Shown: positions 1-64,000 of the stretch, piece by piece
Layout of the letters: each line of letters begins with the position of its first letter
How positions within the stretch are numbered: the stretch's first letter is position 1
Assembly (NCBI RefSeq): GCF_004214795.1
Contig: NZ_CP035928.1
Location: 992,001 to 1,056,000 of the forward strand
From: Malaciobacter pacificus
GTDB taxonomy: Bacteria > Campylobacterota > Campylobacteria > Campylobacterales > Arcobacteraceae
DNA length: 64,000 nt
Direction of reading: 5' to 3'
Translations under genes and position numbers: made by a program
The notes under the pieces: model-generated
Seen by the model: the letters and a program-made list of their open reading frames with translations, nothing else
The model's database searches: none
Told to the model about the DNA's origin: nothing

Positions 1-40
1 TCCCAAAATATTTAGAAAAACAAATTTAATTGGAGTTAAT

Positions 41-751
41 ATGGGTAGAGCCTTTGAGTATAGAAAAGCCGCTAAAATGAAAAGATGGGGAGCAATGTCT
101 AGAGTTTTCCCTAAACTTGCAAAAGCTATTGAAATGGCAGCAAAAGCAGGAGGTGGAGATCCTGAGATGAACTCTGCACTTAGAACGGCAATCTTAAATG
201 CAAAAGCTGAAAATATGCCAAAAACAAATATTGATGCAGCAATTAAAAGAGCAACAGGTAAAGATGCTGCAAACTATTCAGATGTAAACTTTGAAGGTAA
301 AGGACCTCATGGTGTTTTAGTTTTTGTAGAAACTGCAACAGATAATAATACAAGAACAGTAGCAAATGTAAAAATGCATTTTAATAAAAATGGTGGTCAA
401 GTAGTACCAACTGGTTCTTTAGAATTCTTCTTTGATAGAAAAGCTATTTTTGAATTTAATAAACCAGAAGATATGGATATCGAAGAGTTAGAATTAGAAT
501 TAATTGATGCTGGACTTGAAGAGATTGAAGAAGAAGATGGAATTGTACTTGTAACTGCTGATTATACTGATTTTGGAACTTTAAACAAAGCCTTTGAAGA
601 TATGGGAATAGAACTTACAAAAGCAGAGTTAAAAAGAATTCCAAATAATCCTCAAGAGTTTAGCGAAGAGCAACAAGAAGAGATTGGGAAGTTATTAGAA
701 AAGCTTGAAGACGATGATGATGTTCAAGCTGTTTATACAAATATAGCTTAA
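41..751 (+). CDS. YebC/PmpR-family DNA-binding regulator
   Basis: The 236-residue protein has the hallmark YebC N-terminus ([20 protein letters not shown], then [16 protein letters not shown] with GGDP), and its length matches the family (about 240 residues). The family is known as a cytoplasmic transcriptional regulator, and some members are reported to relieve ribosome stalling; which role applies here cannot be told from sequence. The C-terminal third is very acidic ([13 protein letters not shown]). A GGAG Shine-Dalgarno lies 5 nt before the ATG. The gene ends in a perfect 13-bp hairpin shared with the convergent protease gene. Confidence 0.95.
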
Positions 752-783
752 TTAAATAGAGATAAGTTTTATCTCTATTTAAT
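751..783. terminator. bidirectional hairpin between yebC-type gene and M48 protease
   Basis: Positions 751-763 (ATTAAATAGAGAT) and 771-783 (ATCTCTATTTAAT) are perfect inverted repeats of 13 bp around a 7-nt loop. The hairpin lies exactly between the 3' ends of two convergent genes, so it probably ends both transcripts. Confidence 0.75.
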
Positions 784-1606
784 ATACTTGTTTACCTAAT
801 AAAGAACTTTCAGATTTACTCTTTTCAATTATACTTTTTGTCGAATTATTATTTAGTTTCATTTTATTTATAGTTTTTTGTATATTTTCAATTCTAGTTG
901 ATGAACTAGGGTGTGTAGAAAAAAACTCACTACTCTCTTTTTTGTTTTTACTCATATTCTTCCAAAAGTTTAATGCTTCATATGGATTATAACCAGCTTT
1001 TGTCATAAGATATATTCCTATTTCATCAGCTTCATTCTCTTGTAGCCTTCCATAAGGAAGCATAACTCCAAGTTGCGTACCAACTCCATAAGCTTGATTA
1101 AATATATCTGTATATTGAGGTGCTGTTGAACCTAATACAATATTTCCAAGTAGTTGAACCCCTTGTTGCATTTTTGCGCTACTCATTCGCTCAGCTCCAT
1201 GTCTAGCTAGTGCGTGAGCTATTTCATGGGCTATAACAGTAGCTAATTGGTCATCATTTTTTGCAATATTCAAAATACCTGTATATACAACAACTTTTCC
1301 TCCTGGTAAACAAAAAGCATTTGCTGCATCATTTTTTACTAAGTTAAATTCCCATTTATAGTTTGGAATATTTGCTGCTTGTGCTATTTTAAAACCAATA
1401 TTTTTAACCCTTTGTGCATCATAAGTCCCTGTGATAACTTCAGATTTTTCTAAGGCTTGTTTATATGATTGTTCACCTAATGCTAACTCTTCTTCTTGTG
1501 ACATTAATATCATTTGTGATCTATTTGTATATGGAGTTTTATGCGTACATCCATTTATAAATAGTGTTAAAGCTAATGGAATAAAAGTATATTTAATCAT
1601 CTTCAT
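779..1606 (-). CDS. M48-family zinc metalloprotease lipoprotein
   Basis: The 275-residue protein starts with a lipoprotein signal peptide whose lipobox is FINGC (lipidated Cys20). The zinc motif HEIAH is at residues 127-131, and the third ligand probably lies in the ENEADEIG segment near residue 192, as in BepA/LoiP/Oma1-like M48 proteases. These act in the periplasm, often on misfolded outer-membrane proteins; that role is inferred from family only. The C-terminal tail of about 40 residues is Ser/Lys/Asn-rich and not part of the catalytic domain. A small acidic protein is encoded just upstream on the same strand (19-bp gap), so the two may be co-transcribed. Confidence 0.92.
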   Translation of the reverse strand: MKMIKYTFIPLALTLFINGCTHKTPYTNRSQMILMSQEEELALGEQSYKQALEKSEVITGTYDAQRVKNIGFKIAQAANIPNYKWEFNLVKNDAANAFCLPGGKVVVYTGILNIAKNDDQLATVIAHEIAHALARHGAERMSSAKMQQGVQLLGNIVLGSTAPQYTDIFNQAYGVGTQLGVMLPYGRLQENEADEIGIYLMTKAGYNPYEALNFWKNMSKNKKESSEFFSTHPSSSTRIENIQKTINKMKLNNNSTKSIIEKSKSESSLLGKQVY

Positions 1607-1625
1607 AACTTATCCTTTGTGAAAA

Positions 1626-1877
1626 TTAATCTAGTTTCATCTCTTCAATAGCACTAATCAACTCTTTTGCTTCATCTTCATTTATGGCATTTTCATTTAA
1701 GTCTTCAATAACTTTATCAAAGAACTTTTTCATTTGCTTTAAATCTTCAAACTCTTCTTTATCTTCGCTTGTTGCTTTCCATGATTGAGTAATATTAGCA
1801 AGTTCTAATAATGCTTCATCTAATTCTGGTATAAACTCTTCTTTTAGAAGTTTTTCAAGTTTTTCTGTGTTTGTCAT
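1626..1877 (-). CDS. small acidic protein of unknown function
   Basis: The 83-residue protein is rich in Glu, Lys and Leu and predicted to be largely helical. I do not recognise its family. It has no signal peptide or membrane segment, so it is probably cytoplasmic. It is preceded on its own strand by an AGGAT Shine-Dalgarno 7 nt before the ATG and lies 19 bp upstream of the M48 protease gene in the same direction. Composition and coding periodicity support a real gene. Confidence 0.7.
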   Translation of the reverse strand: MTNTEKLEKLLKEEFIPELDEALLELANITQSWKATSEDKEEFEDLKQMKKFFDKVIEDLNENAINEDEAKELISAIEEMKLD

Positions 1878-1907
1878 TTTTTATCCTATAAATTTTTTTT
1901 ATTATAT

Positions 1908-2354
1908 CTAAATGAGTTTAATTACATAATAACCTTCAAACTCAACACATACTTCTTTCTCTTCTTTAATATATGATTTTATTTTTATAGATGCACTACC
2001 TTTTGAATCTAATTTCTTTTTTAAAAGAACAATCTCTTCTTTTGTTGGTTTTAATGTAAAACATTCTAAATCTTTTGTTACAGGTCTTTTATAACTGTTT
2101 TCATTTTTTATTACTACAATATTTGTATTTTCATATCCTAACTCATTTGTAATAAGCCAGCATAAACTCCATGAAGAAATAATAGTCATGGTAGATAAGC
2201 TACCGCCAAAAGCTGTACCTTTATCATTGATATTAATTTCTAATGGTGCAGTAGTAATTAGATTAACATCATTATAATCTTTTATTTTAATATCCATAAG
2301 TTTTGTTAATGGGATTTGAGTATGAAGTTTTTCTTGAAGTTTTTCAATTAGCAT
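1908..2354 (-). CDS. hotdog-fold putative thioesterase (YiiD C-terminal-like)
   Basis: The product (148 residues from this start) resembles the stand-alone thioesterase domain found at the C-terminus of YiiD: a short helical N-terminus (IPLTKLMDIKI), then GTAFGGSLSTMTIISSW, the hotdog central-helix motif, then four beta strands. The frame is open back to 2414, but the added residues would be an unrelated hydrophobic stretch. AGGA lies 6 nt before the ATG at 2354, so I choose that start. The substrate is unknown, presumably an acyl-CoA or acyl-ACP. An IS110-family element begins shortly upstream of the gene and may have displaced or replaced its promoter. Confidence 0.75.
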   Translation of the reverse strand: MLIEKLQEKLHTQIPLTKLMDIKIKDYNDVNLITTAPLEININDKGTAFGGSLSTMTIISSWSLCWLITNELGYENTNIVVIKNENSYKRPVTKDLECFTLKPTKEEIVLLKKKLDSKGSASIKIKSYIKEEKEVCVEFEGYYVIKLI

Positions 2355-2430
2355 TTGTTTTCCTACTAATAAATTTTGTATAATTACATACAAAGAGATA
2401 AGTAAGATGATCACATTTTTTTTAGATCAA

Positions 2431-2559
2431 TGATAGAACTTTTAATGAAGTTTTATTAAATCTCCAAGGAGTCTATCACTTACTTCAAATCCCAATAGGT
2501 TGATTAAGCTTCGAGCTTCTGTCATTATGGAGATAGGATAAAAGTAAGGTTACTTATCT
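2431..2559 (+). ncRNA. candidate IS110 bridge RNA (structured leader)
   Basis: Several nested stems are visible directly upstream of the recombinase gene. TGATAGA (2431-2437) pairs with TCTATCA (2472-2478) and encloses AACTT/AAGTT (2437-2441/2448-2452) and CTCC-AA-GGAG (2462-2471). Then AAGCT-TCG-AGCTT (2506-2518), and AGATA...TATCT (2531-2535/2555-2559) around AAGTAAGGTTACTT. IS110-group elements are known to encode a roughly 170-200-nt bridge RNA in this position. Calling this one a bridge RNA is inference; guide loops were not assigned. Confidence 0.4.
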
Positions 2560-2596
2560 GTTTGTATGTAAAATAACATTTGTAAAGGTATTTGTG

Positions 2597-3793
2597 ATGT
2601 ATAAACAATTCATAGGAATAGATATTTCTAAAGATAGCTTTGATTTAACACTACTTGAAAATAGTGGTGAAATTAAACTAGAAGTAAAGCTTACAATGAA
2701 TAGAGATGGATTTGATACTTTAGTAGAGTATTTATCCACATATCCTAAAGAAGAGCTTTTAATAGCAATGGAAGCAACTGGTATTTATCATTTACCACTA
2801 TTATCTTTTTTATTAGAAAATAGTTTTAAGTGTGTAGTGATTAATCCAATACTCATAAAGAGTTTTATTGGTTCAACTACCCTTAGAAAAACTAAGAATG
2901 ATAAAAAAGATGCAGCTTCAATTGCTCTATTTAGTTTAAAATCATATCAATCTTTACATCTTGCTAGTACTAATAATATTGAAAATATTAGACCGCTTAT
3001 CCGTGAAAGAGAAAACCTCTCGAAAGATGTAGCAAGATTAAAAACTGAAATAAAAGCTAATTTAGTGCAATTATTCCCTGAATTGTTAAAGAACACAAAT
3101 ATATTTACAAAGAGCATTTTAAATCTGCTCCTTAAAGCTCCTAGCCGTAAAGCAATTAGGAACTTAAGGGAAAAGACCATCCAACGAATCTTAGATGATA
3201 CAAGTGGCAATAAAGTTAAAATTACTGCAAAGGATATATTAGCCTTAGCAAAAACTTCTATCGCCGTATCCGATAAATATCTTGAAAAGGTTTTAACTTC
3301 TAAAATTAGAAGATTAATAGCTATTCAAGATGAATTATCTATTCTAGATTCTGAGTTGGAAAACTCTTTAGAAGATACTGATATAAACAATGATATTGAT
3401 ATAGTACAATCAATACCAGGAATTGGAGCAGTAACTTCTAAAAACTTTATGGTTGAAGTATCCTCTGTTGATAAGTTTAATTCCGTAAAGCAACTATGTG
3501 CTTTTATAGGAATTGACCCATCAGTTAGACAAAGTGGTACTTCAATCAACTATAGGGGCAAAATCTCTAAAAGAGGTAATGCAAACCTTAGAAGAACTAT
3601 TTGGCAAATGGCAATTGGTACTATTCGTTCTTGTGAAAAATTTAAACTCTATTTCTCTAAAAAACGAGAAGAAGGTAAAAAATTCAAACAAGCTGTTATT
3701 GCTGTTGCAAATAAACTTCTAAAAACAATATTTGTAATGTTAAAGAACAAAACCAAATTTGATGAAAATTTAGCTTTAGGTGTTTCCAAATGA
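2597..3793 (+). CDS. IS110-family DEDD transposase/recombinase
   Basis: The N-terminal RuvC-like DEDD domain shows FIGIDISKDSFDL (first Asp), AMEATGIYH (Glu) and KNDKKDA (two Asp); the four acidic residues fall near positions 9, 59, 102 and 105. The C-terminal Transposase_20 domain contains SIPGIGAVTSKNF and IDPSVRQSGTS, with the candidate catalytic serine, followed by ISKRGNANLRR. The length (about 398 residues) is normal and the frame is uninterrupted, so the enzyme is probably intact. ATG 2597 has AAAGG 8 nt upstream; GTG 2594 is a possible alternative. IS110 enzymes act with a bridge RNA from the element's own non-coding end. Confidence 0.95.
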   Translation: MYKQFIGIDISKDSFDLTLLENSGEIKLEVKLTMNRDGFDTLVEYLSTYPKEELLIAMEATGIYHLPLLSFLLENSFKCVVINPILIKSFIGSTTLRKTKNDKKDAASIALFSLKSYQSLHLASTNNIENIRPLIRERENLSKDVARLKTEIKANLVQLFPELLKNTNIFTKSILNLLLKAPSRKAIRNLREKTIQRILDDTSGNKVKITAKDILALAKTSIAVSDKYLEKVLTSKIRRLIAIQDELSILDSELENSLEDTDINNDIDIVQSIPGIGAVTSKNFMVEVSSVDKFNSVKQLCAFIGIDPSVRQSGTSINYRGKISKRGNANLRRTIWQMAIGTIRSCEKFKLYFSKKREEGKKFKQAVIAVANKLLKTIFVMLKNKTKFDENLALGVSK

Positions 3794-3915
3794 AACTTTA
3801 AAATCTTTGTTTTTTAGTTAGGTTTCTTTATAGTTGACTCCTTATTAAAAAAATAAATTATATAAATATATTTATTAATAATATATAAATATATTTAAGC
3901 TTCTAATGTTCAAAA

Positions 3916-4124
3916 ATTGTACAATAAAAAATAAAAAAGAATAATTTTTTTACATTGATGTACTCTAAGTAAAAAACTCTTTTAAAAACTTTCTTAAAGT
4001 TCTCAAATACCCATAAAGTAATAGAATTCCTTGAATCTAAATTAATTAAAACTTAAATTCTAAAATTTGTGTAACTTTTATTTACATAATTTAAACTTGT
4101 ACAAGTGATTACAGAAATTGTACA
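3916..4124. promoter_or_regulatory. candidate operators: TTGTACAA palindromes upstream of acnB
   Basis: ATTGTACAAT (3916-3925) and ACTTGTACAAGT (4095-4106) are perfect palindromes. TTGTACA recurs at 4118-4124, ending 22 nt before the -10 box of acnB. Repetition of one palindrome core near a promoter suggests a dimeric regulator site; the regulator is unknown. Confidence 0.4.
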
Positions 4125-4145
4125 TACGATTTTTTTTCTTTATGA

Positions 4146-4151
4146 TATAAT
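4146..4151 (+). promoter_or_regulatory. sigma70 -10 box of acnB
   Basis: TATAAT within GATATAATCAG, preceded by a T-rich tract (TTTTTTTTCTTT) and no clear -35, as usual in Campylobacterota. It is followed 23 nt later by GAGGAG (4175-4180), a strong Shine-Dalgarno for the acnB ATG at 4189. Confidence 0.7.
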
Positions 4152-4188
4152 CAGTCTAAACTTTTTAAATCGATGAGGAGATAAATAT

Positions 4189-6765
4189 ATGAGTTTATTA
4201 GCTGATTACAAAGCACATACACAAGAAAGACTTAATGAAGGTGGATTACCTCCATTAGCTTTAACTGCTGAGCAAACTGCTGAATTAGTTGAATTATTAA
4301 AAGCTGATTCAGTTGAGGAAGCAGAGTACTGTTTAGAATTATTTAAAAATAAAGTTAACCCAGGTGTTGATGACGCTGCTTACGTTAAAGCTGCATTTTT
4401 AAATGACGTTGTTCAAGGAAATGTTTCATGTTCTGTAATTTCTAAGTCTGAGGCTGTTGAAATTTTAGGAACAATGATGGGTGGATTTAATGTTACTCCA
4501 TTAATTGAAGCACTAAAAGTTGAAGAAGTTGCAGAAATCGCTGCTACTCAATTAAAAAATACTATCTTAGTATATGATGCATTCAATGATGTAAAAGATT
4601 TAATGGATGCTGGAAATGCAAAAGCTAAAGAAGTAATTGAATCTTGGGCAAATGCTGAGTGGTTTACTAACAAGCCAGCATTAGAAGAAGAAATTAAATT
4701 AACTGTTTACAAAATTCCTGGTGAAACAAATACAGATGATTTATCTCCTGCAACTGTTGCATTTACTAGACCAGATATTCCATTACACGCAACTGCGATG
4801 TTACAATCAAGAATGGAAAATCCATTAGAAACTATGGCTTCTTTAAAAGAAAAAGGTAACCCATTAGCATACGTTGGTGATGTTGTTGGTACTGGAAGTT
4901 CTAGAAAGTCAGGTATTAACTCTGTTCAATGGCACATGGGTAGAGATATTCCAGGTGTTCCAAATAAAAGAACAGGTGGTGTTGTAATTGGTTCTATTAT
5001 TGCTCCAATTTTCTTCAATACTGCAGAAGATTCAGGATGTTTACCAATTGAAGCTCCAGTTGATAACTTAGAGACTGGTGATGAAATTATTGTTAAGCCT
5101 TACGAAGGTGTTATTACTAAAAATGGAGAAGTAGTTTCTGAATTCAAATTAGCTCCAAATACATTAACTGATGAAATGAGAGCAGGGGGAAGAATTCCTT
5201 TAATTATTGGTAAAGGTTTAACTGCAAAAGCTAGAGAAACTTTAGGTTTAGATGCAACTGATATGTTTATTGCACCTGCACAACCAGCTGATAGCGGAAA
5301 AGGATTCTCTCAAGCACAAAAAATGGTTGGTAGAGCTTGTGGTATTGAAGGTGTTAGACCAGGTATGTACGTTGAGCCAATCGCTACAACTGTTGGATCT
5401 CAAGATACAACTGGACCAATGACAAGAGATGAGATTAAAGAACTTGCAGCATTATCTTTTGGTGCTGATATGGTTATGCAATCATTCTGTCACACTGCTG
5501 CTTACCCAAAACCAGCAGATATTAAATTAAGACATACTTTACCAGATTTCATCAACTCAAGAGGTGGTGTTACACTTAAGCCAGGTGACGGTGTTATTCA
5601 CTCATGGTTAAATAGATTATGTTTACCTGATACTGTAGGTACTGGTGGAGATTCACATACAAGATTCCCAATTGGTATCTCATTCCCAGCTGGTTCTGGT
5701 CTTATTGCATTTGCTGGTGTTACAGGTATGATGCCATTAACTATGCCAGAGTCTGTATTAGTTAGATTCAAAGGTGAAATGCAACCAGGAATTACTTTAA
5801 GAGATTTAGTAAATGCTATTCCATACCAAGCAATTCAGGATGGTTTATTAACTGTTCCTAAGAAAAATAAAAAGAACGTATTTGCTGGAACTATTATTGA
5901 GATCCAAGGTTTACCAGATCTTAAAGTTGAGCAAGCATTCGAATTATCAGATTCAGCAGCAGAAAGATCAGCAGCAGCTTGTTCTGTTCAATTAGATAAA
6001 GAACCAATCATTGAGTACTTATCTTCAAACATCGCTTTAATTGAAAAAATGATTGAAGAGGGTTACGAAGATGCTAGAACTCTTCAAAGAAGAGCTGACA
6101 AAATGAAAGAATGGTTAGCAAATCCTGAGTTATTACAACCAGATGAAGATGCAGAGTACAAAGCGGTTATCGAAATCGACTTAAATACTATTACTGAACC
6201 AATCTTAGCTTGTCCAAACGATCCAGATGATGTTGATACATTATCTAACATCTTAGCTGATGATAATAGACCTACAAAAATTGATGAAGTATTCGTTGGT
6301 TCTTGTATGACTAACATTGGATTATTTAGAGCATTAGGTGAGGTATTAAAAGGTGAGGGTGAAGTTCCTTCTAAATTATGGGTTGCACCACCAACAAAAA
6401 TGGATGAAGCTCAATTAACTGAAGAGGGTTACTATGCAATCTTTGCAGCAGCAGGTGCAAGATTAGAAATCCCAGGATGTTCTTTATGTATGGGTAACCA
6501 AGCACAAGTATCTGAAGGTTCAGTTGTATTCTCAACAAGTACTAGAAACTTCGATAACAGACTTGGTAAAAACTCTAAAGTTTACTTAGGTTCAGCAGAA
6601 ATGGCAGCAGTATCAGCATTACTTGGAAGACTTCCAACTAAAGAAGAGTATATGTCAATTGTTCCTAAGAAAATTACAGAAGAAAACAAAGATGGTGTTT
6701 ACAAATACTTAAACTTCCACCAAGTTTCTACTGACCACTTAACTACATTAGTTACTTCAAGATAA
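4189..6765 (+). CDS. acnB: bifunctional aconitate hydratase 2 / 2-methylisocitrate dehydratase
   Basis: This TCA-cycle enzyme converts citrate to isocitrate through a [4Fe-4S] cluster; AcnB can also act in the methylcitrate cycle and, as apo-protein, bind mRNA (family knowledge). The 858-residue length matches AcnB. The N-terminal HEAT-like domain (1-160) is followed by the swivelling domain ([15 protein letters not shown] near 240) and the catalytic domains ([13 protein letters not shown] near 485). Cluster cysteines are visible in VGSCMTNIG and [11 protein letters not shown]. It has its own promoter and terminator and is monocistronic. The gene uses many A/T-ending but regular codons, as expected for a highly expressed gene. 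Confidence 0.98.
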
Positions 6766-6782
6766 TTTAAATTATCAATTTT

Positions 6783-6814
6783 AAAAGCTAAGAAGTTCTC
6801 TTCTTAGCTTTTTT
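6783..6814 (+). terminator. Rho-independent terminator of acnB
   Basis: A perfect 13-bp stem (6783-6795 AAAAGCTAAGAAG; 6800-6812 CTTCTTAGCTTTT) with a TTCT loop ends in six T. Confidence 0.9.
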
Positions 6815-6910
6815 ATTTTTCCCTTAATTATATTTACCCTTTTAATTCATTACTTATTAATTATAAATAGATTATCATTACCTATAAAAATCAATTATTA
6901 AGGATAAGTT

Positions 6911-7504
6911 ATTTCTAGAACAAAAGAGACTAAAAAAAACAGTATAATTGAAAATGCACTAAAACTATTTTCACAAAAAGGTTTTTATAATACTACTATT
7001 CCAGACATAGCAAAAGCTATGAAAATGAGTGTAGGAAATATGTATAACTATTTTTCTTCAAAAGAAGAGTTAGCAAAATATGCTATAAAATACTCAACAA
7101 ATATTTTAGCTTTAGAACTTAGAGAAATTAACAATATGGAAATTTCTTCAAAAGAAAAAGTATCAATTTTTGTAAATAAATATTTAGAAAATGTGCAAAA
7201 ATCTCCAGAAGTAATTGAGTATTTTCTAAGAGTTTATTTATCAAATAGAGAAGTATTTAAACAAGGTTGTGAAGGATTTTTATGTGTTGGAGAGTTTGTG
7301 ACTGAAGTTATGATTTTACTAGACACTGGAGCTCAAAATAAAGAGTTTAGAGAACAAGAATTCTTCCCTGCATTTGCTATGATAATGGGATGTTTAGGTG
7401 GATTTGCATTTCTTTCAGGTGAAAAAGTATTAGATAAAGATTTATTAGAATACAGTGATGCTGTTGCTGATAATATTTATCGAGCATTAAAGTATGAAGA
7501 ATAA
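6911..7504 (+). CDS. TetR-family transcriptional regulator (ATT start)
   Basis: The product (about 197 residues) has a TetR helix-turn-helix at 10-50: IIENALKLFSQKGFYNTTI, then IPDIAKAMKMSVGNMYNYFSSKEEL. The first ATG (7019) would remove most of this HTH. The frame is open only back to a TAA at 6905. ATT at 6911 is placed 6 nt after AAGGA (6900-6904) and begins xSRTKETKK, exactly where the family Met is expected, so I infer an ATT initiation codon. The C-terminal ligand domain is not recognisable. The gene overlaps the H2-sensor-type small subunit by 11 bp, implying co-translation and a linked role in hydrogenase regulation. Confidence 0.8.
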   Translation: MSRTKETKKNSIIENALKLFSQKGFYNTTIPDIAKAMKMSVGNMYNYFSSKEELAKYAIKYSTNILALELREINNMEISSKEKVSIFVNKYLENVQKSPEVIEYFLRVYLSNREVFKQGCEGFLCVGEFVTEVMILLDTGAQNKEFREQEFFPAFAMIMGCLGGFAFLSGEKVLDKDLLEYSDAVADNIYRALKYEE

Positions 7505-8378
7505 AGAAAAGCCTACAGTCGTATGGTTTCAAGCAATTACTTGTAATGGTAATACTCACTCATTACTAAGTGCTAACTCAAATAGATTAGAGCTTTTTTT
7601 TGATAGCTTTAATCTTATATATCATCCAAGTTTAACTATTGATAAGAGCTTGGATGACATTTTGAACTCTAATTCAAAAATAGATTTTTTATTAGTTGAA
7701 GGCTCTATTTCAAATAATAAGAAATTTTTCCAAATTTCAAATAATTCAACTTATAATCACTTAACTAAACTTATAAAAAAAGCAACTTATGTTATTAGTG
7801 TTGGTTCTTGTGCTTCATTTGGGGGGATTCATGCTATGTTTAAAGAGCATGTTGGAGTTAAAAGTGTTAAAGAGTATTTTGATAAAACTTTATTAAAGCA
7901 TCAAATTATCAATCTTGGAGGTTGTCCTGTTCATCCTGAATGGTTATTACAAACAATGTTTTTGTTAAAAGATTATGGAAGAATTGCATTAGATAATGAA
8001 GGAAGACCAAAAGAGTTATATAGTAGTTTAGTTCACCATGGTTGTACAAGAAATGAGTATTTTGAATGGAAAGTAGAGGGTGAATTTGGAACAAAAGAGG
8101 GATGTTTATTTTATGACCAAGGATGTCGTGGTCCTATGACTCATGGCTCTTGTAATAAAATATTATGGAATGATGTTAGTAGTAAGACTAGAGCTGGAAT
8201 GCCTTGCGTTGGTTGTACAGAACCAACTTTCCCAAGAGATGATATGTTAAATACTAAAAAAAATATAGGAATTCCTTTTGAAGTACCTTTAGGTATTCCA
8301 AAACGTGCATACCTTTCAATCACAGGTGTTGCAAAGACTTTTAAAATAGATAGATTAAATAAAAAGCTAATGGATTAA
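7494..8378 (+). CDS. hupU: [NiFe] hydrogenase small subunit, cytoplasmic sensor (HupU/HoxB-like)
   Basis: The 294-residue Fe-S subunit has no Tat signal and no C-terminal membrane anchor, so it is cytoplasmic. Cluster motifs include CNGN (17-20), VGSCASFGG, LGGCPVHPEW, HHGCTRNEYF, EGCLFYDQGCRGP and MPCVGCTEP. The second proximal-cluster position, normally Cys (CxGC), is Asn20. Together with the large subunit that follows 2 bp downstream it resembles group 2 HupUV/HoxBC H2 sensors. The gene overlaps the end of the TetR gene. A group 2 cytoplasmic uptake enzyme is the main alternative. Confidence 0.8.
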   Translation: MKNKEKPTVVWFQAITCNGNTHSLLSANSNRLELFFDSFNLIYHPSLTIDKSLDDILNSNSKIDFLLVEGSISNNKKFFQISNNSTYNHLTKLIKKATYVISVGSCASFGGIHAMFKEHVGVKSVKEYFDKTLLKHQIINLGGCPVHPEWLLQTMFLLKDYGRIALDNEGRPKELYSSLVHHGCTRNEYFEWKVEGEFGTKEGCLFYDQGCRGPMTHGSCNKILWNDVSSKTRAGMPCVGCTEPTFPRDDMLNTKKNIGIPFEVPLGIPKRAYLSITGVAKTFKIDRLNKKLMD

Positions 8379-8380
8379 AT

Positions 8381-9733
8381 TTGAAAACAGTAGATATAGT
8401 AGAAAGAATTGAAGGTGAAGCAAAACTTAATTGTACTTGGGAAAATGGACTTATAAGTGATGCTAGAATTGATTTTCTAAATTTTAGAGGATTTGAATAT
8501 ATTTTAGAAAATAAATCTCCACTTGATGCTTTAATCTACACTCCAAGAATTTGTGGGATTTGCGGACAAGCTCACCTTAAGGCAACTGTTGATGCTTTAG
8601 AAAATGTATATGAGAATATTGGAGAGAAGTTAGAAATTACTCCAAAAGCCAAACTTCTAAGAGAAATTGGTTTAAATATTGAGATTATAGATTCACACAT
8701 AAAATGGTTTTATATGTTTATTTTACCTGATATTGTTAAACTTGAAACAGAAGATTTAGGAATTTATGAACCAATAAAAGGTAAAAGATGGCTAGAAGCT
8801 ACAAAAGTAGCAAGTGAAACTATAAAGTCTTTGGCAATTATAGGAGGTCAATGGCCTCATACTTCTTATATGATTCCAGGGGGAGTTATGAGTGACCCCA
8901 CTTTATTAGAATTAACTACTATGAGTAATTACTTAGATGGTACTATTAAGTTTTTTGAAAATTCAATTAGTGGAGTTTCAATAGATAAATATTTATCTTT
9001 TTCAAAATATGAAAATATTGAGGATTTAAGAGGAGATTTAAAGTACTTTAGTGATTTATCATTAAAGTATGAGCTAACTAAGTATGGAAAATCATATAGT
9101 CAATTTATAAGTTTAGGGGAAAATACAATTTTTAAAAAAGGTAGATTTAAAAATAAACTTATAAATGGTATTGATTATACAAAAATTGTAGAGAGTGAAA
9201 AAAATACATTTACAATTGAAGATGATAACTCTGAAGATAAACATACTTGGGCTAAATCAGTATTGTATAAAGATGAATTTTATGAGTCAGGACCTTTATC
9301 AAGAGCTATGATATCAAACAATAAGTTTATAAGAAGTATCTATACAAAATATGAAGATTCTATTTATACAAGAGTCTTTGCAAGAATTAATGAAGTAGCT
9401 TTACTATTGATTGAAACAAAAAAACTTATATCAAAGATTGATATTTCTCAAGAGTCATTTTTAGAACCTAAAATTGATTTAAAAAAACTTGATGGTGTTT
9501 ATGGAGAGAGTGCTATTGAAGCAACTAGAGGTTCTTTATTTCACAAAGTATCAATAAATGAAGGTAAAATATTTTCATATAATATAATTACTCCTAGTGT
9601 TTGGAATCTTGGACCTAAGTATAATAATAAATTTGGAGTTGCACAAAATGCAATTATTGGAGCCCCTAGTATTGATATTTCAAAACTTATTCTTCGAAGT
9701 TTTGATGTTTGTTCTGTTTGTACAACACATTAA
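8381..9733 (+). CDS. hupV: [NiFe] hydrogenase large subunit, sensor type (HupV/HoxC-like)
   Basis: The 450-residue Ni-Fe subunit carries RICGICGQAH (Cys58, Cys61) and ends with DVCSVCTTH; His450 is the last residue. There is therefore no C-terminal extension to be cleaved by a HycI/HydD-type protease. Absence of the extension is known for regulatory hydrogenases (HoxC/HupV). It starts with TTG two bases after the small-subunit stop. The subunit is much shorter than HydB (580) and shares only the core motifs with it. The usual partner kinase (HoxJ/HupT) and response regulator are not encoded nearby; a TetR protein is instead. Confidence 0.82.
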   Translation: MKTVDIVERIEGEAKLNCTWENGLISDARIDFLNFRGFEYILENKSPLDALIYTPRICGICGQAHLKATVDALENVYENIGEKLEITPKAKLLREIGLNIEIIDSHIKWFYMFILPDIVKLETEDLGIYEPIKGKRWLEATKVASETIKSLAIIGGQWPHTSYMIPGGVMSDPTLLELTTMSNYLDGTIKFFENSISGVSIDKYLSFSKYENIEDLRGDLKYFSDLSLKYELTKYGKSYSQFISLGENTIFKKGRFKNKLINGIDYTKIVESEKNTFTIEDDNSEDKHTWAKSVLYKDEFYESGPLSRAMISNNKFIRSIYTKYEDSIYTRVFARINEVALLLIETKKLISKIDISQESFLEPKIDLKKLDGVYGESAIEATRGSLFHKVSINEGKIFSYNIITPSVWNLGPKYNNKFGVAQNAIIGAPSIDISKLILRSFDVCSVCTTH

Positions 9734-9963
9734 AATGTTTACTTTTGTAACAAACACATAAAAAAGTTAAAAGTTAACTTTAAATCTCTTTTTTATTAAT
9801 AAAATTTAGAAAACCTAATTATTACCGTACTTACTATTCTATCATACCTTACAATGCTATTTTGGTGCTACATATCATAAATAAATATTAAGTCTTTGTA
9901 AAGTTTACTATTGCTAAGTTAAATTTATATAAATGAATATTCATTTTTTTAGGAGTGTGATTT
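9734..9963. other. 230-bp regulatory region between hupV and hydA
   Basis: No gene is visible. Just after hupV a palindrome AAAGTTAACTTT (within 9765-9782) followed by CTCTTTTTT may be a weak terminator. The distal part contains the hydA promoter region and the 16-bp palindrome described separately. Confidence 0.6.
9931..9946. promoter_or_regulatory. candidate operator: perfect 16-bp palindrome before hydA
   Basis: AAATGAATATTCATTT is a perfect palindrome 17 bp before the hydA start. It overlaps a possible -10 (TTATATAAAT, about 9925-9934). TetR-family operators are typically palindromes of this size, and a TetR gene lies upstream with hupUV, so this is a plausible target. The link is inference. 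Confidence 0.5.
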
Positions 9964-11196
9964 ATGATTGATTCATCTGAAATGGTAAAAAAAGTTTTTA
10001 CCCAAAAATCAGGAAGAGTAGATACGAATAAAGGTGAAGAGTACTATAACTCTTTATTTCAAAAGGCTAAAACTAGATTAGCAACATTAAGAAAACAAGA
10101 ACCCTTACAAGATATTGACTTAATGGATGTTATTGATAGTGAAGGTGTAAATAGAAGAGATTTTATGAAGTGGGTTAGTGCAACAACTGCTACACTTATG
10201 TTACCTCCAATGTTTGCTCCATTAGTAGCAGAAGCAACAGAACTAATGAACAGAGTTCCTGTTATATGGCTAGAACTACAAGACTGTGCTGGTAATACAG
10301 AAGCATTATTAAGAAGTAGTGCGCCAACAGTTGATGATTTATTATTTGATGTGTTAAGTTTAGAATTTCACCATGCTTTAATGGCTGGTGCTGGTCATGA
10401 TGCTGAACATCAATTAGAAGATGCAATTGAACACTTTAAAGGACAGTATTTACTTTTTGTTGAAGGTTCAATTCCTATGGGAATGAATGGAAACTATGGA
10501 ACTATTGGACCATCAGGTGAAACTTTCCATGACCATTTACAAAGAGTTGCAAAAGATTCAGCTGCTGTTGTTGCTGTTGGTACTTGTGCAACATTTGGAG
10601 GAATCCCTGCAGCTGCTCCAAATCCAACTGGTGCAGTTGGAGTTATGGATTTAGTTAAAGGTAAGCCAATTATTAATATTCCAGCATGTCCTGCAAACCC
10701 TGCAAATATGGTAGGTGTTGTATTACATTACGTATTAACTGGTCAAATTCCTGAATTAGATTCATTATTAAGACCTAAATTTGCATTTGGTTATAGAATT
10801 CATGATAACTGTGAAAGACGTGCTCACTTTGATGCTGGTGAATTTGTAGAAGAGTGGGGTGATGAAGGTGCTAAAAACAACTGGTGTTTATATAAAGTTG
10901 GTTGTAAAGGTCCTATGACATTTAATAACTGTTCTATTATTAGATATAACGATGGTGCTAACTGGCCTATTGGAGTTGGAAGAGGATGTATTGGTTGTTC
11001 TGAACCAGATTTCTGGGATAAATATGCATATGAAAGACCAATGGCAAGTGCAAATATTAAAGCGCCAACTGGTGGAGTAGAGAAAACTGTTGATGAATTT
11101 GGACTTGGATTATTAACAGCAACAACAATTGGTATTGGAGTTCATGCAGTTGCAAGTGCAGTTGCAGGAAAAAAATCAGATGAGGGAGAAGAATAA
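9964..11196 (+). CDS. hydA: membrane-bound uptake [NiFe] hydrogenase small subunit
   Basis: The 410-residue electron-transfer subunit is exported by Tat: NRRDFMKWVSA (residues 63-73) precedes a hydrophobic stretch. The pre-sequence before the twin Arg is unusually long (about 62 residues). Fe-S ligands are seen in DCAGNTE (108 Cys, 111 Asn instead of Cys), VGTCATFGG, IPACPANPAN, HDNCERR, WCLYKVGCKGP, FNNCS and GCIGCSEPDFW. A C-terminal hydrophobic helix (FGLGLLTATTIGIGVHAVAS) anchors it in the membrane next to HydC. It forms the periplasmic heterodimer with HydB, encoded 2 bp downstream. AGGAG lies 9 nt before the ATG. Confidence 0.96.
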   Translation: MIDSSEMVKKVFTQKSGRVDTNKGEEYYNSLFQKAKTRLATLRKQEPLQDIDLMDVIDSEGVNRRDFMKWVSATTATLMLPPMFAPLVAEATELMNRVPVIWLELQDCAGNTEALLRSSAPTVDDLLFDVLSLEFHHALMAGAGHDAEHQLEDAIEHFKGQYLLFVEGSIPMGMNGNYGTIGPSGETFHDHLQRVAKDSAAVVAVGTCATFGGIPAAAPNPTGAVGVMDLVKGKPIINIPACPANPANMVGVVLHYVLTGQIPELDSLLRPKFAFGYRIHDNCERRAHFDAGEFVEEWGDEGAKNNWCLYKVGCKGPMTFNNCSIIRYNDGANWPIGVGRGCIGCSEPDFWDKYAYERPMASANIKAPTGGVEKTVDEFGLGLLTATTIGIGVHAVASAVAGKKSDEGEE

Positions 11197-11198
11197 AA

Positions 11199-12941
11199 AT
11201 GGCAAAAAAACACTTAGTAATTGATCCAATTACAAGAATTGAAGGACATCTTAGAATTGAGGCAATCATAGATGAAAACAATGTTGTAACTGATGCATAC
11301 TCTTCTTCTACTATGTTTAGAGGTATTGAGACAATTTTACAAGGAAGAGACCCAAGAGACTGTGGACTACTTGCAATGAGAATTTGTGGTGTTTGTACAG
11401 GTACTCACTATCAAAGATCTATTGAAGCAGTTGAACATGCATTTGGTGTAACTATTCCAAAAAACGCAAGATTAGTTAGAAACTTAATCCAAGGTGCACT
11501 GTATTTACATGACCACGTTGTTCACTTCTATCACTTACATGCACTTGACTGGGTTGATATTACTGAAGCACTTAAAGCTGATCCAAAAGCTGCAGTTGCT
11601 GAAGCTCAAAAATGGGCAGGTGTTTCAGATCAAAGACCTTGGAATGCAAGTGAAGATATTTATGTACAAGTTCAAGAAAGAGTAACTAGATATGTAAAAC
11701 AAGGTAGACTTGGTATTTTTGGAAATGCTTATTGGGGAAGTAAAGGCTTTAAATTAACTCCTGAACAAAACTTAATTGCACTTTCTCACTATTTAGATGC
11801 ACTTGAATTACAAAGGGATATGGCTAAAATGATGGCTATCTTTGGTGGTAAAAACCCGCATCCACAATCATTTGTTGTTGGTGGAGTAACTTGTGTTCAA
11901 GATATTAAAAACCCAGCAAGAATTGCAGAGTTCAAACAGTTATTAAAAAGAAGTAGAAAATTTATTAAAGAAGCATATTTACCAGATGTTTACATGGCTG
12001 GTACTATGTATGCTGATGAAGCACTAGAAGGAATTGGTGGAGGATTAGGAAACTTCATGTCTTTTGGAGACTTTAATTTAGATGATTTACCATTCTATGA
12101 AGCTTCAAAGTTATTCCCATCAGGAATTGTTAAAAATAAAGATTTAACAAAAGTTTATGAAGTTGATCAAACTAAGATTACAGAAGATGTTACTCACGCT
12201 TGGTATGAAGGTAACACAAATTTACACCCATATGATGGTGTAACAAATCCTAATTATACAGGTTTTGGTAAAAAAGAGGGGAATATTGCCTACTTAGATA
12301 CAGAAAATAAATACTCATGGATTAAATCACCTTTATATGATGATGAAAGAATGGAAGTAGGACCACTTGCTAGAATGATTGTAGGTGTTGCTAAAGGTGA
12401 TGAAAGAATCTCTAAATATGTAACAACATTCTTAAAAAATGGTAACTTACCAACAAAAGTTTTATTTTCAACAGTAGGAAGAACAGCAGCAAGAGCTATT
12501 GAAACTGAACTTATGGCTGATGTTATGATGGAATGGACTGATGAGTTAGCATCAAATGTTGCACATGGAGATTTATCTACTTGGACTGAATTTGACTTTG
12601 ATAATGTTGCTGCTGATGCTCAAGGTTTTGGTATGGCAGAAGCTCCAAGAGGTGGTTTAGGGCATTGGGTAAAAATCAAAGATGGTAAAGTAGAAAACTA
12701 TCAAGCAGTAGTTCCATCAACATGGAACGCAGCACCAAGAGATTATAAAGGAAGATTAGGTGCTTATGAAGCATCATTAGTTGGTACAAAAGTAGCAAAT
12801 CCTGATCAACCATTAGAAATCTTAAGAACTGTTCATAGTTTTGATCCTTGTATTGCTTGTGCTGTTCATATTATCGATACTAATGGTAAAGAGTTAGGTG
12901 TTTATAAAGTAGATCCAATAGGAGGAACTAGCCGTGCCTAA
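11199..12941 (+). CDS. hydB: membrane-bound uptake [NiFe] hydrogenase large subunit
   Basis: This catalytic subunit (580 residues) oxidises H2 at the Ni-Fe site. N-terminal ligands are in MRICGVCTGTHYQ (Cys63, Cys66) and C-terminal ligands in SFDPCIACAVH (Cys551, Cys554, His557). The 23 residues after His557 are the pro-peptide expected to be removed by HydD after Ni insertion. The protein has no export signal and travels with HydA by the Tat hitch-hiker route (family knowledge). It overlaps hydC by 8 bp. Confidence 0.97.
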   Translation: MAKKHLVIDPITRIEGHLRIEAIIDENNVVTDAYSSSTMFRGIETILQGRDPRDCGLLAMRICGVCTGTHYQRSIEAVEHAFGVTIPKNARLVRNLIQGALYLHDHVVHFYHLHALDWVDITEALKADPKAAVAEAQKWAGVSDQRPWNASEDIYVQVQERVTRYVKQGRLGIFGNAYWGSKGFKLTPEQNLIALSHYLDALELQRDMAKMMAIFGGKNPHPQSFVVGGVTCVQDIKNPARIAEFKQLLKRSRKFIKEAYLPDVYMAGTMYADEALEGIGGGLGNFMSFGDFNLDDLPFYEASKLFPSGIVKNKDLTKVYEVDQTKITEDVTHAWYEGNTNLHPYDGVTNPNYTGFGKKEGNIAYLDTENKYSWIKSPLYDDERMEVGPLARMIVGVAKGDERISKYVTTFLKNGNLPTKVLFSTVGRTAARAIETELMADVMMEWTDELASNVAHGDLSTWTEFDFDNVAADAQGFGMAEAPRGGLGHWVKIKDGKVENYQAVVPSTWNAAPRDYKGRLGAYEASLVGTKVANPDQPLEILRTVHSFDPCIACAVHIIDTNGKELGVYKVDPIGGTSRA

Positions 12942-13650
12942 AATAAAAAAGGTTAAAAGAATGACTGTAACCATGCGAATTATACACTGGGTAACAGTGT
13001 TAAGCATGATTATTGCAGTTGTAACCGGTCTTTATATAGGTCACCCTTATTACCAAACTTTTATTGCTGATCCTGCTGTGGATAAGTATGTTATGGCTTG
13101 GAATAGATGGTGGCACTTTATTGTTGCAATTATATTTGATGTAACTGCAATTTTAGTTGGGTATTTATACTTCTTCTCAAGGTTTGAAAAGCCTTATAAA
13201 AAGTTAATTCCAAATAAGCAAAACCTTGTGGAGTTTTGGGAAGTTCTTTTAAATCTTATTACTTTAAATAGAAGAAAGAAGTTTGATTCAACTCATAGTG
13301 ATAGTTTTAATACTGTATTTTTTACAGTATTTCACTTACTATTAGTACTTATGTTATTTACAGGCTTACAGTTATATGTACACGCACTAGCTTCTGGTAC
13401 CTCTTCAATTGGTGCTTGGTGGCCTGCTATGCTACATTTAGTTACTGACTGGACACTATATGTATTTGGTGGAAATATGGGTGTTAGATATGTACATCAT
13501 TTCTGTATGTATTTAATTTTAATGTGGGTTATATTTCATATTTACTATCAAGTATGGAGAACAATTTTCTGGCAAGAAGGAGACATCGCTATAGTTGTTG
13601 GTGGTTCTAAATTTGTAAAAGAGAAAGAAGAGGATAAAAAACAGGATTAA
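12934..13650 (+). CDS. hydC: hydrogenase di-haem cytochrome b subunit
   Basis: The 238-residue protein has four main membrane helices (about 22-42, 60-85, 128-150, 185-215) and His residues within them (IIHWVT, WHFIVAI, FHLLLVL, HHFCMYLILMW, IFHIYYQ), as in HyaC/HydC/HupC. It passes electrons from HydA to menaquinone. It starts with GTG inside the end of hydB. A 9-bp hairpin spans its stop codon. Confidence 0.94.
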   Translation: MPKIKKVKRMTVTMRIIHWVTVLSMIIAVVTGLYIGHPYYQTFIADPAVDKYVMAWNRWWHFIVAIIFDVTAILVGYLYFFSRFEKPYKKLIPNKQNLVEFWEVLLNLITLNRRKKFDSTHSDSFNTVFFTVFHLLLVLMLFTGLQLYVHALASGTSSIGAWWPAMLHLVTDWTLYVFGGNMGVRYVHHFCMYLILMWVIFHIYYQVWRTIFWQEGDIAIVVGGSKFVKEKEEDKKQD

Positions 13651-13660
13651 TTCCTGTTTT
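13638..13660 (+). terminator. hairpin at hydC stop, possible intra-operon attenuator
   Basis: AAAACAGGA (13638-13646) and TCCTGTTTT (13652-13660) form a perfect 9-bp stem with a 5-nt loop that includes the hydC stop codon. It is followed by AATCTTTAAA, a poor T tract, so it may only reduce or stabilise the transcript before hydD. Confidence 0.5.
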
Positions 13661-13694
13661 AATCTTTAAAAATAGATAGCAACGGAGTTATAAA

Positions 13695-14282
13695 ATGAAA
13701 AAAAATATAGTTGTTGGTGTAGGAAATATGCTTTTTAAAGATGAAGGTATTGGTATTTATGCCGCTGAATATATTAGACAAAACTATGAGTTTGAAGGTG
13801 ATATTGAAGTTATTGATGGTGGGACATTAGGGTTTAAACTAATGACATATTTCCAAGAGTATGATAATGTTATTATTTTAGATACTGTGTCTATTGAAGA
13901 TGAAATAGGAGGAATTTATAGATTACCTTCTGATGTTTTATTAGGACTTGGTAATTATAGAAAAACTGCTCATGAAGTAGAAATAGTAGAGATGCTTGAA
14001 ATTGTTTCTGTTTTAGACTCTCACGCAAATGTAACAATTATAGGAATTATTCCAGAAGATATTATTAGTGTTGGTATTGGATTAACGCCTAAGATGGAAG
14101 AAAGATTTGAAGAGTTTACCTTAAATGGAATAAAAGAGATTGAAAGCTTAGGTATAAAAGCTAAGAAAGTAAATAATATTGCAGTTGATGATATTGTAAA
14201 AAGTATGATTGGTAGTTACAATGGAAGTCATTTAAGCAGAATCCCAAATGAGGAAGATTTCACACATGAAACTAGTTTATAA
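13695..14282 (+). CDS. hydD: hydrogenase maturation endopeptidase
   Basis: The 195-residue HycI/HybD/HyaD-family protease cleaves the C-terminal peptide of HydB after nickel insertion. The nickel-sensing residues known from HybD (Glu16, Asp62, His93) match Glu17 (KDEGIG), Asp63 (IILDTV) and His93 (KTAHEVE) here. The C-terminal 35 residues extend past the usual fold. HupV has no cleavable tail, so HydB is the expected substrate. The 3' end overlaps hydE. Confidence 0.95.
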   Translation: MKKNIVVGVGNMLFKDEGIGIYAAEYIRQNYEFEGDIEVIDGGTLGFKLMTYFQEYDNVIILDTVSIEDEIGGIYRLPSDVLLGLGNYRKTAHEVEIVEMLEIVSVLDSHANVTIIGIIPEDIISVGIGLTPKMEERFEEFTLNGIKEIESLGIKAKKVNNIAVDDIVKSMIGSYNGSHLSRIPNEEDFTHETSL

Positions 14283-15798
14283 GATTGAGTTTAACTCAAC
14301 AAACTCTTATTTTAAAAAGATTATTGAGACCTTAATAGCACAAGCAGGAGTTAATGCTGTTTGTAAACAATATGATGGATTTATTTTAATAATAATTGAA
14401 GAAGAGGGCGAAAAGATTGAAGGTTTTTTCAAGTTTTTAGAGACAAGATTACCTGTTTCTATATTTATTGGAAAATCTTATGTAATTGAAGATATTGATG
14501 AAACTATAGAAGAATTAGAAGTTCATGATGTTAAACAAAATTTATCACTACTTACAAATGATGCAATAAAGGAAATTATAGAGAATAATGATATTGATTT
14601 TTTAAATGATATTCTAAAAATATCAAAGGGTGAAGTTTCTAGATTTGAAACTTATAATGGATTAAAAGATCTATTTTTGCCAAATAAAGAGCTTAGAGAA
14701 GAGTTCGAATCAAAAGGTTATGAAGTAAAACTACTTATTACAGATGTAACAAAAGTTCATGATTTATTTGATATAAATATGAAAGAGATGCAACTTTTAT
14801 GCTCAATTGAAAGACCCTTAGTTAAGTTAAAAATTAAACTACTTAAAAATGCTCAAAAAGAGATTTCATCAACAAATTATGTATATGCAAAAATTCCAGA
14901 TGATAAAGAGACAGTTCTTTTCTCACAAGCTTTAAAACAAAAGGGAATTGATTATCTTTTATATGTAAATGATGATGTTTACCAAGATGGAATCAAAGTT
15001 ACATATTTTAATAATGATAATTTAATTATAAGAGGTGAAAAAGGTCTTTTCCCTAAGTTTGATTATGTAGCAAAACAAAAGTTTAATACTTCAAAAGAGT
15101 ATTTTGATACAAATGGAGGAGTTTATAAAGCTATATTAGCACAAAATGCTAAAAGATTAATTCCATCAATTGGTGTTTACTTTTCACTTAAAAGTGATGA
15201 TAGTAATATCTCTATAAATATCCCTTCAAAAGGACTGAAAAAAATTATTGAAATACCAAATATTATCAATGATTTAAATAACTGTATTGAAGAGATAGAA
15301 GAGATTGATGAACACTGCGAAAGATTAATAAACAATTATAAAAAGAAATTTCCAGAGTTTTTAAGAGGTGAAATATCACAAGATACAAATGGATTTGAAT
15401 CAATTATTAATATGTGTGCAAAGGTAATTGGTCTAAAAGATGCAAAAGAGTTTGAAGATTTAGCTTTAAGTGCAGGAATTAAAAGTGGGCTTCAAATTGA
15501 TACAAAACTTGTAAATATTGATGGAGTTAACTATTTAGATTATAGAAGAACTGTTCAATCTATGATGTCATATAAAATGGCAGATGTTGATAATATGACA
15601 CTAGCTTACTCTTTTTATGAAAGTTTTAGTGATTTTATTAATAATTATGCTGATGAAATTGCAAAGGATACAAAAGCAAAAGATATAGTTCTTTGTGGTG
15701 ATATGTTTGCAAACTCTATATTACTTTCTAAAACACATAAAAATTTATCTAAAAACTATAATATAATCTTACCAAAAAGGTATCCTTTAGATTATTAG
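14266..15798 (+). CDS. hydE: hydrogenase accessory protein, HypF-related C-terminus
   Basis: Position after hydABCD matches hydE of Wolinella and Helicobacter, known to be needed for hydrogenase activity but biochemically poorly defined. The C-terminal part (about 385-510) resembles the Kae1-like end of HypF: MCAKVIGLKDAKEFEDLA and IVLCGDMFANSILL parallel HypF's FAGVLQVQSYEGETGLL and IVLSGGVFQNKTLL. It lacks HypF's zinc fingers and the HHYAH metal motif. I start at ATG 14266 because GAGGAAG precedes it; ATG 14248 would lie in hydD without a ribosome site. 510 residues. Confidence 0.8.
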   Translation: MKLVYKIEFNSTNSYFKKIIETLIAQAGVNAVCKQYDGFILIIIEEEGEKIEGFFKFLETRLPVSIFIGKSYVIEDIDETIEELEVHDVKQNLSLLTNDAIKEIIENNDIDFLNDILKISKGEVSRFETYNGLKDLFLPNKELREEFESKGYEVKLLITDVTKVHDLFDINMKEMQLLCSIERPLVKLKIKLLKNAQKEISSTNYVYAKIPDDKETVLFSQALKQKGIDYLLYVNDDVYQDGIKVTYFNNDNLIIRGEKGLFPKFDYVAKQKFNTSKEYFDTNGGVYKAILAQNAKRLIPSIGVYFSLKSDDSNISINIPSKGLKKIIEIPNIINDLNNCIEEIEEIDEHCERLINNYKKKFPEFLRGEISQDTNGFESIINMCAKVIGLKDAKEFEDLALSAGIKSGLQIDTKLVNIDGVNYLDYRRTVQSMMSYKMADVDNMTLAYSFYESFSDFINNYADEIAKDTKAKDIVLCGDMFANSILLSKTHKNLSKNYNIILPKRYPLDY

Positions 15799-15866
15799 GC
15801 TTTGGATTTTAACTAATTAAGATATGTTTTTATATACTCTCTTATTAGTTAATTCAAGGATTTTTT

Positions 15867-17762
15867 TTGTATAAGAAAGTATATTTAGTATCGACTCAAG
15901 ATACTGAGGTTAATGAAGAAGTATCAAGATATTTAAACGAGAGATTTAGTTTAAATATCCAAAAAGTTAATTTTGATGAAGTTTTTGAAGATACACAATC
16001 TTTATTTTTATTAAATCTAAGTGATGAAGAGATAAAAATATTTTTCAAAAATCATGTAAACTCCAAAGTTCATATTGCAATACTTCCAAATGAAAATTGT
16101 CCAAGTGCCATAAACAATTATTCAATATCCAAAAGTTTAAAAGAGGCTATTGATGATGCTTTTAATGAGAATCTTTTTACTTGTATAGACGTTTTAATGT
16201 GTAATGATACAATTGCATTTAATAAAATAGAAATAGGTAATATGCATGGAATAAATGGTTATGGAAAGAAAAGCTATTTAAGTAATTTTAAAAGTTTTTA
16301 TAAGAATTTAAAAAATATTAGTTTTAAACCTTATACTTTAACAACTTCAAAAGAGCATAGTATTAAAACTGTTGCTTCTGGAATTATTGTTTTAGAACAC
16401 TCTGTAAAAGATGAAAATTCTGCTTTAAAAGATGATTTATCTTTAAGGGATGGAAAATTAAATGCTTTTATTCTCTCTCCTAGTTCATTAATCTCATATT
16501 TTACATATTTGATTACTATTTTTTTCTATCATAAAATTTCGGTATTTTCTTTACCTAAAAGTTTAGGATTTATTAAAAGTTCATCTTTAAATATAAAATC
16601 TAAAGGAAATATTGATTGTGTTGTTGATGGTGTTTATACACAAAAAACTGATGAAATAAATATAGATGTTTTAAAAGATAGTATTTGTTTACATTTAGGA
16701 AGAAGTTTTGAAAATAAATTAAAAAAAGATAGTAATCAAATTGAAGAAAAAGATACTATCAAAGTGAATTATTTACCAAAAGGTGAATTAAAAGAGCTTT
16801 TACTTACTAAAAAACTCTATTTATTTAAAAAAGCTAGTGAAGATGATTTTAAAGATTTATTTTTAAGCTTAAATAGTAGTGCAAAGTTTTCATATATATA
16901 TCTTACTCTTATGATTTTAAGTACTTTAGTTGCAACTACTGGTCTTTTTGCTAATTCAACACCAGTTATTATTGGAGCTATGATTTTAGCACCTTTAATG
17001 TCACCTATTATTTCACTTTCTATGGGGGTTATTAGAGCTAATAACTTTTTGATAAGCCAAAGTATTAGAACTCTTTTAATTGGTATTATAATGGCTTTAT
17101 TTGTATCTTCTTTATTTACATTTTTAATACCCCTTGAAGATATTACAAGTGAGATGAAAGGAAGACTTCATCCAAACTTATTAGATCTTTTTGTGGCAGT
17201 TTTTTCAGGAATTGCAGGGGCTTATGCTAGTGCAAAAGAAGAGGTAGCAAAATCTTTAGCTGGAGTTGCTATTGCTGTTGCTTTAGTGCCACCTTTAAGT
17301 GTAACAGGTATTGGTATAGGTTTTGGTGATTTAAGTATGATTTATGGCTCATTTTTACTATTTATTACAAACTTAGTAGGGATTACTTTAAGTGCTGCAC
17401 TTACTTTTATAATCTTGGGATATTCACCAATTAAAAGGGCAAAAAAAGGTCTATTTTATACTGGAATTATGATGGCATTGATTACTATTCCTTTACTTAA
17501 TTCTTTTGATGAACTAGTAGTAAAAAATGAGTATTTAAATAAATTAGAGAAAATAGAGTATGTAAAAATAGAAGATAAAATGATAAATCTTGAAGTACTT
17601 GACTTATACCTCATTGAAAATGGAATAGTTCATATTGATTTAGAAGTAACAAGTGATAAAAATATAGGTCAAGTAGAGTATAAAAAGATTAAATCAATAA
17701 TTGATAATATCATTGAAAAAGAGAGTGAGTTAAGTATCTCTACAAAAATTATAGTTAAATAG
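15867..17762 (+). CDS. DUF389 integral membrane protein with N-terminal cytoplasmic domain
   Basis: The 631-residue protein has a soluble N-terminal half (1-330) that faintly resembles a diacylglycerol-kinase-like fold (SLRDGKLNAFIL), then a DUF389 block of several helices (about 345-560) with PVIIGAMILAPLMSPIISLS and ALVPPLSVTGIG, and a soluble C-terminal tail. DUF389 function is unknown. It starts with TTG 6 nt after AAGGA. It lies between hydE and hypF, 68 bp after hydE, with an imperfect inverted repeat (TTAACTAATTAAG/CTTATTAGTTAA) in the gap, so its link to hydrogenase may be only positional. Confidence 0.85.
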   Translation: MYKKVYLVSTQDTEVNEEVSRYLNERFSLNIQKVNFDEVFEDTQSLFLLNLSDEEIKIFFKNHVNSKVHIAILPNENCPSAINNYSISKSLKEAIDDAFNENLFTCIDVLMCNDTIAFNKIEIGNMHGINGYGKKSYLSNFKSFYKNLKNISFKPYTLTTSKEHSIKTVASGIIVLEHSVKDENSALKDDLSLRDGKLNAFILSPSSLISYFTYLITIFFYHKISVFSLPKSLGFIKSSSLNIKSKGNIDCVVDGVYTQKTDEINIDVLKDSICLHLGRSFENKLKKDSNQIEEKDTIKVNYLPKGELKELLLTKKLYLFKKASEDDFKDLFLSLNSSAKFSYIYLTLMILSTLVATTGLFANSTPVIIGAMILAPLMSPIISLSMGVIRANNFLISQSIRTLLIGIIMALFVSSLFTFLIPLEDITSEMKGRLHPNLLDLFVAVFSGIAGAYASAKEEVAKSLAGVAIAVALVPPLSVTGIGIGFGDLSMIYGSFLLFITNLVGITLSAALTFIILGYSPIKRAKKGLFYTGIMMALITIPLLNSFDELVVKNEYLNKLEKIEYVKIEDKMINLEVLDLYLIENGIVHIDLEVTSDKNIGQVEYKKIKSIIDNIIEKESELSISTKIIVK

Positions 17763-17772
17763 AAAGTATCAA

Positions 17773-20016
17773 ATGGTAAGTTATAAAATAGAGGTAAGAG
17801 GTATAGTTCAAGGAGTAGGGTTTAGACCATTTGTCTATAATCTTGCTTTAAAAAATGATATAAAAGGTTGGGTTAATAATGATGAAAAAGGTGTAAATAT
17901 AATCATTTATTCAGACGAAAATTCTTGTCAAAAATTCTTAGATGAATTAAAAAACAATCCCCCAAAACTAGCAAAAGTAGATGAACTAAAAATAGAAAAA
18001 ATAATTTCAAATAAAGTATATGAAAGCTTCGAAATTATTGAAAGTGCTAACTCAAATCATAAATCAACTATCATAAGTCCTGACATGGCAATTTGTGATG
18101 ATTGTATTGAAGATATAAATGATTGTAATAACTTTAGATACAATTATGCTTTTACAAATTGTACAAACTGTGGTCCAAGATACTCTATTATAAAAACAGT
18201 TCCCTATGATAGAATTAATACATCTATGAGTGAATTTGAACTATGTTCTAAATGTTCAAAAGAGTATAATGACCCAACAAATAGAAGATATCATGCACAG
18301 CCAGTTTCTTGTGAAGTTTGTGGTCCAAAAGTAACTTTGTATAATAAATATAATGAAGCGTTAAATGATGATATTGAAGCTATAAAACAAATAGCAGGTT
18401 TAATCAATAATGGACACATAGTAGCTATAAAAGGATTAGGTGGTTTTCACCTAATTTGTGATGCAACAAATGATATGGTAGTAAAAGAACTAAGAATCAG
18501 AAAAAGCCGTATTTCAAAGCCTTTTGCAGTTATGTTTAAAGATTTAAAGAGTGTTAAAAATTATACAGTTTTAACAACAAAAGAAGAAGAGATAATTAAC
18601 TCAAAAGAGAAGCCAATCTTACTTGTAAAAAAAGCTTCAAATACTAATCTTAGTGAACTTGTTGCACCAAATATTGACCATCTTGGGAGCTTTATTGCTT
18701 ATACACCTTTGCATCATTTACTTTTTAGATATTTAAACAATCCCATTGTTGCAACAAGTGCAAATTTAAAAGATGAACCAATCATTAGATTTAAAGATGA
18801 AATCTTAGAAAAGTTAGCTCATGTGGTAGATTTTGTACTAGATTTTAATAGAGAGATTGTAAATGCATGTGATGATTCTGTTATACAAATAATAGATGAT
18901 GATATTTCAAAGCTAAGAAATGCTAGAGGATATGCTCCAACACATCTGAAACTTGAAAAAAATAGTTCAAAAAATATACTTTCCCTTGGTGCAAATCAAA
19001 AATCAGCAATATCACTTGTCTTTGAAAATAACCTAATTTTATCTCCTCATATTGGAGATTTAAACTCAATTGAATCTGTTGAATATTTTGAGCGTACCAT
19101 AGAGACATTTAAAAGATTTTATGACTTTGAACCGGATGTTATAGTTTGTGATAAACACCCAAATTATGAGTCAACAAAATTTGCACAAAAATTAAAAGAA
19201 AAAAATCCATCAATACAATTAATTCAAGTTCAACATCACTATGCTCATATACTTTCAACTATGCTTGAATATAAACTAAAAGATGAAGTTTTAGGAATAG
19301 CATTTGATGGGACAGGTTATGGAGATGATGGAAATATTTGGGGTGGGGAAGTTTTTATAGCTTCAAAGAAAAACTATAAAAGAGTTAATCATATAAAATA
19401 TTTCAAACTTCTTGGTGGTGAAATAGCTGTAAAAGAGCCTAAAAGAGTAGCTTTGTCACTTTTATTTGATAATTATAGTTTAGAAGAGATATTTGAATTA
19501 GATATTCCAACAATAAAAGCTTTTAAAACAGGTGAAATACAACTTTTATATACAATGTGGCAAAAAGGATTAAATGCTCCTCTAACAAGCTCTATAGGAA
19601 GGGTATTTGACGCAATTGCATCTTTTGCAGGAGTTTTACAAGTACAAAGTTATGAAGGTGAAACTGGGCTTTTAATAGAACAAAATTATGATGATAGTAT
19701 AAAAGACTCATACAGTTTTGAAATAAAAAGTGATGAAATAGATTTATCAAATATGATAAAAGAGATTGTAAAAGATAAAAATAGTGTTTTAATTTGTACT
19801 AGGTTTATCAATACACTTGCAAAAATTATATTAGAAATTTCCGAAGAGAATAGGGCATTTCCTATTGTTTTAAGTGGTGGAGTTTTTCAAAATAAAACAC
19901 TTTTAGAGTTGGTTTTAAAACTATTAAAAGAAGAAAATATAGATGTTTACTATTCAAAAAATATACCACTAAATGATGGTGGAATAAGTGCAGGGCAAGC
20001 TTATTGTGTTTGCTAG
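17773..20016 (+). CDS. hypF: carbamoyltransferase HypF, [NiFe] cyanide ligand synthesis
   Basis: This 747-residue maturase transfers carbamoyl from carbamoyl phosphate to HypE. Domains in order: acylphosphatase (1-90, GVGFRPFVYNLA), two zinc fingers (about 108-190; CDDCIED, CTNCGPRY, CSKCSKEY, CEVCGPK), YrdC-like (200-380, KGLGGFHLICDA), and Kae1-like (390-747) with VQHHYAHIL and AFDGTGYGDDGNIWGGE. All are complete. It is the only hyp gene outside the main hyp cluster at 37-41 kb. It starts 10 bp after the DUF389 gene. Confidence 0.97.
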   Translation: MVSYKIEVRGIVQGVGFRPFVYNLALKNDIKGWVNNDEKGVNIIIYSDENSCQKFLDELKNNPPKLAKVDELKIEKIISNKVYESFEIIESANSNHKSTIISPDMAICDDCIEDINDCNNFRYNYAFTNCTNCGPRYSIIKTVPYDRINTSMSEFELCSKCSKEYNDPTNRRYHAQPVSCEVCGPKVTLYNKYNEALNDDIEAIKQIAGLINNGHIVAIKGLGGFHLICDATNDMVVKELRIRKSRISKPFAVMFKDLKSVKNYTVLTTKEEEIINSKEKPILLVKKASNTNLSELVAPNIDHLGSFIAYTPLHHLLFRYLNNPIVATSANLKDEPIIRFKDEILEKLAHVVDFVLDFNREIVNACDDSVIQIIDDDISKLRNARGYAPTHLKLEKNSSKNILSLGANQKSAISLVFENNLILSPHIGDLNSIESVEYFERTIETFKRFYDFEPDVIVCDKHPNYESTKFAQKLKEKNPSIQLIQVQHHYAHILSTMLEYKLKDEVLGIAFDGTGYGDDGNIWGGEVFIASKKNYKRVNHIKYFKLLGGEIAVKEPKRVALSLLFDNYSLEEIFELDIPTIKAFKTGEIQLLYTMWQKGLNAPLTSSIGRVFDAIASFAGVLQVQSYEGETGLLIEQNYDDSIKDSYSFEIKSDEIDLSNMIKEIVKDKNSVLICTRFINTLAKIILEISEENRAFPIVLSGGVFQNKTLLELVLKLLKEENIDVYYSKNIPLNDGGISAGQAYCVC

Positions 20017-20050
20017 TATATATTATACAATTTATTATTGTATATATACT
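20015..20050. repeat. AT-rich imperfect hairpin after hypF
   Basis: AGTATATATTATACAA and TTGTATATATACT fold with a 3-nt bulge around TTTATTA, beginning at the hypF stop codon. There is no good T tract. The rest of 20051-20234 is AT-rich and shows no further gene. Confidence 0.4.
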
Positions 20051-20234
20051 GTTAATATATTTAAAAAATGTAATAAAAATATTTTATAGAGCTTATATAT
20101 AGGCTTTTTTAGAAAAAATAATTTTTTGTAAAAAAGCAGATGTTTTATTTGAACTATTTTAAATATTATAATTATATAAAATGTATTATGAATAATTATA
20201 TTAAGTGTTTAACAATAAAATAAAAAGAGAGAAT

Positions 20235-21146
20235 ATGAAGTTATTAGAAAGTAAAAATATATGGGCAAATGATTTACATTGTGCTTTTACTGATTTGATT
20301 TATTTTGATAATCAATTTTTTTGTGCCTTTAGAGAAGCTTCTACTCATATGAGTTTTGATGGCATTATAAAAATACTTATTTCAAGTGATGGTCAAAATT
20401 GGGAACTTCATTCTAGTATTAAACTAAATGATATTGATTTAAGAGATCCTAAGTTTTCTATTACTTCAGAAGGTAAACTGATGTTAAATGTGGGAGAGCG
20501 AAAACAAGAAGAGAAAAAAGCAATTTTTTCTTCACTAAATTTCTTCTTAGAAAAAAACAATAAGTGGAGTGAAGCTTTTAGGTGTGAAACAGGTATTAAT
20601 ACTTGGAGGTGGAGTACTACTTGGCATAAGAATAAGGCCTATTCTATGGCATATACTGGAAAACATAAATTAGGTGCTATATTTAGCTCTGCTGATGGAA
20701 TAAAGTGGGATTTAATTCAAGATAATATTTTCCCAAAAGCTTTAGAAAGAGGAAATGAAACATCAATAGTTTTTAAAAGCAATGATGCATATTGTTTATT
20801 AAGACGTGATGGTGGAACTCATTTTGCAATGCTTGGTTTTTCAAAACCACCTTATGATTCTTGGGAGTGGAAAGATTTAAAGCAATATATTGGTGGTCCT
20901 AAAATGTTGCAATTAAAAGATGATTTTTTAGTAAGTGGGCGCTTTTTTCAAGATAAAGAAGTTTTTACCGCTATTGGGATTTTAAACCCAAGAAGTTTAG
21001 AGTTTGAAAAGTTTTTAAAGCTTCCATCTTTGGGTGACTGTTCATATCCTGGGTTAGTTCTAAAAGATGATATTGTATATATCAGTTATTACTCTTCTTT
21101 TAAAGATAAAAAAACAGCAATTTATTTTGCAAAAGTTAAACTTTAG
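20235..21146 (+). CDS. sialidase-like six-bladed beta-propeller protein
   Basis: The 303-residue protein has Asp-box motifs (SSDGQNWEL near residue 53, SSADGIKWDL near 160) and repeated W/G-rich strands typical of BNR/sialidase-fold propellers. There is no signal peptide, so it is probably cytoplasmic, unlike secreted sialidases, and actual sialidase activity is unproven. I use ATG 20235 with AGAGAG just upstream rather than GTG 20205. It stands alone between hypF and two unknown genes. Confidence 0.7.
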   Translation: MKLLESKNIWANDLHCAFTDLIYFDNQFFCAFREASTHMSFDGIIKILISSDGQNWELHSSIKLNDIDLRDPKFSITSEGKLMLNVGERKQEEKKAIFSSLNFFLEKNNKWSEAFRCETGINTWRWSTTWHKNKAYSMAYTGKHKLGAIFSSADGIKWDLIQDNIFPKALERGNETSIVFKSNDAYCLLRRDGGTHFAMLGFSKPPYDSWEWKDLKQYIGGPKMLQLKDDFLVSGRFFQDKEVFTAIGILNPRSLEFEKFLKLPSLGDCSYPGLVLKDDIVYISYYSSFKDKKTAIYFAKVKL

Positions 21147-21203
21147 TATTTATGGTACTTAATATAGTTTTCGTTAGAATTACAAGAAAATATAGGAATA
21201 TTT

Positions 21204-21620
21204 ATGATTAAGACAACACATGAAATCTCAAGTGAAGATGGATATATAAAATACAACTTTTTTGAAATACACGAAGATTTACAAGGTATTATTGCAGATG
21301 ATTATTATACATACAAAACTGATGAATTTAAAAAAGAAGCTTACTGTGAACTAATGTATAAGAAAAATTTTTATGATAAGTATGATAGGGATACTTACAA
21401 AGAGGTTTATGAAAAGTACATAGATAATGAAAAGTTTAAAGAAAAGGCTTTATTTATCTACTCAATTATTGATTATGATAAGTATGTACAGTTTGTAGAA
21501 GAAAATCCAACAATAGAAAATCCAAATGAACTAACTATCTCATATAGTATTTTAGATAGTGTTGGTGTTAAAGTAAATATTTATAATATTGGTATTTCTG
21601 ATATTTCTTTTGTATTTTAG
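21204..21620 (+). CDS. hypothetical protein, 138 residues
   Basis: I do not recognise this family. The protein is rich in Tyr, Asp, Glu and Lys (DDYYTYKTDEFKKEAYCELMYKKNFYDKYDRDTYKEVYEKYI), soluble and mixed helix/strand, with a hydrophobic C-terminus ending FVF. It is 8 bp upstream of another unknown gene in the same direction, suggesting a two-gene unit. Confidence 0.65.
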   Translation: MIKTTHEISSEDGYIKYNFFEIHEDLQGIIADDYYTYKTDEFKKEAYCELMYKKNFYDKYDRDTYKEVYEKYIDNEKFKEKALFIYSIIDYDKYVQFVEENPTIENPNELTISYSILDSVGVKVNIYNIGISDISFVF

Positions 21621-21628
21621 AGTTTAAT

Positions 21629-22351
21629 ATGTTAAAAGATTTTAAATCAATCACACTTTTTCCTCTTGTGATGATATTTGCAAGAACTTTAAAAGGTAAA
21701 AAACAAGAGTATACAGGCTTTATAAGTGATGATAGGAATGAACTAAAAAACAAACAAATCTTGGAAGTAGAAAGTATAAATAATAGTTTTTCCCAAAATA
21801 TCAAAAGTTTTTTTGATAAGGAATCACCAATATATGATAAAACTCTAGTAAAATTTAAAATAGATTTAAATGTCGCTCCTGAGTTAAGAAGAGGATTGAT
21901 TCAAGACTTTTTAAAAACAATCGATATTTACTATGCCATGTCTATGCTTGGAGCTAAAATCCCAAATGAAAATATTTATATAGAATTAGATATCTCAAAT
22001 CAAAAAGTAAATACTTCAAATATAAACAATCTTTTAAGATATATACTATTAGCTTATGGTTCAAGAAAAGTTGATAGGGTATATTTGAGTGGTTCTTTTG
22101 ATACAAGGTCTCAAAAGGCTTATGAAACTTTATTATCGTATCTAAATAGCTCAAAAATAGAAAACTACTCAAACTCAAAAAGCCTTCATGTAATCACTTG
22201 TAAAAACTCAAAACAAACTTTAGATATAGTTTGGTCAAGTGGGGATGATATAGAATTAACCGATTTTAATACAGTTTTTAATAGATTTGGAGAAAAGATA
22301 ACAAAAGATATAAAAGTTTCTCAAAATCCTATTTATGCACTTCATAAATGA
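21629..22351 (+). CDS. hypothetical protein, 240 residues
   Basis: This unknown protein starts with a moderately hydrophobic N-terminus (ITLFPLVMIFARTL), too charged to be a clear signal peptide, then is soluble. The middle region (IDLNVAPELRRGLIQDFLKTIDIYYAMSML) is predicted helical, followed by alternating strands (VDRVYLSGSFDTRSQKAYETLL). No catalytic motif is recognisable. It is paired with the upstream 138-residue gene. Confidence 0.65.
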   Translation: MLKDFKSITLFPLVMIFARTLKGKKQEYTGFISDDRNELKNKQILEVESINNSFSQNIKSFFDKESPIYDKTLVKFKIDLNVAPELRRGLIQDFLKTIDIYYAMSMLGAKIPNENIYIELDISNQKVNTSNINNLLRYILLAYGSRKVDRVYLSGSFDTRSQKAYETLLSYLNSSKIENYSNSKSLHVITCKNSKQTLDIVWSSGDDIELTDFNTVFNRFGEKITKDIKVSQNPIYALHK

Positions 22352-22354
22352 TAT

Positions 22355-22374
22355 ATTTAAATTGAGTCATTTCT
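22355..22374 (+). repeat. 20-bp direct repeat, copy 1
   Basis: ATTTAAATTGAGTCATTTCT here is identical to 25122-25141. The two copies bracket the HlyD fragment, RAYT element and hepT/mntA remnants. Confidence 0.7.
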
Positions 22375-22430
22375 GAGTCATTTGTTAGATATAATAAAAT
22401 TTATTATAAAAACAAAAGGCTCTATTTTTT

Positions 22431-22997
22431 ATGTGTATAAATCAATTTAAAGATACAAAATACCAAGAACTACAAACTATACAAAAAGAAGCAAGAAATT
22501 TAGAATCCCAAATAAATGCAATAAAATTTCAAAATCAAAAACAATCTATTGTATCTTCTACAGATGGATATGTAGCAAAACTAATGATAAATACAATAGG
22601 TGGAGTAGTAACACCAGCTGAAAAACTAATCTCAATAGTTCCAAAAGAAACACCACTAATAGTAAAAGTAAATGTACTAAATCAAGATATAGGTTTTATA
22701 AAAAAAGATATGCAATCTAAAATCAAAATAGATACATTCTCTTTTCAAAAGTATGGCTTCTTTGAAGGTAAGATTATAAATGTTGGAAATTTTTCCATAG
22801 ATGATGAAAAACTAGGTCCCGTTTATGAAGTAAAAATAGAACCAAATGGAAAAACTTTAAATGTAGAAGGACAAGAGAGATACCTAGAAGCAGGTATGAG
22901 TGTAACAGCTGAAATCAAAGTAGGGAAAAGAAGAGTTATTGAGTTTTTTATTTATCCAATTATTAGGTATTTGGATGAGGGGTTGAATGTGAGATGA
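22431..22997 (+). pseudogene. HlyD-family membrane fusion protein, 3' fragment
   Basis: The 188 residues match only the C-terminal half of a type I secretion adaptor: end of the coiled coil (ELQTIQKEARNLESQINAIK), the returning lipoyl half-motif (SSTDGYVAKLMI), the beta-barrel, and the typical C-terminus VGKRRVIEFFIYPIIRYLDE. The N-terminal cytoplasmic segment, membrane helix and first coiled-coil half are missing, and the apparent ATG has no good ribosome site. No ABC exporter or TolC gene is adjacent. I read it as a decaying remnant. Confidence 0.75.
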
Positions 22998-23036
22998 TAG
23001 GGTTTGATATAAAAATAGATTTAGAGAGGTAATTGT

Positions 23037-23543
23037 ATGGTATTAAATATAGAAGAGAAAGATGGAAAAAAGTATATCGATGGGGAAGAAATTTTACTTG
23101 AAATTGAATATGACTTTTATAAGAAAAGTTTACTACTTTTATTTGCCCTAATTGGAATTTTAATAGGATGTATTTTTTTTGTAGGAAGTGATAAAAATAT
23201 TTTTTTAAAGATTTTAGGTATTTTTATATGTATATATGCATTATTTCTTTTTTTTGATGTTTTATTATTCAAGAAACTTTTAATTACAAGAACAGAAATC
23301 AAAAAAATATGGATATTTGGTGAAATTAAATTATTGGTTGCAGAAGCTATTGTATTTAGAAGTTCTTATAAATTAAATAAAGGAACAATTCATTTTAGAT
23401 CAAAATCTAATAGATTTTTATCTTATATCTTACAAATTCGATTATTTGCTTTAAAAAACTATAAAAAAAAATATGAACAGATTAAAAAAATACTTATAGA
23501 AACAAAAATACTAAAAGGAGATGAATATGAGTGGAATAATTAA
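23037..23543 (+). CDS. two-helix membrane protein of unknown function
   Basis: The 168-residue protein has a short cytoplasmic N-terminus, two adjacent membrane helices (about 31-50 SLLLLFALIGILIGCIFF and 57-77 FLKILGIFICIYALFLFF) and a basic, PH-like C-terminal region (LITRTEIKKIWIFGEIKLL). The family is not recognised. AGAGAGG lies upstream of the ATG. It lies between a pseudogene and a transposable repeat, so it may be accessory DNA. Confidence 0.6.
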   Translation: MVLNIEEKDGKKYIDGEEILLEIEYDFYKKSLLLLFALIGILIGCIFFVGSDKNIFLKILGIFICIYALFLFFDVLLFKKLLITRTEIKKIWIFGEIKLLVAEAIVFRSSYKLNKGTIHFRSKSNRFLSYILQIRLFALKNYKKKYEQIKKILIETKILKGDEYEWNN

Positions 23544-23562
23544 AATTGGAGATTAGAGAAAT

Positions 23563-23675
23563 AAAATAGGGGTCAGGTGATAACGATAAGATAATTTATT
23601 TCTATTGAAAAGTTTAGTGAAAAATATTACAAAATGTAAAATTTTTTAAAATAAATAAATATTTTTGTTATTATG
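23563..23675 (+). repeat. 113-bp repeat, copy 1 (left end of RAYT element)
   Basis: This segment, from AAAATAGGGGTCAGGTGATA to TTGTTATTATG, recurs at 23710-23822 with one mismatch (ATTACAAAA versus ATTGCAAAA). The spacing is 147 bp. Confidence 0.9.
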
Positions 23676-23709
23676 TTTTTATTATGTTTTATCTTCAGAA
23701 AAATACAGA

Positions 23710-23822
23710 AAAATAGGGGTCAGGTGATAACGATAAGATAATTTATTTCTATTGAAAAGTTTAGTGAAAAATATTGCAAAATGTAAAATTTTTTAAAATA
23801 AATAAATATTTTTGTTATTATG
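23710..23822 (+). repeat. 113-bp repeat, copy 2
   Basis: Second copy of the 23563-23675 unit, directly before the transposase gene. After the repeat both copies continue with TTTATCTTCA, copy 1 after an extra 12 nt or so. Confidence 0.9.
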
Positions 23823-23847
23823 CTTTATCTTCAAATAAGGATAAAAT

Positions 23848-24618
23848 ATGCCAAGAAGACCAAGAATTGAAATATCAGGTTTCTATCATGTAGTTAATAG
23901 AGGTGTAGAAAGAAGAGTAGTATTCTATGACAGATGCGATTTTGAATATTTTATAATTCTACTTTCAGATGGATGTGAAAAGTTTAATATAACTTTACAT
24001 AATTATTGTCTGATGAATAATCACTATCATTTGTTGATTGAACTAAAAGATGAGAACCTTTCCAAATTTATGAGATACCTTAACTCAACATATGCGATTT
24101 ATTTTAATAAAAAATATAAAAGAGTTGGTCACTTATGGCAAGGAAGATTTAAATCTTGGTATGTAGTAAATGAAGTATATTTATATACATTGATTAGATA
24201 TATTGAACAAAATCCATTAAAAGCAAAACTAGTGGAAAAGATTGAACATTATCCTTATAGTTCGAGTTATTATTTTTTTAAGAAAGAAGAAGTTCCAAAT
24301 TATCTAAGAAATTCTTGGATTGTAAAAACGTATGAAAAAAATATAAAAAGGATAAATGATTTTTTTAGTTTAGATATAGATAGTTTCGATTTAAAAGAAT
24401 TAACAAAAGCTTCAAACTTAGTGGATGCACCAAATATAGATAAAAAAATATATGAAGAAAAACTTATAGAACTTTTTAAAGGTATAACAGATAAGAAAAT
24501 AAGAAATAACTATATATTTGAAGCTTATAATCAAGGCTATTCACAATATATGATTGCTAAGACTATTGGGATATCACAACCAGCTGTGAATGGGATTATA
24601 AAAAGAATGAGTAAATAA
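23848..24618 (+). CDS. REP-associated tyrosine transposase (Y1_Tnp, IS200-like)
   Basis: The 256-residue protein opens with MPRRPRIEISGFYHVVNRG, the typical RAYT N-terminus. The HUH motif is NNHYHLLIE (His-Tyr-His near residue 57-59), and the catalytic tyrosine is probably in RYIEQNP near 120. The C-terminus has an added helix-turn-helix (YSQYMIAKTIGISQPAVNGI). The frame is intact. AAGGAT precedes the ATG by 6 nt. Such enzymes cut single-stranded DNA at REP-like hairpins. Confidence 0.92.
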   Translation: MPRRPRIEISGFYHVVNRGVERRVVFYDRCDFEYFIILLSDGCEKFNITLHNYCLMNNHYHLLIELKDENLSKFMRYLNSTYAIYFNKKYKRVGHLWQGRFKSWYVVNEVYLYTLIRYIEQNPLKAKLVEKIEHYPYSSSYYFFKKEEVPNYLRNSWIVKTYEKNIKRINDFFSLDIDSFDLKELTKASNLVDAPNIDKKIYEEKLIELFKGITDKKIRNNYIFEAYNQGYSQYMIAKTIGISQPAVNGIIKRMSK

Positions 24619-24629
24619 TGTTATTATTA

Positions 24630-24779
24630 TCACCTGACCCTTTTTTTTCGTTTTTCGGGTCGTGAAGTAACAATATCTTCTAATGCTAGAGAAATACTTC
24701 CTTTGTCTTTTACAATTTTCTCTATATATTCAATTTTTTCAATAATTAAATATATTTTTGAAATAGACTCTTTAGACAT
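24630..24779 (-). pseudogene. hepT (HEPN toxin) fragment cut by the RAYT element
   Basis: On the minus strand an ATG overlapping the mntA stop (ATGTCTAA) starts MSKESISKIYLIIEKIEYIE, then SISLALEDIVTSRP, the start of a DUF86/HepT HEPN protein. After about 41 codons the frame runs into the transposon end and stops at TGA in GGTGATA (24632-24630), giving 49 codons. The catalytic R-X4-6-H motif, which lies further downstream in HepT, is absent. Confidence 0.75.
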
Positions 24780-25080
24780 ATATTGCCCTATCAATAATAA
24801 ACTTTTTAGCAGTTTTCCCCATACCTGAACTATCAGCTAAATCAACGGGCAATCCAAAGATATTACTGATTTCATTTTTTATTTCATTTATTCTACTAAT
24901 AGATTTGAATCCATATCTAGAAGCAAATTCTGGTGTAGATTCAATTAAAATATCAATATCACTTGTTGGAGTTGCTTCATCCCTTGAATATGAACCAAAC
25001 AATCCTTTTATGATAAATCCCTCTTGTGAATAAATAGGTTTGAGTTCTTTTAGTTTGTTTAATATTTCTTCTTTTTTCAT
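24772..25080 (-). CDS. MntA-type minimal nucleotidyltransferase antitoxin
   Basis: The 102-residue MNT-domain protein has GLFGSYSRDEATPTSDIDILIE, containing the GSx(9)DxD nucleotidyltransferase motif, and a family-typical C-terminus. Known partners are HepT HEPN RNases, which MntA neutralises by AMPylation. Here the partner gene overlaps its stop by 8 bp but is truncated, leaving an orphan antitoxin. Confidence 0.88.
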   Translation of the reverse strand: MKKEEILNKLKELKPIYSQEGFIIKGLFGSYSRDEATPTSDIDILIESTPEFASRYGFKSISRINEIKNEISNIFGLPVDLADSSGMGKTAKKFIIDRAIYV

Positions 25081-25121
25081 AATGTTAATTATAACATAAA
25101 ATATTAAATAATATTATTCCC

Positions 25122-25141
25122 ATTTAAATTGAGTCATTTCT
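25122..25141 (+). repeat. 20-bp direct repeat, copy 2
   Basis: Identical to 22355-22374 (ATTTAAATTGAGTCATTTCT); similarity stops within a few bases on both sides. Confidence 0.7.
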
Positions 25142-25201
25142 TAGCCTTTCTTTATTATCTTACAAATTGACATATAATTAACTGTTTTTTTATTTATTGT
25201 C

Positions 25202-25207
25202 TATAAT
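25202..25207 (+). promoter_or_regulatory. -10 box of DUF3010 gene
   Basis: TATAAT in TCTATAATCAC follows a T-rich stretch and lies 24 nt before the ATG at 25231. Confidence 0.55.
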
Positions 25208-25230
25208 CACAAAAAATAAAAAGGTATATA

Positions 25231-25626
25231 ATGAAACTTTGTGGGATAGAATTAAAATCAAATAATGTGATATTAGTCGTGTTAGATGATAATAAATATT
25301 GTGATTTGAAGATAAAAAAACTTATATTAGAAGATGATGAAAAACAAGGGGATATTAGACAGTTTTGCAATGACTTCTTGCTATTTTTAGAACAAAATCA
25401 AATAGATAAAGTTGTTATCAAAAAACGTGCCAAAAAGGGTAACTTTGCAGGTGGTGCGGTTACATTTAAACTTGAAGGCTTAATTCAGTTAAATCCTATG
25501 TGTGAAGTTGAGTTAATATCTCCTCAAGCTATTTCATCATTTGAGAAGAAAAATATGATTGATTTTCCAAATGAATTAAAAAAATATCAAGAACAAGCTT
25601 ATTTGACAGCTCTTTGTAGTAATTAA
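25231..25626 (+). CDS. DUF3010-family protein
   Basis: The 131-residue protein resembles DUF3010: KLCGIELKSNNVILVVLD at the N-terminus, IDKVVIKKRAKKGNFAGGAVTFKLEG in the middle, and YQEQAYLTAL at the C-terminus. The fold is thought to be RNase H-like, but no function is established. It is monocistronic, with AAAAGG before the ATG. Confidence 0.75.
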   Translation: MKLCGIELKSNNVILVVLDDNKYCDLKIKKLILEDDEKQGDIRQFCNDFLLFLEQNQIDKVVIKKRAKKGNFAGGAVTFKLEGLIQLNPMCEVELISPQAISSFEKKNMIDFPNELKKYQEQAYLTALCSN

Positions 25627-25710
25627 ATTTGATTACTAAAGGTTGACAAAATTATAATTATAAGTTAATATACTAAAAGTAAATAAATTTAATGACTAAA
25701 AAGGTTTAGT

Positions 25711-26802
25711 ATGAATTCACCATTTCCCTATGAAACTTATGCAGAAAATGAATCATTTTATGGAAGAGAAGTAGAAAAAGAAAAAATACTATCTTTTGCA
25801 AATACTTCAACAAATCTTGTGATATATTCTAAAAGAAGACTTGGTAAAAGTTCACTTGTAAGAGAAGTTTTTAGGGAAAATAAAGAGTATTTATTTATCT
25901 ATTGTGATATGTTTGATATTACTTCTAAAGAGGATTTTGCATCAAATTTATTGCATAGTTTGGCTAGTTCTATAAAAGGTGATATAAAAGTAGTTTTAAA
26001 GCGACTTAGCAAACTATTTAAAAGAGTTAGTCTAGTATATAGTGCTGATCCTCAAACTGGAAAATTGAGTTTAAAACCTGATTTAAAAGCCCTAAGTTTT
26101 CAAGAGATGATGGATGAGTTTTTTAATACAGTTTTTGAACTATCAAAAAAACAAAAAATAGTGATAGCCTTAGATGAGTTTCAACAAATCTCAACGCTAA
26201 AAGATGCAAAAATAGATGCAATTCTTAGAAAATATATCCAAGAAAACTATAATATCTCTTATATATTTTTAGGTTCAAAAAGACATATGCTAAATAGACT
26301 TTTTGAGTATGGAGCACCACTTTTTGAAGAGGCGACATCTATGCAACTTGAGTCCATAAAACAAGAAGATATAAATAACTATGTCTCAAAACATTTAAAT
26401 ATTTCTGATGAAATTGTAGAGTATATTTATGATTTAACTGATGGTGAAACAAAGTTTATACAACATATTTTCCATATACTTTTTGTTTATCATAAAAGAA
26501 AAGAGATTACTATTAGTTTAGTTGATGAAGCTATTTTAGAGATAATTCATGCAAAATCTTCAGGATACAAAATACTATTTGACACTTTTAGTCAATTTCA
26601 AAAAAAAGCTTTTAAAGCCTTATCAAAATATTCTCAAAATATTCATTCTAAAGATGTGTTAGATGAGTATAATATCTCAAAAGGTTCTATGCAAAGTGCT
26701 TTAAAACAGTTGTATCAAAGAGAGATTATAGATAAAGAAGATGATGTTTGGTTTATACCTGATAGGACTTTGGAGCTTTGGGGTAAAACACTGTTAAATT
26801 AA
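25711..26802 (+). CDS. ATPase_2-type AAA ATPase
   Basis: The 363-residue protein starts with NSPFPYETYAENESFYGRE, then Walker A in SKRRLGKSSLVREV (about 43-56), Walker B in IVIALDEFQQIS (about 147-158) and a sensor-like FLGSKRHML. The last 80 residues form a winged helix (SKDVLDEYNISKGSMQSALKQL). This architecture matches the archaeal-type ATPase_2 family, which is widespread and mostly of unknown function. Monocistronic. Confidence 0.85.
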   Translation: MNSPFPYETYAENESFYGREVEKEKILSFANTSTNLVIYSKRRLGKSSLVREVFRENKEYLFIYCDMFDITSKEDFASNLLHSLASSIKGDIKVVLKRLSKLFKRVSLVYSADPQTGKLSLKPDLKALSFQEMMDEFFNTVFELSKKQKIVIALDEFQQISTLKDAKIDAILRKYIQENYNISYIFLGSKRHMLNRLFEYGAPLFEEATSMQLESIKQEDINNYVSKHLNISDEIVEYIYDLTDGETKFIQHIFHILFVYHKRKEITISLVDEAILEIIHAKSSGYKILFDTFSQFQKKAFKALSKYSQNIHSKDVLDEYNISKGSMQSALKQLYQREIIDKEDDVWFIPDRTLELWGKTLLN

Positions 26803-26821
26803 AAACTTACCACTCTTTTGA

Positions 26822-26827
26822 TATAAT
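26822..26827 (+). promoter_or_regulatory. -10 box of thiI
   Basis: TATAAT in GATATAATCGCG after CACTCTTTT; lies 34 nt before the thiI ATG. Same TATAATCG form as before dapD. Confidence 0.65.
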
Positions 26828-26860
26828 CGCGTTAATTTAATATAGGGCCAAAATAAAAAT

Positions 26861-28327
26861 ATGACAAATCACGAAGCTAAAACTCAAAAGTTTATAATCA
26901 AGTTTTTTCCAGAGATTATGGTAAAAGGTACAAAAGCTAAAAGACAGATGATAAATCAGCTTTATACAAATCTTCAAAAAATACTTTTTTCTATAAGTAA
27001 AGACACAACTATCGTAAAATTCTTTGATAAGATTGAAGTTGTATGTTTAAGGGAATTTGTTGTTGAAACAAGACAAAAGTTACTTGAAACACCAGGAATT
27101 GAACTTGTTTTAGAAGCAGTTCAATTTGATAATATCTCTACAATTGATGAAATAAAAGAAAAAGTAAATGAAATAGCAGCTGAACAAATCGTAGGTAAAA
27201 CTTTTAAAGTAAATGCAAAAAGAGTAGGGGAACAACCTTTTAAATCGCCAGATATTGAAAGAAATGTTGGTGGATATATGCTTGCTCAAAATAGTGAAAA
27301 AACAAAAGGTGTAGATGTTAGAACTCCTGAAGTTGTAGTTAGTTTAGAATTAATTCATAAGCAATTAAATGTAATTACCTTAAGACACAAAGGTCTTGGA
27401 GGTTTCCCAATAGGTACTCAAGGAGCTATTTTATCACTTATGTCAGGGGGATTTGATTCTACAGTTGCTAGTTACTTAACTATGTCAAGGGGAATTAAAA
27501 CTAACTTTATTTTCTTTAATCTAGGTGGAGTAGCCCATGAAATAGGAGTTAAACAAGTAGCTTATTATCTGTGGAAAAAGTTTGGAACATCTCATAGAGT
27601 AACAATTACTACTATTCCATTTGAAGATGTTGTGACTGAAATATTTAATAGTACAAACGAATCATATATGGGTGTAACTCTTAAAAGACTTATGTTAATG
27701 GCAAGTGAAAGAATTGCTGATAGAATGGAAATTGATGCCCTTTTAACAGGTGAAAGTGTTTCACAAGTTTCTTCACAAACATTAAGAAATCTTGCAATCA
27801 TAGACCAAGCTTGTAACAAACTTGTATTAAGACCACTTTCAACTATGAGTAAGCCAGATATCATGGAAATAGCTTCTAAGATTGGAACAAAACATTTTGC
27901 AGAATCTATGCCAGAATATTGTGGTGTAATTTCTAAAAACCCAATAACTCACGGTAGCTATAAAAGAATGGAAGAAGAGTCTAAAAAGTTTGATTATACT
28001 GTTTTAGATGAAGCTGTTAAAAACGCGGTTACAGTAAATGTAGATGAAATTGATTTAGATGTAGCACAAATAGGTCAACTTGATGTTATATCTGATTTAT
28101 CATCTGGAAACTACACAGTAATTGATATTAGACAAAGTGATGATTGTATTGAAACATCAGTTGAAACACTAAAAATACCATTTTATAATCTAAAAAAAGA
28201 GTTTAAAAAACTTCCTCAAGATAGAGAATATCTTTTCTACTGTGAAAAGGGAATCTTAAGTCAACTTCACGGTCAATATTTAAGAGATAGTGAAAACTAT
28301 ACAAATATAAAAGTTTATAGACCTTAA
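26861..28327 (+). CDS. thiI: tRNA 4-thiouridine synthase with rhodanese domain
   Basis: ThiI adenylates tRNA U8 and inserts sulfur, and can serve thiamine thiazole synthesis. Domains: ferredoxin-like/THUMP (1-170), PP-loop ATPase with LSLMSGGFDSTVASY near 190, conserved Cys in MPEYCGVIS, and a C-terminal rhodanese domain with the persulfide Cys in FYCEKGILS. The 488-residue length matches the long, rhodanese-containing ThiI form. Confidence 0.95.
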   Translation: MTNHEAKTQKFIIKFFPEIMVKGTKAKRQMINQLYTNLQKILFSISKDTTIVKFFDKIEVVCLREFVVETRQKLLETPGIELVLEAVQFDNISTIDEIKEKVNEIAAEQIVGKTFKVNAKRVGEQPFKSPDIERNVGGYMLAQNSEKTKGVDVRTPEVVVSLELIHKQLNVITLRHKGLGGFPIGTQGAILSLMSGGFDSTVASYLTMSRGIKTNFIFFNLGGVAHEIGVKQVAYYLWKKFGTSHRVTITTIPFEDVVTEIFNSTNESYMGVTLKRLMLMASERIADRMEIDALLTGESVSQVSSQTLRNLAIIDQACNKLVLRPLSTMSKPDIMEIASKIGTKHFAESMPEYCGVISKNPITHGSYKRMEEESKKFDYTVLDEAVKNAVTVNVDEIDLDVAQIGQLDVISDLSSGNYTVIDIRQSDDCIETSVETLKIPFYNLKKEFKKLPQDREYLFYCEKGILSQLHGQYLRDSENYTNIKVYRP

Positions 28328-28336
28328 ATATCTTTG

Positions 28337-28363
28337 TGTTCTTATTTGTAAAAAATAAGAACA
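28337..28363. terminator. bidirectional hairpin after thiI
   Basis: TGTTCTTATT (28337-28346) and AATAAGAACA (28354-28363) form a perfect 10-bp stem at the junction of two convergent genes; it includes the last codons of the minus-strand gene. Confidence 0.65.
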
Positions 28364-28788
28364 TATAGTAAAACACCCATATAAGAAGATAGACTCATAG
28401 AGTAAAAAATTGCCTTTCCAATTTTTTTATGTTTACTACTTTTAAAACTTTCAATTCCACTATTTTTATACTCTTTTAAAGAACTAATATATAAATATAA
28501 CCATCCACCTAAACTTGCAGTTGCAATTAGTATATGAATAATCAAATAAACTAATAAAAATTCAAACGATAGGCTACTATTATCAGAATATTTAACAAAA
28601 CCACCATATAGTCTTACATTGATTTCAAAATATAGAATAACAATTAAACTTGAAGCTAATAATAAAGTTTGAGTTTGAAAATGCAGTTTGTATTTTTTCT
28701 TAACTGCTAAAAATACACTAAAAGCAAACAAAATTGGAAGAATGGCAAAATAAATTGCCATAATATCCATGTAAATTGGTGCTTTCAT
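28342..28788 (-). CDS. DUF420-like four-helix membrane protein
   Basis: The 148-residue protein has four predicted helices (about 8-28, 41-60, 76-97, 128-147) and a size and layout like DUF420 proteins, which often occur near haem or oxidase genes. The assignment is by overall pattern and is tentative. Its ATG abuts the stop of the DUF3817 gene, so the two are translationally coupled. Confidence 0.6.
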   Translation of the reverse strand: MKAPIYMDIMAIYFAILPILFAFSVFLAVKKKYKLHFQTQTLLLASSLIVILYFEINVRLYGGFVKYSDNSSLSFEFLLVYLIIHILIATASLGGWLYLYISSLKEYKNSGIESFKSSKHKKIGKAIFYSMSLSSYMGVLLYVLIFYK

Positions 28789-29093
28789 TACTCTTTTTTA
28801 TCTTTTGGTAAGTTTTTTAAAACTCTTTCAATAATAATAAATCCAAATGGAATAAGTGAGTATACAAAAAGTTGGAAAGTAAGCCCTGTATTCCATTTGT
28901 ATCTAGACTTTGCTAAAAACAGTACAAGCATAAAAAGTATAAATAAAACCCCATGAGTCATCCCTACAATTTTAACTGGATATGGGTTTTCTCCAATATA
29001 TTTTATTGGCATAGCTATAAATACAAGAATAAGATATGATAAACCTTCTATAAAAGATACAAATCTAAATCTTGAAAATGCATTATTCAACAT
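28788..29093 (-). CDS. DUF3817-family membrane protein
   Basis: The 101-residue protein begins SRFRFVSFIEGLSYLILVFIAMPIKY and contains VKIVGMTHGVLFILFMLVL, both typical of DUF3817 (YdzA-like), with three helices. The function is unknown. It forms an operon with the downstream DUF420-like gene. Confidence 0.85.
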   Translation of the reverse strand: MLNNAFSRFRFVSFIEGLSYLILVFIAMPIKYIGENPYPVKIVGMTHGVLFILFMLVLFLAKSRYKWNTGLTFQLFVYSLIPFGFIIIERVLKNLPKDKKE

Positions 29094-29186
29094 AATTTTC
29101 CTTTAATTAAATTTTGAGATTATATTTAGTTTTCGTTAATCAAGGGTTAATTGTAAAAATAAATTACTATTTAAGAAAAGTTAGCT

Positions 29187-29220
29187 AAGATAATTTTATG
29201 AATTTTAATAAAATTATCTT
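29187..29220. repeat. 12-bp inverted repeat
   Basis: AAGATAATTTTA (29187-29198) and TAAAATTATCTT (29209-29220) are perfect inverted repeats between two minus-strand genes. A second hairpin, TCTTAGCA/TGCTAAGA (29241-29248/29254-29261), overlaps the stop codon of the DUF808 gene. One of them probably ends that transcript. Confidence 0.5.
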
Positions 29221-29255
29221 TGCTTTATTGATGTTATATATCTTAGCAGATATTG

Positions 29256-30359
29256 CTAAGACTTACTTTTTTTAATTAATTTAGAAATAAATGGTACAAC
29301 TAAAACAGTTATGTATCCAACTATTGCACCAAGAATTATTTCACTTAAAAAACCACCTAGTGGTATATTTTTTAATACCTGATCAAATGAGTGTAAAATA
29401 TGAGTTTCATGGGAAATAATACCACCACCAACAGCTAACATAGCTATTGTTCCTAAGATACCAATAATTTTAATAATCACGGGCATAGATTTTACAAATA
29501 AAGTTCCAATACTTTGTGAGATAGAGCTTTTCTTTTCTTGTAAATAAAACCCAATATCGTCAAGTTTTATTATTAATGCTACAATTCCATATACAAAAAC
29601 AGTTGCTAAAACTCCCATTAGTATTAAAACTGCTAATTTTGTAATAAAATCATTGTTATCTAGTAAACTTAAAGTAATTACGATAATTTCAAAAGACAAA
29701 ATAAAGTCTGTTTTTATTGCACCTTTTATTTTTTCATCTTCTAGTTCTTGTGTTGATAAGTTTTTTAAATTTTCGTCAACATTGTGATTTTCATGGTGAA
29801 AACCTAATTTTTCTAATATAGATTCTACACCTTCATATGCTAAATATATACCACCTAAGATTAAAGTAGGAGCTATTAGCCAAGGAGCTAAATAGCTCAT
29901 TAGTAGTACTATTGGAATAATAATAAACTTATTTTTAAAACTACCAAGAGCAATTTTATATACTATTGGTAATTCTCTTTTTGCTGCATTTTTTTGGGCT
30001 TCTTTTATGGCTTGAACTTTGATTTTTTCTAATTCTATTAAAATTTCTTCTTGTTCTTCTTTTGAAAGTCTTTGAATATTTTGTTTAAATTCATTTGCAT
30101 CTTTTGCATCTTTTAACTCTTTTTTTAAAATATCAGAGGTTGTTTCATTCGTAAAGCTAGCAATTGCAGCTAAATCATCAACAACTAAGCCAGAAGACTT
30201 GATACTTGCAAGTTTTGTGTATGTAACAATATCATCAAATAATAAACTAACATCATCTAGTGAAGTTGTTAAAGATTTAGTTGCTGTTGCTATTGTTTTT
30301 GTTGCTAAACTTCCAATATCATCAGCTAAAATAGAGAGATAACCTAATAATCCAGCCAT
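29256..30359 (-). CDS. DUF808 (YedI-like) inner-membrane protein
   Basis: The 367-residue protein starts MAGLLGYLSILADDIGSLA, the DUF808 signature (normally ...LLDDIA), and has about six membrane helices from residue 140 onward. Compared with YedI (about 305 residues) it carries an inserted charged helical segment around 85-130 (SDILKKELKDAKDANEFK and EEQEEILIELEKIKVQAIK). The function is unknown. Confidence 0.88.
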   Translation of the reverse strand: MAGLLGYLSILADDIGSLATKTIATATKSLTTSLDDVSLLFDDIVTYTKLASIKSSGLVVDDLAAIASFTNETTSDILKKELKDAKDANEFKQNIQRLSKEEQEEILIELEKIKVQAIKEAQKNAAKRELPIVYKIALGSFKNKFIIIPIVLLMSYLAPWLIAPTLILGGIYLAYEGVESILEKLGFHHENHNVDENLKNLSTQELEDEKIKGAIKTDFILSFEIIVITLSLLDNNDFITKLAVLILMGVLATVFVYGIVALIIKLDDIGFYLQEKKSSISQSIGTLFVKSMPVIIKIIGILGTIAMLAVGGGIISHETHILHSFDQVLKNIPLGGFLSEIILGAIVGYITVLVVPFISKLIKKSKS

Positions 30360-30476
30360 TTAATTCCTTTAAGAATAATTATTTTTGACATTTTATTTAA
30401 AAACTATTTAGGTATAGGTTATTCTAGTATTTTTTTGATAAGATATTAAAAATTAATTTATAAAAGGAGAGCGTTT

Positions 30477-30815
30477 ATGAATAATACAGCAAGAATATTA
30501 TGGACAAGTGATAATAAAGAAACAGCTTTAAATATGGTTTGTTTATATGCCCACAATGCAAAAAAACTAGGTTGGATTGAAAATGTTCAAGTTTTAATTT
30601 GGGGTGCATCTCAAACTTTAATTGCAAATGATAATGAATTACAAGAAAAAGTAAAACAGATGGCTAAGGATGGTGTTGAAATAATAGCATGTCAAAAATG
30701 TGCTGAAAACTTAGGAATAGTTGATGAATTAAAATCTTGTGATATGCAGATTTATTATACAGGTGAATTATTAAGCTCTTGGGTTAAAGAAGGTTCTAGT
30801 ATTATAAGTGTCTAA
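30477..30815 (+). CDS. DsrE/DsrF-like protein
   Basis: The 112-residue cytoplasmic protein shows the DsrE fold pattern: ARILWTSDNKETALNMVCLY, VQVLIWGAS, and DGVEIIACQKCAENLGI with two Cys near residues 73 and 76. Family members act in sulfur relay or are uncharacterised; there are no sulfur-relay genes beside it. GGAG lies upstream of the ATG. Confidence 0.8.
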   Translation: MNNTARILWTSDNKETALNMVCLYAHNAKKLGWIENVQVLIWGASQTLIANDNELQEKVKQMAKDGVEIIACQKCAENLGIVDELKSCDMQIYYTGELLSSWVKEGSSIISV

Positions 30816-30875
30816 CTGACATAAATTAACTACAAATTATCATAAGTCTTTGTTAATATCAAATAAAAAAGGCTT

Positions 30876-31400
30876 ATGATGAAAACTTTATTTAAAATCT
30901 TACTTCCTTTATCTTTTATTTTTCTGTTTACAGCTTGTTCTTCAAAATACCCAACATTACCAACTACAAAAAGTGTTGATATAAATAAGTACTTAGGTAA
31001 GTGGTATGAAGTAGCAAGATATGAACACTTTTTTGAAAAAGGTTGTAAAAATGTTACTGCAACATATAGTTTAAGGGAAGACGGAGATATAAATGTTATT
31101 AATCGATGTACTAAAATAAAAACTGGTGAAAAAACACAAGCAAATGGTATTGCTTATGCTACAAATGATGAAAATACAAAACTTAAAGTTAGTTTTTTTA
31201 GACCATTTTGGGGTGATTATTGGGTTTTAATGTTAGATGAGGATTATAAATATGCAGTTGTTGGAACACCATCAAGGGAATATTTATGGATTTTATCAAG
31301 AAGTTCAACAATAAGTGAAGAGTTAAAAACAGAGATTTTATCGAAGCTTCCAAGCTTAGGGTTTGTTACAAATAAACTCATTTGGACTATACAAGATTAA
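30876..31400 (+). CDS. Blc-like outer-membrane lipocalin
   Basis: The 174-residue protein has a lipoprotein signal with lipobox FTAC (Cys21) and the lipocalin motif YLGKWYEVARYEHFFEKGC (near 40-58), followed by CTKIKTGEKTQANGIA and YLWILSRS, all typical of bacterial Blc. Blc binds fatty acids or lysophospholipids at the outer membrane under stress (family knowledge). Confidence 0.92.
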   Translation: MMKTLFKILLPLSFIFLFTACSSKYPTLPTTKSVDINKYLGKWYEVARYEHFFEKGCKNVTATYSLREDGDINVINRCTKIKTGEKTQANGIAYATNDENTKLKVSFFRPFWGDYWVLMLDEDYKYAVVGTPSREYLWILSRSSTISEELKTEILSKLPSLGFVTNKLIWTIQD

Positions 31401-31453
31401 AAAATTTTAAAAAGCTACGTTATTGTTACGTTAATAAATTATAGTTTCTCTAT

Positions 31454-31549
31454 GAGTTTCATCTGAAGGAGAGAGCTGGTGAACTACTCGATTAAGAAGT
31501 TTGAGTACATAAACTAAAAGCAAACGCTTTTAGTTTAAATTCTTTTTTT
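31454..31549 (+). ncRNA. candidate small RNA with intrinsic terminator
   Basis: GAGTTTCATC (31454-31463) pairs with GGTGAACTACTC (31478-31489), leaving a loop with the SD-like AAGGAGAGAG. Alternatively TACTC/GAGTA (31485-31489/31503-31507) pairs. A perfect 11-bp stem (31511-31521/31526-31536) and a T tract end the unit. It could also be the lipocalin 3' UTR or a leader; it matches no riboswitch class I know. Confidence 0.4.
31511..31549 (+). terminator. Rho-independent terminator
   Basis: AAACTAAAAGC-AAAC-GCTTTTAGTTT followed by AAATTCTTTTTTT. It ends the lipocalin transcript and/or the candidate small RNA. Confidence 0.88.
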
Positions 31550-31551
31550 AT

Positions 31552-31557
31552 TATAAT
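31552..31557 (+). promoter_or_regulatory. -10 box of the DUF481 gene
   Basis: TATAAT in TTATAATCAAA directly after the terminator T tract. The 5' leader would be about 60 nt, with AGGAT before the ATG at 31624. Confidence 0.55.
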
Positions 31558-31623
31558 CAAATTAATTACTTATTAATTAACCTTCGATATTATTCCACTT
31601 TATTTTTTTAGAAAGGATAAAGT

Positions 31624-32331
31624 ATGAAAAATATTATAAATCACAAAATAATCTTAGTTTTAGTTGTTTCTTTTTGTTCGCTTTTAAATGCAGCGGATAA
31701 TCATTTGGAGTTTTCATTTGTAAAAACAGATGGAAATACTGATTCAACTGTTATTTCAGGTAAGTTAAAAACAAAAAAAGAGTTGTCTTCTAAAGACTCA
31801 TTTAAAGCCGAAGCATATGTTCTATACAATAAAACAGATAATAAAACATCAGCAAATCAGTACAGATTGGAATTTGATTATAATCATCTCTTAACTGATA
31901 GATTATATACATACCTTGGTATGGCTTTTGTAAAAGATGAATTGTCTGAATATGATTATAGATTAAATATTGGTCCAGGTTTTGGATACAAAGTTTTAAA
32001 TAATGATATTCATAAATTAGATTTAGAAGGGGGTATTAATTATGCCTATGATAAATATTCTGAAAAATCTAATGAATCGTATGTTGCTACAGAAACAAAA
32101 TTAAATTATGAGTATAAGGTAAGTAATAATACATCTTTTAAACAAATGTTAAATTATTTACAATCATTAAAAGAATCAGAAACATATTTTCTTACAAGCG
32201 AAACAGCTTTACAAGTAAAAATGGTTGAAAACTTATCAATGGCTCTTTCATATAGAGTTGATTATACTAACGATACAGTTAAAGAAAAAACAGATAAGAA
32301 ATTTTTAACTTCTATAATTTATGATTTTTAG
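31624..32331 (+). CDS. DUF481-family outer-membrane beta-barrel protein
   Basis: The 235-residue protein has a signal peptide (cleavage likely after LLNA) and alternating amphipathic strands through to a terminal Phe (SIIYDF), as expected for an outer-membrane barrel. Motifs such as TDGNTDSTVISGKL at the N-terminus and YRLNIGPGFGYKV match DUF481 (YdiY-like). The function is unknown. Confidence 0.88.
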   Translation: MKNIINHKIILVLVVSFCSLLNAADNHLEFSFVKTDGNTDSTVISGKLKTKKELSSKDSFKAEAYVLYNKTDNKTSANQYRLEFDYNHLLTDRLYTYLGMAFVKDELSEYDYRLNIGPGFGYKVLNNDIHKLDLEGGINYAYDKYSEKSNESYVATETKLNYEYKVSNNTSFKQMLNYLQSLKESETYFLTSETALQVKMVENLSMALSYRVDYTNDTVKEKTDKKFLTSIIYDF

Positions 32332-32333
32332 CA

Positions 32334-32361
32334 AATTAGAGATTTTTTAAAATCTCTAATT
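32334..32361. terminator. bidirectional hairpin between DUF481 and zinc-ribbon genes
   Basis: AATTAGAGATTTT-TT-AAAATCTCTAATT is a perfect 13-bp stem spanning the 4-bp gap between two convergent stop codons. Confidence 0.7.
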
Positions 32362-32971
32362 GCTCCTGTTTTGAGTAATTAAATCTAAATTCACTCTCTT
32401 TTAAATAAAAAAAGAAGTATTCATATTCAATCCCTTTATATTTTTTCAAATTCTCTTCTAAATATTTCCAAAAGTCATATAGGTTTGTTTTGTACGATTC
32501 TTTTGAATATATTTTATGCCAATTTAAATACTCTTCATATTCACTACCTGCATGTGATTCTCTTCTGTGTTTTAAGTTTGGCATCAATAACGTATATACT
32601 TTTTCATTGGAGTAAAAACCAATTATGTTTATTGCTTCATAAAGTGATTTTATATTATTTAGTTTTTGTTTTTTTGTAAAATAATAGTACTCTTCATATT
32701 CACTATAATCTTTTGGCATAGAGTTATATACATCTTCTAAAAACTGTGGAATCTTACTTCTTATTTCATCATATCTATTTTTTACAGTTTTATAATTTAG
32801 CTTTAACTCTTTACTTAATTCTAGGGCATTTTTTTCTTCACAAAATCCATTTATAATATCTTCATCTCTTTTGAGTTTTTTTATTGAATATTTTTTTGCA
32901 CAATTTTTACATTTTATATAGTCATCTTTTAGCATATAAAAGCTAGTGTTATTACAGTTTTTACAAATCAT
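32336..32971 (-). CDS. zinc-ribbon/HTH protein resembling the N-terminus of IS1595-type transposases
   Basis: The 211-residue protein has a four-Cys ribbon (Cys3, Cys6, Cys21, Cys24) and a helix-turn-helix (ALELSKELKLNYKTVKNRYDEI), as in the N-terminal part of IS1595 transposases. The rest is Tyr/Glu-rich (SEYEEYYYF, YEYFFFYLKESEF) with a HAGSEYEEY segment but no complete DDE set I can identify. It may be a domesticated or partial transposase, or an unrelated regulator. Confidence 0.55.
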   Translation of the reverse strand: MICKNCNNTSFYMLKDDYIKCKNCAKKYSIKKLKRDEDIINGFCEEKNALELSKELKLNYKTVKNRYDEIRSKIPQFLEDVYNSMPKDYSEYEEYYYFTKKQKLNNIKSLYEAINIIGFYSNEKVYTLLMPNLKHRRESHAGSEYEEYLNWHKIYSKESYKTNLYDFWKYLEENLKKYKGIEYEYFFFYLKESEFRFNYSKQEQLEILKNL

Positions 32972-33094
32972 AAATTTATTTTAGCAAGTTTTGTCTATTT
33001 TTTGTTCTAAAATTACCTAAGTGGATATAAAAATTTATTATACTATAACGTCATGATAAATATAATTTATAAAATTTTAAATAAAAGGTCAATT

Positions 33095-33817
33095 ATGAAA
33101 AAAATTATCTCGATATCTTTAGGATTGTTAGTTAGTGCAAATGCTCATTTTTTAACTTTTTTACCAACAACTGACAATGTTAGCTCTAAAGATGAATCAA
33201 AAATTAACTTTGATATTTCGTTTATTCATCCATTTGAACAAACTGGTATGACTATGGAAAAACCAACTTTATATTTAAATAGTAAAGATAAAACTATAAA
33301 ATTAGAAGAGACAAAAAAGTTTGATCATAAAGCTTGGAAAAGTTCTTATGAAATAAAAAAACCTGGTGTTTACAAGTTTTTTGTAGAGCCTCAACCATAT
33401 TTTGAACCTGCTGAAGAGAAGTTTATATCTCATGTCCCAAAGGTGATTATTAGTTCATTTGGATTAGAGGATGGATGGGATGAACCTCTTGGGTTAAAAT
33501 ATGAAATTATTCCCCTTAGTAAGCCATTTGCACTTTATAGTAATAATTTATTTACAGGTAAAGTATTACATAATGGAAAACCAGCAGCAAATACAGAAGT
33601 AGAAGTAGAACTTTTTAATGAGTTTGGATTAAAAGCTCCAAGTGATGCTCATATAACTCAAGTAGTTAAAACTGATGATAATGGAGTTTTTTCATTTAAT
33701 ATGAACCATAAAGGTTGGTGGGGATTTGCTGCACTTATAGAAGAGGGTGAATTAAAACACCAAGGTAAAAAGTATCCTGTAGAAAATGGTGCTTTAATGT
33801 GGATTAAAGCGCACTAA
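33095..33817 (+). CDS. nikK: nickel ECF transporter periplasmic subunit NikK (DUF4198)
   Basis: The 240-residue protein is secreted; the signal probably ends ...VSANA, so the mature protein would begin HFLTF. DUF4198 features include the N-terminal Ig-like region and a carboxypeptidase-like repeat (GKVLHNGKPAANTEVEVEL). Upstream ATG 33053 lacks a ribosome site; AAAGG precedes 33095. Adjacent nikMLQO define the system as Ni2+ import, which supplies the hydrogenase. Confidence 0.85.
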   Translation: MKKIISISLGLLVSANAHFLTFLPTTDNVSSKDESKINFDISFIHPFEQTGMTMEKPTLYLNSKDKTIKLEETKKFDHKAWKSSYEIKKPGVYKFFVEPQPYFEPAEEKFISHVPKVIISSFGLEDGWDEPLGLKYEIIPLSKPFALYSNNLFTGKVLHNGKPAANTEVEVELFNEFGLKAPSDAHITQVVKTDDNGVFSFNMNHKGWWGFAALIEEGELKHQGKKYPVENGALMWIKAH

Positions 33818-33818
33818 A

Positions 33819-34412
33819 ATGCATATATCTGATGGTGTTCTAGGAATTGAACCAACTATTATCATATCAGCAATTTCAGCAATTGCACTAATAAAAGCAG
33901 TTAAAGAGCTTAAAAATGAAGAAATCTCTTTAACTGCAGTTGCTAGTGCTATGTTTTTTATTGCATCATTTATTCATATACCTTTTGGTGTTACTCAAAT
34001 ACATTTAATACTTTTGGGCGTTATTGGAATACTTATATCTTGGAGTAGTTTTGTTGCTATTTTTGTAGCACTTTTACTTCAAGCACTTCTTTTAGGATAT
34101 GGTGGAATTACAAGTTTAGGGGTAAATTTATTTATTATGGCAGCACCAGCTGTAATAGTTTATTATTTTTATAACTTATCTTTTATAAAAAGAGTAAATG
34201 AAAAAGTAAAATTCTTTTTAGTAGGGTTTTTAGGAACTTTTTTTGCAACACTTTTTCTTACTTTAATTTTATATTTCTCAAAAGATGAATATAATTACGC
34301 AGCATATACGATATTTTCAGTAAATATTGTAACTATGATTATAGAAGGATTAGTAAGTATGTTCTTACTTCTATTTATCAAAAAAGTCTATCCAAAACTT
34401 TTGAAAGGTTAA
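33819..34412 (+). CDS. nikM: nickel ECF transporter substrate-binding membrane subunit NikM
   Basis: The 197-residue CbiM/NikM protein begins MHISDGV, the N-terminal motif whose Met1/His2 bind the metal in NikM/CbiM structures. A second His site is likely in FIHIPFG (near 51). Six helices are predicted. It follows nikK by 1 bp and precedes nikL by 1 bp. Confidence 0.93.
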   Translation: MHISDGVLGIEPTIIISAISAIALIKAVKELKNEEISLTAVASAMFFIASFIHIPFGVTQIHLILLGVIGILISWSSFVAIFVALLLQALLLGYGGITSLGVNLFIMAAPAVIVYYFYNLSFIKRVNEKVKFFLVGFLGTFFATLFLTLILYFSKDEYNYAAYTIFSVNIVTMIIEGLVSMFLLLFIKKVYPKLLKG

Positions 34413-34413
34413 T

Positions 34414-34824
34414 TTGAGATATCTATTTTTAGTATTTCTTTTTATGTCATTATCATTTGCTCATAAAGTAAATCTATTTATTACAAATGAAAATGACAAT
34501 CTTGAGATTTATTCATATTTTGCAAATGGTAAACCATGTATAAATTGTGAGTTTACAGTAAAAAGTGAAGACAAAGTAATCTTCAAAAATAAACTTAATA
34601 ATGAAGGAATTTTTTTATATAAACCAACTTCAAAAGACATTGAGATTACTATTGATGCAGGTAGTGGACATATTGCACAACAAAAAGTCACAGTAGATAA
34701 TATAAAACATGAAGAAAAAAAAGAGCATGTAAAAGAAGAGAAGAAAATAGAATATATCAAAATCATTTTAGGATTAGTAACTATATTCTTACTTTTCTTT
34801 TTACTTAAAAGATTTAAAAAATGA
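34414..34824 (+). CDS. nikL: nickel ECF transporter accessory subunit NikL
   Basis: The 136-residue protein starts with TTG after AAGG. It has a signal peptide ending SFA, mature start HKVNLFI, a short beta domain with a CINC pair (near 43-46), a Lys/Glu/His-rich linker (HEEKKEHVKEEKK) and a C-terminal membrane helix. This matches NikL, which together with NikK replaces NikN/CbiN. Confidence 0.82.
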   Translation: MRYLFLVFLFMSLSFAHKVNLFITNENDNLEIYSYFANGKPCINCEFTVKSEDKVIFKNKLNNEGIFLYKPTSKDIEITIDAGSGHIAQQKVTVDNIKHEEKKEHVKEEKKIEYIKIILGLVTIFLLFFLLKRFKK

Positions 34825-35468
34825 ATAAAGAATTAATAAGTTTAGTAAATGCTTTTTTATTCTCAATTTTAGTTGCATTTTCACCATTAAGTTTTTTATT
34901 CCTAATTCCTTTGAGTATAATTTTATTTGTACAAAAAGAGCATCTATTAAAGATATTTAGAAAACTAGTTTTTTTGAATTTTTTCATAGTTGTTTTAGTA
35001 CTATTTGTATTTTTTCAAGATAAAACAGAAGCTTTAGAATTGTTTTTTAGAACTAATATGATTTTACTTTTTAATATCTCTATTTTTTATAAATCAAAAG
35101 GTTATGATATAGTAAGAGCATTAGATGCTTTAAAAGTACCTTCAAAGTTAGTTAGTGTATTTTATTTTACATTAACTCTTATTGACTATTTAATGCTAGA
35201 TTTCAAAAAAGCGAAGGATAGTTTAAAAGCTAGAGGTTTTAATGCAAATACTTCAATGTTTACATATCAAACTTATGGAAATGTTTTTGCCATGATATTT
35301 ATAAAAGCATTAAAAAAATCAGAAGATATGAAATATAGTATGAATGCAAGAGGTTTTGAAAATAGAATTTATTTTTTAAACTCTTATAAAATAGATTTAC
35401 ATGAAAAGATTTTATTAGGTGTTATTGTATTGATTTTATTAAAGGTAGTATATGAGTTGTTCAGTTAA
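34821..35468 (+). CDS. nikQ: nickel ECF transporter permease NikQ (CbiQ/EcfT family)
   Basis: The 215-residue membrane protein has about five helices and the two EcfT coupling motifs: SLKARGFNANT (near 132) and SMNARGFENR (near 172), both carrying the A-R-G core that contacts the ATPase. It overlaps nikL by 4 bp and nikO by 17 bp. Confidence 0.92.
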   Translation: MNKELISLVNAFLFSILVAFSPLSFLFLIPLSIILFVQKEHLLKIFRKLVFLNFFIVVLVLFVFFQDKTEALELFFRTNMILLFNISIFYKSKGYDIVRALDALKVPSKLVSVFYFTLTLIDYLMLDFKKAKDSLKARGFNANTSMFTYQTYGNVFAMIFIKALKKSEDMKYSMNARGFENRIYFLNSYKIDLHEKILLGVIVLILLKVVYELFS

Positions 35469-36117
35469 TTTAAGAGCTGTATCTTATAAAAATGATAAAA
35501 AAGAGTTGTTTAGTAAGATTAGTTTTAATTTAGGTCATGAAGAAAAAATAGCAATAATTGGTTCAAATGGTAGTGGTAAAAGTACACTTCTAAAAATAGT
35601 TGCAGGATTAATAGCGCCAACTGATGGTTATCTAGAGATATTTCACAATAAAATCAATAATTTAAAAGAGTTTAAAAAATATAGAAACGATATAGCTTAT
35701 CTTCCTCAAGATGTTACAAATCATTTTTTATGTCCAACTGTTATTGAAGATGTGATTTTTTCTCTTAGAACTAGAGGTGAGAGTAAAGAAGTAGCTTTAG
35801 AAAAAGGTAAGAAGATATTAGAGCAACTTCATATTTCACACTTAGAAGATAGAATAATTTTTGATTTAAGTGGTGGAGAGCAAAAGATTGTTGCTTTAGC
35901 AGGTTTATTGATATTAGAGCCTCGAATTTTACTACTTGATGAACCTACAAATGCACTTGATGAAGAATCAGAAAAAAAGATAGTAAATATTTTAAATTCT
36001 ATTAAAAAATCTATGGTTATTGTATCCCATCACAAAAGTTTTATCGAAAGTTTAGCTCCAACAATATATAAACTACATAATAATTGTTTAGAAAAGTTAG
36101 AGGTAGAAGATAATTGA
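35452..36117 (+). CDS. nikO: nickel ECF transporter ATPase NikO
   Basis: The 221-residue ABC ATPase has Walker A IGSNGSGKSTLL (37-48), Q-loop AYLPQDV, signature LSGGEQKIVALAGLL and Walker B ILLLDEPTNALDEE. It energises NikKMLQ. It overlaps the following flavoprotein gene by 4 bp. Confidence 0.93.
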   Translation: MSCSVNLRAVSYKNDKKELFSKISFNLGHEEKIAIIGSNGSGKSTLLKIVAGLIAPTDGYLEIFHNKINNLKEFKKYRNDIAYLPQDVTNHFLCPTVIEDVIFSLRTRGESKEVALEKGKKILEQLHISHLEDRIIFDLSGGEQKIVALAGLLILEPRILLLDEPTNALDEESEKKIVNILNSIKKSMVIVSHHKSFIESLAPTIYKLHNNCLEKLEVEDN

Positions 36118-37349
36118 ATAAAATTTACGATGTTATTGTTATAGGTGGAGGACCTGCTGGAATTTTAGCAGCTATTAGTGCAGCAAGTGAGAATAAAAGC
36201 GTACTACTTTTAGAAAAACTATCAAAAATTGCTGCTAAGTTAAAAGCAACTGGCGGTGGAAAATGTAATCTAACAAACACTTTATCAACTGATGAATTTA
36301 TGGCTAAGTTTGGTAAAAATGGTAGATTTATGAGTGATGCATTAAATTTATTTAATGCTGATGCACTTAGAGACTTCTTCCATGGTATTGGAGTAGAAAC
36401 TATTTCAAGAGATGGATTTAGAGTATTTCCCGTAAATCATAGTTCTAGTATCATCTTAAGTGCACTTGATGAAGAAATTGCAAGACTTGGAATTGATGTA
36501 GAGTGTTCAGTTAAAATAGACAGTATTTTAAAAGATGATGAGGTGTTTACTTTAAATTCAAGTGATAAAACATACACTTCAAAAAATGTGATAATAGCAA
36601 CAGGAGGACTTGGTTATCCAGTTCTTGGAGCAACTGGTGATGGATATGAGTATGCAAAAGGTTTTGGGCATAAAGTAACTGAAACACATCCTGCTATGAT
36701 GCCACTATTTACAAAAGAAAAAAACTTTGCAGCTTGTAAAGCAGATACTATTGCAAAAGCTATATTAAGAGTTGATATTCCAAAGTATAAAAAACTAAAA
36801 CTAACTGGAGATTTAATCTTTACAAAAGAAGGACTTAGAGGACCAGTTATTTTAGATTTTGCAAGAGAAATTACTCCAATACTTGCAAAACATAAAGAAG
36901 TACCACTTTTAATAAACTTCTTAAAAGGGATGAATGAAGAAGATATTTACTCTCATCTAAAAAAAGAGATTGTTAAAAATCCGCAACACAATATCTTACA
37001 AAATTTAGAAACATTACTTGCTACTAGTGTAGCAACTCAAATATGCAATATTTGTGAAGTAGATACAAATCTTAGATTTAAACAAATTGAAGGTGTTAAA
37101 AGAGAGAAGTTAGTTAAAACTTTAGCTTGGACTCCTTTTACAATTACTGGACATGATGGTTTTAAATTTGCAATGATTACAAGAGGTGGTGTTGATTTAA
37201 AGCAAATTGACCCAAAAACCATGCAAAGTAAAATCACATCAGGACTTTATTTTTGTGGTGAAGTTATGAATATAGATGGCCCTTGTGGTGGTTATAATCT
37301 TCAATGGTCTTTTTCAAGTGGTTTTTTAGCAGGTAAATTAAAAGATTAG
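36114..37349 (+). CDS. HI0933/BaiN-family NAD(P)/FAD-dependent oxidoreductase
   Basis: The 411-residue flavoprotein shows the FAD dinucleotide motif VIGGGPAGILAAISAA (10-25), ATGGGKCNLTN, a second glycine motif IATGGLGYPVLGATGDGYE, and the C-terminal GPCGGYNLQWSFSSG, all typical of the YhiN/BaiN family. It starts with TTG overlapping nikO, so it is co-transcribed with the nickel transporter, but the substrate is unknown. Confidence 0.9.
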   Translation: MNKIYDVIVIGGGPAGILAAISAASENKSVLLLEKLSKIAAKLKATGGGKCNLTNTLSTDEFMAKFGKNGRFMSDALNLFNADALRDFFHGIGVETISRDGFRVFPVNHSSSIILSALDEEIARLGIDVECSVKIDSILKDDEVFTLNSSDKTYTSKNVIIATGGLGYPVLGATGDGYEYAKGFGHKVTETHPAMMPLFTKEKNFAACKADTIAKAILRVDIPKYKKLKLTGDLIFTKEGLRGPVILDFAREITPILAKHKEVPLLINFLKGMNEEDIYSHLKKEIVKNPQHNILQNLETLLATSVATQICNICEVDTNLRFKQIEGVKREKLVKTLAWTPFTITGHDGFKFAMITRGGVDLKQIDPKTMQSKITSGLYFCGEVMNIDGPCGGYNLQWSFSSGFLAGKLKD

Positions 37350-37419
37350 TTCTAAAAATACCTAAGAAATTAAAAATATTATATATCCTTTAGATTTTTT
37401 GAGTTAAACTTCATAAAAT

Positions 37420-37433
37420 TGAATAATAATTCA
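37420..37433. promoter_or_regulatory. imperfect palindrome upstream of hypB
   Basis: TGAAT-AATA-ATTCA lies 20 bp before the hypB start. Its half-sites match those of the hydA palindrome but with a 4-bp spacer, so common regulation is only a possibility. Confidence 0.25.
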
Positions 37434-37453
37434 TTAGTAAAAAGGATATCCCT

Positions 37454-38254
37454 ATGTGTAAAGATTGCGGTTGTACAATAGCAGGTGCTACTCATCACCA
37501 TCATGATCATGACCACTCACACAGTCATGACCATTCACATTCACATGAAAGTGCTTCTCATCAAGCAGCTCATGAAACACTTCATCATAACCCTCAATTA
37601 AATGATGCAAAAACAGTTTCAGTTATTCAAAAAATACTTGATAAAAATGACCACGAAGCAGCTCACAATAGAGCACACTTTGATAATCACAAAGTATTAG
37701 GAATAAATCTTATGAGTAGTCCAGGAAGTGGTAAAACTACTTTACTTGAACATTTAGCAGATATTGCAGATTTTAAATATGGTGTTGTTGAAGGTGACTT
37801 AGAAACAAATAGAGATGCAGATAGATTAATTGCAAAAGATATTAAAGCTGTACAAATCCAAACAGGGAGTGCTTGTCACTTAGATGCGTTTATGGTTCAT
37901 AAAGGATTACATGATATGCCTTTAGAAGATTTAGATGTATGTTTTGTAGAAAACGTAGGAAATCTAGTATGTCCAGCTTCTTATGATGTAGGAACTCACT
38001 TAAACATTGTTCTAGTATCTGTACCTGAGGGTGAAGATAAGATTGCTAAATATCCAGTTATGTTTAGAGCAGCAGATTTAATACTATTTACAAAGACTGA
38101 TTTACTTCCATACTTTGAATATGATATTCAAAAAGAAAAAGAGACTGCCAGAAAACTAAAACCAAATGTAGATATCTTAGAAGTAAGTACTAAAGATGCT
38201 GATTCATTAAAAGCAGTGGTTGATTGGATTAATTTTAAAAGGAGAATGAGATAA
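37454..38254 (+). CDS. hypB: hydrogenase nickel incorporation GTPase HypB
   Basis: The 266-residue protein has an N-terminal CKDCGC high-affinity metal site, a His-rich nickel-storage stretch (residues 14-47), then the GTPase domain with P-loop SSPGSGKTTLLE, GDLETNRDADR, and FTKTDLLPY. It works with HypA to insert Ni into HydB and HupV. hypC starts in its stop codon (TAATG). Confidence 0.97.
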   Translation: MCKDCGCTIAGATHHHHDHDHSHSHDHSHSHESASHQAAHETLHHNPQLNDAKTVSVIQKILDKNDHEAAHNRAHFDNHKVLGINLMSSPGSGKTTLLEHLADIADFKYGVVEGDLETNRDADRLIAKDIKAVQIQTGSACHLDAFMVHKGLHDMPLEDLDVCFVENVGNLVCPASYDVGTHLNIVLVSVPEGEDKIAKYPVMFRAADLILFTKTDLLPYFEYDIQKEKETARKLKPNVDILEVSTKDADSLKAVVDWINFKRRMR

Positions 38255-38535
38255 TGTGTTTATCAATACCTTCTAAAATTAAAAGTATAGATGAGGAAAT
38301 GAATACTTGTGTAGTTGATACTATGGGAGTTGAAAGAAGTGCTAGTTTAGACTTAATTGATAAAGAAGTAGTAGTAGGTGATTATGTATTAATCCATATT
38401 GGTTTTGCTATGAATAAGATTGATGAAGAAGATGCTTTAGAGTCACTAAAAGTCTATCGAGAGATTATAGATAAGATGGAAGAGGAAGAACGCTTAGCAG
38501 CTATTGAAGAATCAGACAACTGTCCAAATAGATAA
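38254..38535 (+). CDS. hypC: hydrogenase maturation chaperone HypC
   Basis: The 93-residue protein starts MCLSIPSKI with the essential Cys2, has VGDYVLIHIGFAMNKIDEEDA, and the usual length. It carries the Fe(CN)2CO unit with HypD to the large subunit. Encoded between hypB and hypD. Confidence 0.96.
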   Translation: MCLSIPSKIKSIDEEMNTCVVDTMGVERSASLDLIDKEVVVGDYVLIHIGFAMNKIDEEDALESLKVYREIIDKMEEEERLAAIEESDNCPNR

Positions 38536-38547
38536 TAAAGAATATTT

Positions 38548-39672
38548 ATGGAAAAAGAACTACAACTAAAAGATTTATATGATGGTTTTAGAGACCCTAA
38601 AACTATAAAAGCATATAAACAAATCATAGATAAAGATTTAGAAAATTATGATGGAACTATTAATATCATGGAAGTATGTGGTGGACATACTCATACTATC
38701 ATGAAATATGGTATTCCTCAATTACTAAATAAAAAAATCAATTTTATTCATGGACCTGGATGTCCAGTGTGTGTTATGCCAAAAGATAGAATAGATAGTG
38801 CTTATGAACTAAGTTTACAAAGTGATGTGATACTTGTAACACTTGGAGATATGATAAAAGTACCAGGTAGTAAAGGAAGTTTGCAAAAAGCAAGAAGTGA
38901 AGGTGCTGATGTAAGATTTGTTTACTCACCTATGGATTGTATTAAAATTGCTAGTGAAAATCCAGATAAAACTGTAGTATTTTTTGCAATAGGATTTGAG
39001 ACAACTACACCTATGACTTGTAGTTTAATTGAACAAGTTATAAAAAACGATATTCCAAATATACAATTTCATATAAATCATATAACTGTACCAGAAGTTA
39101 TGAGAGTTTTAGTTCAAAGTGATGATTGTAAGATTGATGCTTTTTTAGGGCCATCTCATGTAAGTGTTATTAGTGGTAGTAAGATTTATGAAGAGTTTCC
39201 TCTGACTTATAATAAACCAGTTGTAGTAGCAGGATTTGAACCAGTAGATGTTATGCAAGCTATTTCTATGATTGTAAAACAGTTTGTTGAAAATAGAAGT
39301 GATTTAGAAATAGAGTATAAAAGACTTGTATCTTATGAGGGGAATGTAAAAGCTCAAGAGAAGATAGAGAAGTTCTTTACAAAAGTACCTTTTAAATTTA
39401 GAGGTGTAGGTGAGGTTGCCAATAGTGGTTATGAACTAAAAAATGAGTATAGTAAATACAATGCAAAAATAGTTTATAAAGATATACTACCTACAAAAGA
39501 AGTAAAAGAAAACAAAGCATGTAGATGTCCAGATATTTTAAAAGGTGTTGCAAAACCAACTGACTGTAAGATATTTGGAAACGTATGTACTCCAACTAAT
39601 CCTATTGGGTCATGTATGGTTAGTAGTGAGGGTGCTTGTAGTGCTTATTATAAATATGGGAATCTTTTATAA
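38548..39672 (+). CDS. hypD: hydrogenase maturation scaffold HypD
   Basis: The 374-residue [4Fe-4S] protein has the core motifs MEVCGGHTHTIM, IHGPGCPVCVMP, and the cluster cysteines near the C-terminus (ACRCPDILKG, DCKIFGNVCTP, GSCMVSSEGACSAYYKY). With HypC it assembles the iron ligands. Confidence 0.97.
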   Translation: MEKELQLKDLYDGFRDPKTIKAYKQIIDKDLENYDGTINIMEVCGGHTHTIMKYGIPQLLNKKINFIHGPGCPVCVMPKDRIDSAYELSLQSDVILVTLGDMIKVPGSKGSLQKARSEGADVRFVYSPMDCIKIASENPDKTVVFFAIGFETTTPMTCSLIEQVIKNDIPNIQFHINHITVPEVMRVLVQSDDCKIDAFLGPSHVSVISGSKIYEEFPLTYNKPVVVAGFEPVDVMQAISMIVKQFVENRSDLEIEYKRLVSYEGNVKAQEKIEKFFTKVPFKFRGVGEVANSGYELKNEYSKYNAKIVYKDILPTKEVKENKACRCPDILKGVAKPTDCKIFGNVCTPTNPIGSCMVSSEGACSAYYKYGNLL

Positions 39673-39683
39673 GGTTAAAATTC

Positions 39684-40040
39684 ATGGATATAGAAAAAAT
39701 AAAACAAAGAATTCAAAAATTTAGTGATGATAGAGATTGGAATTCTCACCATAATCCTAAAAATTTAGTTATGGCATTAAATGGAGAAGTAGGTGAATTA
39801 AATGAAATTTTTCAATGGTTAGATTTTGAAGAGTCATTAAATTTACCAGATGATGTAAAAGAACATACAAAAGAAGAAGTTGCAGATATAGCTATATATC
39901 TATTAAGAATATGTATGAAACTAGATATTGACTTAGAAGATGCTATTTTAAAAAAGATGGATAAAAATGAAGCTAAATATCCAGTGGAAACTTCTAAAGG
40001 CGGAAGCAAAAAATATAGTAAAAGTAGGGAAAACAGATGA
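39684..40040 (+). CDS. MazG-like nucleotide pyrophosphohydrolase
   Basis: The 118-residue protein has the all-alpha NTP-PPase pattern: LNGEVGELNEIFQW and TKEEVADIAIYLLRI (ExxE and ExxD), followed by NEAKYPVETSKGGSKKYS, as in DCTPP1/RS21-C6-type house-cleaning enzymes. It sits between hypD and hypE, and hypE starts in its stop codon, so it belongs to the hyp operon. A role in hydrogenase maturation is not known. Confidence 0.88.
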   Translation: MDIEKIKQRIQKFSDDRDWNSHHNPKNLVMALNGEVGELNEIFQWLDFEESLNLPDDVKEHTKEEVADIAIYLLRICMKLDIDLEDAILKKMDKNEAKYPVETSKGGSKKYSKSRENR

Positions 40041-41032
40041 CAAATATAACACTAGCTCACGGTAATGGTGGTGTTGAAAATAATGAACTAATTACTAATA
40101 TATTTTATAGTGCCTTTAAAAATGAGATATTAGAAAAGAGTGAAGATGCTGCTGTTATAGAAAATGGCAACTTAGCTTTTAGTACAGATTCATTTACAGT
40201 TAGTCCTTTATTTTTTAATGGAGCAGATATTGGTAAGCTGGCAGTTTGTGGAACATGCAATGACTTAGCTATGATGGGAGCAAAACCAAAATATTTAACT
40301 TGTAGTGTTATTATAGAAGAGGGTTTTGAAGTAGAGCAATTAGAAAAGATAGTTGCATCTATGAAAGAAGAACTTGCTAAAAATGAAGCAATAGTTGTAA
40401 GTGGTGATACAAAGGTAGTACCAAAAGGAAGTGTTGATAAAATCTTTATAAATACAACTGGTGTAGGTGAGATTCAATATAAAGGAATTAGTTCAAATAA
40501 TATAACTACTGATGATATGATTTTAGTTAGTAGAGATATTGGAGCACATGGTGCAACTATATTTGCAGCACGTGAGGGAATGGACATGAGTACAACACTT
40601 AAAAGTGATTGTAATTCATTATATCCTCAAGTAAAAGCTTTGATTGATAGTGGAGTTAAAATAACTGCTTTAAGAGATGCTACAAGAGGTGGTTTAAGTG
40701 CAGTACTTAATGAGTGGGCAAAACAATCAAATGTATGTATCGAAGTTGAAGAAGATAAAATTCCTGTAAGTGATGAGGTTAAAGGTATTTGTGAAATGTT
40801 AGGTTTTGAAGCATCTAATTTAGCAAATGAAGGTACATTTGTACTAGCAATTGCAAAAGATGATGCACAAAAAGCAATTGATGTTTTAAAAAAATTCCCT
40901 GAAGCAACAAATGCTGCAATTATCGGTAAAGTTACAGATCAATATGAACAAAAAGTAGTTTTAAACTCAGCATGGGGAACAAAAAGATTTTTAGAAACAC
41001 CAACTGGTGAATTACTTCCAAGAATTTGTTAA
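40037..41032 (+). CDS. hypE: hydrogenase maturation protein HypE
   Basis: The 331-residue AIR-synthase-like enzyme dehydrates the carbamoyl group received from HypF to cyanide on its C-terminal Cys. The C-terminal PRIC is intact. ATP-site motifs include AFSTDSFTVSPLFF and GDTKVVPKG, plus RDATRGGLSAVLNE. Confidence 0.97.
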   Translation: MTNITLAHGNGGVENNELITNIFYSAFKNEILEKSEDAAVIENGNLAFSTDSFTVSPLFFNGADIGKLAVCGTCNDLAMMGAKPKYLTCSVIIEEGFEVEQLEKIVASMKEELAKNEAIVVSGDTKVVPKGSVDKIFINTTGVGEIQYKGISSNNITTDDMILVSRDIGAHGATIFAAREGMDMSTTLKSDCNSLYPQVKALIDSGVKITALRDATRGGLSAVLNEWAKQSNVCIEVEEDKIPVSDEVKGICEMLGFEASNLANEGTFVLAIAKDDAQKAIDVLKKFPEATNAAIIGKVTDQYEQKVVLNSAWGTKRFLETPTGELLPRIC

Positions 41033-41041
41033 AGGTAAAAA

Positions 41042-41383
41042 ATGCACGAATACTCAATAGTTCAATCTCTATTAGAATCTTGTGAAGAGCATGCAAAAGC
41101 AAATGATGCATCAAAAGTTACAAAAGTAGTAGTTAAAATTGGAGTTTTAAGTGGTGTAGAACCAGACTTACTTAAAACTGCTTTTGATACTTTTAAAGAA
41201 CAAACAGTCTGTGATGGAGCAGATTTTGTAATGAATATACAAAAAGTACAAATACTCTGTCATGATTGTAGTAAAACTTCAACTTTAGATAAAAATGAAT
41301 TTTCATGTCCATCTTGTAATAGTGTAAACGTAAAAGTTGAAGATGGTGAAGATATGTATTTAATGTCCCTTGAAATGCAGTAG
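41042..41383 (+). CDS. hypA: hydrogenase nickel incorporation protein HypA
   Basis: The 113-residue protein starts MHEYSIVQSLL (Ni-binding His2) and has a zinc site formed by CHDCSKT and CPSCNS. It is the last gene of the hyp operon. The convergent kinase gene originally ended 8 bp beyond its stop. Confidence 0.97.
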   Translation: MHEYSIVQSLLESCEEHAKANDASKVTKVVVKIGVLSGVEPDLLKTAFDTFKEQTVCDGADFVMNIQKVQILCHDCSKTSTLDKNEFSCPSCNSVNVKVEDGEDMYLMSLEMQ

Positions 41384-41391
41384 TAATAGTA

Positions 41392-41420
41392 TTATAATTT
41401 TATACTAAATACTGCACCCA
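41392..41420 (-). pseudogene. 3' end of the interrupted histidine kinase gene
   Basis: Read on the minus strand from the IS256 target site, these bases complete codons for GAVFSIKL and a TAA stop (41394-41392). After removal of the IS and one TATTTGAT copy they continue the kinase frame exactly (SN-MGAVFSIKL). Confidence 0.8.
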
Positions 41421-41428
41421 TATTTGAT

Positions 41429-42764
41429 GAGATCGTTAAATATTCCGTGTCAAAGTAATTCTGATAGGAGAAATCCTATCACACCTGAACTTAAATTTTA
41501 AGTTCGCTATCCAATCTACCCTCGAAAAATATTGCCAATTGTGAAAGTGTTAAGTTCCAATTCCACATTGGCATATTCCATTTTTTAGTGGCATTTTTCA
41601 TTCCCATATAAAGCAGTTTTAATAGGCTGTTCTCATTTGGAAATGCACCTTTTGTTTTGGTAAGTTTCCTAAATTGTCTATGTACAGATTCAATAATATT
41701 TGTTGTGTATATTACTTTTCTAATCTCTGGTGGATATTTAAAATAAACAGATAGATTTTCCCATTTATTATTCCAAGATTGTAAAACTATTGGATATAGT
41801 TTTCCCCATTTTTCATCTAAAGCTAAAAGTGCATCTTCTGCTGCTTCTTTTGAAACAGCTTGATAAACTGGTTTTAAATCTTTCATAAACTCTTTATGGT
41901 TCTTAGAAGCCACATATCTTATTGAATTTCTAATTTGATGAATAATACACAGTTGTACTTCAGTTTTTGGAAATATAGTTTTTATAGCTTCAGGAAATCC
42001 TTTTAATCCATCAACAGAAGCAATTAAAATATCTTGTAATCCTCTATTGTTTAAATCAGTTAAAACACTAAGCCAGAAGTTTGCTCCTTCACTTTCTGAA
42101 AGGTAAAGTCCTAATATATCTTTTTTACCTTCCATATTTACACCTAAAACTGTGTAAACAGCTTTTGATACATATTTACCACCATCTTTAATTTTATAAT
42201 GTATTGCATCTAACCATACAAATGGATAGATTGAATCTAATGGTCTTGTTTGCCAAGCTTTAACTTTATCAATTATTTTATCTGTAATAGCACTAATTGT
42301 TGCAGTTGAAATAGATACTTGATATATTTCTTCAATATGAGACGATATATCACTGTAGCTCATTCCTAAGCCATACATTGAAAGGATTTTATCTTCTATT
42401 TCATTTGAAATTGTAGTTTGATGTTTTTTTACTATTTGAGGTTCAAATGTTCCATTTCTATCTCTTGGAGTTTCAAGTTCAAAAGAACCATCAGATAAAC
42501 CTTTAATAGTTTTTTTATTTACACCATTCTTTCTATTTCTTTTTCCTGAAAGAACATCATTAGCAATATGTGATTCAACTTCTGCTTCAAGTGCAGCTTC
42601 TGTTAGTTGTTTGATAAGAGGAGCTAAAAGTCCATCTTTACCAGTAAGATTTTTACCATTTTTAAATTTTTCTAAAACTTCATTGAAGTCAAAGTTAATT
42701 CTCTCTTCCATTGTCAATCCTTGATATTATTTTATCAGATTGACACGGAATTTCTAACACTCCC
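41429..42764 (-). mobile_element. IS256-family insertion sequence with 8-bp target duplication
   Basis: The 1336-bp element is flanked by TATTTGAT at 41421-41428 and 42765-42772. Imperfect 24-bp terminal repeats (GAGATCGTTAAATATTCCGT at left; GGGAGTGTTAGAAATTCCGT in the reversed right end, then GTCA) match at 19 of 24 positions. It carries one transposase gene and interrupts the 3' end of the kinase gene. Confidence 0.92.
41491..42717 (-). CDS. IS256-family DDE transposase
   Basis: The 408-residue enzyme has the IS256 pattern: KDGLLAPLIKQLTEAALEAE near the N-terminus, the DDE residues in FVWLDAIHYKI, ASVDGLKGFPEAI and TNIIESVHRQFRK, and the LCIIHQIRNSIRYV motif. The frame is intact and normal in length, so the element may be active. 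Confidence 0.96.
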   Translation of the reverse strand: MTMEERINFDFNEVLEKFKNGKNLTGKDGLLAPLIKQLTEAALEAEVESHIANDVLSGKRNRKNGVNKKTIKGLSDGSFELETPRDRNGTFEPQIVKKHQTTISNEIEDKILSMYGLGMSYSDISSHIEEIYQVSISTATISAITDKIIDKVKAWQTRPLDSIYPFVWLDAIHYKIKDGGKYVSKAVYTVLGVNMEGKKDILGLYLSESEGANFWLSVLTDLNNRGLQDILIASVDGLKGFPEAIKTIFPKTEVQLCIIHQIRNSIRYVASKNHKEFMKDLKPVYQAVSKEAAEDALLALDEKWGKLYPIVLQSWNNKWENLSVYFKYPPEIRKVIYTTNIIESVHRQFRKLTKTKGAFPNENSLLKLLYMGMKNATKKWNMPMWNWNLTLSQLAIFFEGRLDSELKI

Positions 42765-45700
42765 TATTTGATTCATTTTCATAAATAAACTCTTCATTAT
42801 ATACATTTATTTCCCCATGAAATTGCTTTGTTATAATCTGATGAGTCATATATAAACCTAATCCTGTACCAACTGATTGGTGCTTTGTTGTAAAATAAGG
42901 TTCAAATATCTTTTCCATAAGATCTTTTTTTATCCCTCCAGCATTATCTTTTAGTAAAATTGAGATTCTATTTTCATTTTTTTCTAAAGATACATAAAAC
43001 AGTTTAGCATTTTGATTTTGTTCTTTTAAAGCATCAATTGCATTATTATAAATATTTATCAAAGCTTGAATAAGTAGATTTTCGTTTCCTTCTATGTAAA
43101 TATCATCTTTTATATCTTTTTTTACGATGATAAAATTATTATTAAAAGAATCAATTGTTAAATCTTCAACTTTTAATAATGTCTTTTTTAAGTTAAACTC
43201 TTTTCTATCAGATATATCTCCCCTAAAAAAGTTTCTAAAATCATCGATTGTTTTTGATAAGTGTTGCGTGTGTTCATTTATTTTATCTAAAGTTGGAATT
43301 ATATCCTCTTTAGATATTTTATTGCCAATTTCAAGTGTAAATTTAAGTCCCGTAGATGCAGTTGATATTACAGAAAGTGGTTGTCTCCATTGATGAGCAA
43401 TATTTCCAATCATTTCACCTACAGCAGAAGTCCTAGCTTGTTGTAATAGCATCTTTTCTTGTTGTTTTTGAATTGTAATATCTGAAAAAATACCTATATA
43501 GTTCTCTATTTCATTGTTTGAGTTTCTAATTATATTGATTGATAATAACTCTTCATATAGGTTACCATTTTTATCTTTATTGATTATTTCACCTACCCAA
43601 AACCCATTTTCTATTAAATTTTTCCACATATTTTCATAAAAAATTTTATCTTGTTTATTTGATTTTAATATTGATGGATTTTCTCCAAGAATCTCTTTTA
43701 AACTATAACCTGTAGTTTTAGTAAAAGCAGGATTTATATTTATTATTTGATTTTTCTTATTTGTTATCATAATTCCATCACGTGTATTTTCAAATACTAA
43801 TAAAGCCTGCTTTATACTTTTCTCATATAACTTATTAGCATTTATATCTTGAATTACCGAAATAAAATAGTTTGGTTCACCATTCTCTTTTAAAATAAGT
43901 GTCACTGTTAGCTTTATCCATACTAAAGAGTTATCTTTTTTTATGTATCTCTTTTCCATTTCATAAGAGTCAATCTCTTTTTGTATCATTTTACTAACAT
44001 ATGTTAAATCTTCATCTAAATCTTTATAGTAAGTTATATCTTGAAAAGTTGATTTTAAAAGCTCATCTTTTTCATAACCTAATATTTGACACAATTTATC
44101 ATTAACTTCTAACCAGTGACCATCTAATGAAACTCTTGCAATCCCAACTCCTGAATGATGAAAAAACTTCTTTAGTTTAGCTTCACTTTCTCTTATTTTT
44201 ATATCTTTATTTTTTTGTTCTGTAATGTCGCTAAAAACACCTATATAGTTAAGAATACTATTATTTTTATCATAAATTGTATTTATTGTAAGCCACTCAG
44301 TATATAAAATTCCATTTTTATCTTTATTTGTTACTTCTCCTTCCCAGTGACCTGCTGTTCTTATTTTTTCCCACATATTTTCATAAAATTTTTTTGAATG
44401 TATACTTGATTTTAATATACTAGTCTTGATACCTAGTATCTCTTCTTTTGTATAACCAGTAATTTTTGTAAAAGCATTATTAACATCTATTATTTTTGTA
44501 TCTTTATTTGTAATTATAATACCATCATGAGTATTACTAAAAACAGAATAAGCTTGTTTTAATTTCTTTTCTCTATTTTTTCTTTGAGTTATATCTTGAC
44601 CTATTATTATGTAATTATGTTCATTATTTTTACTTATTGTATATATATTTAAATCAATAATTGCTTCTTCATTGTTTGAATTTAAAGCTATTATTTCTTT
44701 TGAAATATCTTTTTTTAATGGACCAATCAAAAAAGAGTTTTTGAAAAAAACTTTTTCAGCATCTCTCCAGCATTTTAAATCCCAAATATTTTTTTCTTTT
44801 ACTTCATTAATATTTTGATTTAAGAAAATTAAAGCTGTTTTATTTATATCAATTATTTTTCCTCTTTCATCTAAAACGGCAGCTAAAAAATGAGAATCTT
44901 CAAATAAAAGTTTAAATTTTTCTTGTTCTTGAGATTGTTTTTTATGAAGAATTATCTCATTTTCTTTTCCTTTATTATAAAGATAGAATAAATATAAAGA
45001 TACGATTATGGTAATTATAATAGTCATGATAGTTATAATAAAAAATTCATACTCTTTTTTATTCCAATTACTCATACTCTTTTCATAATCAAATTTTACA
45101 GCTAATGTAATAGGAAAATTATCTGTAAGTGTGTAGGTTAAAATATATTTTTTTCCATCAATAGTGTCAACTTTGGTTATTTCATTTTTTTCAAATGTCT
45201 TTTCAAGTAAATCTTGTTCTTTTATTTTTGTTCCAATTATTTTTGAATCATCAGTAGATAATAGTAGTATTCCATCTAGTCTAATTAATTCAAAAGTTAC
45301 ATAATCTGAATCAATACTATTTAAAAATCTATTTATAAAATAGTCATTATTTAGATTTATAACTACATTATAATCACTATTTTTACTTAAGATAGTTTTT
45401 GAAATAGGTATAAAAAAAGTTTCATTTTTGCTGATTTTTTCTTCATTTGTATATACATCATCACCATTTATAAAATCTCTACCTATCCATGGTGTTGATA
45501 TTTTTAATATATTTTCTTCAAATATAGGATTTGGGAAAAGATTTAGATTTTTGATTACTAAGTTAATATTTTCAAGGTTAGAACTATAAATAATCGTGTC
45601 ATTTTTTAATATATTGATAGATCTAATTTGTGGATAGTTTTTTTGCATATCAACTAATCTTCTATTTATACTTGTAAGTGGCATAGATATATCAATAATT

Positions 45701-45867
45701 GAGTGGATATTATTTATAATTTGTTCAATATTTGATAAGTCTTGATTTAACTCTTTTGAAAATGCTTTTGCATTTAATTTAGAGATTTTTATGTAATTAT
45801 TTTCAGCTTCTTCTTTAAATAAGGATAAAGCTTTAACTATAGAGCCGCTTGCAAATTCCACCATCAT
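42754..45867 (-). pseudogene. PAS-rich sensor histidine kinase, both ends altered by insertion sequences
   Basis: The main body encodes a dCache-like extracellular domain (about 11-270), a membrane helix (about 275-297), four PAS domains (about 315-430, 440-550, 560-680, 690-800), and a HisKA-type core: QARTSAVGEMIGNIAHQWRQ with the phospho-His, N-box NIYNNAIDAL, and GTGLGLYMTHQII. The apparent start and first ten codons come from the IS5-like end, replacing the first membrane helix. The last codons (REC, stop) come from the IS256 end. PAS 2 and PAS 4 are near repeats (FTKITGYTKEEILG / FTKTTGYSLKEILG). The restored protein would be about 1055 residues. Confidence 0.85.
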
Positions 45868-47334
45868 AAACTAGTGAATTTGTAAACCTACTAAGCTTAT
45901 CAAGCAGATCTTTTAAACTTTTAATCATTTTACCGCTTTATGGGTCAATTTTAGATAAAAAACTATTATTGGGTGCGTGCTTGATGGTTGAGTTTTAAAA
46001 ATGGCTAATTTTTAGTGTTTTTAGCTAAAAGTTATGTTACCAGTTTCAAACTCTGATGAATACAAACTGATAAAATACCAAATGCTAAAACAGAAGCTAC
46101 TTTTGTAGCTCCTTTATAATAAATATTACTGCATCCAAAGTCTTCTTTGAGGTATTTATTGACTCTCTCAACCATACTTCTTTGGTTATAGTGATGGGTA
46201 TCTAAACTTTGAGTAAGGTTTAGAATTTTAAATTTCTTTTTTTCATCTTTTATAAGTTGAATTTTTCCTTTTAACTCTTTGGAGTTCTTCGGATTGATAT
46301 CAATAAGCGGTCTATGATTTAGTTTTTTGGAAAAATCTCTGATAATATTGCTGTCGTATCCTGCATCTTGTAAGTCATAAAGATATGATACTTTTTTGCT
46401 TGTCTCGTTTATAAGAGGAAGTGCTACTGAGCTATCATGAACATTTGCCCCTGAATAAATAGCAGTAATAGGGATATCTCCATCTACTACACTGATATGG
46501 AGTTTCCCTCCTATCCATGTTTCAAAGTTGCCTTTGGAATTCTGTTTTCTTCCAACTCCACACTGCGTTGATACCAAAGATAGCATCTGCTTTGTGGTTT
46601 TCATATCTTCTTGTTGCTGCAAGATACTGGGTGTTTTAGGCTCTCTTGTTTCACCTTTTTTAGGTCGTCCTCTTCTTTTTGGTTTAAACTTTTCTTTTTC
46701 AACTTTTACAGGTTTTTCTCTCAGTGGTATTTTTGTTGCATCACTTGCATTATAAAAAAAGAGTGTATCCCTTAGATACTCCTTCACAAACTGCTCATGC
46801 GTCTTTTGTGCAATTTTAAGCTCACTGAGCTCCTTAAAGACTCTACTAAATTTAGACTCACTTGGAATATCGTTTTTATATCTCCACCCACACAAGATCC
46901 TCAGCGTTCTATCACTATGAAGTCTATCGATAAGGTCTCTGGTTGTTTGGATATTGTAAACACTCTTTGCAATAAATGCTCGTGCAATCTCTTCTCTATG
47001 CTTTGGAGTGTTTGTAATAGATACGACAGTGATATTTTTTTCAATCGCAGCAAAGTCTAATATCTTAATAAGCTTTTGCTCTTTATTTGACAACTCTTCT
47101 AATTGAAGCTCTCTTTTCAAAGAAGGAAAAAGTGAATTTTCAAGATTTAAAACCTTAGTCCACATTTTAGATAGACTTGAAGATATTTTTGGTAGAATAA
47201 TTTCCATAAGTTGAATCGCTCTTCTGTTAAATTTTTGTAGTAAAAAATTATAACTTATCTGAAGTTTGATTCAACTTTTTAAAATTTAAATCAGCTTAAA
47301 TTACGGGTTGTTTTTTATAATCTGCAAGTGGCTC
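45842..47334 (-). mobile_element. IS5-like insertion sequence with 4-bp target duplication
   Basis: Ends GAGCCGCTTGCAAATT (45842-45857) and, reversed, GAGCCACTTGCAGATT (47334-47319) match at 14 of 16 positions. TATA flanks it at 45838-45841 and 47335-47338. The 1493-bp element contains one DDE transposase gene. Removing it restores the kinase frame across FII-VKALSLF. Confidence 0.85.
46032..47207 (-). CDS. DDE (IS4/IS5-superfamily) transposase
   Basis: The 391-residue protein has an N-terminal helical DUF-like region (LHSDRTLRILCGW, SESKFSRVFKEL), a basic linker (KPKRRGRPKKG), and a DDE_Tnp_1 core: HISVVDGDIPITAIYSGANVHDS (first Asp region), YLYDLQDAGYDS (second Asp) and NQRSMVERVNKYLKEDFG (Glu). 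The frame is intact. Confidence 0.92.
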   Translation of the reverse strand: MEIILPKISSSLSKMWTKVLNLENSLFPSLKRELQLEELSNKEQKLIKILDFAAIEKNITVVSITNTPKHREEIARAFIAKSVYNIQTTRDLIDRLHSDRTLRILCGWRYKNDIPSESKFSRVFKELSELKIAQKTHEQFVKEYLRDTLFFYNASDATKIPLREKPVKVEKEKFKPKRRGRPKKGETREPKTPSILQQQEDMKTTKQMLSLVSTQCGVGRKQNSKGNFETWIGGKLHISVVDGDIPITAIYSGANVHDSSVALPLINETSKKVSYLYDLQDAGYDSNIIRDFSKKLNHRPLIDINPKNSKELKGKIQLIKDEKKKFKILNLTQSLDTHHYNQRSMVERVNKYLKEDFGCSNIYYKGATKVASVLAFGILSVCIHQSLKLVT

Positions 47335-47400
47335 TATAATAAAAAGAATTATACTAAAAGCAATAATTATTCCTAAGGCTAGTTTTAATCTATTTTTCAT
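47335..47400 (-). pseudogene. 5' end of the interrupted histidine kinase gene
   Basis: The minus-strand ATG at 47400 encodes 22 codons, MKNRLKLALGIIIAFSIILF followed by II, a membrane helix, before the IS begins at 47334. Joined to codon 11 of the main body it gives a continuous frame and a normal two-helix sensor topology. It starts 8 bp after the solute-binding protein gene. Confidence 0.82.
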
Positions 47401-47408
47401 TACAAATT

Positions 47409-48188
47409 TTATCTTAATTTAGCAATAGGTTCTAATCCATTTTTTTTAGCAAACTTAAGTAACCTTCCATCATTTTTTATTTTAAAAATAAATTTTTCTA
47501 CTCTTTGATAAAACTCTTCATGACCATATGCCATAGTCCAAGCATAAGATGTTAAATGATAATTATCTGTAGGTTTTATCAGTTTAGCCCAATCAGTTTT
47601 TTCTAACATTTTTTTACTATAAGGATAATCTGTCATAAATACATCAGCTCTTCCAGATTGAACCTCTTGCTCTCTTTGTTTAAATCCTTTTATGGTGATT
47701 AGTTTTGCATTTTTTAATTTTTTTTTCATAATTGGTTCATGGTATGTTCCCTTTGCAACAGCAACTATAACTCCATTCTTATCTATATCTTCCCATGATT
47801 TTATTTTTTTATTTGTTTTTGTAGTTATTGCATAAATATCACTTTGTAAATGAGCAGTTGTAAATCTCATTTTTTCACTTCTAGCTTTTGTATTTCCTAT
47901 TGCAAACATTGCAATATCACATTTGTTGGAAGTTACATCTTCAATTAGTGTTGGAAAAGAGCTTTTTACTAGCTTTAATTTTACATTTAAATCTTTTGCA
48001 AGTTCATGGGCTAAATCAATGTCTATGCCTGTAAGTTTTTGAGTTCTAGAATCAATATATGATATTCCATAATATTGAGGCCAAATACATACCCTTAATT
48101 CATTATTCGTGATTATTTTTTCTAATTTTGTATTTTCTGCAAATAAATTAAAATTAAAAAAAATCAGTAATGCAATAACAGTTTTCAT
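47409..48188 (-). CDS. periplasmic family 3 solute-binding protein, probable sensor partner
   Basis: The 259-residue protein starts at ATG 48188 (GGGATTG upstream) with a signal peptide ending NLFA. ELRVCIWPQYYGISYID and TGIDIDLAHELAKDLNVKL are typical of amino-acid-type (SBP_bac_3) proteins. No ABC permease or ATPase is linked; the next gene is the kinase, which suggests ligand binding for signalling. A longer frame to 48350 is untranslated leader. Confidence 0.87.
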   Translation of the reverse strand: MKTVIALLIFFNFNLFAENTKLEKIITNNELRVCIWPQYYGISYIDSRTQKLTGIDIDLAHELAKDLNVKLKLVKSSFPTLIEDVTSNKCDIAMFAIGNTKARSEKMRFTTAHLQSDIYAITTKTNKKIKSWEDIDKNGVIVAVAKGTYHEPIMKKKLKNAKLITIKGFKQREQEVQSGRADVFMTDYPYSKKMLEKTDWAKLIKPTDNYHLTSYAWTMAYGHEEFYQRVEKFIFKIKNDGRLLKFAKKNGLEPIAKLR

Positions 48189-48336
48189 TTCAATCCCTTT
48201 TATAGTGCATAATATAACATAATTAATTTTATCATCTCTTAATTCTACATTGTAAATTATGTATAAATAATAGACCTTACTTATTATTATTGAAATTTTA
48301 TTTTGATAAGATTTTATATAAAAACAAGGAGACAAT

Positions 48337-49455
48337 ATGAAAAAAATCATAAGTATTGCTTTAGCTTCTGCATTAACTTGCTCTATTTCATTTGCAAAAG
48401 AGGTAAAAATTGGTGTAATTATGCCAATGTCAGGTCCAATAGGTGGATTTGGTCAAAGTGCAATGGAAGGTTTAGAATTAATGAACAAAATGGCACCAAA
48501 ATTAAAAAATGGTGATGATGTTAAACTTATTTTAGTTGATAATAAATCAGATAAAATTGAATCAGCAAATGCTGCATCAAAACTTATCTCTTCAGATAAA
48601 GTTACAGCAATTATTGGAGCACTTACTTCAACAAATACAATGGCAATGACTAAACTTGCAGAAAATGCAAAAATACCTGTTGTAGCTCCTGTTGCAACAA
48701 ATATATTAGTAACTAAAAGAAAAGATTATGTATCGAGAGTTTGTTTTTCTGATGCTTTCCAAGGTGAAGTTGCTGCAAATTTTGCTATTAAGAATTTAAA
48801 ACTAAAAAAAGCAGTTTTAATAACAGATGTTAAAAATGATTATTCAATAGGTATTTCTAAGATTTTTAAAAGAACATATCCAATACTTGGTGGTGAAATT
48901 TTACAAAATGCTAAAATAAATGCTGGTGATACTGATTTTAAAGCAATGTTATCAAATATTAAAGCTTTAAATCCAGAACTTATTTTCTTCCCTATATATT
49001 CAGCTGAAGCTGGTCTTATTGCAAAACAAGCAAAACAGCTAGGAATTACAGCTAAATTCTTAGGAACAGATGGTATGACTGCAGATGATGTATTCTTTAA
49101 AGCAGGTGGTGATGCTGTTGAGGGATTCTATGCAACTGATCTTTACTCTTCAAGTGCTCCTAAAACAACAGAACTTTCAAAAAAGTATGCTCAAACTTAT
49201 AAAGAAGAGCTAAAAAAAGAAGTTCATCCTTTTGGAGTTTTAGCAGCAGATTCATATAATGTAATTTTAAATGCAATGAATTCTTGTGAAGACCCAAGTG
49301 ATTCTGTGTGTGTAAATAAAAATATTAGAGCAACTAAAAACTTTGCTGGTGCTTCAGGAGTTATTACACTTCAAGGTGGTGATGCTGTAAGATCTGCTGT
49401 AATTAATCAAATTAAAGATGGTTCAAAATCATATTTAACTACTGTTGAACCATAA
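48337..49455 (+). CDS. livJ: branched-chain amino-acid-type ABC transporter binding protein
   Basis: The 372-residue periplasmic binding protein has a signal peptide (ending SFA, mature KEVKIGVIMPMSGPIGG) and the Peripla_BP_6 pattern (ASKLISSDKVTAIIGALTS, NFAGASGVITLQ). It is the first gene of a five-gene importer and is separated from it by a terminator-like hairpin. Actual substrate (Leu/Ile/Val or another amide) is not determined. Confidence 0.92.
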   Translation: MKKIISIALASALTCSISFAKEVKIGVIMPMSGPIGGFGQSAMEGLELMNKMAPKLKNGDDVKLILVDNKSDKIESANAASKLISSDKVTAIIGALTSTNTMAMTKLAENAKIPVVAPVATNILVTKRKDYVSRVCFSDAFQGEVAANFAIKNLKLKKAVLITDVKNDYSIGISKIFKRTYPILGGEILQNAKINAGDTDFKAMLSNIKALNPELIFFPIYSAEAGLIAKQAKQLGITAKFLGTDGMTADDVFFKAGGDAVEGFYATDLYSSSAPKTTELSKKYAQTYKEELKKEVHPFGVLAADSYNVILNAMNSCEDPSDSVCVNKNIRATKNFAGASGVITLQGGDAVRSAVINQIKDGSKSYLTTVEP

Positions 49456-49465
49456 AAATATAATA

Positions 49466-49488
49466 AAAAAGGCTTTTAAAGCCTTTTT
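49466..49488 (+). terminator. attenuator hairpin between livJ and livH
   Basis: AAAAAGGCTTT-T-AAAGCCTTTTT is a perfect 11-bp stem ending in a T run, 24 bp before livH. It would let livJ be made in excess over the membrane parts. Confidence 0.75.
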
Positions 49489-49511
49489 ATTTAAAAAATT
49501 ATTGGAGAAAA

Positions 49512-50408
49512 ATGGATTTATTAACATTTTTACAACAACTTATTAATGGAATAAGTCTTGGAAGCATGTATGCACTTATAGCTATTGGTTATACAATGGT
49601 CTATGGAGTCTTGAGACTTATAAATTTTGCCCATGCTGATATTATGATGGTTGGAGCATTTGCCTCATTTTTTGCAATGGATAGCTTTGGAATATCTTTT
49701 GCACTTTCTGTTTTTTTTGCAATTTTAATATCCGTAATTGTTGGTGTTTTAACAGATAAAATTGCATATAAACCCTTAAGAAATTCTCCTAGAATTTCAC
49801 TTTTAATTACAGCAATTGGTGTATCGTTTTTTTTAGAAAATATAGTGAATGTAACCTTTGGTGGAACACCAAAATCTTTTGATATCCCTGAATATTTCGA
49901 CAAAATTATTCATATGGGAAGTGCAGTTTTAACTCCAATTGTAATTATAGTTCCTATTGTTACAGTTCTTCTTTTATGTGTACTTTTATTTATACTTTTT
50001 AAAACAAAATATGGTGTTGCAATTAGAGCACTTGCTTTTGATATTAAAACAGTATCACTTATGGGTGTGGATTCAAATAGAATTATAATGATTGTATTTA
50101 TTATAGGTTCATCACTTGCAGCTATTTCTGGAATATTTTGGGCTATTTCTTATCCAATTTTAACTCCATATATGGGTGTTATGATTGGTCTTAAAGCTTT
50201 TGCTGCTGCTGTTTTAGGTGGAATTGGTTCAGTAACTGGTGCAGTTTTAGGTGGATTTATTTTAGGGTTTACAGAAGTTATATTTGTAGCATTTTTCCCT
50301 GAATTTGGTGGATATAAAGATGCAATTGCATTTATATTTTTAATTCTTGTATTATTATTTAAACCAACTGGTATTATGGGAATAAATTTTGAAAAAAGTA
50401 GGTTTTAA
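49512..50408 (+). CDS. livH: ABC transporter permease LivH
   Basis: The 298-residue permease has about eight helices and the LivH pattern: INGISLGSMYALIAIGYTMVYGVLRLINFAHADIMM at the N-terminus (the first part of the domain) and AAVLGGIGSVTGAVLGGFILG near the C-terminus. It is coupled to livM, 2 bp downstream. Confidence 0.94.
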   Translation: MDLLTFLQQLINGISLGSMYALIAIGYTMVYGVLRLINFAHADIMMVGAFASFFAMDSFGISFALSVFFAILISVIVGVLTDKIAYKPLRNSPRISLLITAIGVSFFLENIVNVTFGGTPKSFDIPEYFDKIIHMGSAVLTPIVIIVPIVTVLLLCVLLFILFKTKYGVAIRALAFDIKTVSLMGVDSNRIIMIVFIIGSSLAAISGIFWAISYPILTPYMGVMIGLKAFAAAVLGGIGSVTGAVLGGFILGFTEVIFVAFFPEFGGYKDAIAFIFLILVLLFKPTGIMGINFEKSRF

Positions 50409-50410
50409 TC

Positions 50411-51430
50411 ATGACTATTAATAAAAATTTTATAATCTACACACTATTAAGTATTTCATTTTTAATGATTTCTCCATATATTTTTGAAGATTATGGAATG
50501 AGAATTTTAAATAATATTTTTATCTTTATTATTCTAGCAGCTTCATATAATCTTATAAATGGAGTTACAGGACAGTTTTCATTAGAGCCAAATGGATTTG
50601 TAGCAATTGGTGCATATGTAACAGCTATTTGTTTATTAAGTGAAGATTTAAAATGGGATTTGTATCAACTTGAAGATCCAGCTCCTTGGGTACTTGCACT
50701 TAATACTTCACTTGTTCCAGCTTTATTATTAAGTGGTGTTATTGCAGCATTTGTAGCTGTTTGTTTAGCAGCACCTGTATTTAGAGTAAGAGGTGATTAT
50801 TTAGCTATCGTTACACTTGGTTTTGGTTTTATTATCAAAGTAATTGCAATAAATCAACCAGAAATTACAAATGGAAGTATTGGATTAAATGAGATTCCTT
50901 CATTAATTAATATTTATTGGACAGGTGGACTTGCTATTTTAACTGTAATTATTATGCTAAATATAGTTCATTCTAAATATGGAAGAGCTATGAAAGCTGT
51001 TAGAGATGATGAAGATGCAGCAAGTGCAATTGGCATTAATACCTTTAAAATTAAAACTTTGGCTTTTGGAACAAGTGCATTTTTTGAAGGAATTGGCGGA
51101 GGATTATTAGCAATTCTTCTTACAACGATTAGTCCAGATTTATTTACATTCTTCTTAACATTCCAACTATTAATTATAATTGTTCTTGGAGGGCTTGGGT
51201 CTATGACAGGAGCTATTATAGGTACAATTCTTGTAATTGGTGGAAGTGAGTGGTTAAGATTCCTTGATGGTCCTATGAATATATTTGGCTTCCAAACGGA
51301 TGCACATCCAGGTCTTAGAATGGTTGTATTCTCTGTAATTTTAATTCTTGTGATGTTATTTGCAAGAGAAGGAATTATGGGTAAAAAAGAGTTAAGTGAT
51401 ATTTTTAAATTTAAAGGTAAGAAAAAATGA
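50411..51430 (+). CDS. livM: ABC transporter permease LivM
   Basis: The 339-residue permease contains NLINGVTGQFSLEPNGFVAIGAY, RGDYLAIVTLGFG, SKYGRAMKAVRDDEDAA (the ATPase-coupling loop) and VLGGLGSMTGAIIG, all typical of LivM. It overlaps livG by 4 bp. Confidence 0.94.
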   Translation: MTINKNFIIYTLLSISFLMISPYIFEDYGMRILNNIFIFIILAASYNLINGVTGQFSLEPNGFVAIGAYVTAICLLSEDLKWDLYQLEDPAPWVLALNTSLVPALLLSGVIAAFVAVCLAAPVFRVRGDYLAIVTLGFGFIIKVIAINQPEITNGSIGLNEIPSLINIYWTGGLAILTVIIMLNIVHSKYGRAMKAVRDDEDAASAIGINTFKIKTLAFGTSAFFEGIGGGLLAILLTTISPDLFTFFLTFQLLIIIVLGGLGSMTGAIIGTILVIGGSEWLRFLDGPMNIFGFQTDAHPGLRMVVFSVILILVMLFAREGIMGKKELSDIFKFKGKKK

Positions 51431-52194
51431 TTTTAGAAGTTAAAAATATTACAAAATCATTTGGTGGAGTAGTTGCTATTAATGATACATCTTTTTCAAT
51501 TAACAAAAATGAAATTTTTGGTTTAATTGGTCCAAATGGTGCAGGTAAAACTACTATGTTTAATATCATCACAGGAAACTATAAACCAACAAGTGGTGAA
51601 GTAATATTAAATGGGAAAAATATTACAAATAAGAAAAACTATAAAATAGTTCATGAAGGAATAGCAAGAACTTTTCAAAATATTAGACTATTCTCTTCTA
51701 TGAGTGTTTTAGATAATGTTTTAATCGGACTTGATAAAAGTGCTAAATATACTTATCTTGAATCTATTTTTAGACTTCCTAGATTTTTTTCTAAAGAAAA
51801 AAAGATAGAAAAAAAAGCAATAGAAATTTTAGAATTTTTAGGAATTGATAAATATAAAGATGAATTAGCAACTTCTTTATCTTATGGAAGTCAGCGAAAG
51901 GTAGAAATAGCAAGAGCCTTAGCTACAACTCCTAGTTTACTTTTACTTGATGAACCAGCAGCTGGAATGAATCCAAATGAGACAAAAGAGTTGGCAAATC
52001 TTTTATTTGATATTAGAGATAAGTTTGATGTGACAATTTTATTAATTGAACATGATATGAAGTTTGTAAATCATTTGTGCGATAGAGTAATGGTTTTAGA
52101 TTATGGTAAAACTATTTTTGAAGGGCATATTGAAGATGCAATAAAAGATGAAGAGGTTATAAAAGCCTATCTTGGAGATTTTAAACATGCTTAA
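51427..52194 (+). CDS. livG: ABC transporter ATPase LivG
   Basis: The 255-residue ATPase has Walker A IGPNGAGKTTMF, LivG-specific IARTFQNIRLFSSMSVLDNV, signature SYGSQRKVEIARAL and Walker B LLLLDEPAAGMNPNE. It overlaps livF by 8 bp. Confidence 0.94.
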   Translation: MILEVKNITKSFGGVVAINDTSFSINKNEIFGLIGPNGAGKTTMFNIITGNYKPTSGEVILNGKNITNKKNYKIVHEGIARTFQNIRLFSSMSVLDNVLIGLDKSAKYTYLESIFRLPRFFSKEKKIEKKAIEILEFLGIDKYKDELATSLSYGSQRKVEIARALATTPSLLLLDEPAAGMNPNETKELANLLFDIRDKFDVTILLIEHDMKFVNHLCDRVMVLDYGKTIFEGHIEDAIKDEEVIKAYLGDFKHA

Positions 52195-52882
52195 AGTAAA
52201 TAATTTAGAAGTATTTTACGGGCTTATAAAAGCTGTAAAAGGAATAAACTTTGAAGTGTCAAAGGGACAAATAGTTTCACTTATTGGTTCAAATGGAGCT
52301 GGAAAAACTTCAACTTTATCTTCAATCGTAAATGATGTTAAAAAAAGTGGTGAAATTCTTTTTGAAGGGAAAGATATCTCAAAATTAAAAACACATGAAA
52401 TAGTACAAAGTAAAATAGCATTAGTTCCAGAAGGACGAAGAGTATTTATAAATCTTACAATTGAAGAAAATCTTAGAATGGGTGCTTTTAATAATGATGA
52501 AAAATATGAAGAATTAAAAGAGCATATGTTTAAACTTTTCCCAAGATTAGTAGCTAAAAAAACACAATTAGCCGGTACTATGAGTGGAGGAGAGCAACAA
52601 ATGCTTGCAATTGCAAGAGCATTGATGAGTTCACCAAAACTTTTAATGCTTGATGAACCCTCACTTGGTCTTGCTCCTAAAATTATTGGAGAGCTTTTTG
52701 ATATTATTTTAAAATTAAGAGATGAAGGAATAACGATACTATTAATTGAGCAAAATGCCTATGCAGCACTTGAAATATCAGATTATGCTTATGTTCTTGA
52801 AAATGGTGAAATAGCACTTGAAGGTGTAGGAAAAGAGTTAGTTGGACTTGATGAAATTAGAGCAAAATATTTAGGTGCTTAA
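52187..52882 (+). CDS. livF: ABC transporter ATPase LivF
   Basis: The 231-residue ATPase has Walker A IGSNGAGKTSTL, LivF-typical ALVPEGRRVFINLTIEENL, signature MSGGEQQMLAIARAL and Walker B LLMLDEPSLGLAP. ATG 52187 has GGAGAT 8 nt upstream, so it is preferred to TTG 52172. Confidence 0.93.
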   Translation: MLKVNNLEVFYGLIKAVKGINFEVSKGQIVSLIGSNGAGKTSTLSSIVNDVKKSGEILFEGKDISKLKTHEIVQSKIALVPEGRRVFINLTIEENLRMGAFNNDEKYEELKEHMFKLFPRLVAKKTQLAGTMSGGEQQMLAIARALMSSPKLLMLDEPSLGLAPKIIGELFDIILKLRDEGITILLIEQNAYAALEISDYAYVLENGEIALEGVGKELVGLDEIRAKYLGA

Positions 52883-52888
52883 TTAACT

Positions 52889-52917
52889 ATTTAAGAGCTA
52901 TAGAAAAGCTCTTAAAT
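52889..52917. terminator. bidirectional hairpin after livF
   Basis: ATTTAAGAGCT and AGCTCTTAAAT form a perfect 11-bp stem at the meeting point of livF and the convergent oxidoreductase gene. Confidence 0.65.
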
Positions 52918-53929
52918 ATGATTTATCAATTACTCCATCAATATTAAATTCATGTGCTATATGAGAAGGTAAATTTGGATTTCTAAGTAGTTCTCTACCA
53001 AATGCTACAAAATCACAATAATCATTGTTTAATAACATTTCAGCTTCTTGAGCTGTTGTAATAAGTCCTACAGCAATTACAGGTATTTTAATACTCTCTT
53101 TTATCTGTTTTGCATAGTTTACTTGATAGAGTGGTTCAATATTTGGAGTCAGACTAGGTTTATGTATATTTCCACCTGCACTTACATGAATAGCACTAAC
53201 ACCAATTTTTTCTAATTCTTTACATAAATGAATTGATTGTTTTATTTCCCAACCATTTTCTTCCCATTCATCTGCACTAATTCGCACTATTAATGGTAAG
53301 TTTGTAGCTTCTATTATCTCACTTGCAATCTCTAAAACTAACTTACATCTTTTTTGAAGTGTTCCGCCATACTCATCTAATCTTTGATTTGTAATTGGTG
53401 ATAAAAATTCACAAAGTAAATATCCATGGGCGGCATGAAGTTCAATCATATCATAACCAGCATTTTTTGCTCTAATTGCAGCATTTACAAATAGATTTTT
53501 AACTTCTTTTATATCCTCACTAGTCATCTCTTTTGGAGTTTTGTACCCTTCATCATCACTAAATTTTATAGTACTAGGTGCAATTGGAGTAGAGTTTGTG
53601 CAAACTGATTTTCTACCAGCATGGGCTAATTGAATTGCTGTTTTAGTTCCATATTTATGAATTTGATTATTTAATATTTTATGACCTTCAATTTGTGAAT
53701 CATCATATAATCCTAAATCATTATTAGAAATTCTTCCTCTTTTTTCAACTGCTGTTGCTTCAACTATTATTAATCCAACACCTCCAATTGCTCTGGCATT
53801 ATAGTGAGTAAAGTGAAAATCTTTTAAATGGGAGTCTTCATCACTTTTATACATACACATAGGAGGCATTACAATTGCATTTTTTATTTTGATATTATTA
53901 ATCTTTTTTTGATTAAAAAGTATATCCAT
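52898..53929 (-). CDS. Old Yellow Enzyme family NADH:flavin oxidoreductase (YqjM-like)
   Basis: The 343-residue TIM-barrel FMN enzyme has the YqjM-class features PPMCMYKSD (active-site Cys near 25), HFTHYNARAIGGVGLIIVEA, and MIELHAAHGYLL with the two substrate-binding His. It probably reduces activated C=C bonds; the physiological substrate is unknown. Confidence 0.92.
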   Translation of the reverse strand: MDILFNQKKINNIKIKNAIVMPPMCMYKSDEDSHLKDFHFTHYNARAIGGVGLIIVEATAVEKRGRISNNDLGLYDDSQIEGHKILNNQIHKYGTKTAIQLAHAGRKSVCTNSTPIAPSTIKFSDDEGYKTPKEMTSEDIKEVKNLFVNAAIRAKNAGYDMIELHAAHGYLLCEFLSPITNQRLDEYGGTLQKRCKLVLEIASEIIEATNLPLIVRISADEWEENGWEIKQSIHLCKELEKIGVSAIHVSAGGNIHKPSLTPNIEPLYQVNYAKQIKESIKIPVIAVGLITTAQEAEMLLNNDYCDFVAFGRELLRNPNLPSHIAHEFNIDGVIDKSYLRAFL

Positions 53930-54014
53930 CTATTTTCCCTTAATTACAAAGTTTGTTTATTGATGATTAACTATTATTTTGTACAATTATTATACTTAAA
54001 CTATAGGAAATTTA

Positions 54015-54413
54015 ATGTTATTAATGAAACTACAATCAAAAGAGAAATTCTCTTTTTTACAATTAGCACACTATCTTGCAAGAGTAGATGATATTTATGG
54101 AGAAAAAGAAGAAGAGATTATTCAAGAGTATTGCACTGAAATGGGAATAGAAAATCTTACATCTTTTGATAAAAATAGTTTTGATTTAGAAGAGATATTA
54201 AATGATTTTAAATCCTTAAAAAGTAAGAAAATTGTAATTTTAGAACTAATGATTTTAATTCATATTGATAGAAAATATCATTATAAAGAAAAAGAACTAA
54301 TAGAAAAAATTATTAAAAAATTTGCTTTTAATGAAGAAGAGATAAAAAAGTACTCTAAATGGGGAGATTCTGTAGCTACTTTATATGAAGAGGCAAAAAG
54401 TTATATAAAATAA
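54015..54413 (+). CDS. TerB-like helical protein
   Basis: The 132-residue all-helical protein resembles TerB-type domains: FLQLAHYLARVDDIYGEKEEEII and MILIHIDRKYHYKEKELIE, each with an acidic pair next to a helix. AGGA lies 7 nt before the ATG. Whether it binds metal or relates to tellurite resistance is unknown. Confidence 0.65.
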   Translation: MLLMKLQSKEKFSFLQLAHYLARVDDIYGEKEEEIIQEYCTEMGIENLTSFDKNSFDLEEILNDFKSLKSKKIVILELMILIHIDRKYHYKEKELIEKIIKKFAFNEEEIKKYSKWGDSVATLYEEAKSYIK

Positions 54414-54468
54414 TAAAAAAGACAAAATTTATATTGATTTGTAGGAAATTTTAGATAGAATTTCTTTT

Positions 54469-54669
54469 ATGGAACTAATAGAAACATTAAATAGTAAAAT
54501 TGACAAATTATTGCATGATTATGAAAAGTTAAGATTAGAGAATATAAATTTAAAACAAGAACTTGACATGCTTAAAAATGACAATGATGAATTAGTTCGA
54601 AATAATCAAGATATGTTTCTAAGAATCGATAGTACTTTAACACTAATAAAGGCACAAAAGGGTGAGTAA
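54469..54669 (+). CDS. short coiled-coil protein (ZapB-like in form)
   Basis: The 66-residue protein is almost entirely heptad-repeat coiled coil (IDKLLHDYEKLRLENINLKQ, then ELDMLKNDNDELVR). It overlaps the next small gene by 8 bp. The pair resembles small division proteins in size and arrangement, but homology is not established. Confidence 0.65.
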   Translation: MELIETLNSKIDKLLHDYEKLRLENINLKQELDMLKNDNDELVRNNQDMFLRIDSTLTLIKAQKGE

Positions 54670-54871
54670 ACAAGTTACATTTCATATCAATAATATGGCT
54701 TATACTGTAAACTTAGATGAAGAGGTTTTAGAACACCTTACTAAGTATTTAAACTTAGATAAAAATAATGATACAAAAGAATTACTTGCAGCTTATATTA
54801 GATTATCTCACGAATATAAAACTTTTAAAAAAGATGTAGAACAAATTACAGATAAACTTTCAAGGTTTTAA
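54662..54871 (+). CDS. small protein, possibly ZapA-like
   Basis: The 69-residue protein starts with GTG inside the previous gene. VTFHINNMAYTVNLDEEVLEHL recalls the ZapA N-terminus, followed by a helix (LLAAYIRLSHEYKTFKKDVE). With the coiled-coil protein before it, a cell-division accessory role is conceivable but unproven. Confidence 0.55.
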   Translation: MSKQVTFHINNMAYTVNLDEEVLEHLTKYLNLDKNNDTKELLAAYIRLSHEYKTFKKDVEQITDKLSRF

Positions 54872-54872
54872 A

Positions 54873-55304
54873 ATTAAAGCTTTTTCTTTACTTGAAATTA
54901 CTGTTGTAGTTTTGTTAATTGGAATTATTATGAGTTTTGCCCTGCCTAAATTTGTAAATATAAATACAAAAAGTAATTTAACAACTTTGAAATCTCAATA
55001 TACATTACTACAAAACTCAATCAATGAATTTAATACAAAACAAATACTTTTGGCAAACTCAACTGAAATAAACAGTTTAGATGATGCAATGATTAATAAA
55101 GCAGGTGAAAAGCTTTTTACAAAATTTTTAGATATTAATATTTTAGCAACTTCAAAAGAAGTTAGTAAAAAAGGTTCTTGGATTAAATTAAGTGATCTTA
55201 GTTATTCATTTGTATTATCAACTAATGAAATAATAGACTTTGCACTTGAAAATGGAATATTTAAATGTGTTAGTGATGAGACTCTATGTGAGAAAGTGTA
55301 TTAA
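54873..55304 (+). CDS. orphan type IV pilin-like/pseudopilin protein (ATT start)
   Basis: Reading from ATT 54873 gives xKAFSLLEITVVVLLIGIIM, a classical class III leader: short basic leader, cleavage after Ala3, Phe+1 and Glu+5, then the hydrophobic helix. The first TTG (54912) lies inside the helix and would delete the leader. AAGG is 7 nt upstream of the ATT. No other pilus or type II secretion genes are nearby. 143 residues; priA starts in its stop codon (TAATG). Confidence 0.75.
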   Translation: MKAFSLLEITVVVLLIGIIMSFALPKFVNINTKSNLTTLKSQYTLLQNSINEFNTKQILLANSTEINSLDDAMINKAGEKLFTKFLDINILATSKEVSKKGSWIKLSDLSYSFVLSTNEIIDFALENGIFKCVSDETLCEKVY

Positions 55305-57151
55305 TGTACTATTATGAATTAGCACTTTTAAAATCACCATTAGATAATCTTACTTATCAATGTGAATCTAAATTAGAAATAGGTGATAAAGTTTTAGTTG
55401 TTCTTCAACGAAGAAAAAATTTAAATGAAGCAGTTGTTATAAAAGAGGTAGAAAAACCAAAATTTGTGTGTAATAATATTCAAGAGTTTACAAATGAATA
55501 TTATGATGAGAAGATGCTACAAATTGCTAAATTTATCTCTCAATATTATGTATGTAGTTTAGGTGAGGCTTTAAGTATTTATACTCCTTTTCAAAAAGAG
55601 ATTATTAAACTACAAGAGCAAATTGAGTTTGATAGTAAAATTAAATTATCTCCTAAACAAACAGAAGCTTATGATTTTTTAAATGACAAAAAACAAGCTT
55701 TACTTTTTGCAAATACAGGTTCAGGTAAGACAGAAATTTACATAAAAATTATAGAAGAACATTTAAATAAAAATGAACAAGCAGTTTTACTAATGCCTGA
55801 AATTTCTTTAACTCCTCAAATGCAAAAAAGATTAGAAAAAGTATTTGGAAAAAGTGTTGCTATTTGGCACTCAAAAATTACAAAAAAGAAAAAACTAGAT
55901 ATCTTACAAGGCTTACAAGAAGGTAGTATAAAACTAATTGCAGGTGCAAGGTCTGCACTTTTTCTACCTTTTAATAATCTTGGAGTAATTGTTGTAGATG
56001 AAGAGCATGATGATTCATATAAAAGTGATTCAAAACCTAGATATCATGCTAAAGATTTATCTATTTATATGGCTAAAAAATTTAATATACAGTTAGTTCT
56101 TGGTAGTGCAACAGTTAGTTCAAGCTCTTTTAATAAAATACCATATTATAGACTTAGTGAGACTTTTTATGATACAAGTAAAAACTATACTTTTGATGAT
56201 AGTGATTCAAATATTTCATTAAAAATTTTTAATAAAATTAAATCAACTTTAGAATCACAAAATCAAGTGATTATATTCTTACCAACAAGGGCAAATTTTA
56301 AATATCAAATTTGTACTTCATGTGGAAAATCTGTTGAGTGTCCATACTGTTCTGTTTCTATGAGTTTACATAAAAATGATTTAGCACTTAAGTGTCACTA
56401 TTGTGGTTATGCTCAACAAATACCAAGTACTTGTCCTTCTTGTAACCATGGGGTAATTCATAACCTAAGAGTAGGTACAGCACAAATTGAAGAAGAGCTA
56501 AAAGAACATTTTCCCAATAAGGTTATCAAAAGATTTGATAGAGACCAAATAAAAACAGATAAACAGTTAAAAACAGTTTTAAATGAGTTTAACGATGGGA
56601 AAATTGATATTTTAGTTGGAACACAAATGCTTTCAAAAGGTCATGATTATCATAACGTAAAACTTGCTGTTGTTTTAGGAATTGATTCTATTTTAAATAT
56701 GAATTCCTATAAGTCAAGAGAAAAAGCACTTTCACTACTTATTCAAATAGCAGGACGAAGTGGTAGAAAAGGGCAGGGTGAAGTTATAATCCAAACTAAA
56801 AATGAAGAGTTCTTTCAACACTATTTATGTGAGTCAAATTATCAAGAGTTTTTAGATGAAGAGTTAGAGTTTAGGCAAGATTTTTATCCTCCTTTTATGA
56901 AAATGGCAAAGGTGACTTTTGCTCATACAAATGGTTTAAAAGTTAAAGATGAACTTGATAAATATGTAAAAATATTTAAAAACATGAATAATATTGAAGT
57001 TGTTGGATTTGGTCAAAGTCCTATTTTTAAGCTAGCTAACAAGTTTAGATATGAGGTTATTTTACGTTCAACTAATGTAAAGGCTTTATTAACAGCTCTT
57101 CACAGTATCAATAGTTCACTTGCTATTATAGATATGGATACTATTTATTAA
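55304..57151 (+). CDS. priA: primosomal replication restart helicase PriA
   Basis: The 615-residue helicase is of the short campylobacterotal type. Walker A is ANTGSGKTEIYIKI (near 142), Walker B VVDEEHDDSYKSD, then the zinc-binding block CTSCGKSVECPYCSVSM and CHYCGYAQQIPSTCPSC, and GTQMLSKGHDYHNV plus IAGRSGRKGQGEV. It is translationally coupled to the pilin gene. Confidence 0.95.
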   Translation: MYYYELALLKSPLDNLTYQCESKLEIGDKVLVVLQRRKNLNEAVVIKEVEKPKFVCNNIQEFTNEYYDEKMLQIAKFISQYYVCSLGEALSIYTPFQKEIIKLQEQIEFDSKIKLSPKQTEAYDFLNDKKQALLFANTGSGKTEIYIKIIEEHLNKNEQAVLLMPEISLTPQMQKRLEKVFGKSVAIWHSKITKKKKLDILQGLQEGSIKLIAGARSALFLPFNNLGVIVVDEEHDDSYKSDSKPRYHAKDLSIYMAKKFNIQLVLGSATVSSSSFNKIPYYRLSETFYDTSKNYTFDDSDSNISLKIFNKIKSTLESQNQVIIFLPTRANFKYQICTSCGKSVECPYCSVSMSLHKNDLALKCHYCGYAQQIPSTCPSCNHGVIHNLRVGTAQIEEELKEHFPNKVIKRFDRDQIKTDKQLKTVLNEFNDGKIDILVGTQMLSKGHDYHNVKLAVVLGIDSILNMNSYKSREKALSLLIQIAGRSGRKGQGEVIIQTKNEEFFQHYLCESNYQEFLDEELEFRQDFYPPFMKMAKVTFAHTNGLKVKDELDKYVKIFKNMNNIEVVGFGQSPIFKLANKFRYEVILRSTNVKALLTALHSINSSLAIIDMDTIY

Positions 57152-57180
57152 ATTTAATCTTAGATTTTCTTACACTATTG

Positions 57181-57186
57181 TATAAT
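57181..57186 (+). promoter_or_regulatory. -10 box of dapD
   Basis: TATAAT in GTATAATCGCCCC after TTTTCTTACACTATT, 26 nt before the dapD ATG; AGGAG is at the ribosome site. Confidence 0.7.
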
Positions 57187-57211
57187 CGCCCCAAAATTTA
57201 TAGGAGACATT

Positions 57212-58399
57212 ATGGCTTATACAAAAGAAGATTTTAAACAATTAGTACAAGATATTCAAGCTCAAAGCTGGTACAAAAACCCAATTGGTTTTGGTATTGC
57301 AAGAGTAGATAGAGGACAATTAAACTCTGACAAAATCTTACAAGCGACATACCCAATAATTAACTGGGAAGAAAACTACGGAAGTGCAGCAGTATTATTA
57401 AATGCATTAAAAGAAGCAGGAGAAGAGGTAGATACATCTAAAACTGAATTAGTATGTAACCTTTCTGATAAATTCTTAGCATCTTGTGTTGAGGCATTTA
57501 GACCATACATTCCTGAAGCAAAGGGTGATGAGCATAAAAATGTTCAAGTTATTTCAACTTTAGCATCATTACCAATTGATTCAGGATTAACTGCTGATGA
57601 TTATAAAGTAGTATTTATTTTTGAAGATGAGGCTGTTAACTCTGTTGAAGCTGCATACTTAAAATTATACGCTTTATCAACTGGAAAAGCAAAATTAAGA
57701 AGCCTTAACTTAAATGGAATTTTTGGTGCCTTACATAACTGTGCATGGGTTGGAAATCAACCAATTGAATTAGACTGGTTAAGAGCTAATGAAATTGTAT
57801 TAAAATTATCAGGAAAATACCCAACTATTGATATGGTTGATAAATTCCCAAGATTCTTATCTCACGTAATTCCTGCAGATAACACAAGAATCTTAGAGAC
57901 TTCAAAAGTTAGATTTGGTGCTCAATTAGCAGGTGGAACAACTGTAATGCCTGGTGCTGCATATATTAACTTTAATGCTGGAACTGAAGGTTCTGTTATG
58001 GTTGAAGGTAGAATTTCTTCAAGCGCAGTTGTTGGAGCTGGTTCTGATGTTGGTGGTGGTGCTTCAATTCTTGGTGTATTATCAGGAACTGATGGTGTGC
58101 CTGTTTCAATTGGTGAAAACACATTATTAGGTGCAAACTCTTGTACAGGTACTGCTATTGGTGATAGTTGTATTTTAGATGCTGGTGTAACAATTTTACC
58201 AGGAACTAAAATTACATTATCTGAAAAAGCAGTTGCTGCATTAAAAGAGATTAACCCTGATAAAGAAATTTCTACAGTTATGAAAGGTAGTGATTTCCAA
58301 GGTGTAAATGGAGTTCACTTTAGAGTTAACTCTCAAACTGGTCAAACAATTGCTATGAGATCAACTAGAGAAGTTAAATTAAACGCTGATTTACACTAA
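57212..58399 (+). CDS. dapD: 2,3,4,5-tetrahydropyridine-2,6-dicarboxylate N-succinyltransferase
   Basis: This enzyme of lysine/diaminopimelate synthesis belongs to the longer DapD type (395 residues). The C-terminal left-handed beta-helix hexapeptides are visible around GAQLAGGTTVMPGAAYINFN, VGAGSDVGGGASILGVLSG and NTLLGANSCTGTAIGDSCIL. Codon use (TTA, GGT, GTA) resembles highly expressed acnB. Confidence 0.93.
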   Translation: MAYTKEDFKQLVQDIQAQSWYKNPIGFGIARVDRGQLNSDKILQATYPIINWEENYGSAAVLLNALKEAGEEVDTSKTELVCNLSDKFLASCVEAFRPYIPEAKGDEHKNVQVISTLASLPIDSGLTADDYKVVFIFEDEAVNSVEAAYLKLYALSTGKAKLRSLNLNGIFGALHNCAWVGNQPIELDWLRANEIVLKLSGKYPTIDMVDKFPRFLSHVIPADNTRILETSKVRFGAQLAGGTTVMPGAAYINFNAGTEGSVMVEGRISSSAVVGAGSDVGGGASILGVLSGTDGVPVSIGENTLLGANSCTGTAIGDSCILDAGVTILPGTKITLSEKAVAALKEINPDKEISTVMKGSDFQGVNGVHFRVNSQTGQTIAMRSTREVKLNADLH

Positions 58400-58406
58400 T
58401 TATTTT

Positions 58407-58436
58407 AAAAGATAAGAGTTCATTCTCTTGTCTTTT
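58407..58436 (+). terminator. terminator of dapD
   Basis: AAAAGATAAGAG and CTCTTGTCTTTT form a 12-bp stem with one G-U pair, loop TTCATT, ending in a T run. Confidence 0.7.
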
Positions 58437-58462
58437 TAACTCTTGTCTTTCTTTTTATATAG

Positions 58463-58468
58463 TATAAT
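58463..58468 (+). promoter_or_regulatory. -10 box of first ABC-F gene
   Basis: TATAAT in TATAGTATAATCCCA, 27 nt before the ATG; nearly the same sequence precedes the second ABC-F gene. Confidence 0.65.
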
Positions 58469-58494
58469 CCCAAAAAACTAATAAAAAGAATAAA

Positions 58495-60330
58495 ATGATA
58501 GAACTTTCAAATATCTCAAAAGCATATGCGCACAAAGAATTATTTTCAAATTTAAATTTTAGACTAAATAAAGGCAATAAAGTAGGCTTAGTTGGTCGAA
58601 ATGGTAGTGGTAAATCTACTTTATTTAAACTTATACTTGGTGAAGAAAGCCCTGATGATGGTGAAATAAATATTCCAAAAAACTATAAAATTGGAGCACT
58701 TAGACAGCATTTAGTCTTTAGTGAAAAAACAGTTAGAGCTGAAGCTGCACAAGCTTTAAATGAAGAAGACAAGTATAATGTTTATAAAGTTGAAAAAATT
58801 CTATTTGGTTTAGGGTTTACAAATGAAGATTTAGAAAAAGACCCACTATCTTTTTCTGGTGGTTATCAAATTAGAATAAATTTAGCTAAATTATTAGTTA
58901 CTGAACCAAATTTATTATTACTAGATGAGCCTACAAACTACTTGGATATTTTATCTTTAAGGTGGTTAAAATCATTTTTAAAAAGTTTTGAGGGTGAAGT
59001 TATTATAATCACTCACGATAGAGATTTTATGGATAGTGTAACAACTCATACCATGGGATTAGTAAGAAGAAATTTAGAAATAATTCCAGGAGATACAAAG
59101 AAGTTTTATACTCAATTAGAAGCAAATGATGAACACTATGAAAAACAAAAAATAGCTCTTGATAAAAAAAGAAAAGAGTTAGAGGAGTTTATTGCTAAAA
59201 ATAAAGCAAGAGCTTCAACAGCTGCACAAGCTCAATCAAAACAAAAAGAGCTAGATAAATTAGAAGATTTAGGCTCACTATCTCATGATGCAACACTTGA
59301 TTTTGATTTTAATTTCAAAGAAACACCTGCAAAAGTGTTACTTGATATAAAAGATGTTAGCTTTGGATATGAAGCTGATAATATACTTTTCAAAGATATA
59401 TCTTTTACTCTTAAAAAAGGTGAAACTCTAGGAATCATTGGAAAAAATGGTAAGGGTAAATCAACACTTCTAAATACAATAGCTGGAGAGTTAAAACAAT
59501 TAACTGGAAATATTGATTATCACGGGACTACAAATTTTGGACACTTTGGACAAACTAATATTGACCATTTAAATCCAAACAATACAATTATGGATGAAAT
59601 ATATTTAGGAAATCCTAAACTGCCTGAATCAACTGTTAGAGGAATAGCTGGGTCTATGATGTTTAGTGGAGATGATATTAAGAAAAAGATATCACTTCTT
59701 TCAGGTGGAGAGAAAAGTAGGGTGATGCTTGGTAAAATCCTTGCTACTGATGTAAATCTATTATTTCTAGATGAGCCTACAAACCACTTAGATATGGAAT
59801 CTATTGACTCACTTATTCAAGCAATTAAAAACTTTAAAGGTTCATGTATTATTGTAACTCACTCAGAAGAGTTACTTAGACAAACTTGTGATAGATTGAT
59901 TGTATTTTCTAAAGGTGGAGCTGATTATTTTAATGGAACTTACGATGAGTTCTTAGAAAAAATTGGTTGGGAAGAGGAAGAGATTGAGCAAAAAGAGAAA
60001 TCTACTCCAAAAGTAAATAAAAAAGAGAATAAAAAACTTAGAGCTGCACTAGTTCAAGAAAGAAGTAAACTAACAAGTCCTCTTAAAAAAGCAGTTGAAA
60101 AATATGAAACAAAAATTATGGAGTTAGAAGAAACATTAGAGCAAAATCAAAATGAACTAATGGAAGCTTCTAATAAAAATGATAACTCAAAGGTAATTGA
60201 ACTCTCTTCAGTTGTATTAAAACTTGAAAAAGAAGTAGAAGAGAATTTTGAATTACTAGAAGAAAATCAATTGAAATTAGATGAGATTTTAGAAGAGTAT
60301 GAAGTAAAACTTCAAGAGTTGGAAGCTTAA
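58495..60330 (+). CDS. ABC-F family ATPase
   Basis: The 611-residue soluble protein has two ABC domains: Walker A VGRNGSGKSTLF (near 34) and IGKNGKGKSTLL (near 317), signatures FSGGYQIRINLAKLL and LSGGEKSRVMLGKIL, joined by the charged linker with KARASTAAQAQSKQKEL. A C-terminal coiled coil (about 530-610) follows. ABC-F proteins act on ribosomes or as translation factors; this resembles the Uup/YheS type. A paralogue begins 2.3 kb downstream. The helicase gene starts 2 bp later. Confidence 0.93.
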   Translation: MIELSNISKAYAHKELFSNLNFRLNKGNKVGLVGRNGSGKSTLFKLILGEESPDDGEINIPKNYKIGALRQHLVFSEKTVRAEAAQALNEEDKYNVYKVEKILFGLGFTNEDLEKDPLSFSGGYQIRINLAKLLVTEPNLLLLDEPTNYLDILSLRWLKSFLKSFEGEVIIITHDRDFMDSVTTHTMGLVRRNLEIIPGDTKKFYTQLEANDEHYEKQKIALDKKRKELEEFIAKNKARASTAAQAQSKQKELDKLEDLGSLSHDATLDFDFNFKETPAKVLLDIKDVSFGYEADNILFKDISFTLKKGETLGIIGKNGKGKSTLLNTIAGELKQLTGNIDYHGTTNFGHFGQTNIDHLNPNNTIMDEIYLGNPKLPESTVRGIAGSMMFSGDDIKKKISLLSGGEKSRVMLGKILATDVNLLFLDEPTNHLDMESIDSLIQAIKNFKGSCIIVTHSEELLRQTCDRLIVFSKGGADYFNGTYDEFLEKIGWEEEEIEQKEKSTPKVNKKENKKLRAALVQERSKLTSPLKKAVEKYETKIMELEETLEQNQNELMEASNKNDNSKVIELSSVVLKLEKEVEENFELLEENQLKLDEILEEYEVKLQELEA

Positions 60331-60332
60331 TC

Positions 60333-61577
60333 ATGTTATTTGAAACTTTTAATTTCTCAAACTGCATTTTTAAAGCCTTAGAAGAAAACTCTTACAAAAG
60401 TGCTACACCTATTCAAAAAGAGGTTATACCTTTAGTTTTTAAAGAAAATGATGTAGTAGCAAAAGCACAAACAGGAAGCGGTAAAACAGCTGCTTTTGTA
60501 TTACCTATTTTAGAGCAATTACTAAATAATCCAACTCAAACAAAAAAAGCTAAAATAAGAGTTTTGGTTTTAACTCCTACAAGAGAGTTAACCCTACAAG
60601 TGGCTCAAACTTTTAAAGAGTTCTCTAAATATTTTGACAGAAAATTAAAGGTTTCAAGTTTAATTGGTGGACAAAAAATAGGTGAGCAATTATTAGATAT
60701 TCAAAAAGGTTGTGATGTTGTTGTTGCAACTTCAGGAAGATTACTTGACATTATAAATAAAAAGCAAATAAACTTTGACTCCCTTGATTTTTTTGTTCTT
60801 GATGAAGCTGATAAGATGCTGAATGAAGGTTTTGAAGAAGAACTTGATTTAGTTTTAAAATCACTTCCAAATCAAAGACAAAATTTACTATTTTCTGCAA
60901 CTTATCCAAAGAAGATATTAGAGTTAATTCCTAAAATCACTAGTGAAGCAAAAAAAGTAGTTTTAGATGAAGATGAAATAAATCTAGAAAATATCAATCA
61001 AAGATTAATTGAAGTAAATATTGAAAATAGAAATCCACTTTTAAGAAAGATTTTAAAAGAAGAAAACTTTAAAAAAGTTTTAGTTTTTATGGCAAATAAA
61101 AGAGCCACTGATAATATTGCTTTTAAGTTAAAAAAATATGGTTTTAAAGCTCTATCTTTTCATGGTGATTTAGACCAAGAAGAGAGAGAATTAACCCTAC
61201 AAGATTTTAAAGAAGAAAAAATAAATATTCTATTTGCAACTGATATTGCTGCACGTGGACTTCATATTGAAGGGATTGATTGTGTTGTAAACTATGATTT
61301 GCCTAGATCACCTGCTGATTATGTACATAGAATTGGAAGAACTGCAAGGGCAGGGAGTAGTGGAACTGCAATTAGTTTTATAAACTATGAAAATGAAGAA
61401 CACTTTAGATTAATTGAAAAAAAAGCTGGAATAAAACTTCATAAAGAGCAAATAGAAGGCTTTGAATTACTTGGAACTAAAGCAATTAAGAAAAAAGGAA
61501 ATGCACCAGTTAAGGGCAAGAGAAAGAGTAAAAAAGATAAATTAAGAGAACAAGCTTTAAAAGATTCTAAAGCTTGA
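60333..61577 (+). CDS. DEAD-box RNA helicase (RhlE-like)
   Basis: The 414-residue helicase contains all main motifs in order: SATPIQKEVIP (Q motif), AQTGSGKTAAF (I), PTRELTLQV (Ia), VLDEADKML (II), LFSATYP (III), FHGDLDQEERE, FATDIAARGLHIEG (V) and HRIGRTARAG (VI), with a short Lys-rich tail. It is in an operon with the ABC-F gene, consistent with a role in ribosome or RNA handling. Confidence 0.94.
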   Translation: MLFETFNFSNCIFKALEENSYKSATPIQKEVIPLVFKENDVVAKAQTGSGKTAAFVLPILEQLLNNPTQTKKAKIRVLVLTPTRELTLQVAQTFKEFSKYFDRKLKVSSLIGGQKIGEQLLDIQKGCDVVVATSGRLLDIINKKQINFDSLDFFVLDEADKMLNEGFEEELDLVLKSLPNQRQNLLFSATYPKKILELIPKITSEAKKVVLDEDEINLENINQRLIEVNIENRNPLLRKILKEENFKKVLVFMANKRATDNIAFKLKKYGFKALSFHGDLDQEERELTLQDFKEEKINILFATDIAARGLHIEGIDCVVNYDLPRSPADYVHRIGRTARAGSSGTAISFINYENEEHFRLIEKKAGIKLHKEQIEGFELLGTKAIKKKGNAPVKGKRKSKKDKLREQALKDSKA

Positions 61578-61585
61578 TTTCTTTT

Positions 61586-62461
61586 TTAGTCAATTAATAA
61601 TTTTAAGCTTTTAGCGTTAAATAGTTTAATTGAATCACTTTTTAGGTTCTTAACTTCAGTTGAGAATTTATCCCTTGCAAAAAGTATTGTAATATCAGCT
61701 TTGAAACCAGCTTTTTTACTATTACTTTGAAGCGTTGTTAGTGAAGCTTTTTTAACTTTATTTTTTGAGTTTATACAATCTGCAACTAAAACTTTACCAT
61801 CATTTGTTTTAGCAACAATATCAATTTCTATTGAATTATCCCAATACTTCCCAATTGATTTTACACCATTTTCTTTGTAGTACTCTTTGATATATTCCAT
61901 TGCTAATTCTTCAAAAACAAAATCTGTAAACTCTTCAATTCTATTATCAAATCTTTGGTCAAACTCTTTGTAGTTTTTTTCACTAATTCCTTTATAAATA
62001 GGTGAAACAAAAGCAAACCAAAATCTAGTAAAAGGAGTTGTAAACAGTAATCTTTTAGCAACTTTATCATCACCTCTTTTATCAGCTAAGTAGTGAAGTG
62101 AAGACTCAATCTCAATTACACCTCTATCACATAAATCTTCAATATTTTTCATACCCTCTTCAAAACTAACATGAGCTTTTTTAAAAGATGTATTTGTTCT
62201 TCTATCACCAAGTGCAATACCTGTTAAAATAGCGTGAGATACACCATATCCACCAGTTAGTGCATTTATATCACTTTTTAGGTGAGTATAGTTATTTAAA
62301 ATATGTTTTTTTATTTCATCTTTTAATGGTTTTGTAGTATCAACTTGAATATCTAATCCACCAAATACGCTAAAGAAATTTACTGCATCTTCCATCGTTT
62401 TTGGTTTATTCTTTTCACAAAAAGTTTTAAATTGACTTTTTGTAGTTTTCTCAAATAAAAT
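61586..62461 (-). CDS. DUF234-family protein with PD-(D/E)XK-like C-terminus (ATT or ATA start)
   Basis: DUF234 domain features include VSFEEGMKNIEDLCDRGVIEIESSL and TRFWFAFVSPIYKG, and a nuclease-like end NSIEIDIVAKTNDGKVLVADC. DUF234 normally follows an ATPase domain, but here it stands alone. The first ATG (62395) lacks a ribosome site, while the frame upstream encodes LFEKTTKSQFKTFCEKNKPK, typical of the domain's start. AAGGA (62475-62471) lies 9 nt before ATT 62461 and 6 nt before ATA 62464. Confidence 0.75.
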   Translation of the reverse strand: MLFEKTTKSQFKTFCEKNKPKTMEDAVNFFSVFGGLDIQVDTTKPLKDEIKKHILNNYTHLKSDINALTGGYGVSHAILTGIALGDRRTNTSFKKAHVSFEEGMKNIEDLCDRGVIEIESSLHYLADKRGDDKVAKRLLFTTPFTRFWFAFVSPIYKGISEKNYKEFDQRFDNRIEEFTDFVFEELAMEYIKEYYKENGVKSIGKYWDNSIEIDIVAKTNDGKVLVADCINSKNKVKKASLTTLQSNSKKAGFKADITILFARDKFSTEVKNLKSDSIKLFNAKSLKLLID

Positions 62462-62562
62462 TATTGGAAATCCTTTTTTATTTTTTAATATTATATAGTA
62501 ATTAATGCAGTTTTGCGCTGAATTTGAAATTATGAGTAAATTTACTATTATTAACTTTATAG

Positions 62563-62568
62563 TATAAT
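62563..62568 (+). promoter_or_regulatory. -10 box of second ABC-F gene
   Basis: TATAAT in TATAGTATAATCCGCG, 34 nt before the ATG. Confidence 0.65.
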
Positions 62569-62602
62569 CCGCGAAAATTATAAATATAGATGTGAGAATA
62601 TA

Positions 62603-64000
62603 ATGATTGAACTAATAAATATATCAAAAAGCTATCCTACAAATGATTTGTATAGTGAATTGAATTTAAGATTAAATCCTGGAAATAAAATAGGATTAGT
62701 AGGTAGAAATGGAACTGGTAAATCTACTTTATTTAAACTAATACTTGGTGAAGAGTCTGCTGATAGTGGTGATATTGCAATCCCTAAAAACTATAAAATA
62801 GGTGCTTTAAAACAGTATTTTAACTTTACTGAAAAAAACTTATTGGACGAAACTGCACTTGCACTAAGTGAAGATGATAAATATAATATCTATAAAGCTG
62901 AGAAGATTTTATTTGGTCTTGGGTTTACACAAGAAGATTTAGAAAAAGACCCAAACTCTTTTTCTGGTGGTTATCAAATTAGAATTAATTTAGCTAAATT
63001 ATTATTAACTGAACCAAATCTATTATTATTAGATGAACCTACAAACTACTTAGATATCTTATCTATTAGATGGTTAAAAGCCTTTTTGAAATCATTTCAA
63101 GGTGAAGTTATATTAATCACTCACGATAGAGATTTTATGGATAGTGTTTGTACTCATACTTTAGGAATAGTTAGAAGAAGTGCATTTTTAATAGAAGGTG
63201 GTACGCAAAAGTTTTATGACCAGTTAGCTTCAAATGAAGAACACCATGAAAAGCAAAAAATAGCTCAAGATAAAAAAAGAAAAGAGCTTGAAGAGTTTAT
63301 TGCAAAAAATAAAGCAAGAGCAGCAACTGCAACACTAGCTCAATCAAAAGTTAAAATTTTAGAGAAGATGGATATTTTAGAAGATATTCAATACGATGCA
63401 AATCTAAAATTTGATTTTAATTATCAAGAAACAGCAGCTAAGTTTTTACTTGAAGTTAGTGATGTAAGCTTTGGTTACTCAAAAGATAATGTACTATTCA
63501 AAGATATTACTTTTGCACTTCAAAAGGGTGAAACTCTAGGAATTATAGGAAAAAATGGAAAGGGTAAATCAACACTTTTAAACGTATTAGCAGGTGAGTT
63601 AAAACAATTAACAGGTGAAGTTCATTTTCACCCAAGTTGTGAGTTTGGACACTTTGGTCAAACAAACATCTCTCATCTAAATTTAGACAATACTATCTTA
63701 GATGAAATTCATAGTGTAAATGTAAAACTTCCAGAACCAGTTATTAGAGGTATTTGTGGTCTTATGATGTTTAGTGGAGATAATGCAAAGAAAAAAATCT
63801 CTCTTTTATCAGGGGGTGAAAAGAGTAGGGTAATGCTTGGTAAAATCATAGCTCAAAATGTTAACTTACTTTTCTTAGATGAACCTACAAACCACTTAGA
63901 TATAGATTCTATTAAAGCACTTACAAACGCAATAAAAGCTTTTGAAGGTTCTTGTATAATTGTAACTCACTCTGAAGAGTTATTAAGAGATGTTTGTGAT
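62603..64000 (+). CDS. second ABC-F family ATPase (runs off the window end)
   Basis: The 466 codons present begin MIELINISKSYPTNDLYSEL and contain VGRNGTGKSTLFKLILGEES, FSGGYQIRINLAKLLL, LLLLDEPTNYLDILS, IGKNGKGKSTLL and LSGGEKSRVMLGKI. It is clearly paralogous to the 58495-60330 protein along its whole length. The 3' end is beyond the window. Confidence 0.93.
   Translation, partial: MIELINISKSYPTNDLYSELNLRLNPGNKIGLVGRNGTGKSTLFKLILGEESADSGDIAIPKNYKIGALKQYFNFTEKNLLDETALALSEDDKYNIYKAEKILFGLGFTQEDLEKDPNSFSGGYQIRINLAKLLLTEPNLLLLDEPTNYLDILSIRWLKAFLKSFQGEVILITHDRDFMDSVCTHTLGIVRRSAFLIEGGTQKFYDQLASNEEHHEKQKIAQDKKRKELEEFIAKNKARAATATLAQSKVKILEKMDILEDIQYDANLKFDFNYQETAAKFLLEVSDVSFGYSKDNVLFKDITFALQKGETLGIIGKNGKGKSTLLNVLAGELKQLTGEVHFHPSCEFGHFGQTNISHLNLDNTILDEIHSVNVKLPEPVIRGICGLMMFSGDNAKKKISLLSGGEKSRVMLGKIIAQNVNLLFLDEPTNHLDIDSIKALTNAIKAFEGSCIIVTHSEELLRDVCD

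Follow-up and report, generated by a model that had tools for sequence, protein, structure and literature searches.

A conserved tetR-hupU-hupV operon in Malaciobacter pacificus and a predicted operator before hydA: a proposed hydrogen-responsive switch

The tetR-hupUV locus and its conservation

The window, the whole 64,000-nt stretch of Malaciobacter pacificus (Arcobacteraceae) DNA analysed here, carries a tetR-family gene, the genes hupU and hupV and, downstream, the uptake hydrogenase genes hydABC (Table 1). An earlier sequence-only reading had reported that tetR overlaps hupU by 11 nt (6911-7504 against 7494-8378) and that hupV follows 2 nt after hupU (8378 to 8381); both were confirmed, hupV having a TTG start. 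Its term "fused" stands for the overlapping genes and not for their products, there being no fusion protein. The terminator after acnB sets tetR-hupUV apart from the upstream gene, and a terminator looked for between hupV and hydA was not found. Transposases of IS110, IS200, Mutator and DDE types surround the hyd/hyp region (window positions 2594-3793, 23848-24618, 41491-42717, and 46032-47207).

Table 1. Features of the tetR-hupUV-hyd region (window coordinates)
Feature	Position	Strand	Remarks
Rho-independent-type terminator after acnB	6783..6812	+	13-bp stem, then T-rich tail
Shine-Dalgarno (AAGGA) of tetR	6900..6904	+	Same position in relatives
tetR-family regulator, 197 aa, ATT start	6911..7504	+	TetR_N Pfam, start-codon comparison, AlphaFold2 model, FadR-like match
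Codons for TetR C120...C125 (CEGFLC), alpha6-alpha7 loop	7268..7285	+	
hupU, cytoplasmic [NiFe] hydrogenase small subunit, conserved C-terminal tail	7494..8378	+	
hupV, [NiFe] hydrogenase large subunit, TTG start, CxxCTTH end	8381..9733	+	
Predicted operator palindrome AAATGAATATTCATTT	9931..9946	.	Conserved core 9932-9945, AATGA-NYRN-TCATT
hydA, Tat-exported small subunit of uptake hydrogenase, proposed target	9964..11196	+	
hydB, large subunit	11199..12941	+	
hydC, cytochrome b	12934..13650	+	
hydD, maturation protease	13695..14282	+	
hydE-like, HypF C-terminal-like domain	14248..15798	+	

Among 151 genomes, a HupU orthologue was present in 81, TetR in 83, and both in 80; the single genome with HupU and no TetR was truncated at a contig end, and the three with TetR and no HupU were fragmented or incomplete assemblies. 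The synteny of tetR-hupUV suggested for checking across Arcobacteraceae is conserved there and in nine further families, giving ten families of Campylobacterales in which tetR-hupU-hupV is kept, and at almost every locus the three genes overlap or abut. Plasmid-borne copies occur in Sulfurimonas paralvinellae and Sulfurovum mangrovi. In a phylum-wide sample, every genome among the matches listed belonged to the same order, and a HupV scan of genome contigs matched only Arcobacteraceae or other Campylobacterota loci. Mean pairwise identity was highest for TetR (68%; HupU, 59%; HupV, 52%), and TetR and HupU distances were correlated (0.94).

Some loci depart from this layout. One Halarcobacter-related group (L043, L045, L046, L048, and L054) carries an opposite-strand gene between hupU and hupV, encoding a BTLCP-type transglutaminase-like cysteine protease (Pfam, on the L043 copy), and hupU of L045 (G018) contains an in-frame TAG, reflecting decay or an assembly error. 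Locus L093 (842-7679; genome C1, about 28.8-35.7 kb) carries another [NiFe] hydrogenase, its small subunit having an N-terminal BFD [2Fe-2S] domain, with a FAD/NAD(P)-oxidoreductase-like piece upstream and transposase-like genes between that piece and the BFD-type small subunit; the corresponding frame in relatives is 810-846 aa long.

The regulator and the operator before hydA

TetR matched TetR_N (Pfam, residues 12-56, E 1.5e-15) and was modelled with AlphaFold2 as an all-helical TetR fold (mean pLDDT, 91.5), the closest structures being FadR-type TetRs (TM-score, about 0.8). Bacillus subtilis FadR (PDB 3whb) is alike in predicted fold and in having a palindromic operator near the promoter, a predicted one in the case of the window; the window TetR is only 20% identical to it and differs in its invariant C120/C125 loop and its hydrogenase partner. 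In the window and 14 relatives (L033-L042, L044, L047, L052, and L059), tetR starts with ATT or ATA behind AAGG at constant spacing, and none of the 15 has an ATG, GTG or TTG upstream of residue 12. If only ATG is allowed as a start, the gene reads from 7019, within the HTH, part of which is then lost, so the gene may be easily missed. This non-canonical start with a good Shine-Dalgarno may keep the repressor level low and mislead gene callers.

The palindrome that the sequence-only reading had placed 17 bp 5′ of the hydA ATG (9964) is there and is perfect over 16 bp (AAATGAATATTCATTT), with the conserved part now refined to a 14-bp core. Conservation before hydA, proposed at the time as a check, was borne out: in each of the ten families sampled, the core keeps its location. 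Allowing up to one mismatch, AATGA-NYRN-TCATT was found at 98/105 hydA promoters in genomes with TetR against 1/27 in genomes without it (Fisher, 4e-20; uncorrected for phylogeny, with the motif derived from the TetR-positive set). Within a single genus (g11), the operator was present in 7/7 genomes with TetR and 0/9 without, so regulator and operator are present or lost together. In genomes with a second hydA paralogue (about 51-55% identical), the operator lies upstream of that copy too, and at two loci it (L097 and L157) accompanies hydA although hydA is not adjacent to tetR. The centre is pyrimidine-purine in 74/75 exact sites. The 2.66-Mb genome has a single AATGANYRNTCATT and 17 matches to AATGANNNNTCATT, of which only the one at hydA has a YR centre. 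That TetR recognises this motif before hydA is well supported as a prediction from regulator-operator pairing, without binding data.

Two other descriptions of the site were set aside: a chance palindrome was ruled out by conservation and by the TetR-negative genomes as a control, and half-sites judged by eye to be either 0 or 4 nt apart were replaced by one motif with a 4-nt centre. Most proximal operators end 6-26 bp 5′ of the start codon, at or just past the −10 region, and directly 5′ of the operator −10-like hexamers are over-represented (31/51, against 18.5 expected from shuffles), which together point to a repressor. A constant spacing between the −10 hexamer and the operator was rejected, as the spacing varies.

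An operator-like site was also found upstream of tetR in a subset of loci, mostly 66-75 bp before the gene, and reached significance (p<0.05) at just 26/66 tetR promoters; general tetR autoregulation was rejected. No significant operator was found at the window tetR promoter, in keeping with autoregulation that is not general.

HupUV as a sensor-type hydrogenase and its link to TetR

HupU and HupV are [NiFe] small and large subunits, and the two sensor traits ascribed to them earlier held: HupU has neither a Tat leader nor a C-terminal anchor, and HupV ends at the ligand His (...CSVCTTH; compare HoxC, ...CMVCTVH) with no protease-cleaved tail. HupV sequences of the order stop directly after the last CxxC motif (CxxC plus three residues). 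The gas-channel positions of the window HupV are Ile60 and Phe113, matching Ile/Phe in HoxC; the same positions are Val and Leu in the catalytic HydB and HoxG. HupV representatives from other families retain the Ile, with Thr or Ser in place of the Phe. HupU shares 31% identity with HoxB and has a shorter C-terminal end, where a tail (KRAYLSITGVAKTFKIDRLNKKL) is well conserved.

The group 2b sensors HoxBC/HupUV (e.g., Cupriavidus necator) are, like the window HupUV, cytoplasmic [NiFe] dimers without Tat leader or C-terminal extension, and both have the Ile and Phe gas channel and are linked to an uptake hydrogenase operon. They differ in output: where those systems run through HoxBC-HoxJ-HoxA or HupUV-HupT-HupR, the window has a TetR gene overlapping hupU and no recognised HoxJ orthologue. 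HydDB group 2c (diguanylate cyclase-linked, putative sensor) likewise represents proposed cytoplasmic group 2 H2 sensing with another output, which in the window would be a DNA-binding repressor. Campylobacterota enzymes of the HupUV kind, including huaSL of Arcobacter butzleri, have been placed in the Aquificae-type group 2d (PMC12286921); our assignment follows that paper and PMC5037454 only, without clustering against 2d references. HydDB gives group 2d as "Unresolved role. May generate reductant for carbon fixation or have a regulatory role" (PMC5037454), Sulfurimonas work also terms the role of the group 2 hydrogenase unresolved (PMC7952632), and a Nautilia group 2 hydrogenase was termed H2-sensing from phylogeny (PMC2628731). 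A TetR partner with an operator at hydA is undescribed for group 2d in the papers found, and no account of a TetR-HupUV-operator system or of TetR-hydrogenase H2 sensing was found in the open literature and the few subscription journals covered.

TetR could instead be a local repressor of hupUV (hupSL), with HupUV an enzyme, supplying for example reductant for carbon fixation, and no sensor. The authors working on Sulfurospirillum multivorans, where tetR precedes hupSL, suggested such a repressor (PMC5357620), HydDB allows reductant supply as well as regulation, and the operator-like sites before some tetR genes would suit it. However, the operator is far steadier before hydA than before tetR, the tetR-hupUV operon encodes no electron-acceptor subunit, and S. 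multivorans hupL was untranscribed in all conditions tested (PMC5357620). We regard this explanation as quite unlikely.

The absence of a HoxJ/HupT kinase, claimed from the sequence alone, holds for the operon, and no HoxJ orthologue was recognised genome-wide; generic kinases remain. A C. necator HoxJ query returned about 40 matches in the genome, all of them generic histidine kinases, the best at 25% identity (residues 29-439, in an 803-aa frame). One PAS histidine kinase lies in the window (42754-45867, 1037 aa; 26% identity to HoxJ over part of the kinase core), downstream of hypA and beside a transposase. The group 2b criterion of a cognate PAS kinase and response regulator is unmet (the response regulator was outside the search). 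A kinase acting on hydA is unlikely, but with so many generic matches it cannot be excluded. These matches and the PAS kinase leave room for a HoxJ/HupT-like kinase elsewhere that relays the HupUV signal, with TetR a separate second input; yet none of the matches is clearly orthologous to HoxJ or has a link to hupUV, and tetR-hupUV is kept in ten families with no conserved adjacent kinase among the genes scored, and we hold such a relay to be very improbable.

TetR C120 and C125, in the alpha6-alpha7 loop of the AlphaFold2 model, are invariant in 63/63 HupUV-linked TetRs, and neither occurs in eight TetRs that belong to the same subfamily but lack a HupUV link (roughly 44-54% identity), whose neighbours are modE-like, pstS-like, coo-type, hypF or other genes. 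This restriction ties the cysteines to the hydrogenase. A redox or metal site is thereby suggested but not proven; the pair could be structural or Zn-binding instead. As a pattern among aligned sequences, it is indirect evidence for TetR-HupUV coupling, and the interaction itself is inferred. A further TetR paralogue within a hyd locus (L175b) retains a shifted cysteine pair. TetR paralogues at L175-L182, including a tandem pair at L175, lie near coo-type/group 4, modE-molybdate-like, pstS-like or hypF genes.

Alternatively, TetR might control hydA but sense a small molecule or general redox state, leaving HupUV as a co-regulated passenger or indirect modulator. TetR proteins usually bind ligands, the nearest structures are acyl-CoA-responsive FadR types, and TetR paralogues adjoin modE-like, pstS-like or coo-type genes. 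Set against this are the near-strict linkage and overlap of tetR with hupU and a cysteine pair found in HupUV-linked TetRs and not in unlinked ones. We consider this explanation unlikely, while keeping it in view.

A proposed kinase-free switch over hydABC

We propose that tetR-hupU-hupV is a kinase-free, H2-responsive switch over hydABC, a reading we favour as probable with considerable room for error. A TetR dimer would bind AATGA-NYRN-TCATT just 5′ of hydA (step 1) and act as a repressor, as inferred from the operator position (step 2). HupUV, a cytoplasmic group-2d-type [NiFe] hydrogenase needing no C-terminal processing, would signal H2 to TetR, and H2 would relieve the repression of hydABC (step 3). 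Its role as the H2 input rests on the operon structure, co-inheritance, and the sensor-like features of HupUV. The HupU Fe-S chain may then carry electrons from H2 to TetR C120/C125, either a dithiol-disulfide or a metal/Fe-S centre, altering DNA binding (step 4).

The direct TetR-HupUV switch on hydABC put forward in the sequence-only reading is supported by synteny and operator conservation; control by H2 via HupUV is only inferred. The redox link through the cysteines is a hypothesis. That HupUV passes electrons directly onto a TetR cysteine (possibly Fe-S) centre, making a gas sensor without kinase, nucleotide or small-molecule ligand, is possible but doubtful.

Published expression data point both ways. 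With H2, both hynAB sets of A. butzleri hDNRA1 rose 2.3-6.2 fold and huaSL (group 2d) went down, in a comparison confounded by a change of electron donor (PMC12286921); by analogy, the hynAB induction fits H2 control of hydABC. S. multivorans hydB was constitutive, with no rise with H2 (PMC5357620), an analogy that speaks against H2 control and calls for caution; with hupL untranscribed there, the repressor in that organism may be silent. No binding, interaction or H2-response data exist for this TetR-HupUV system, which counts against the proposal.

If correct, the switch would be an undescribed route of H2 sensing in which a simple TetR repressor replaces a two-component kinase relay. It would assign a function to the 2d-type group 2 hydrogenases of many H2-oxidising Campylobacterales and account for the matching of the uptake hydrogenase to H2 where no kinase relay is recognised. 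Should the cysteine link prove true as well, one repressor and one 14-bp operator would make a compact H2-responsive promoter of use in biosensors.
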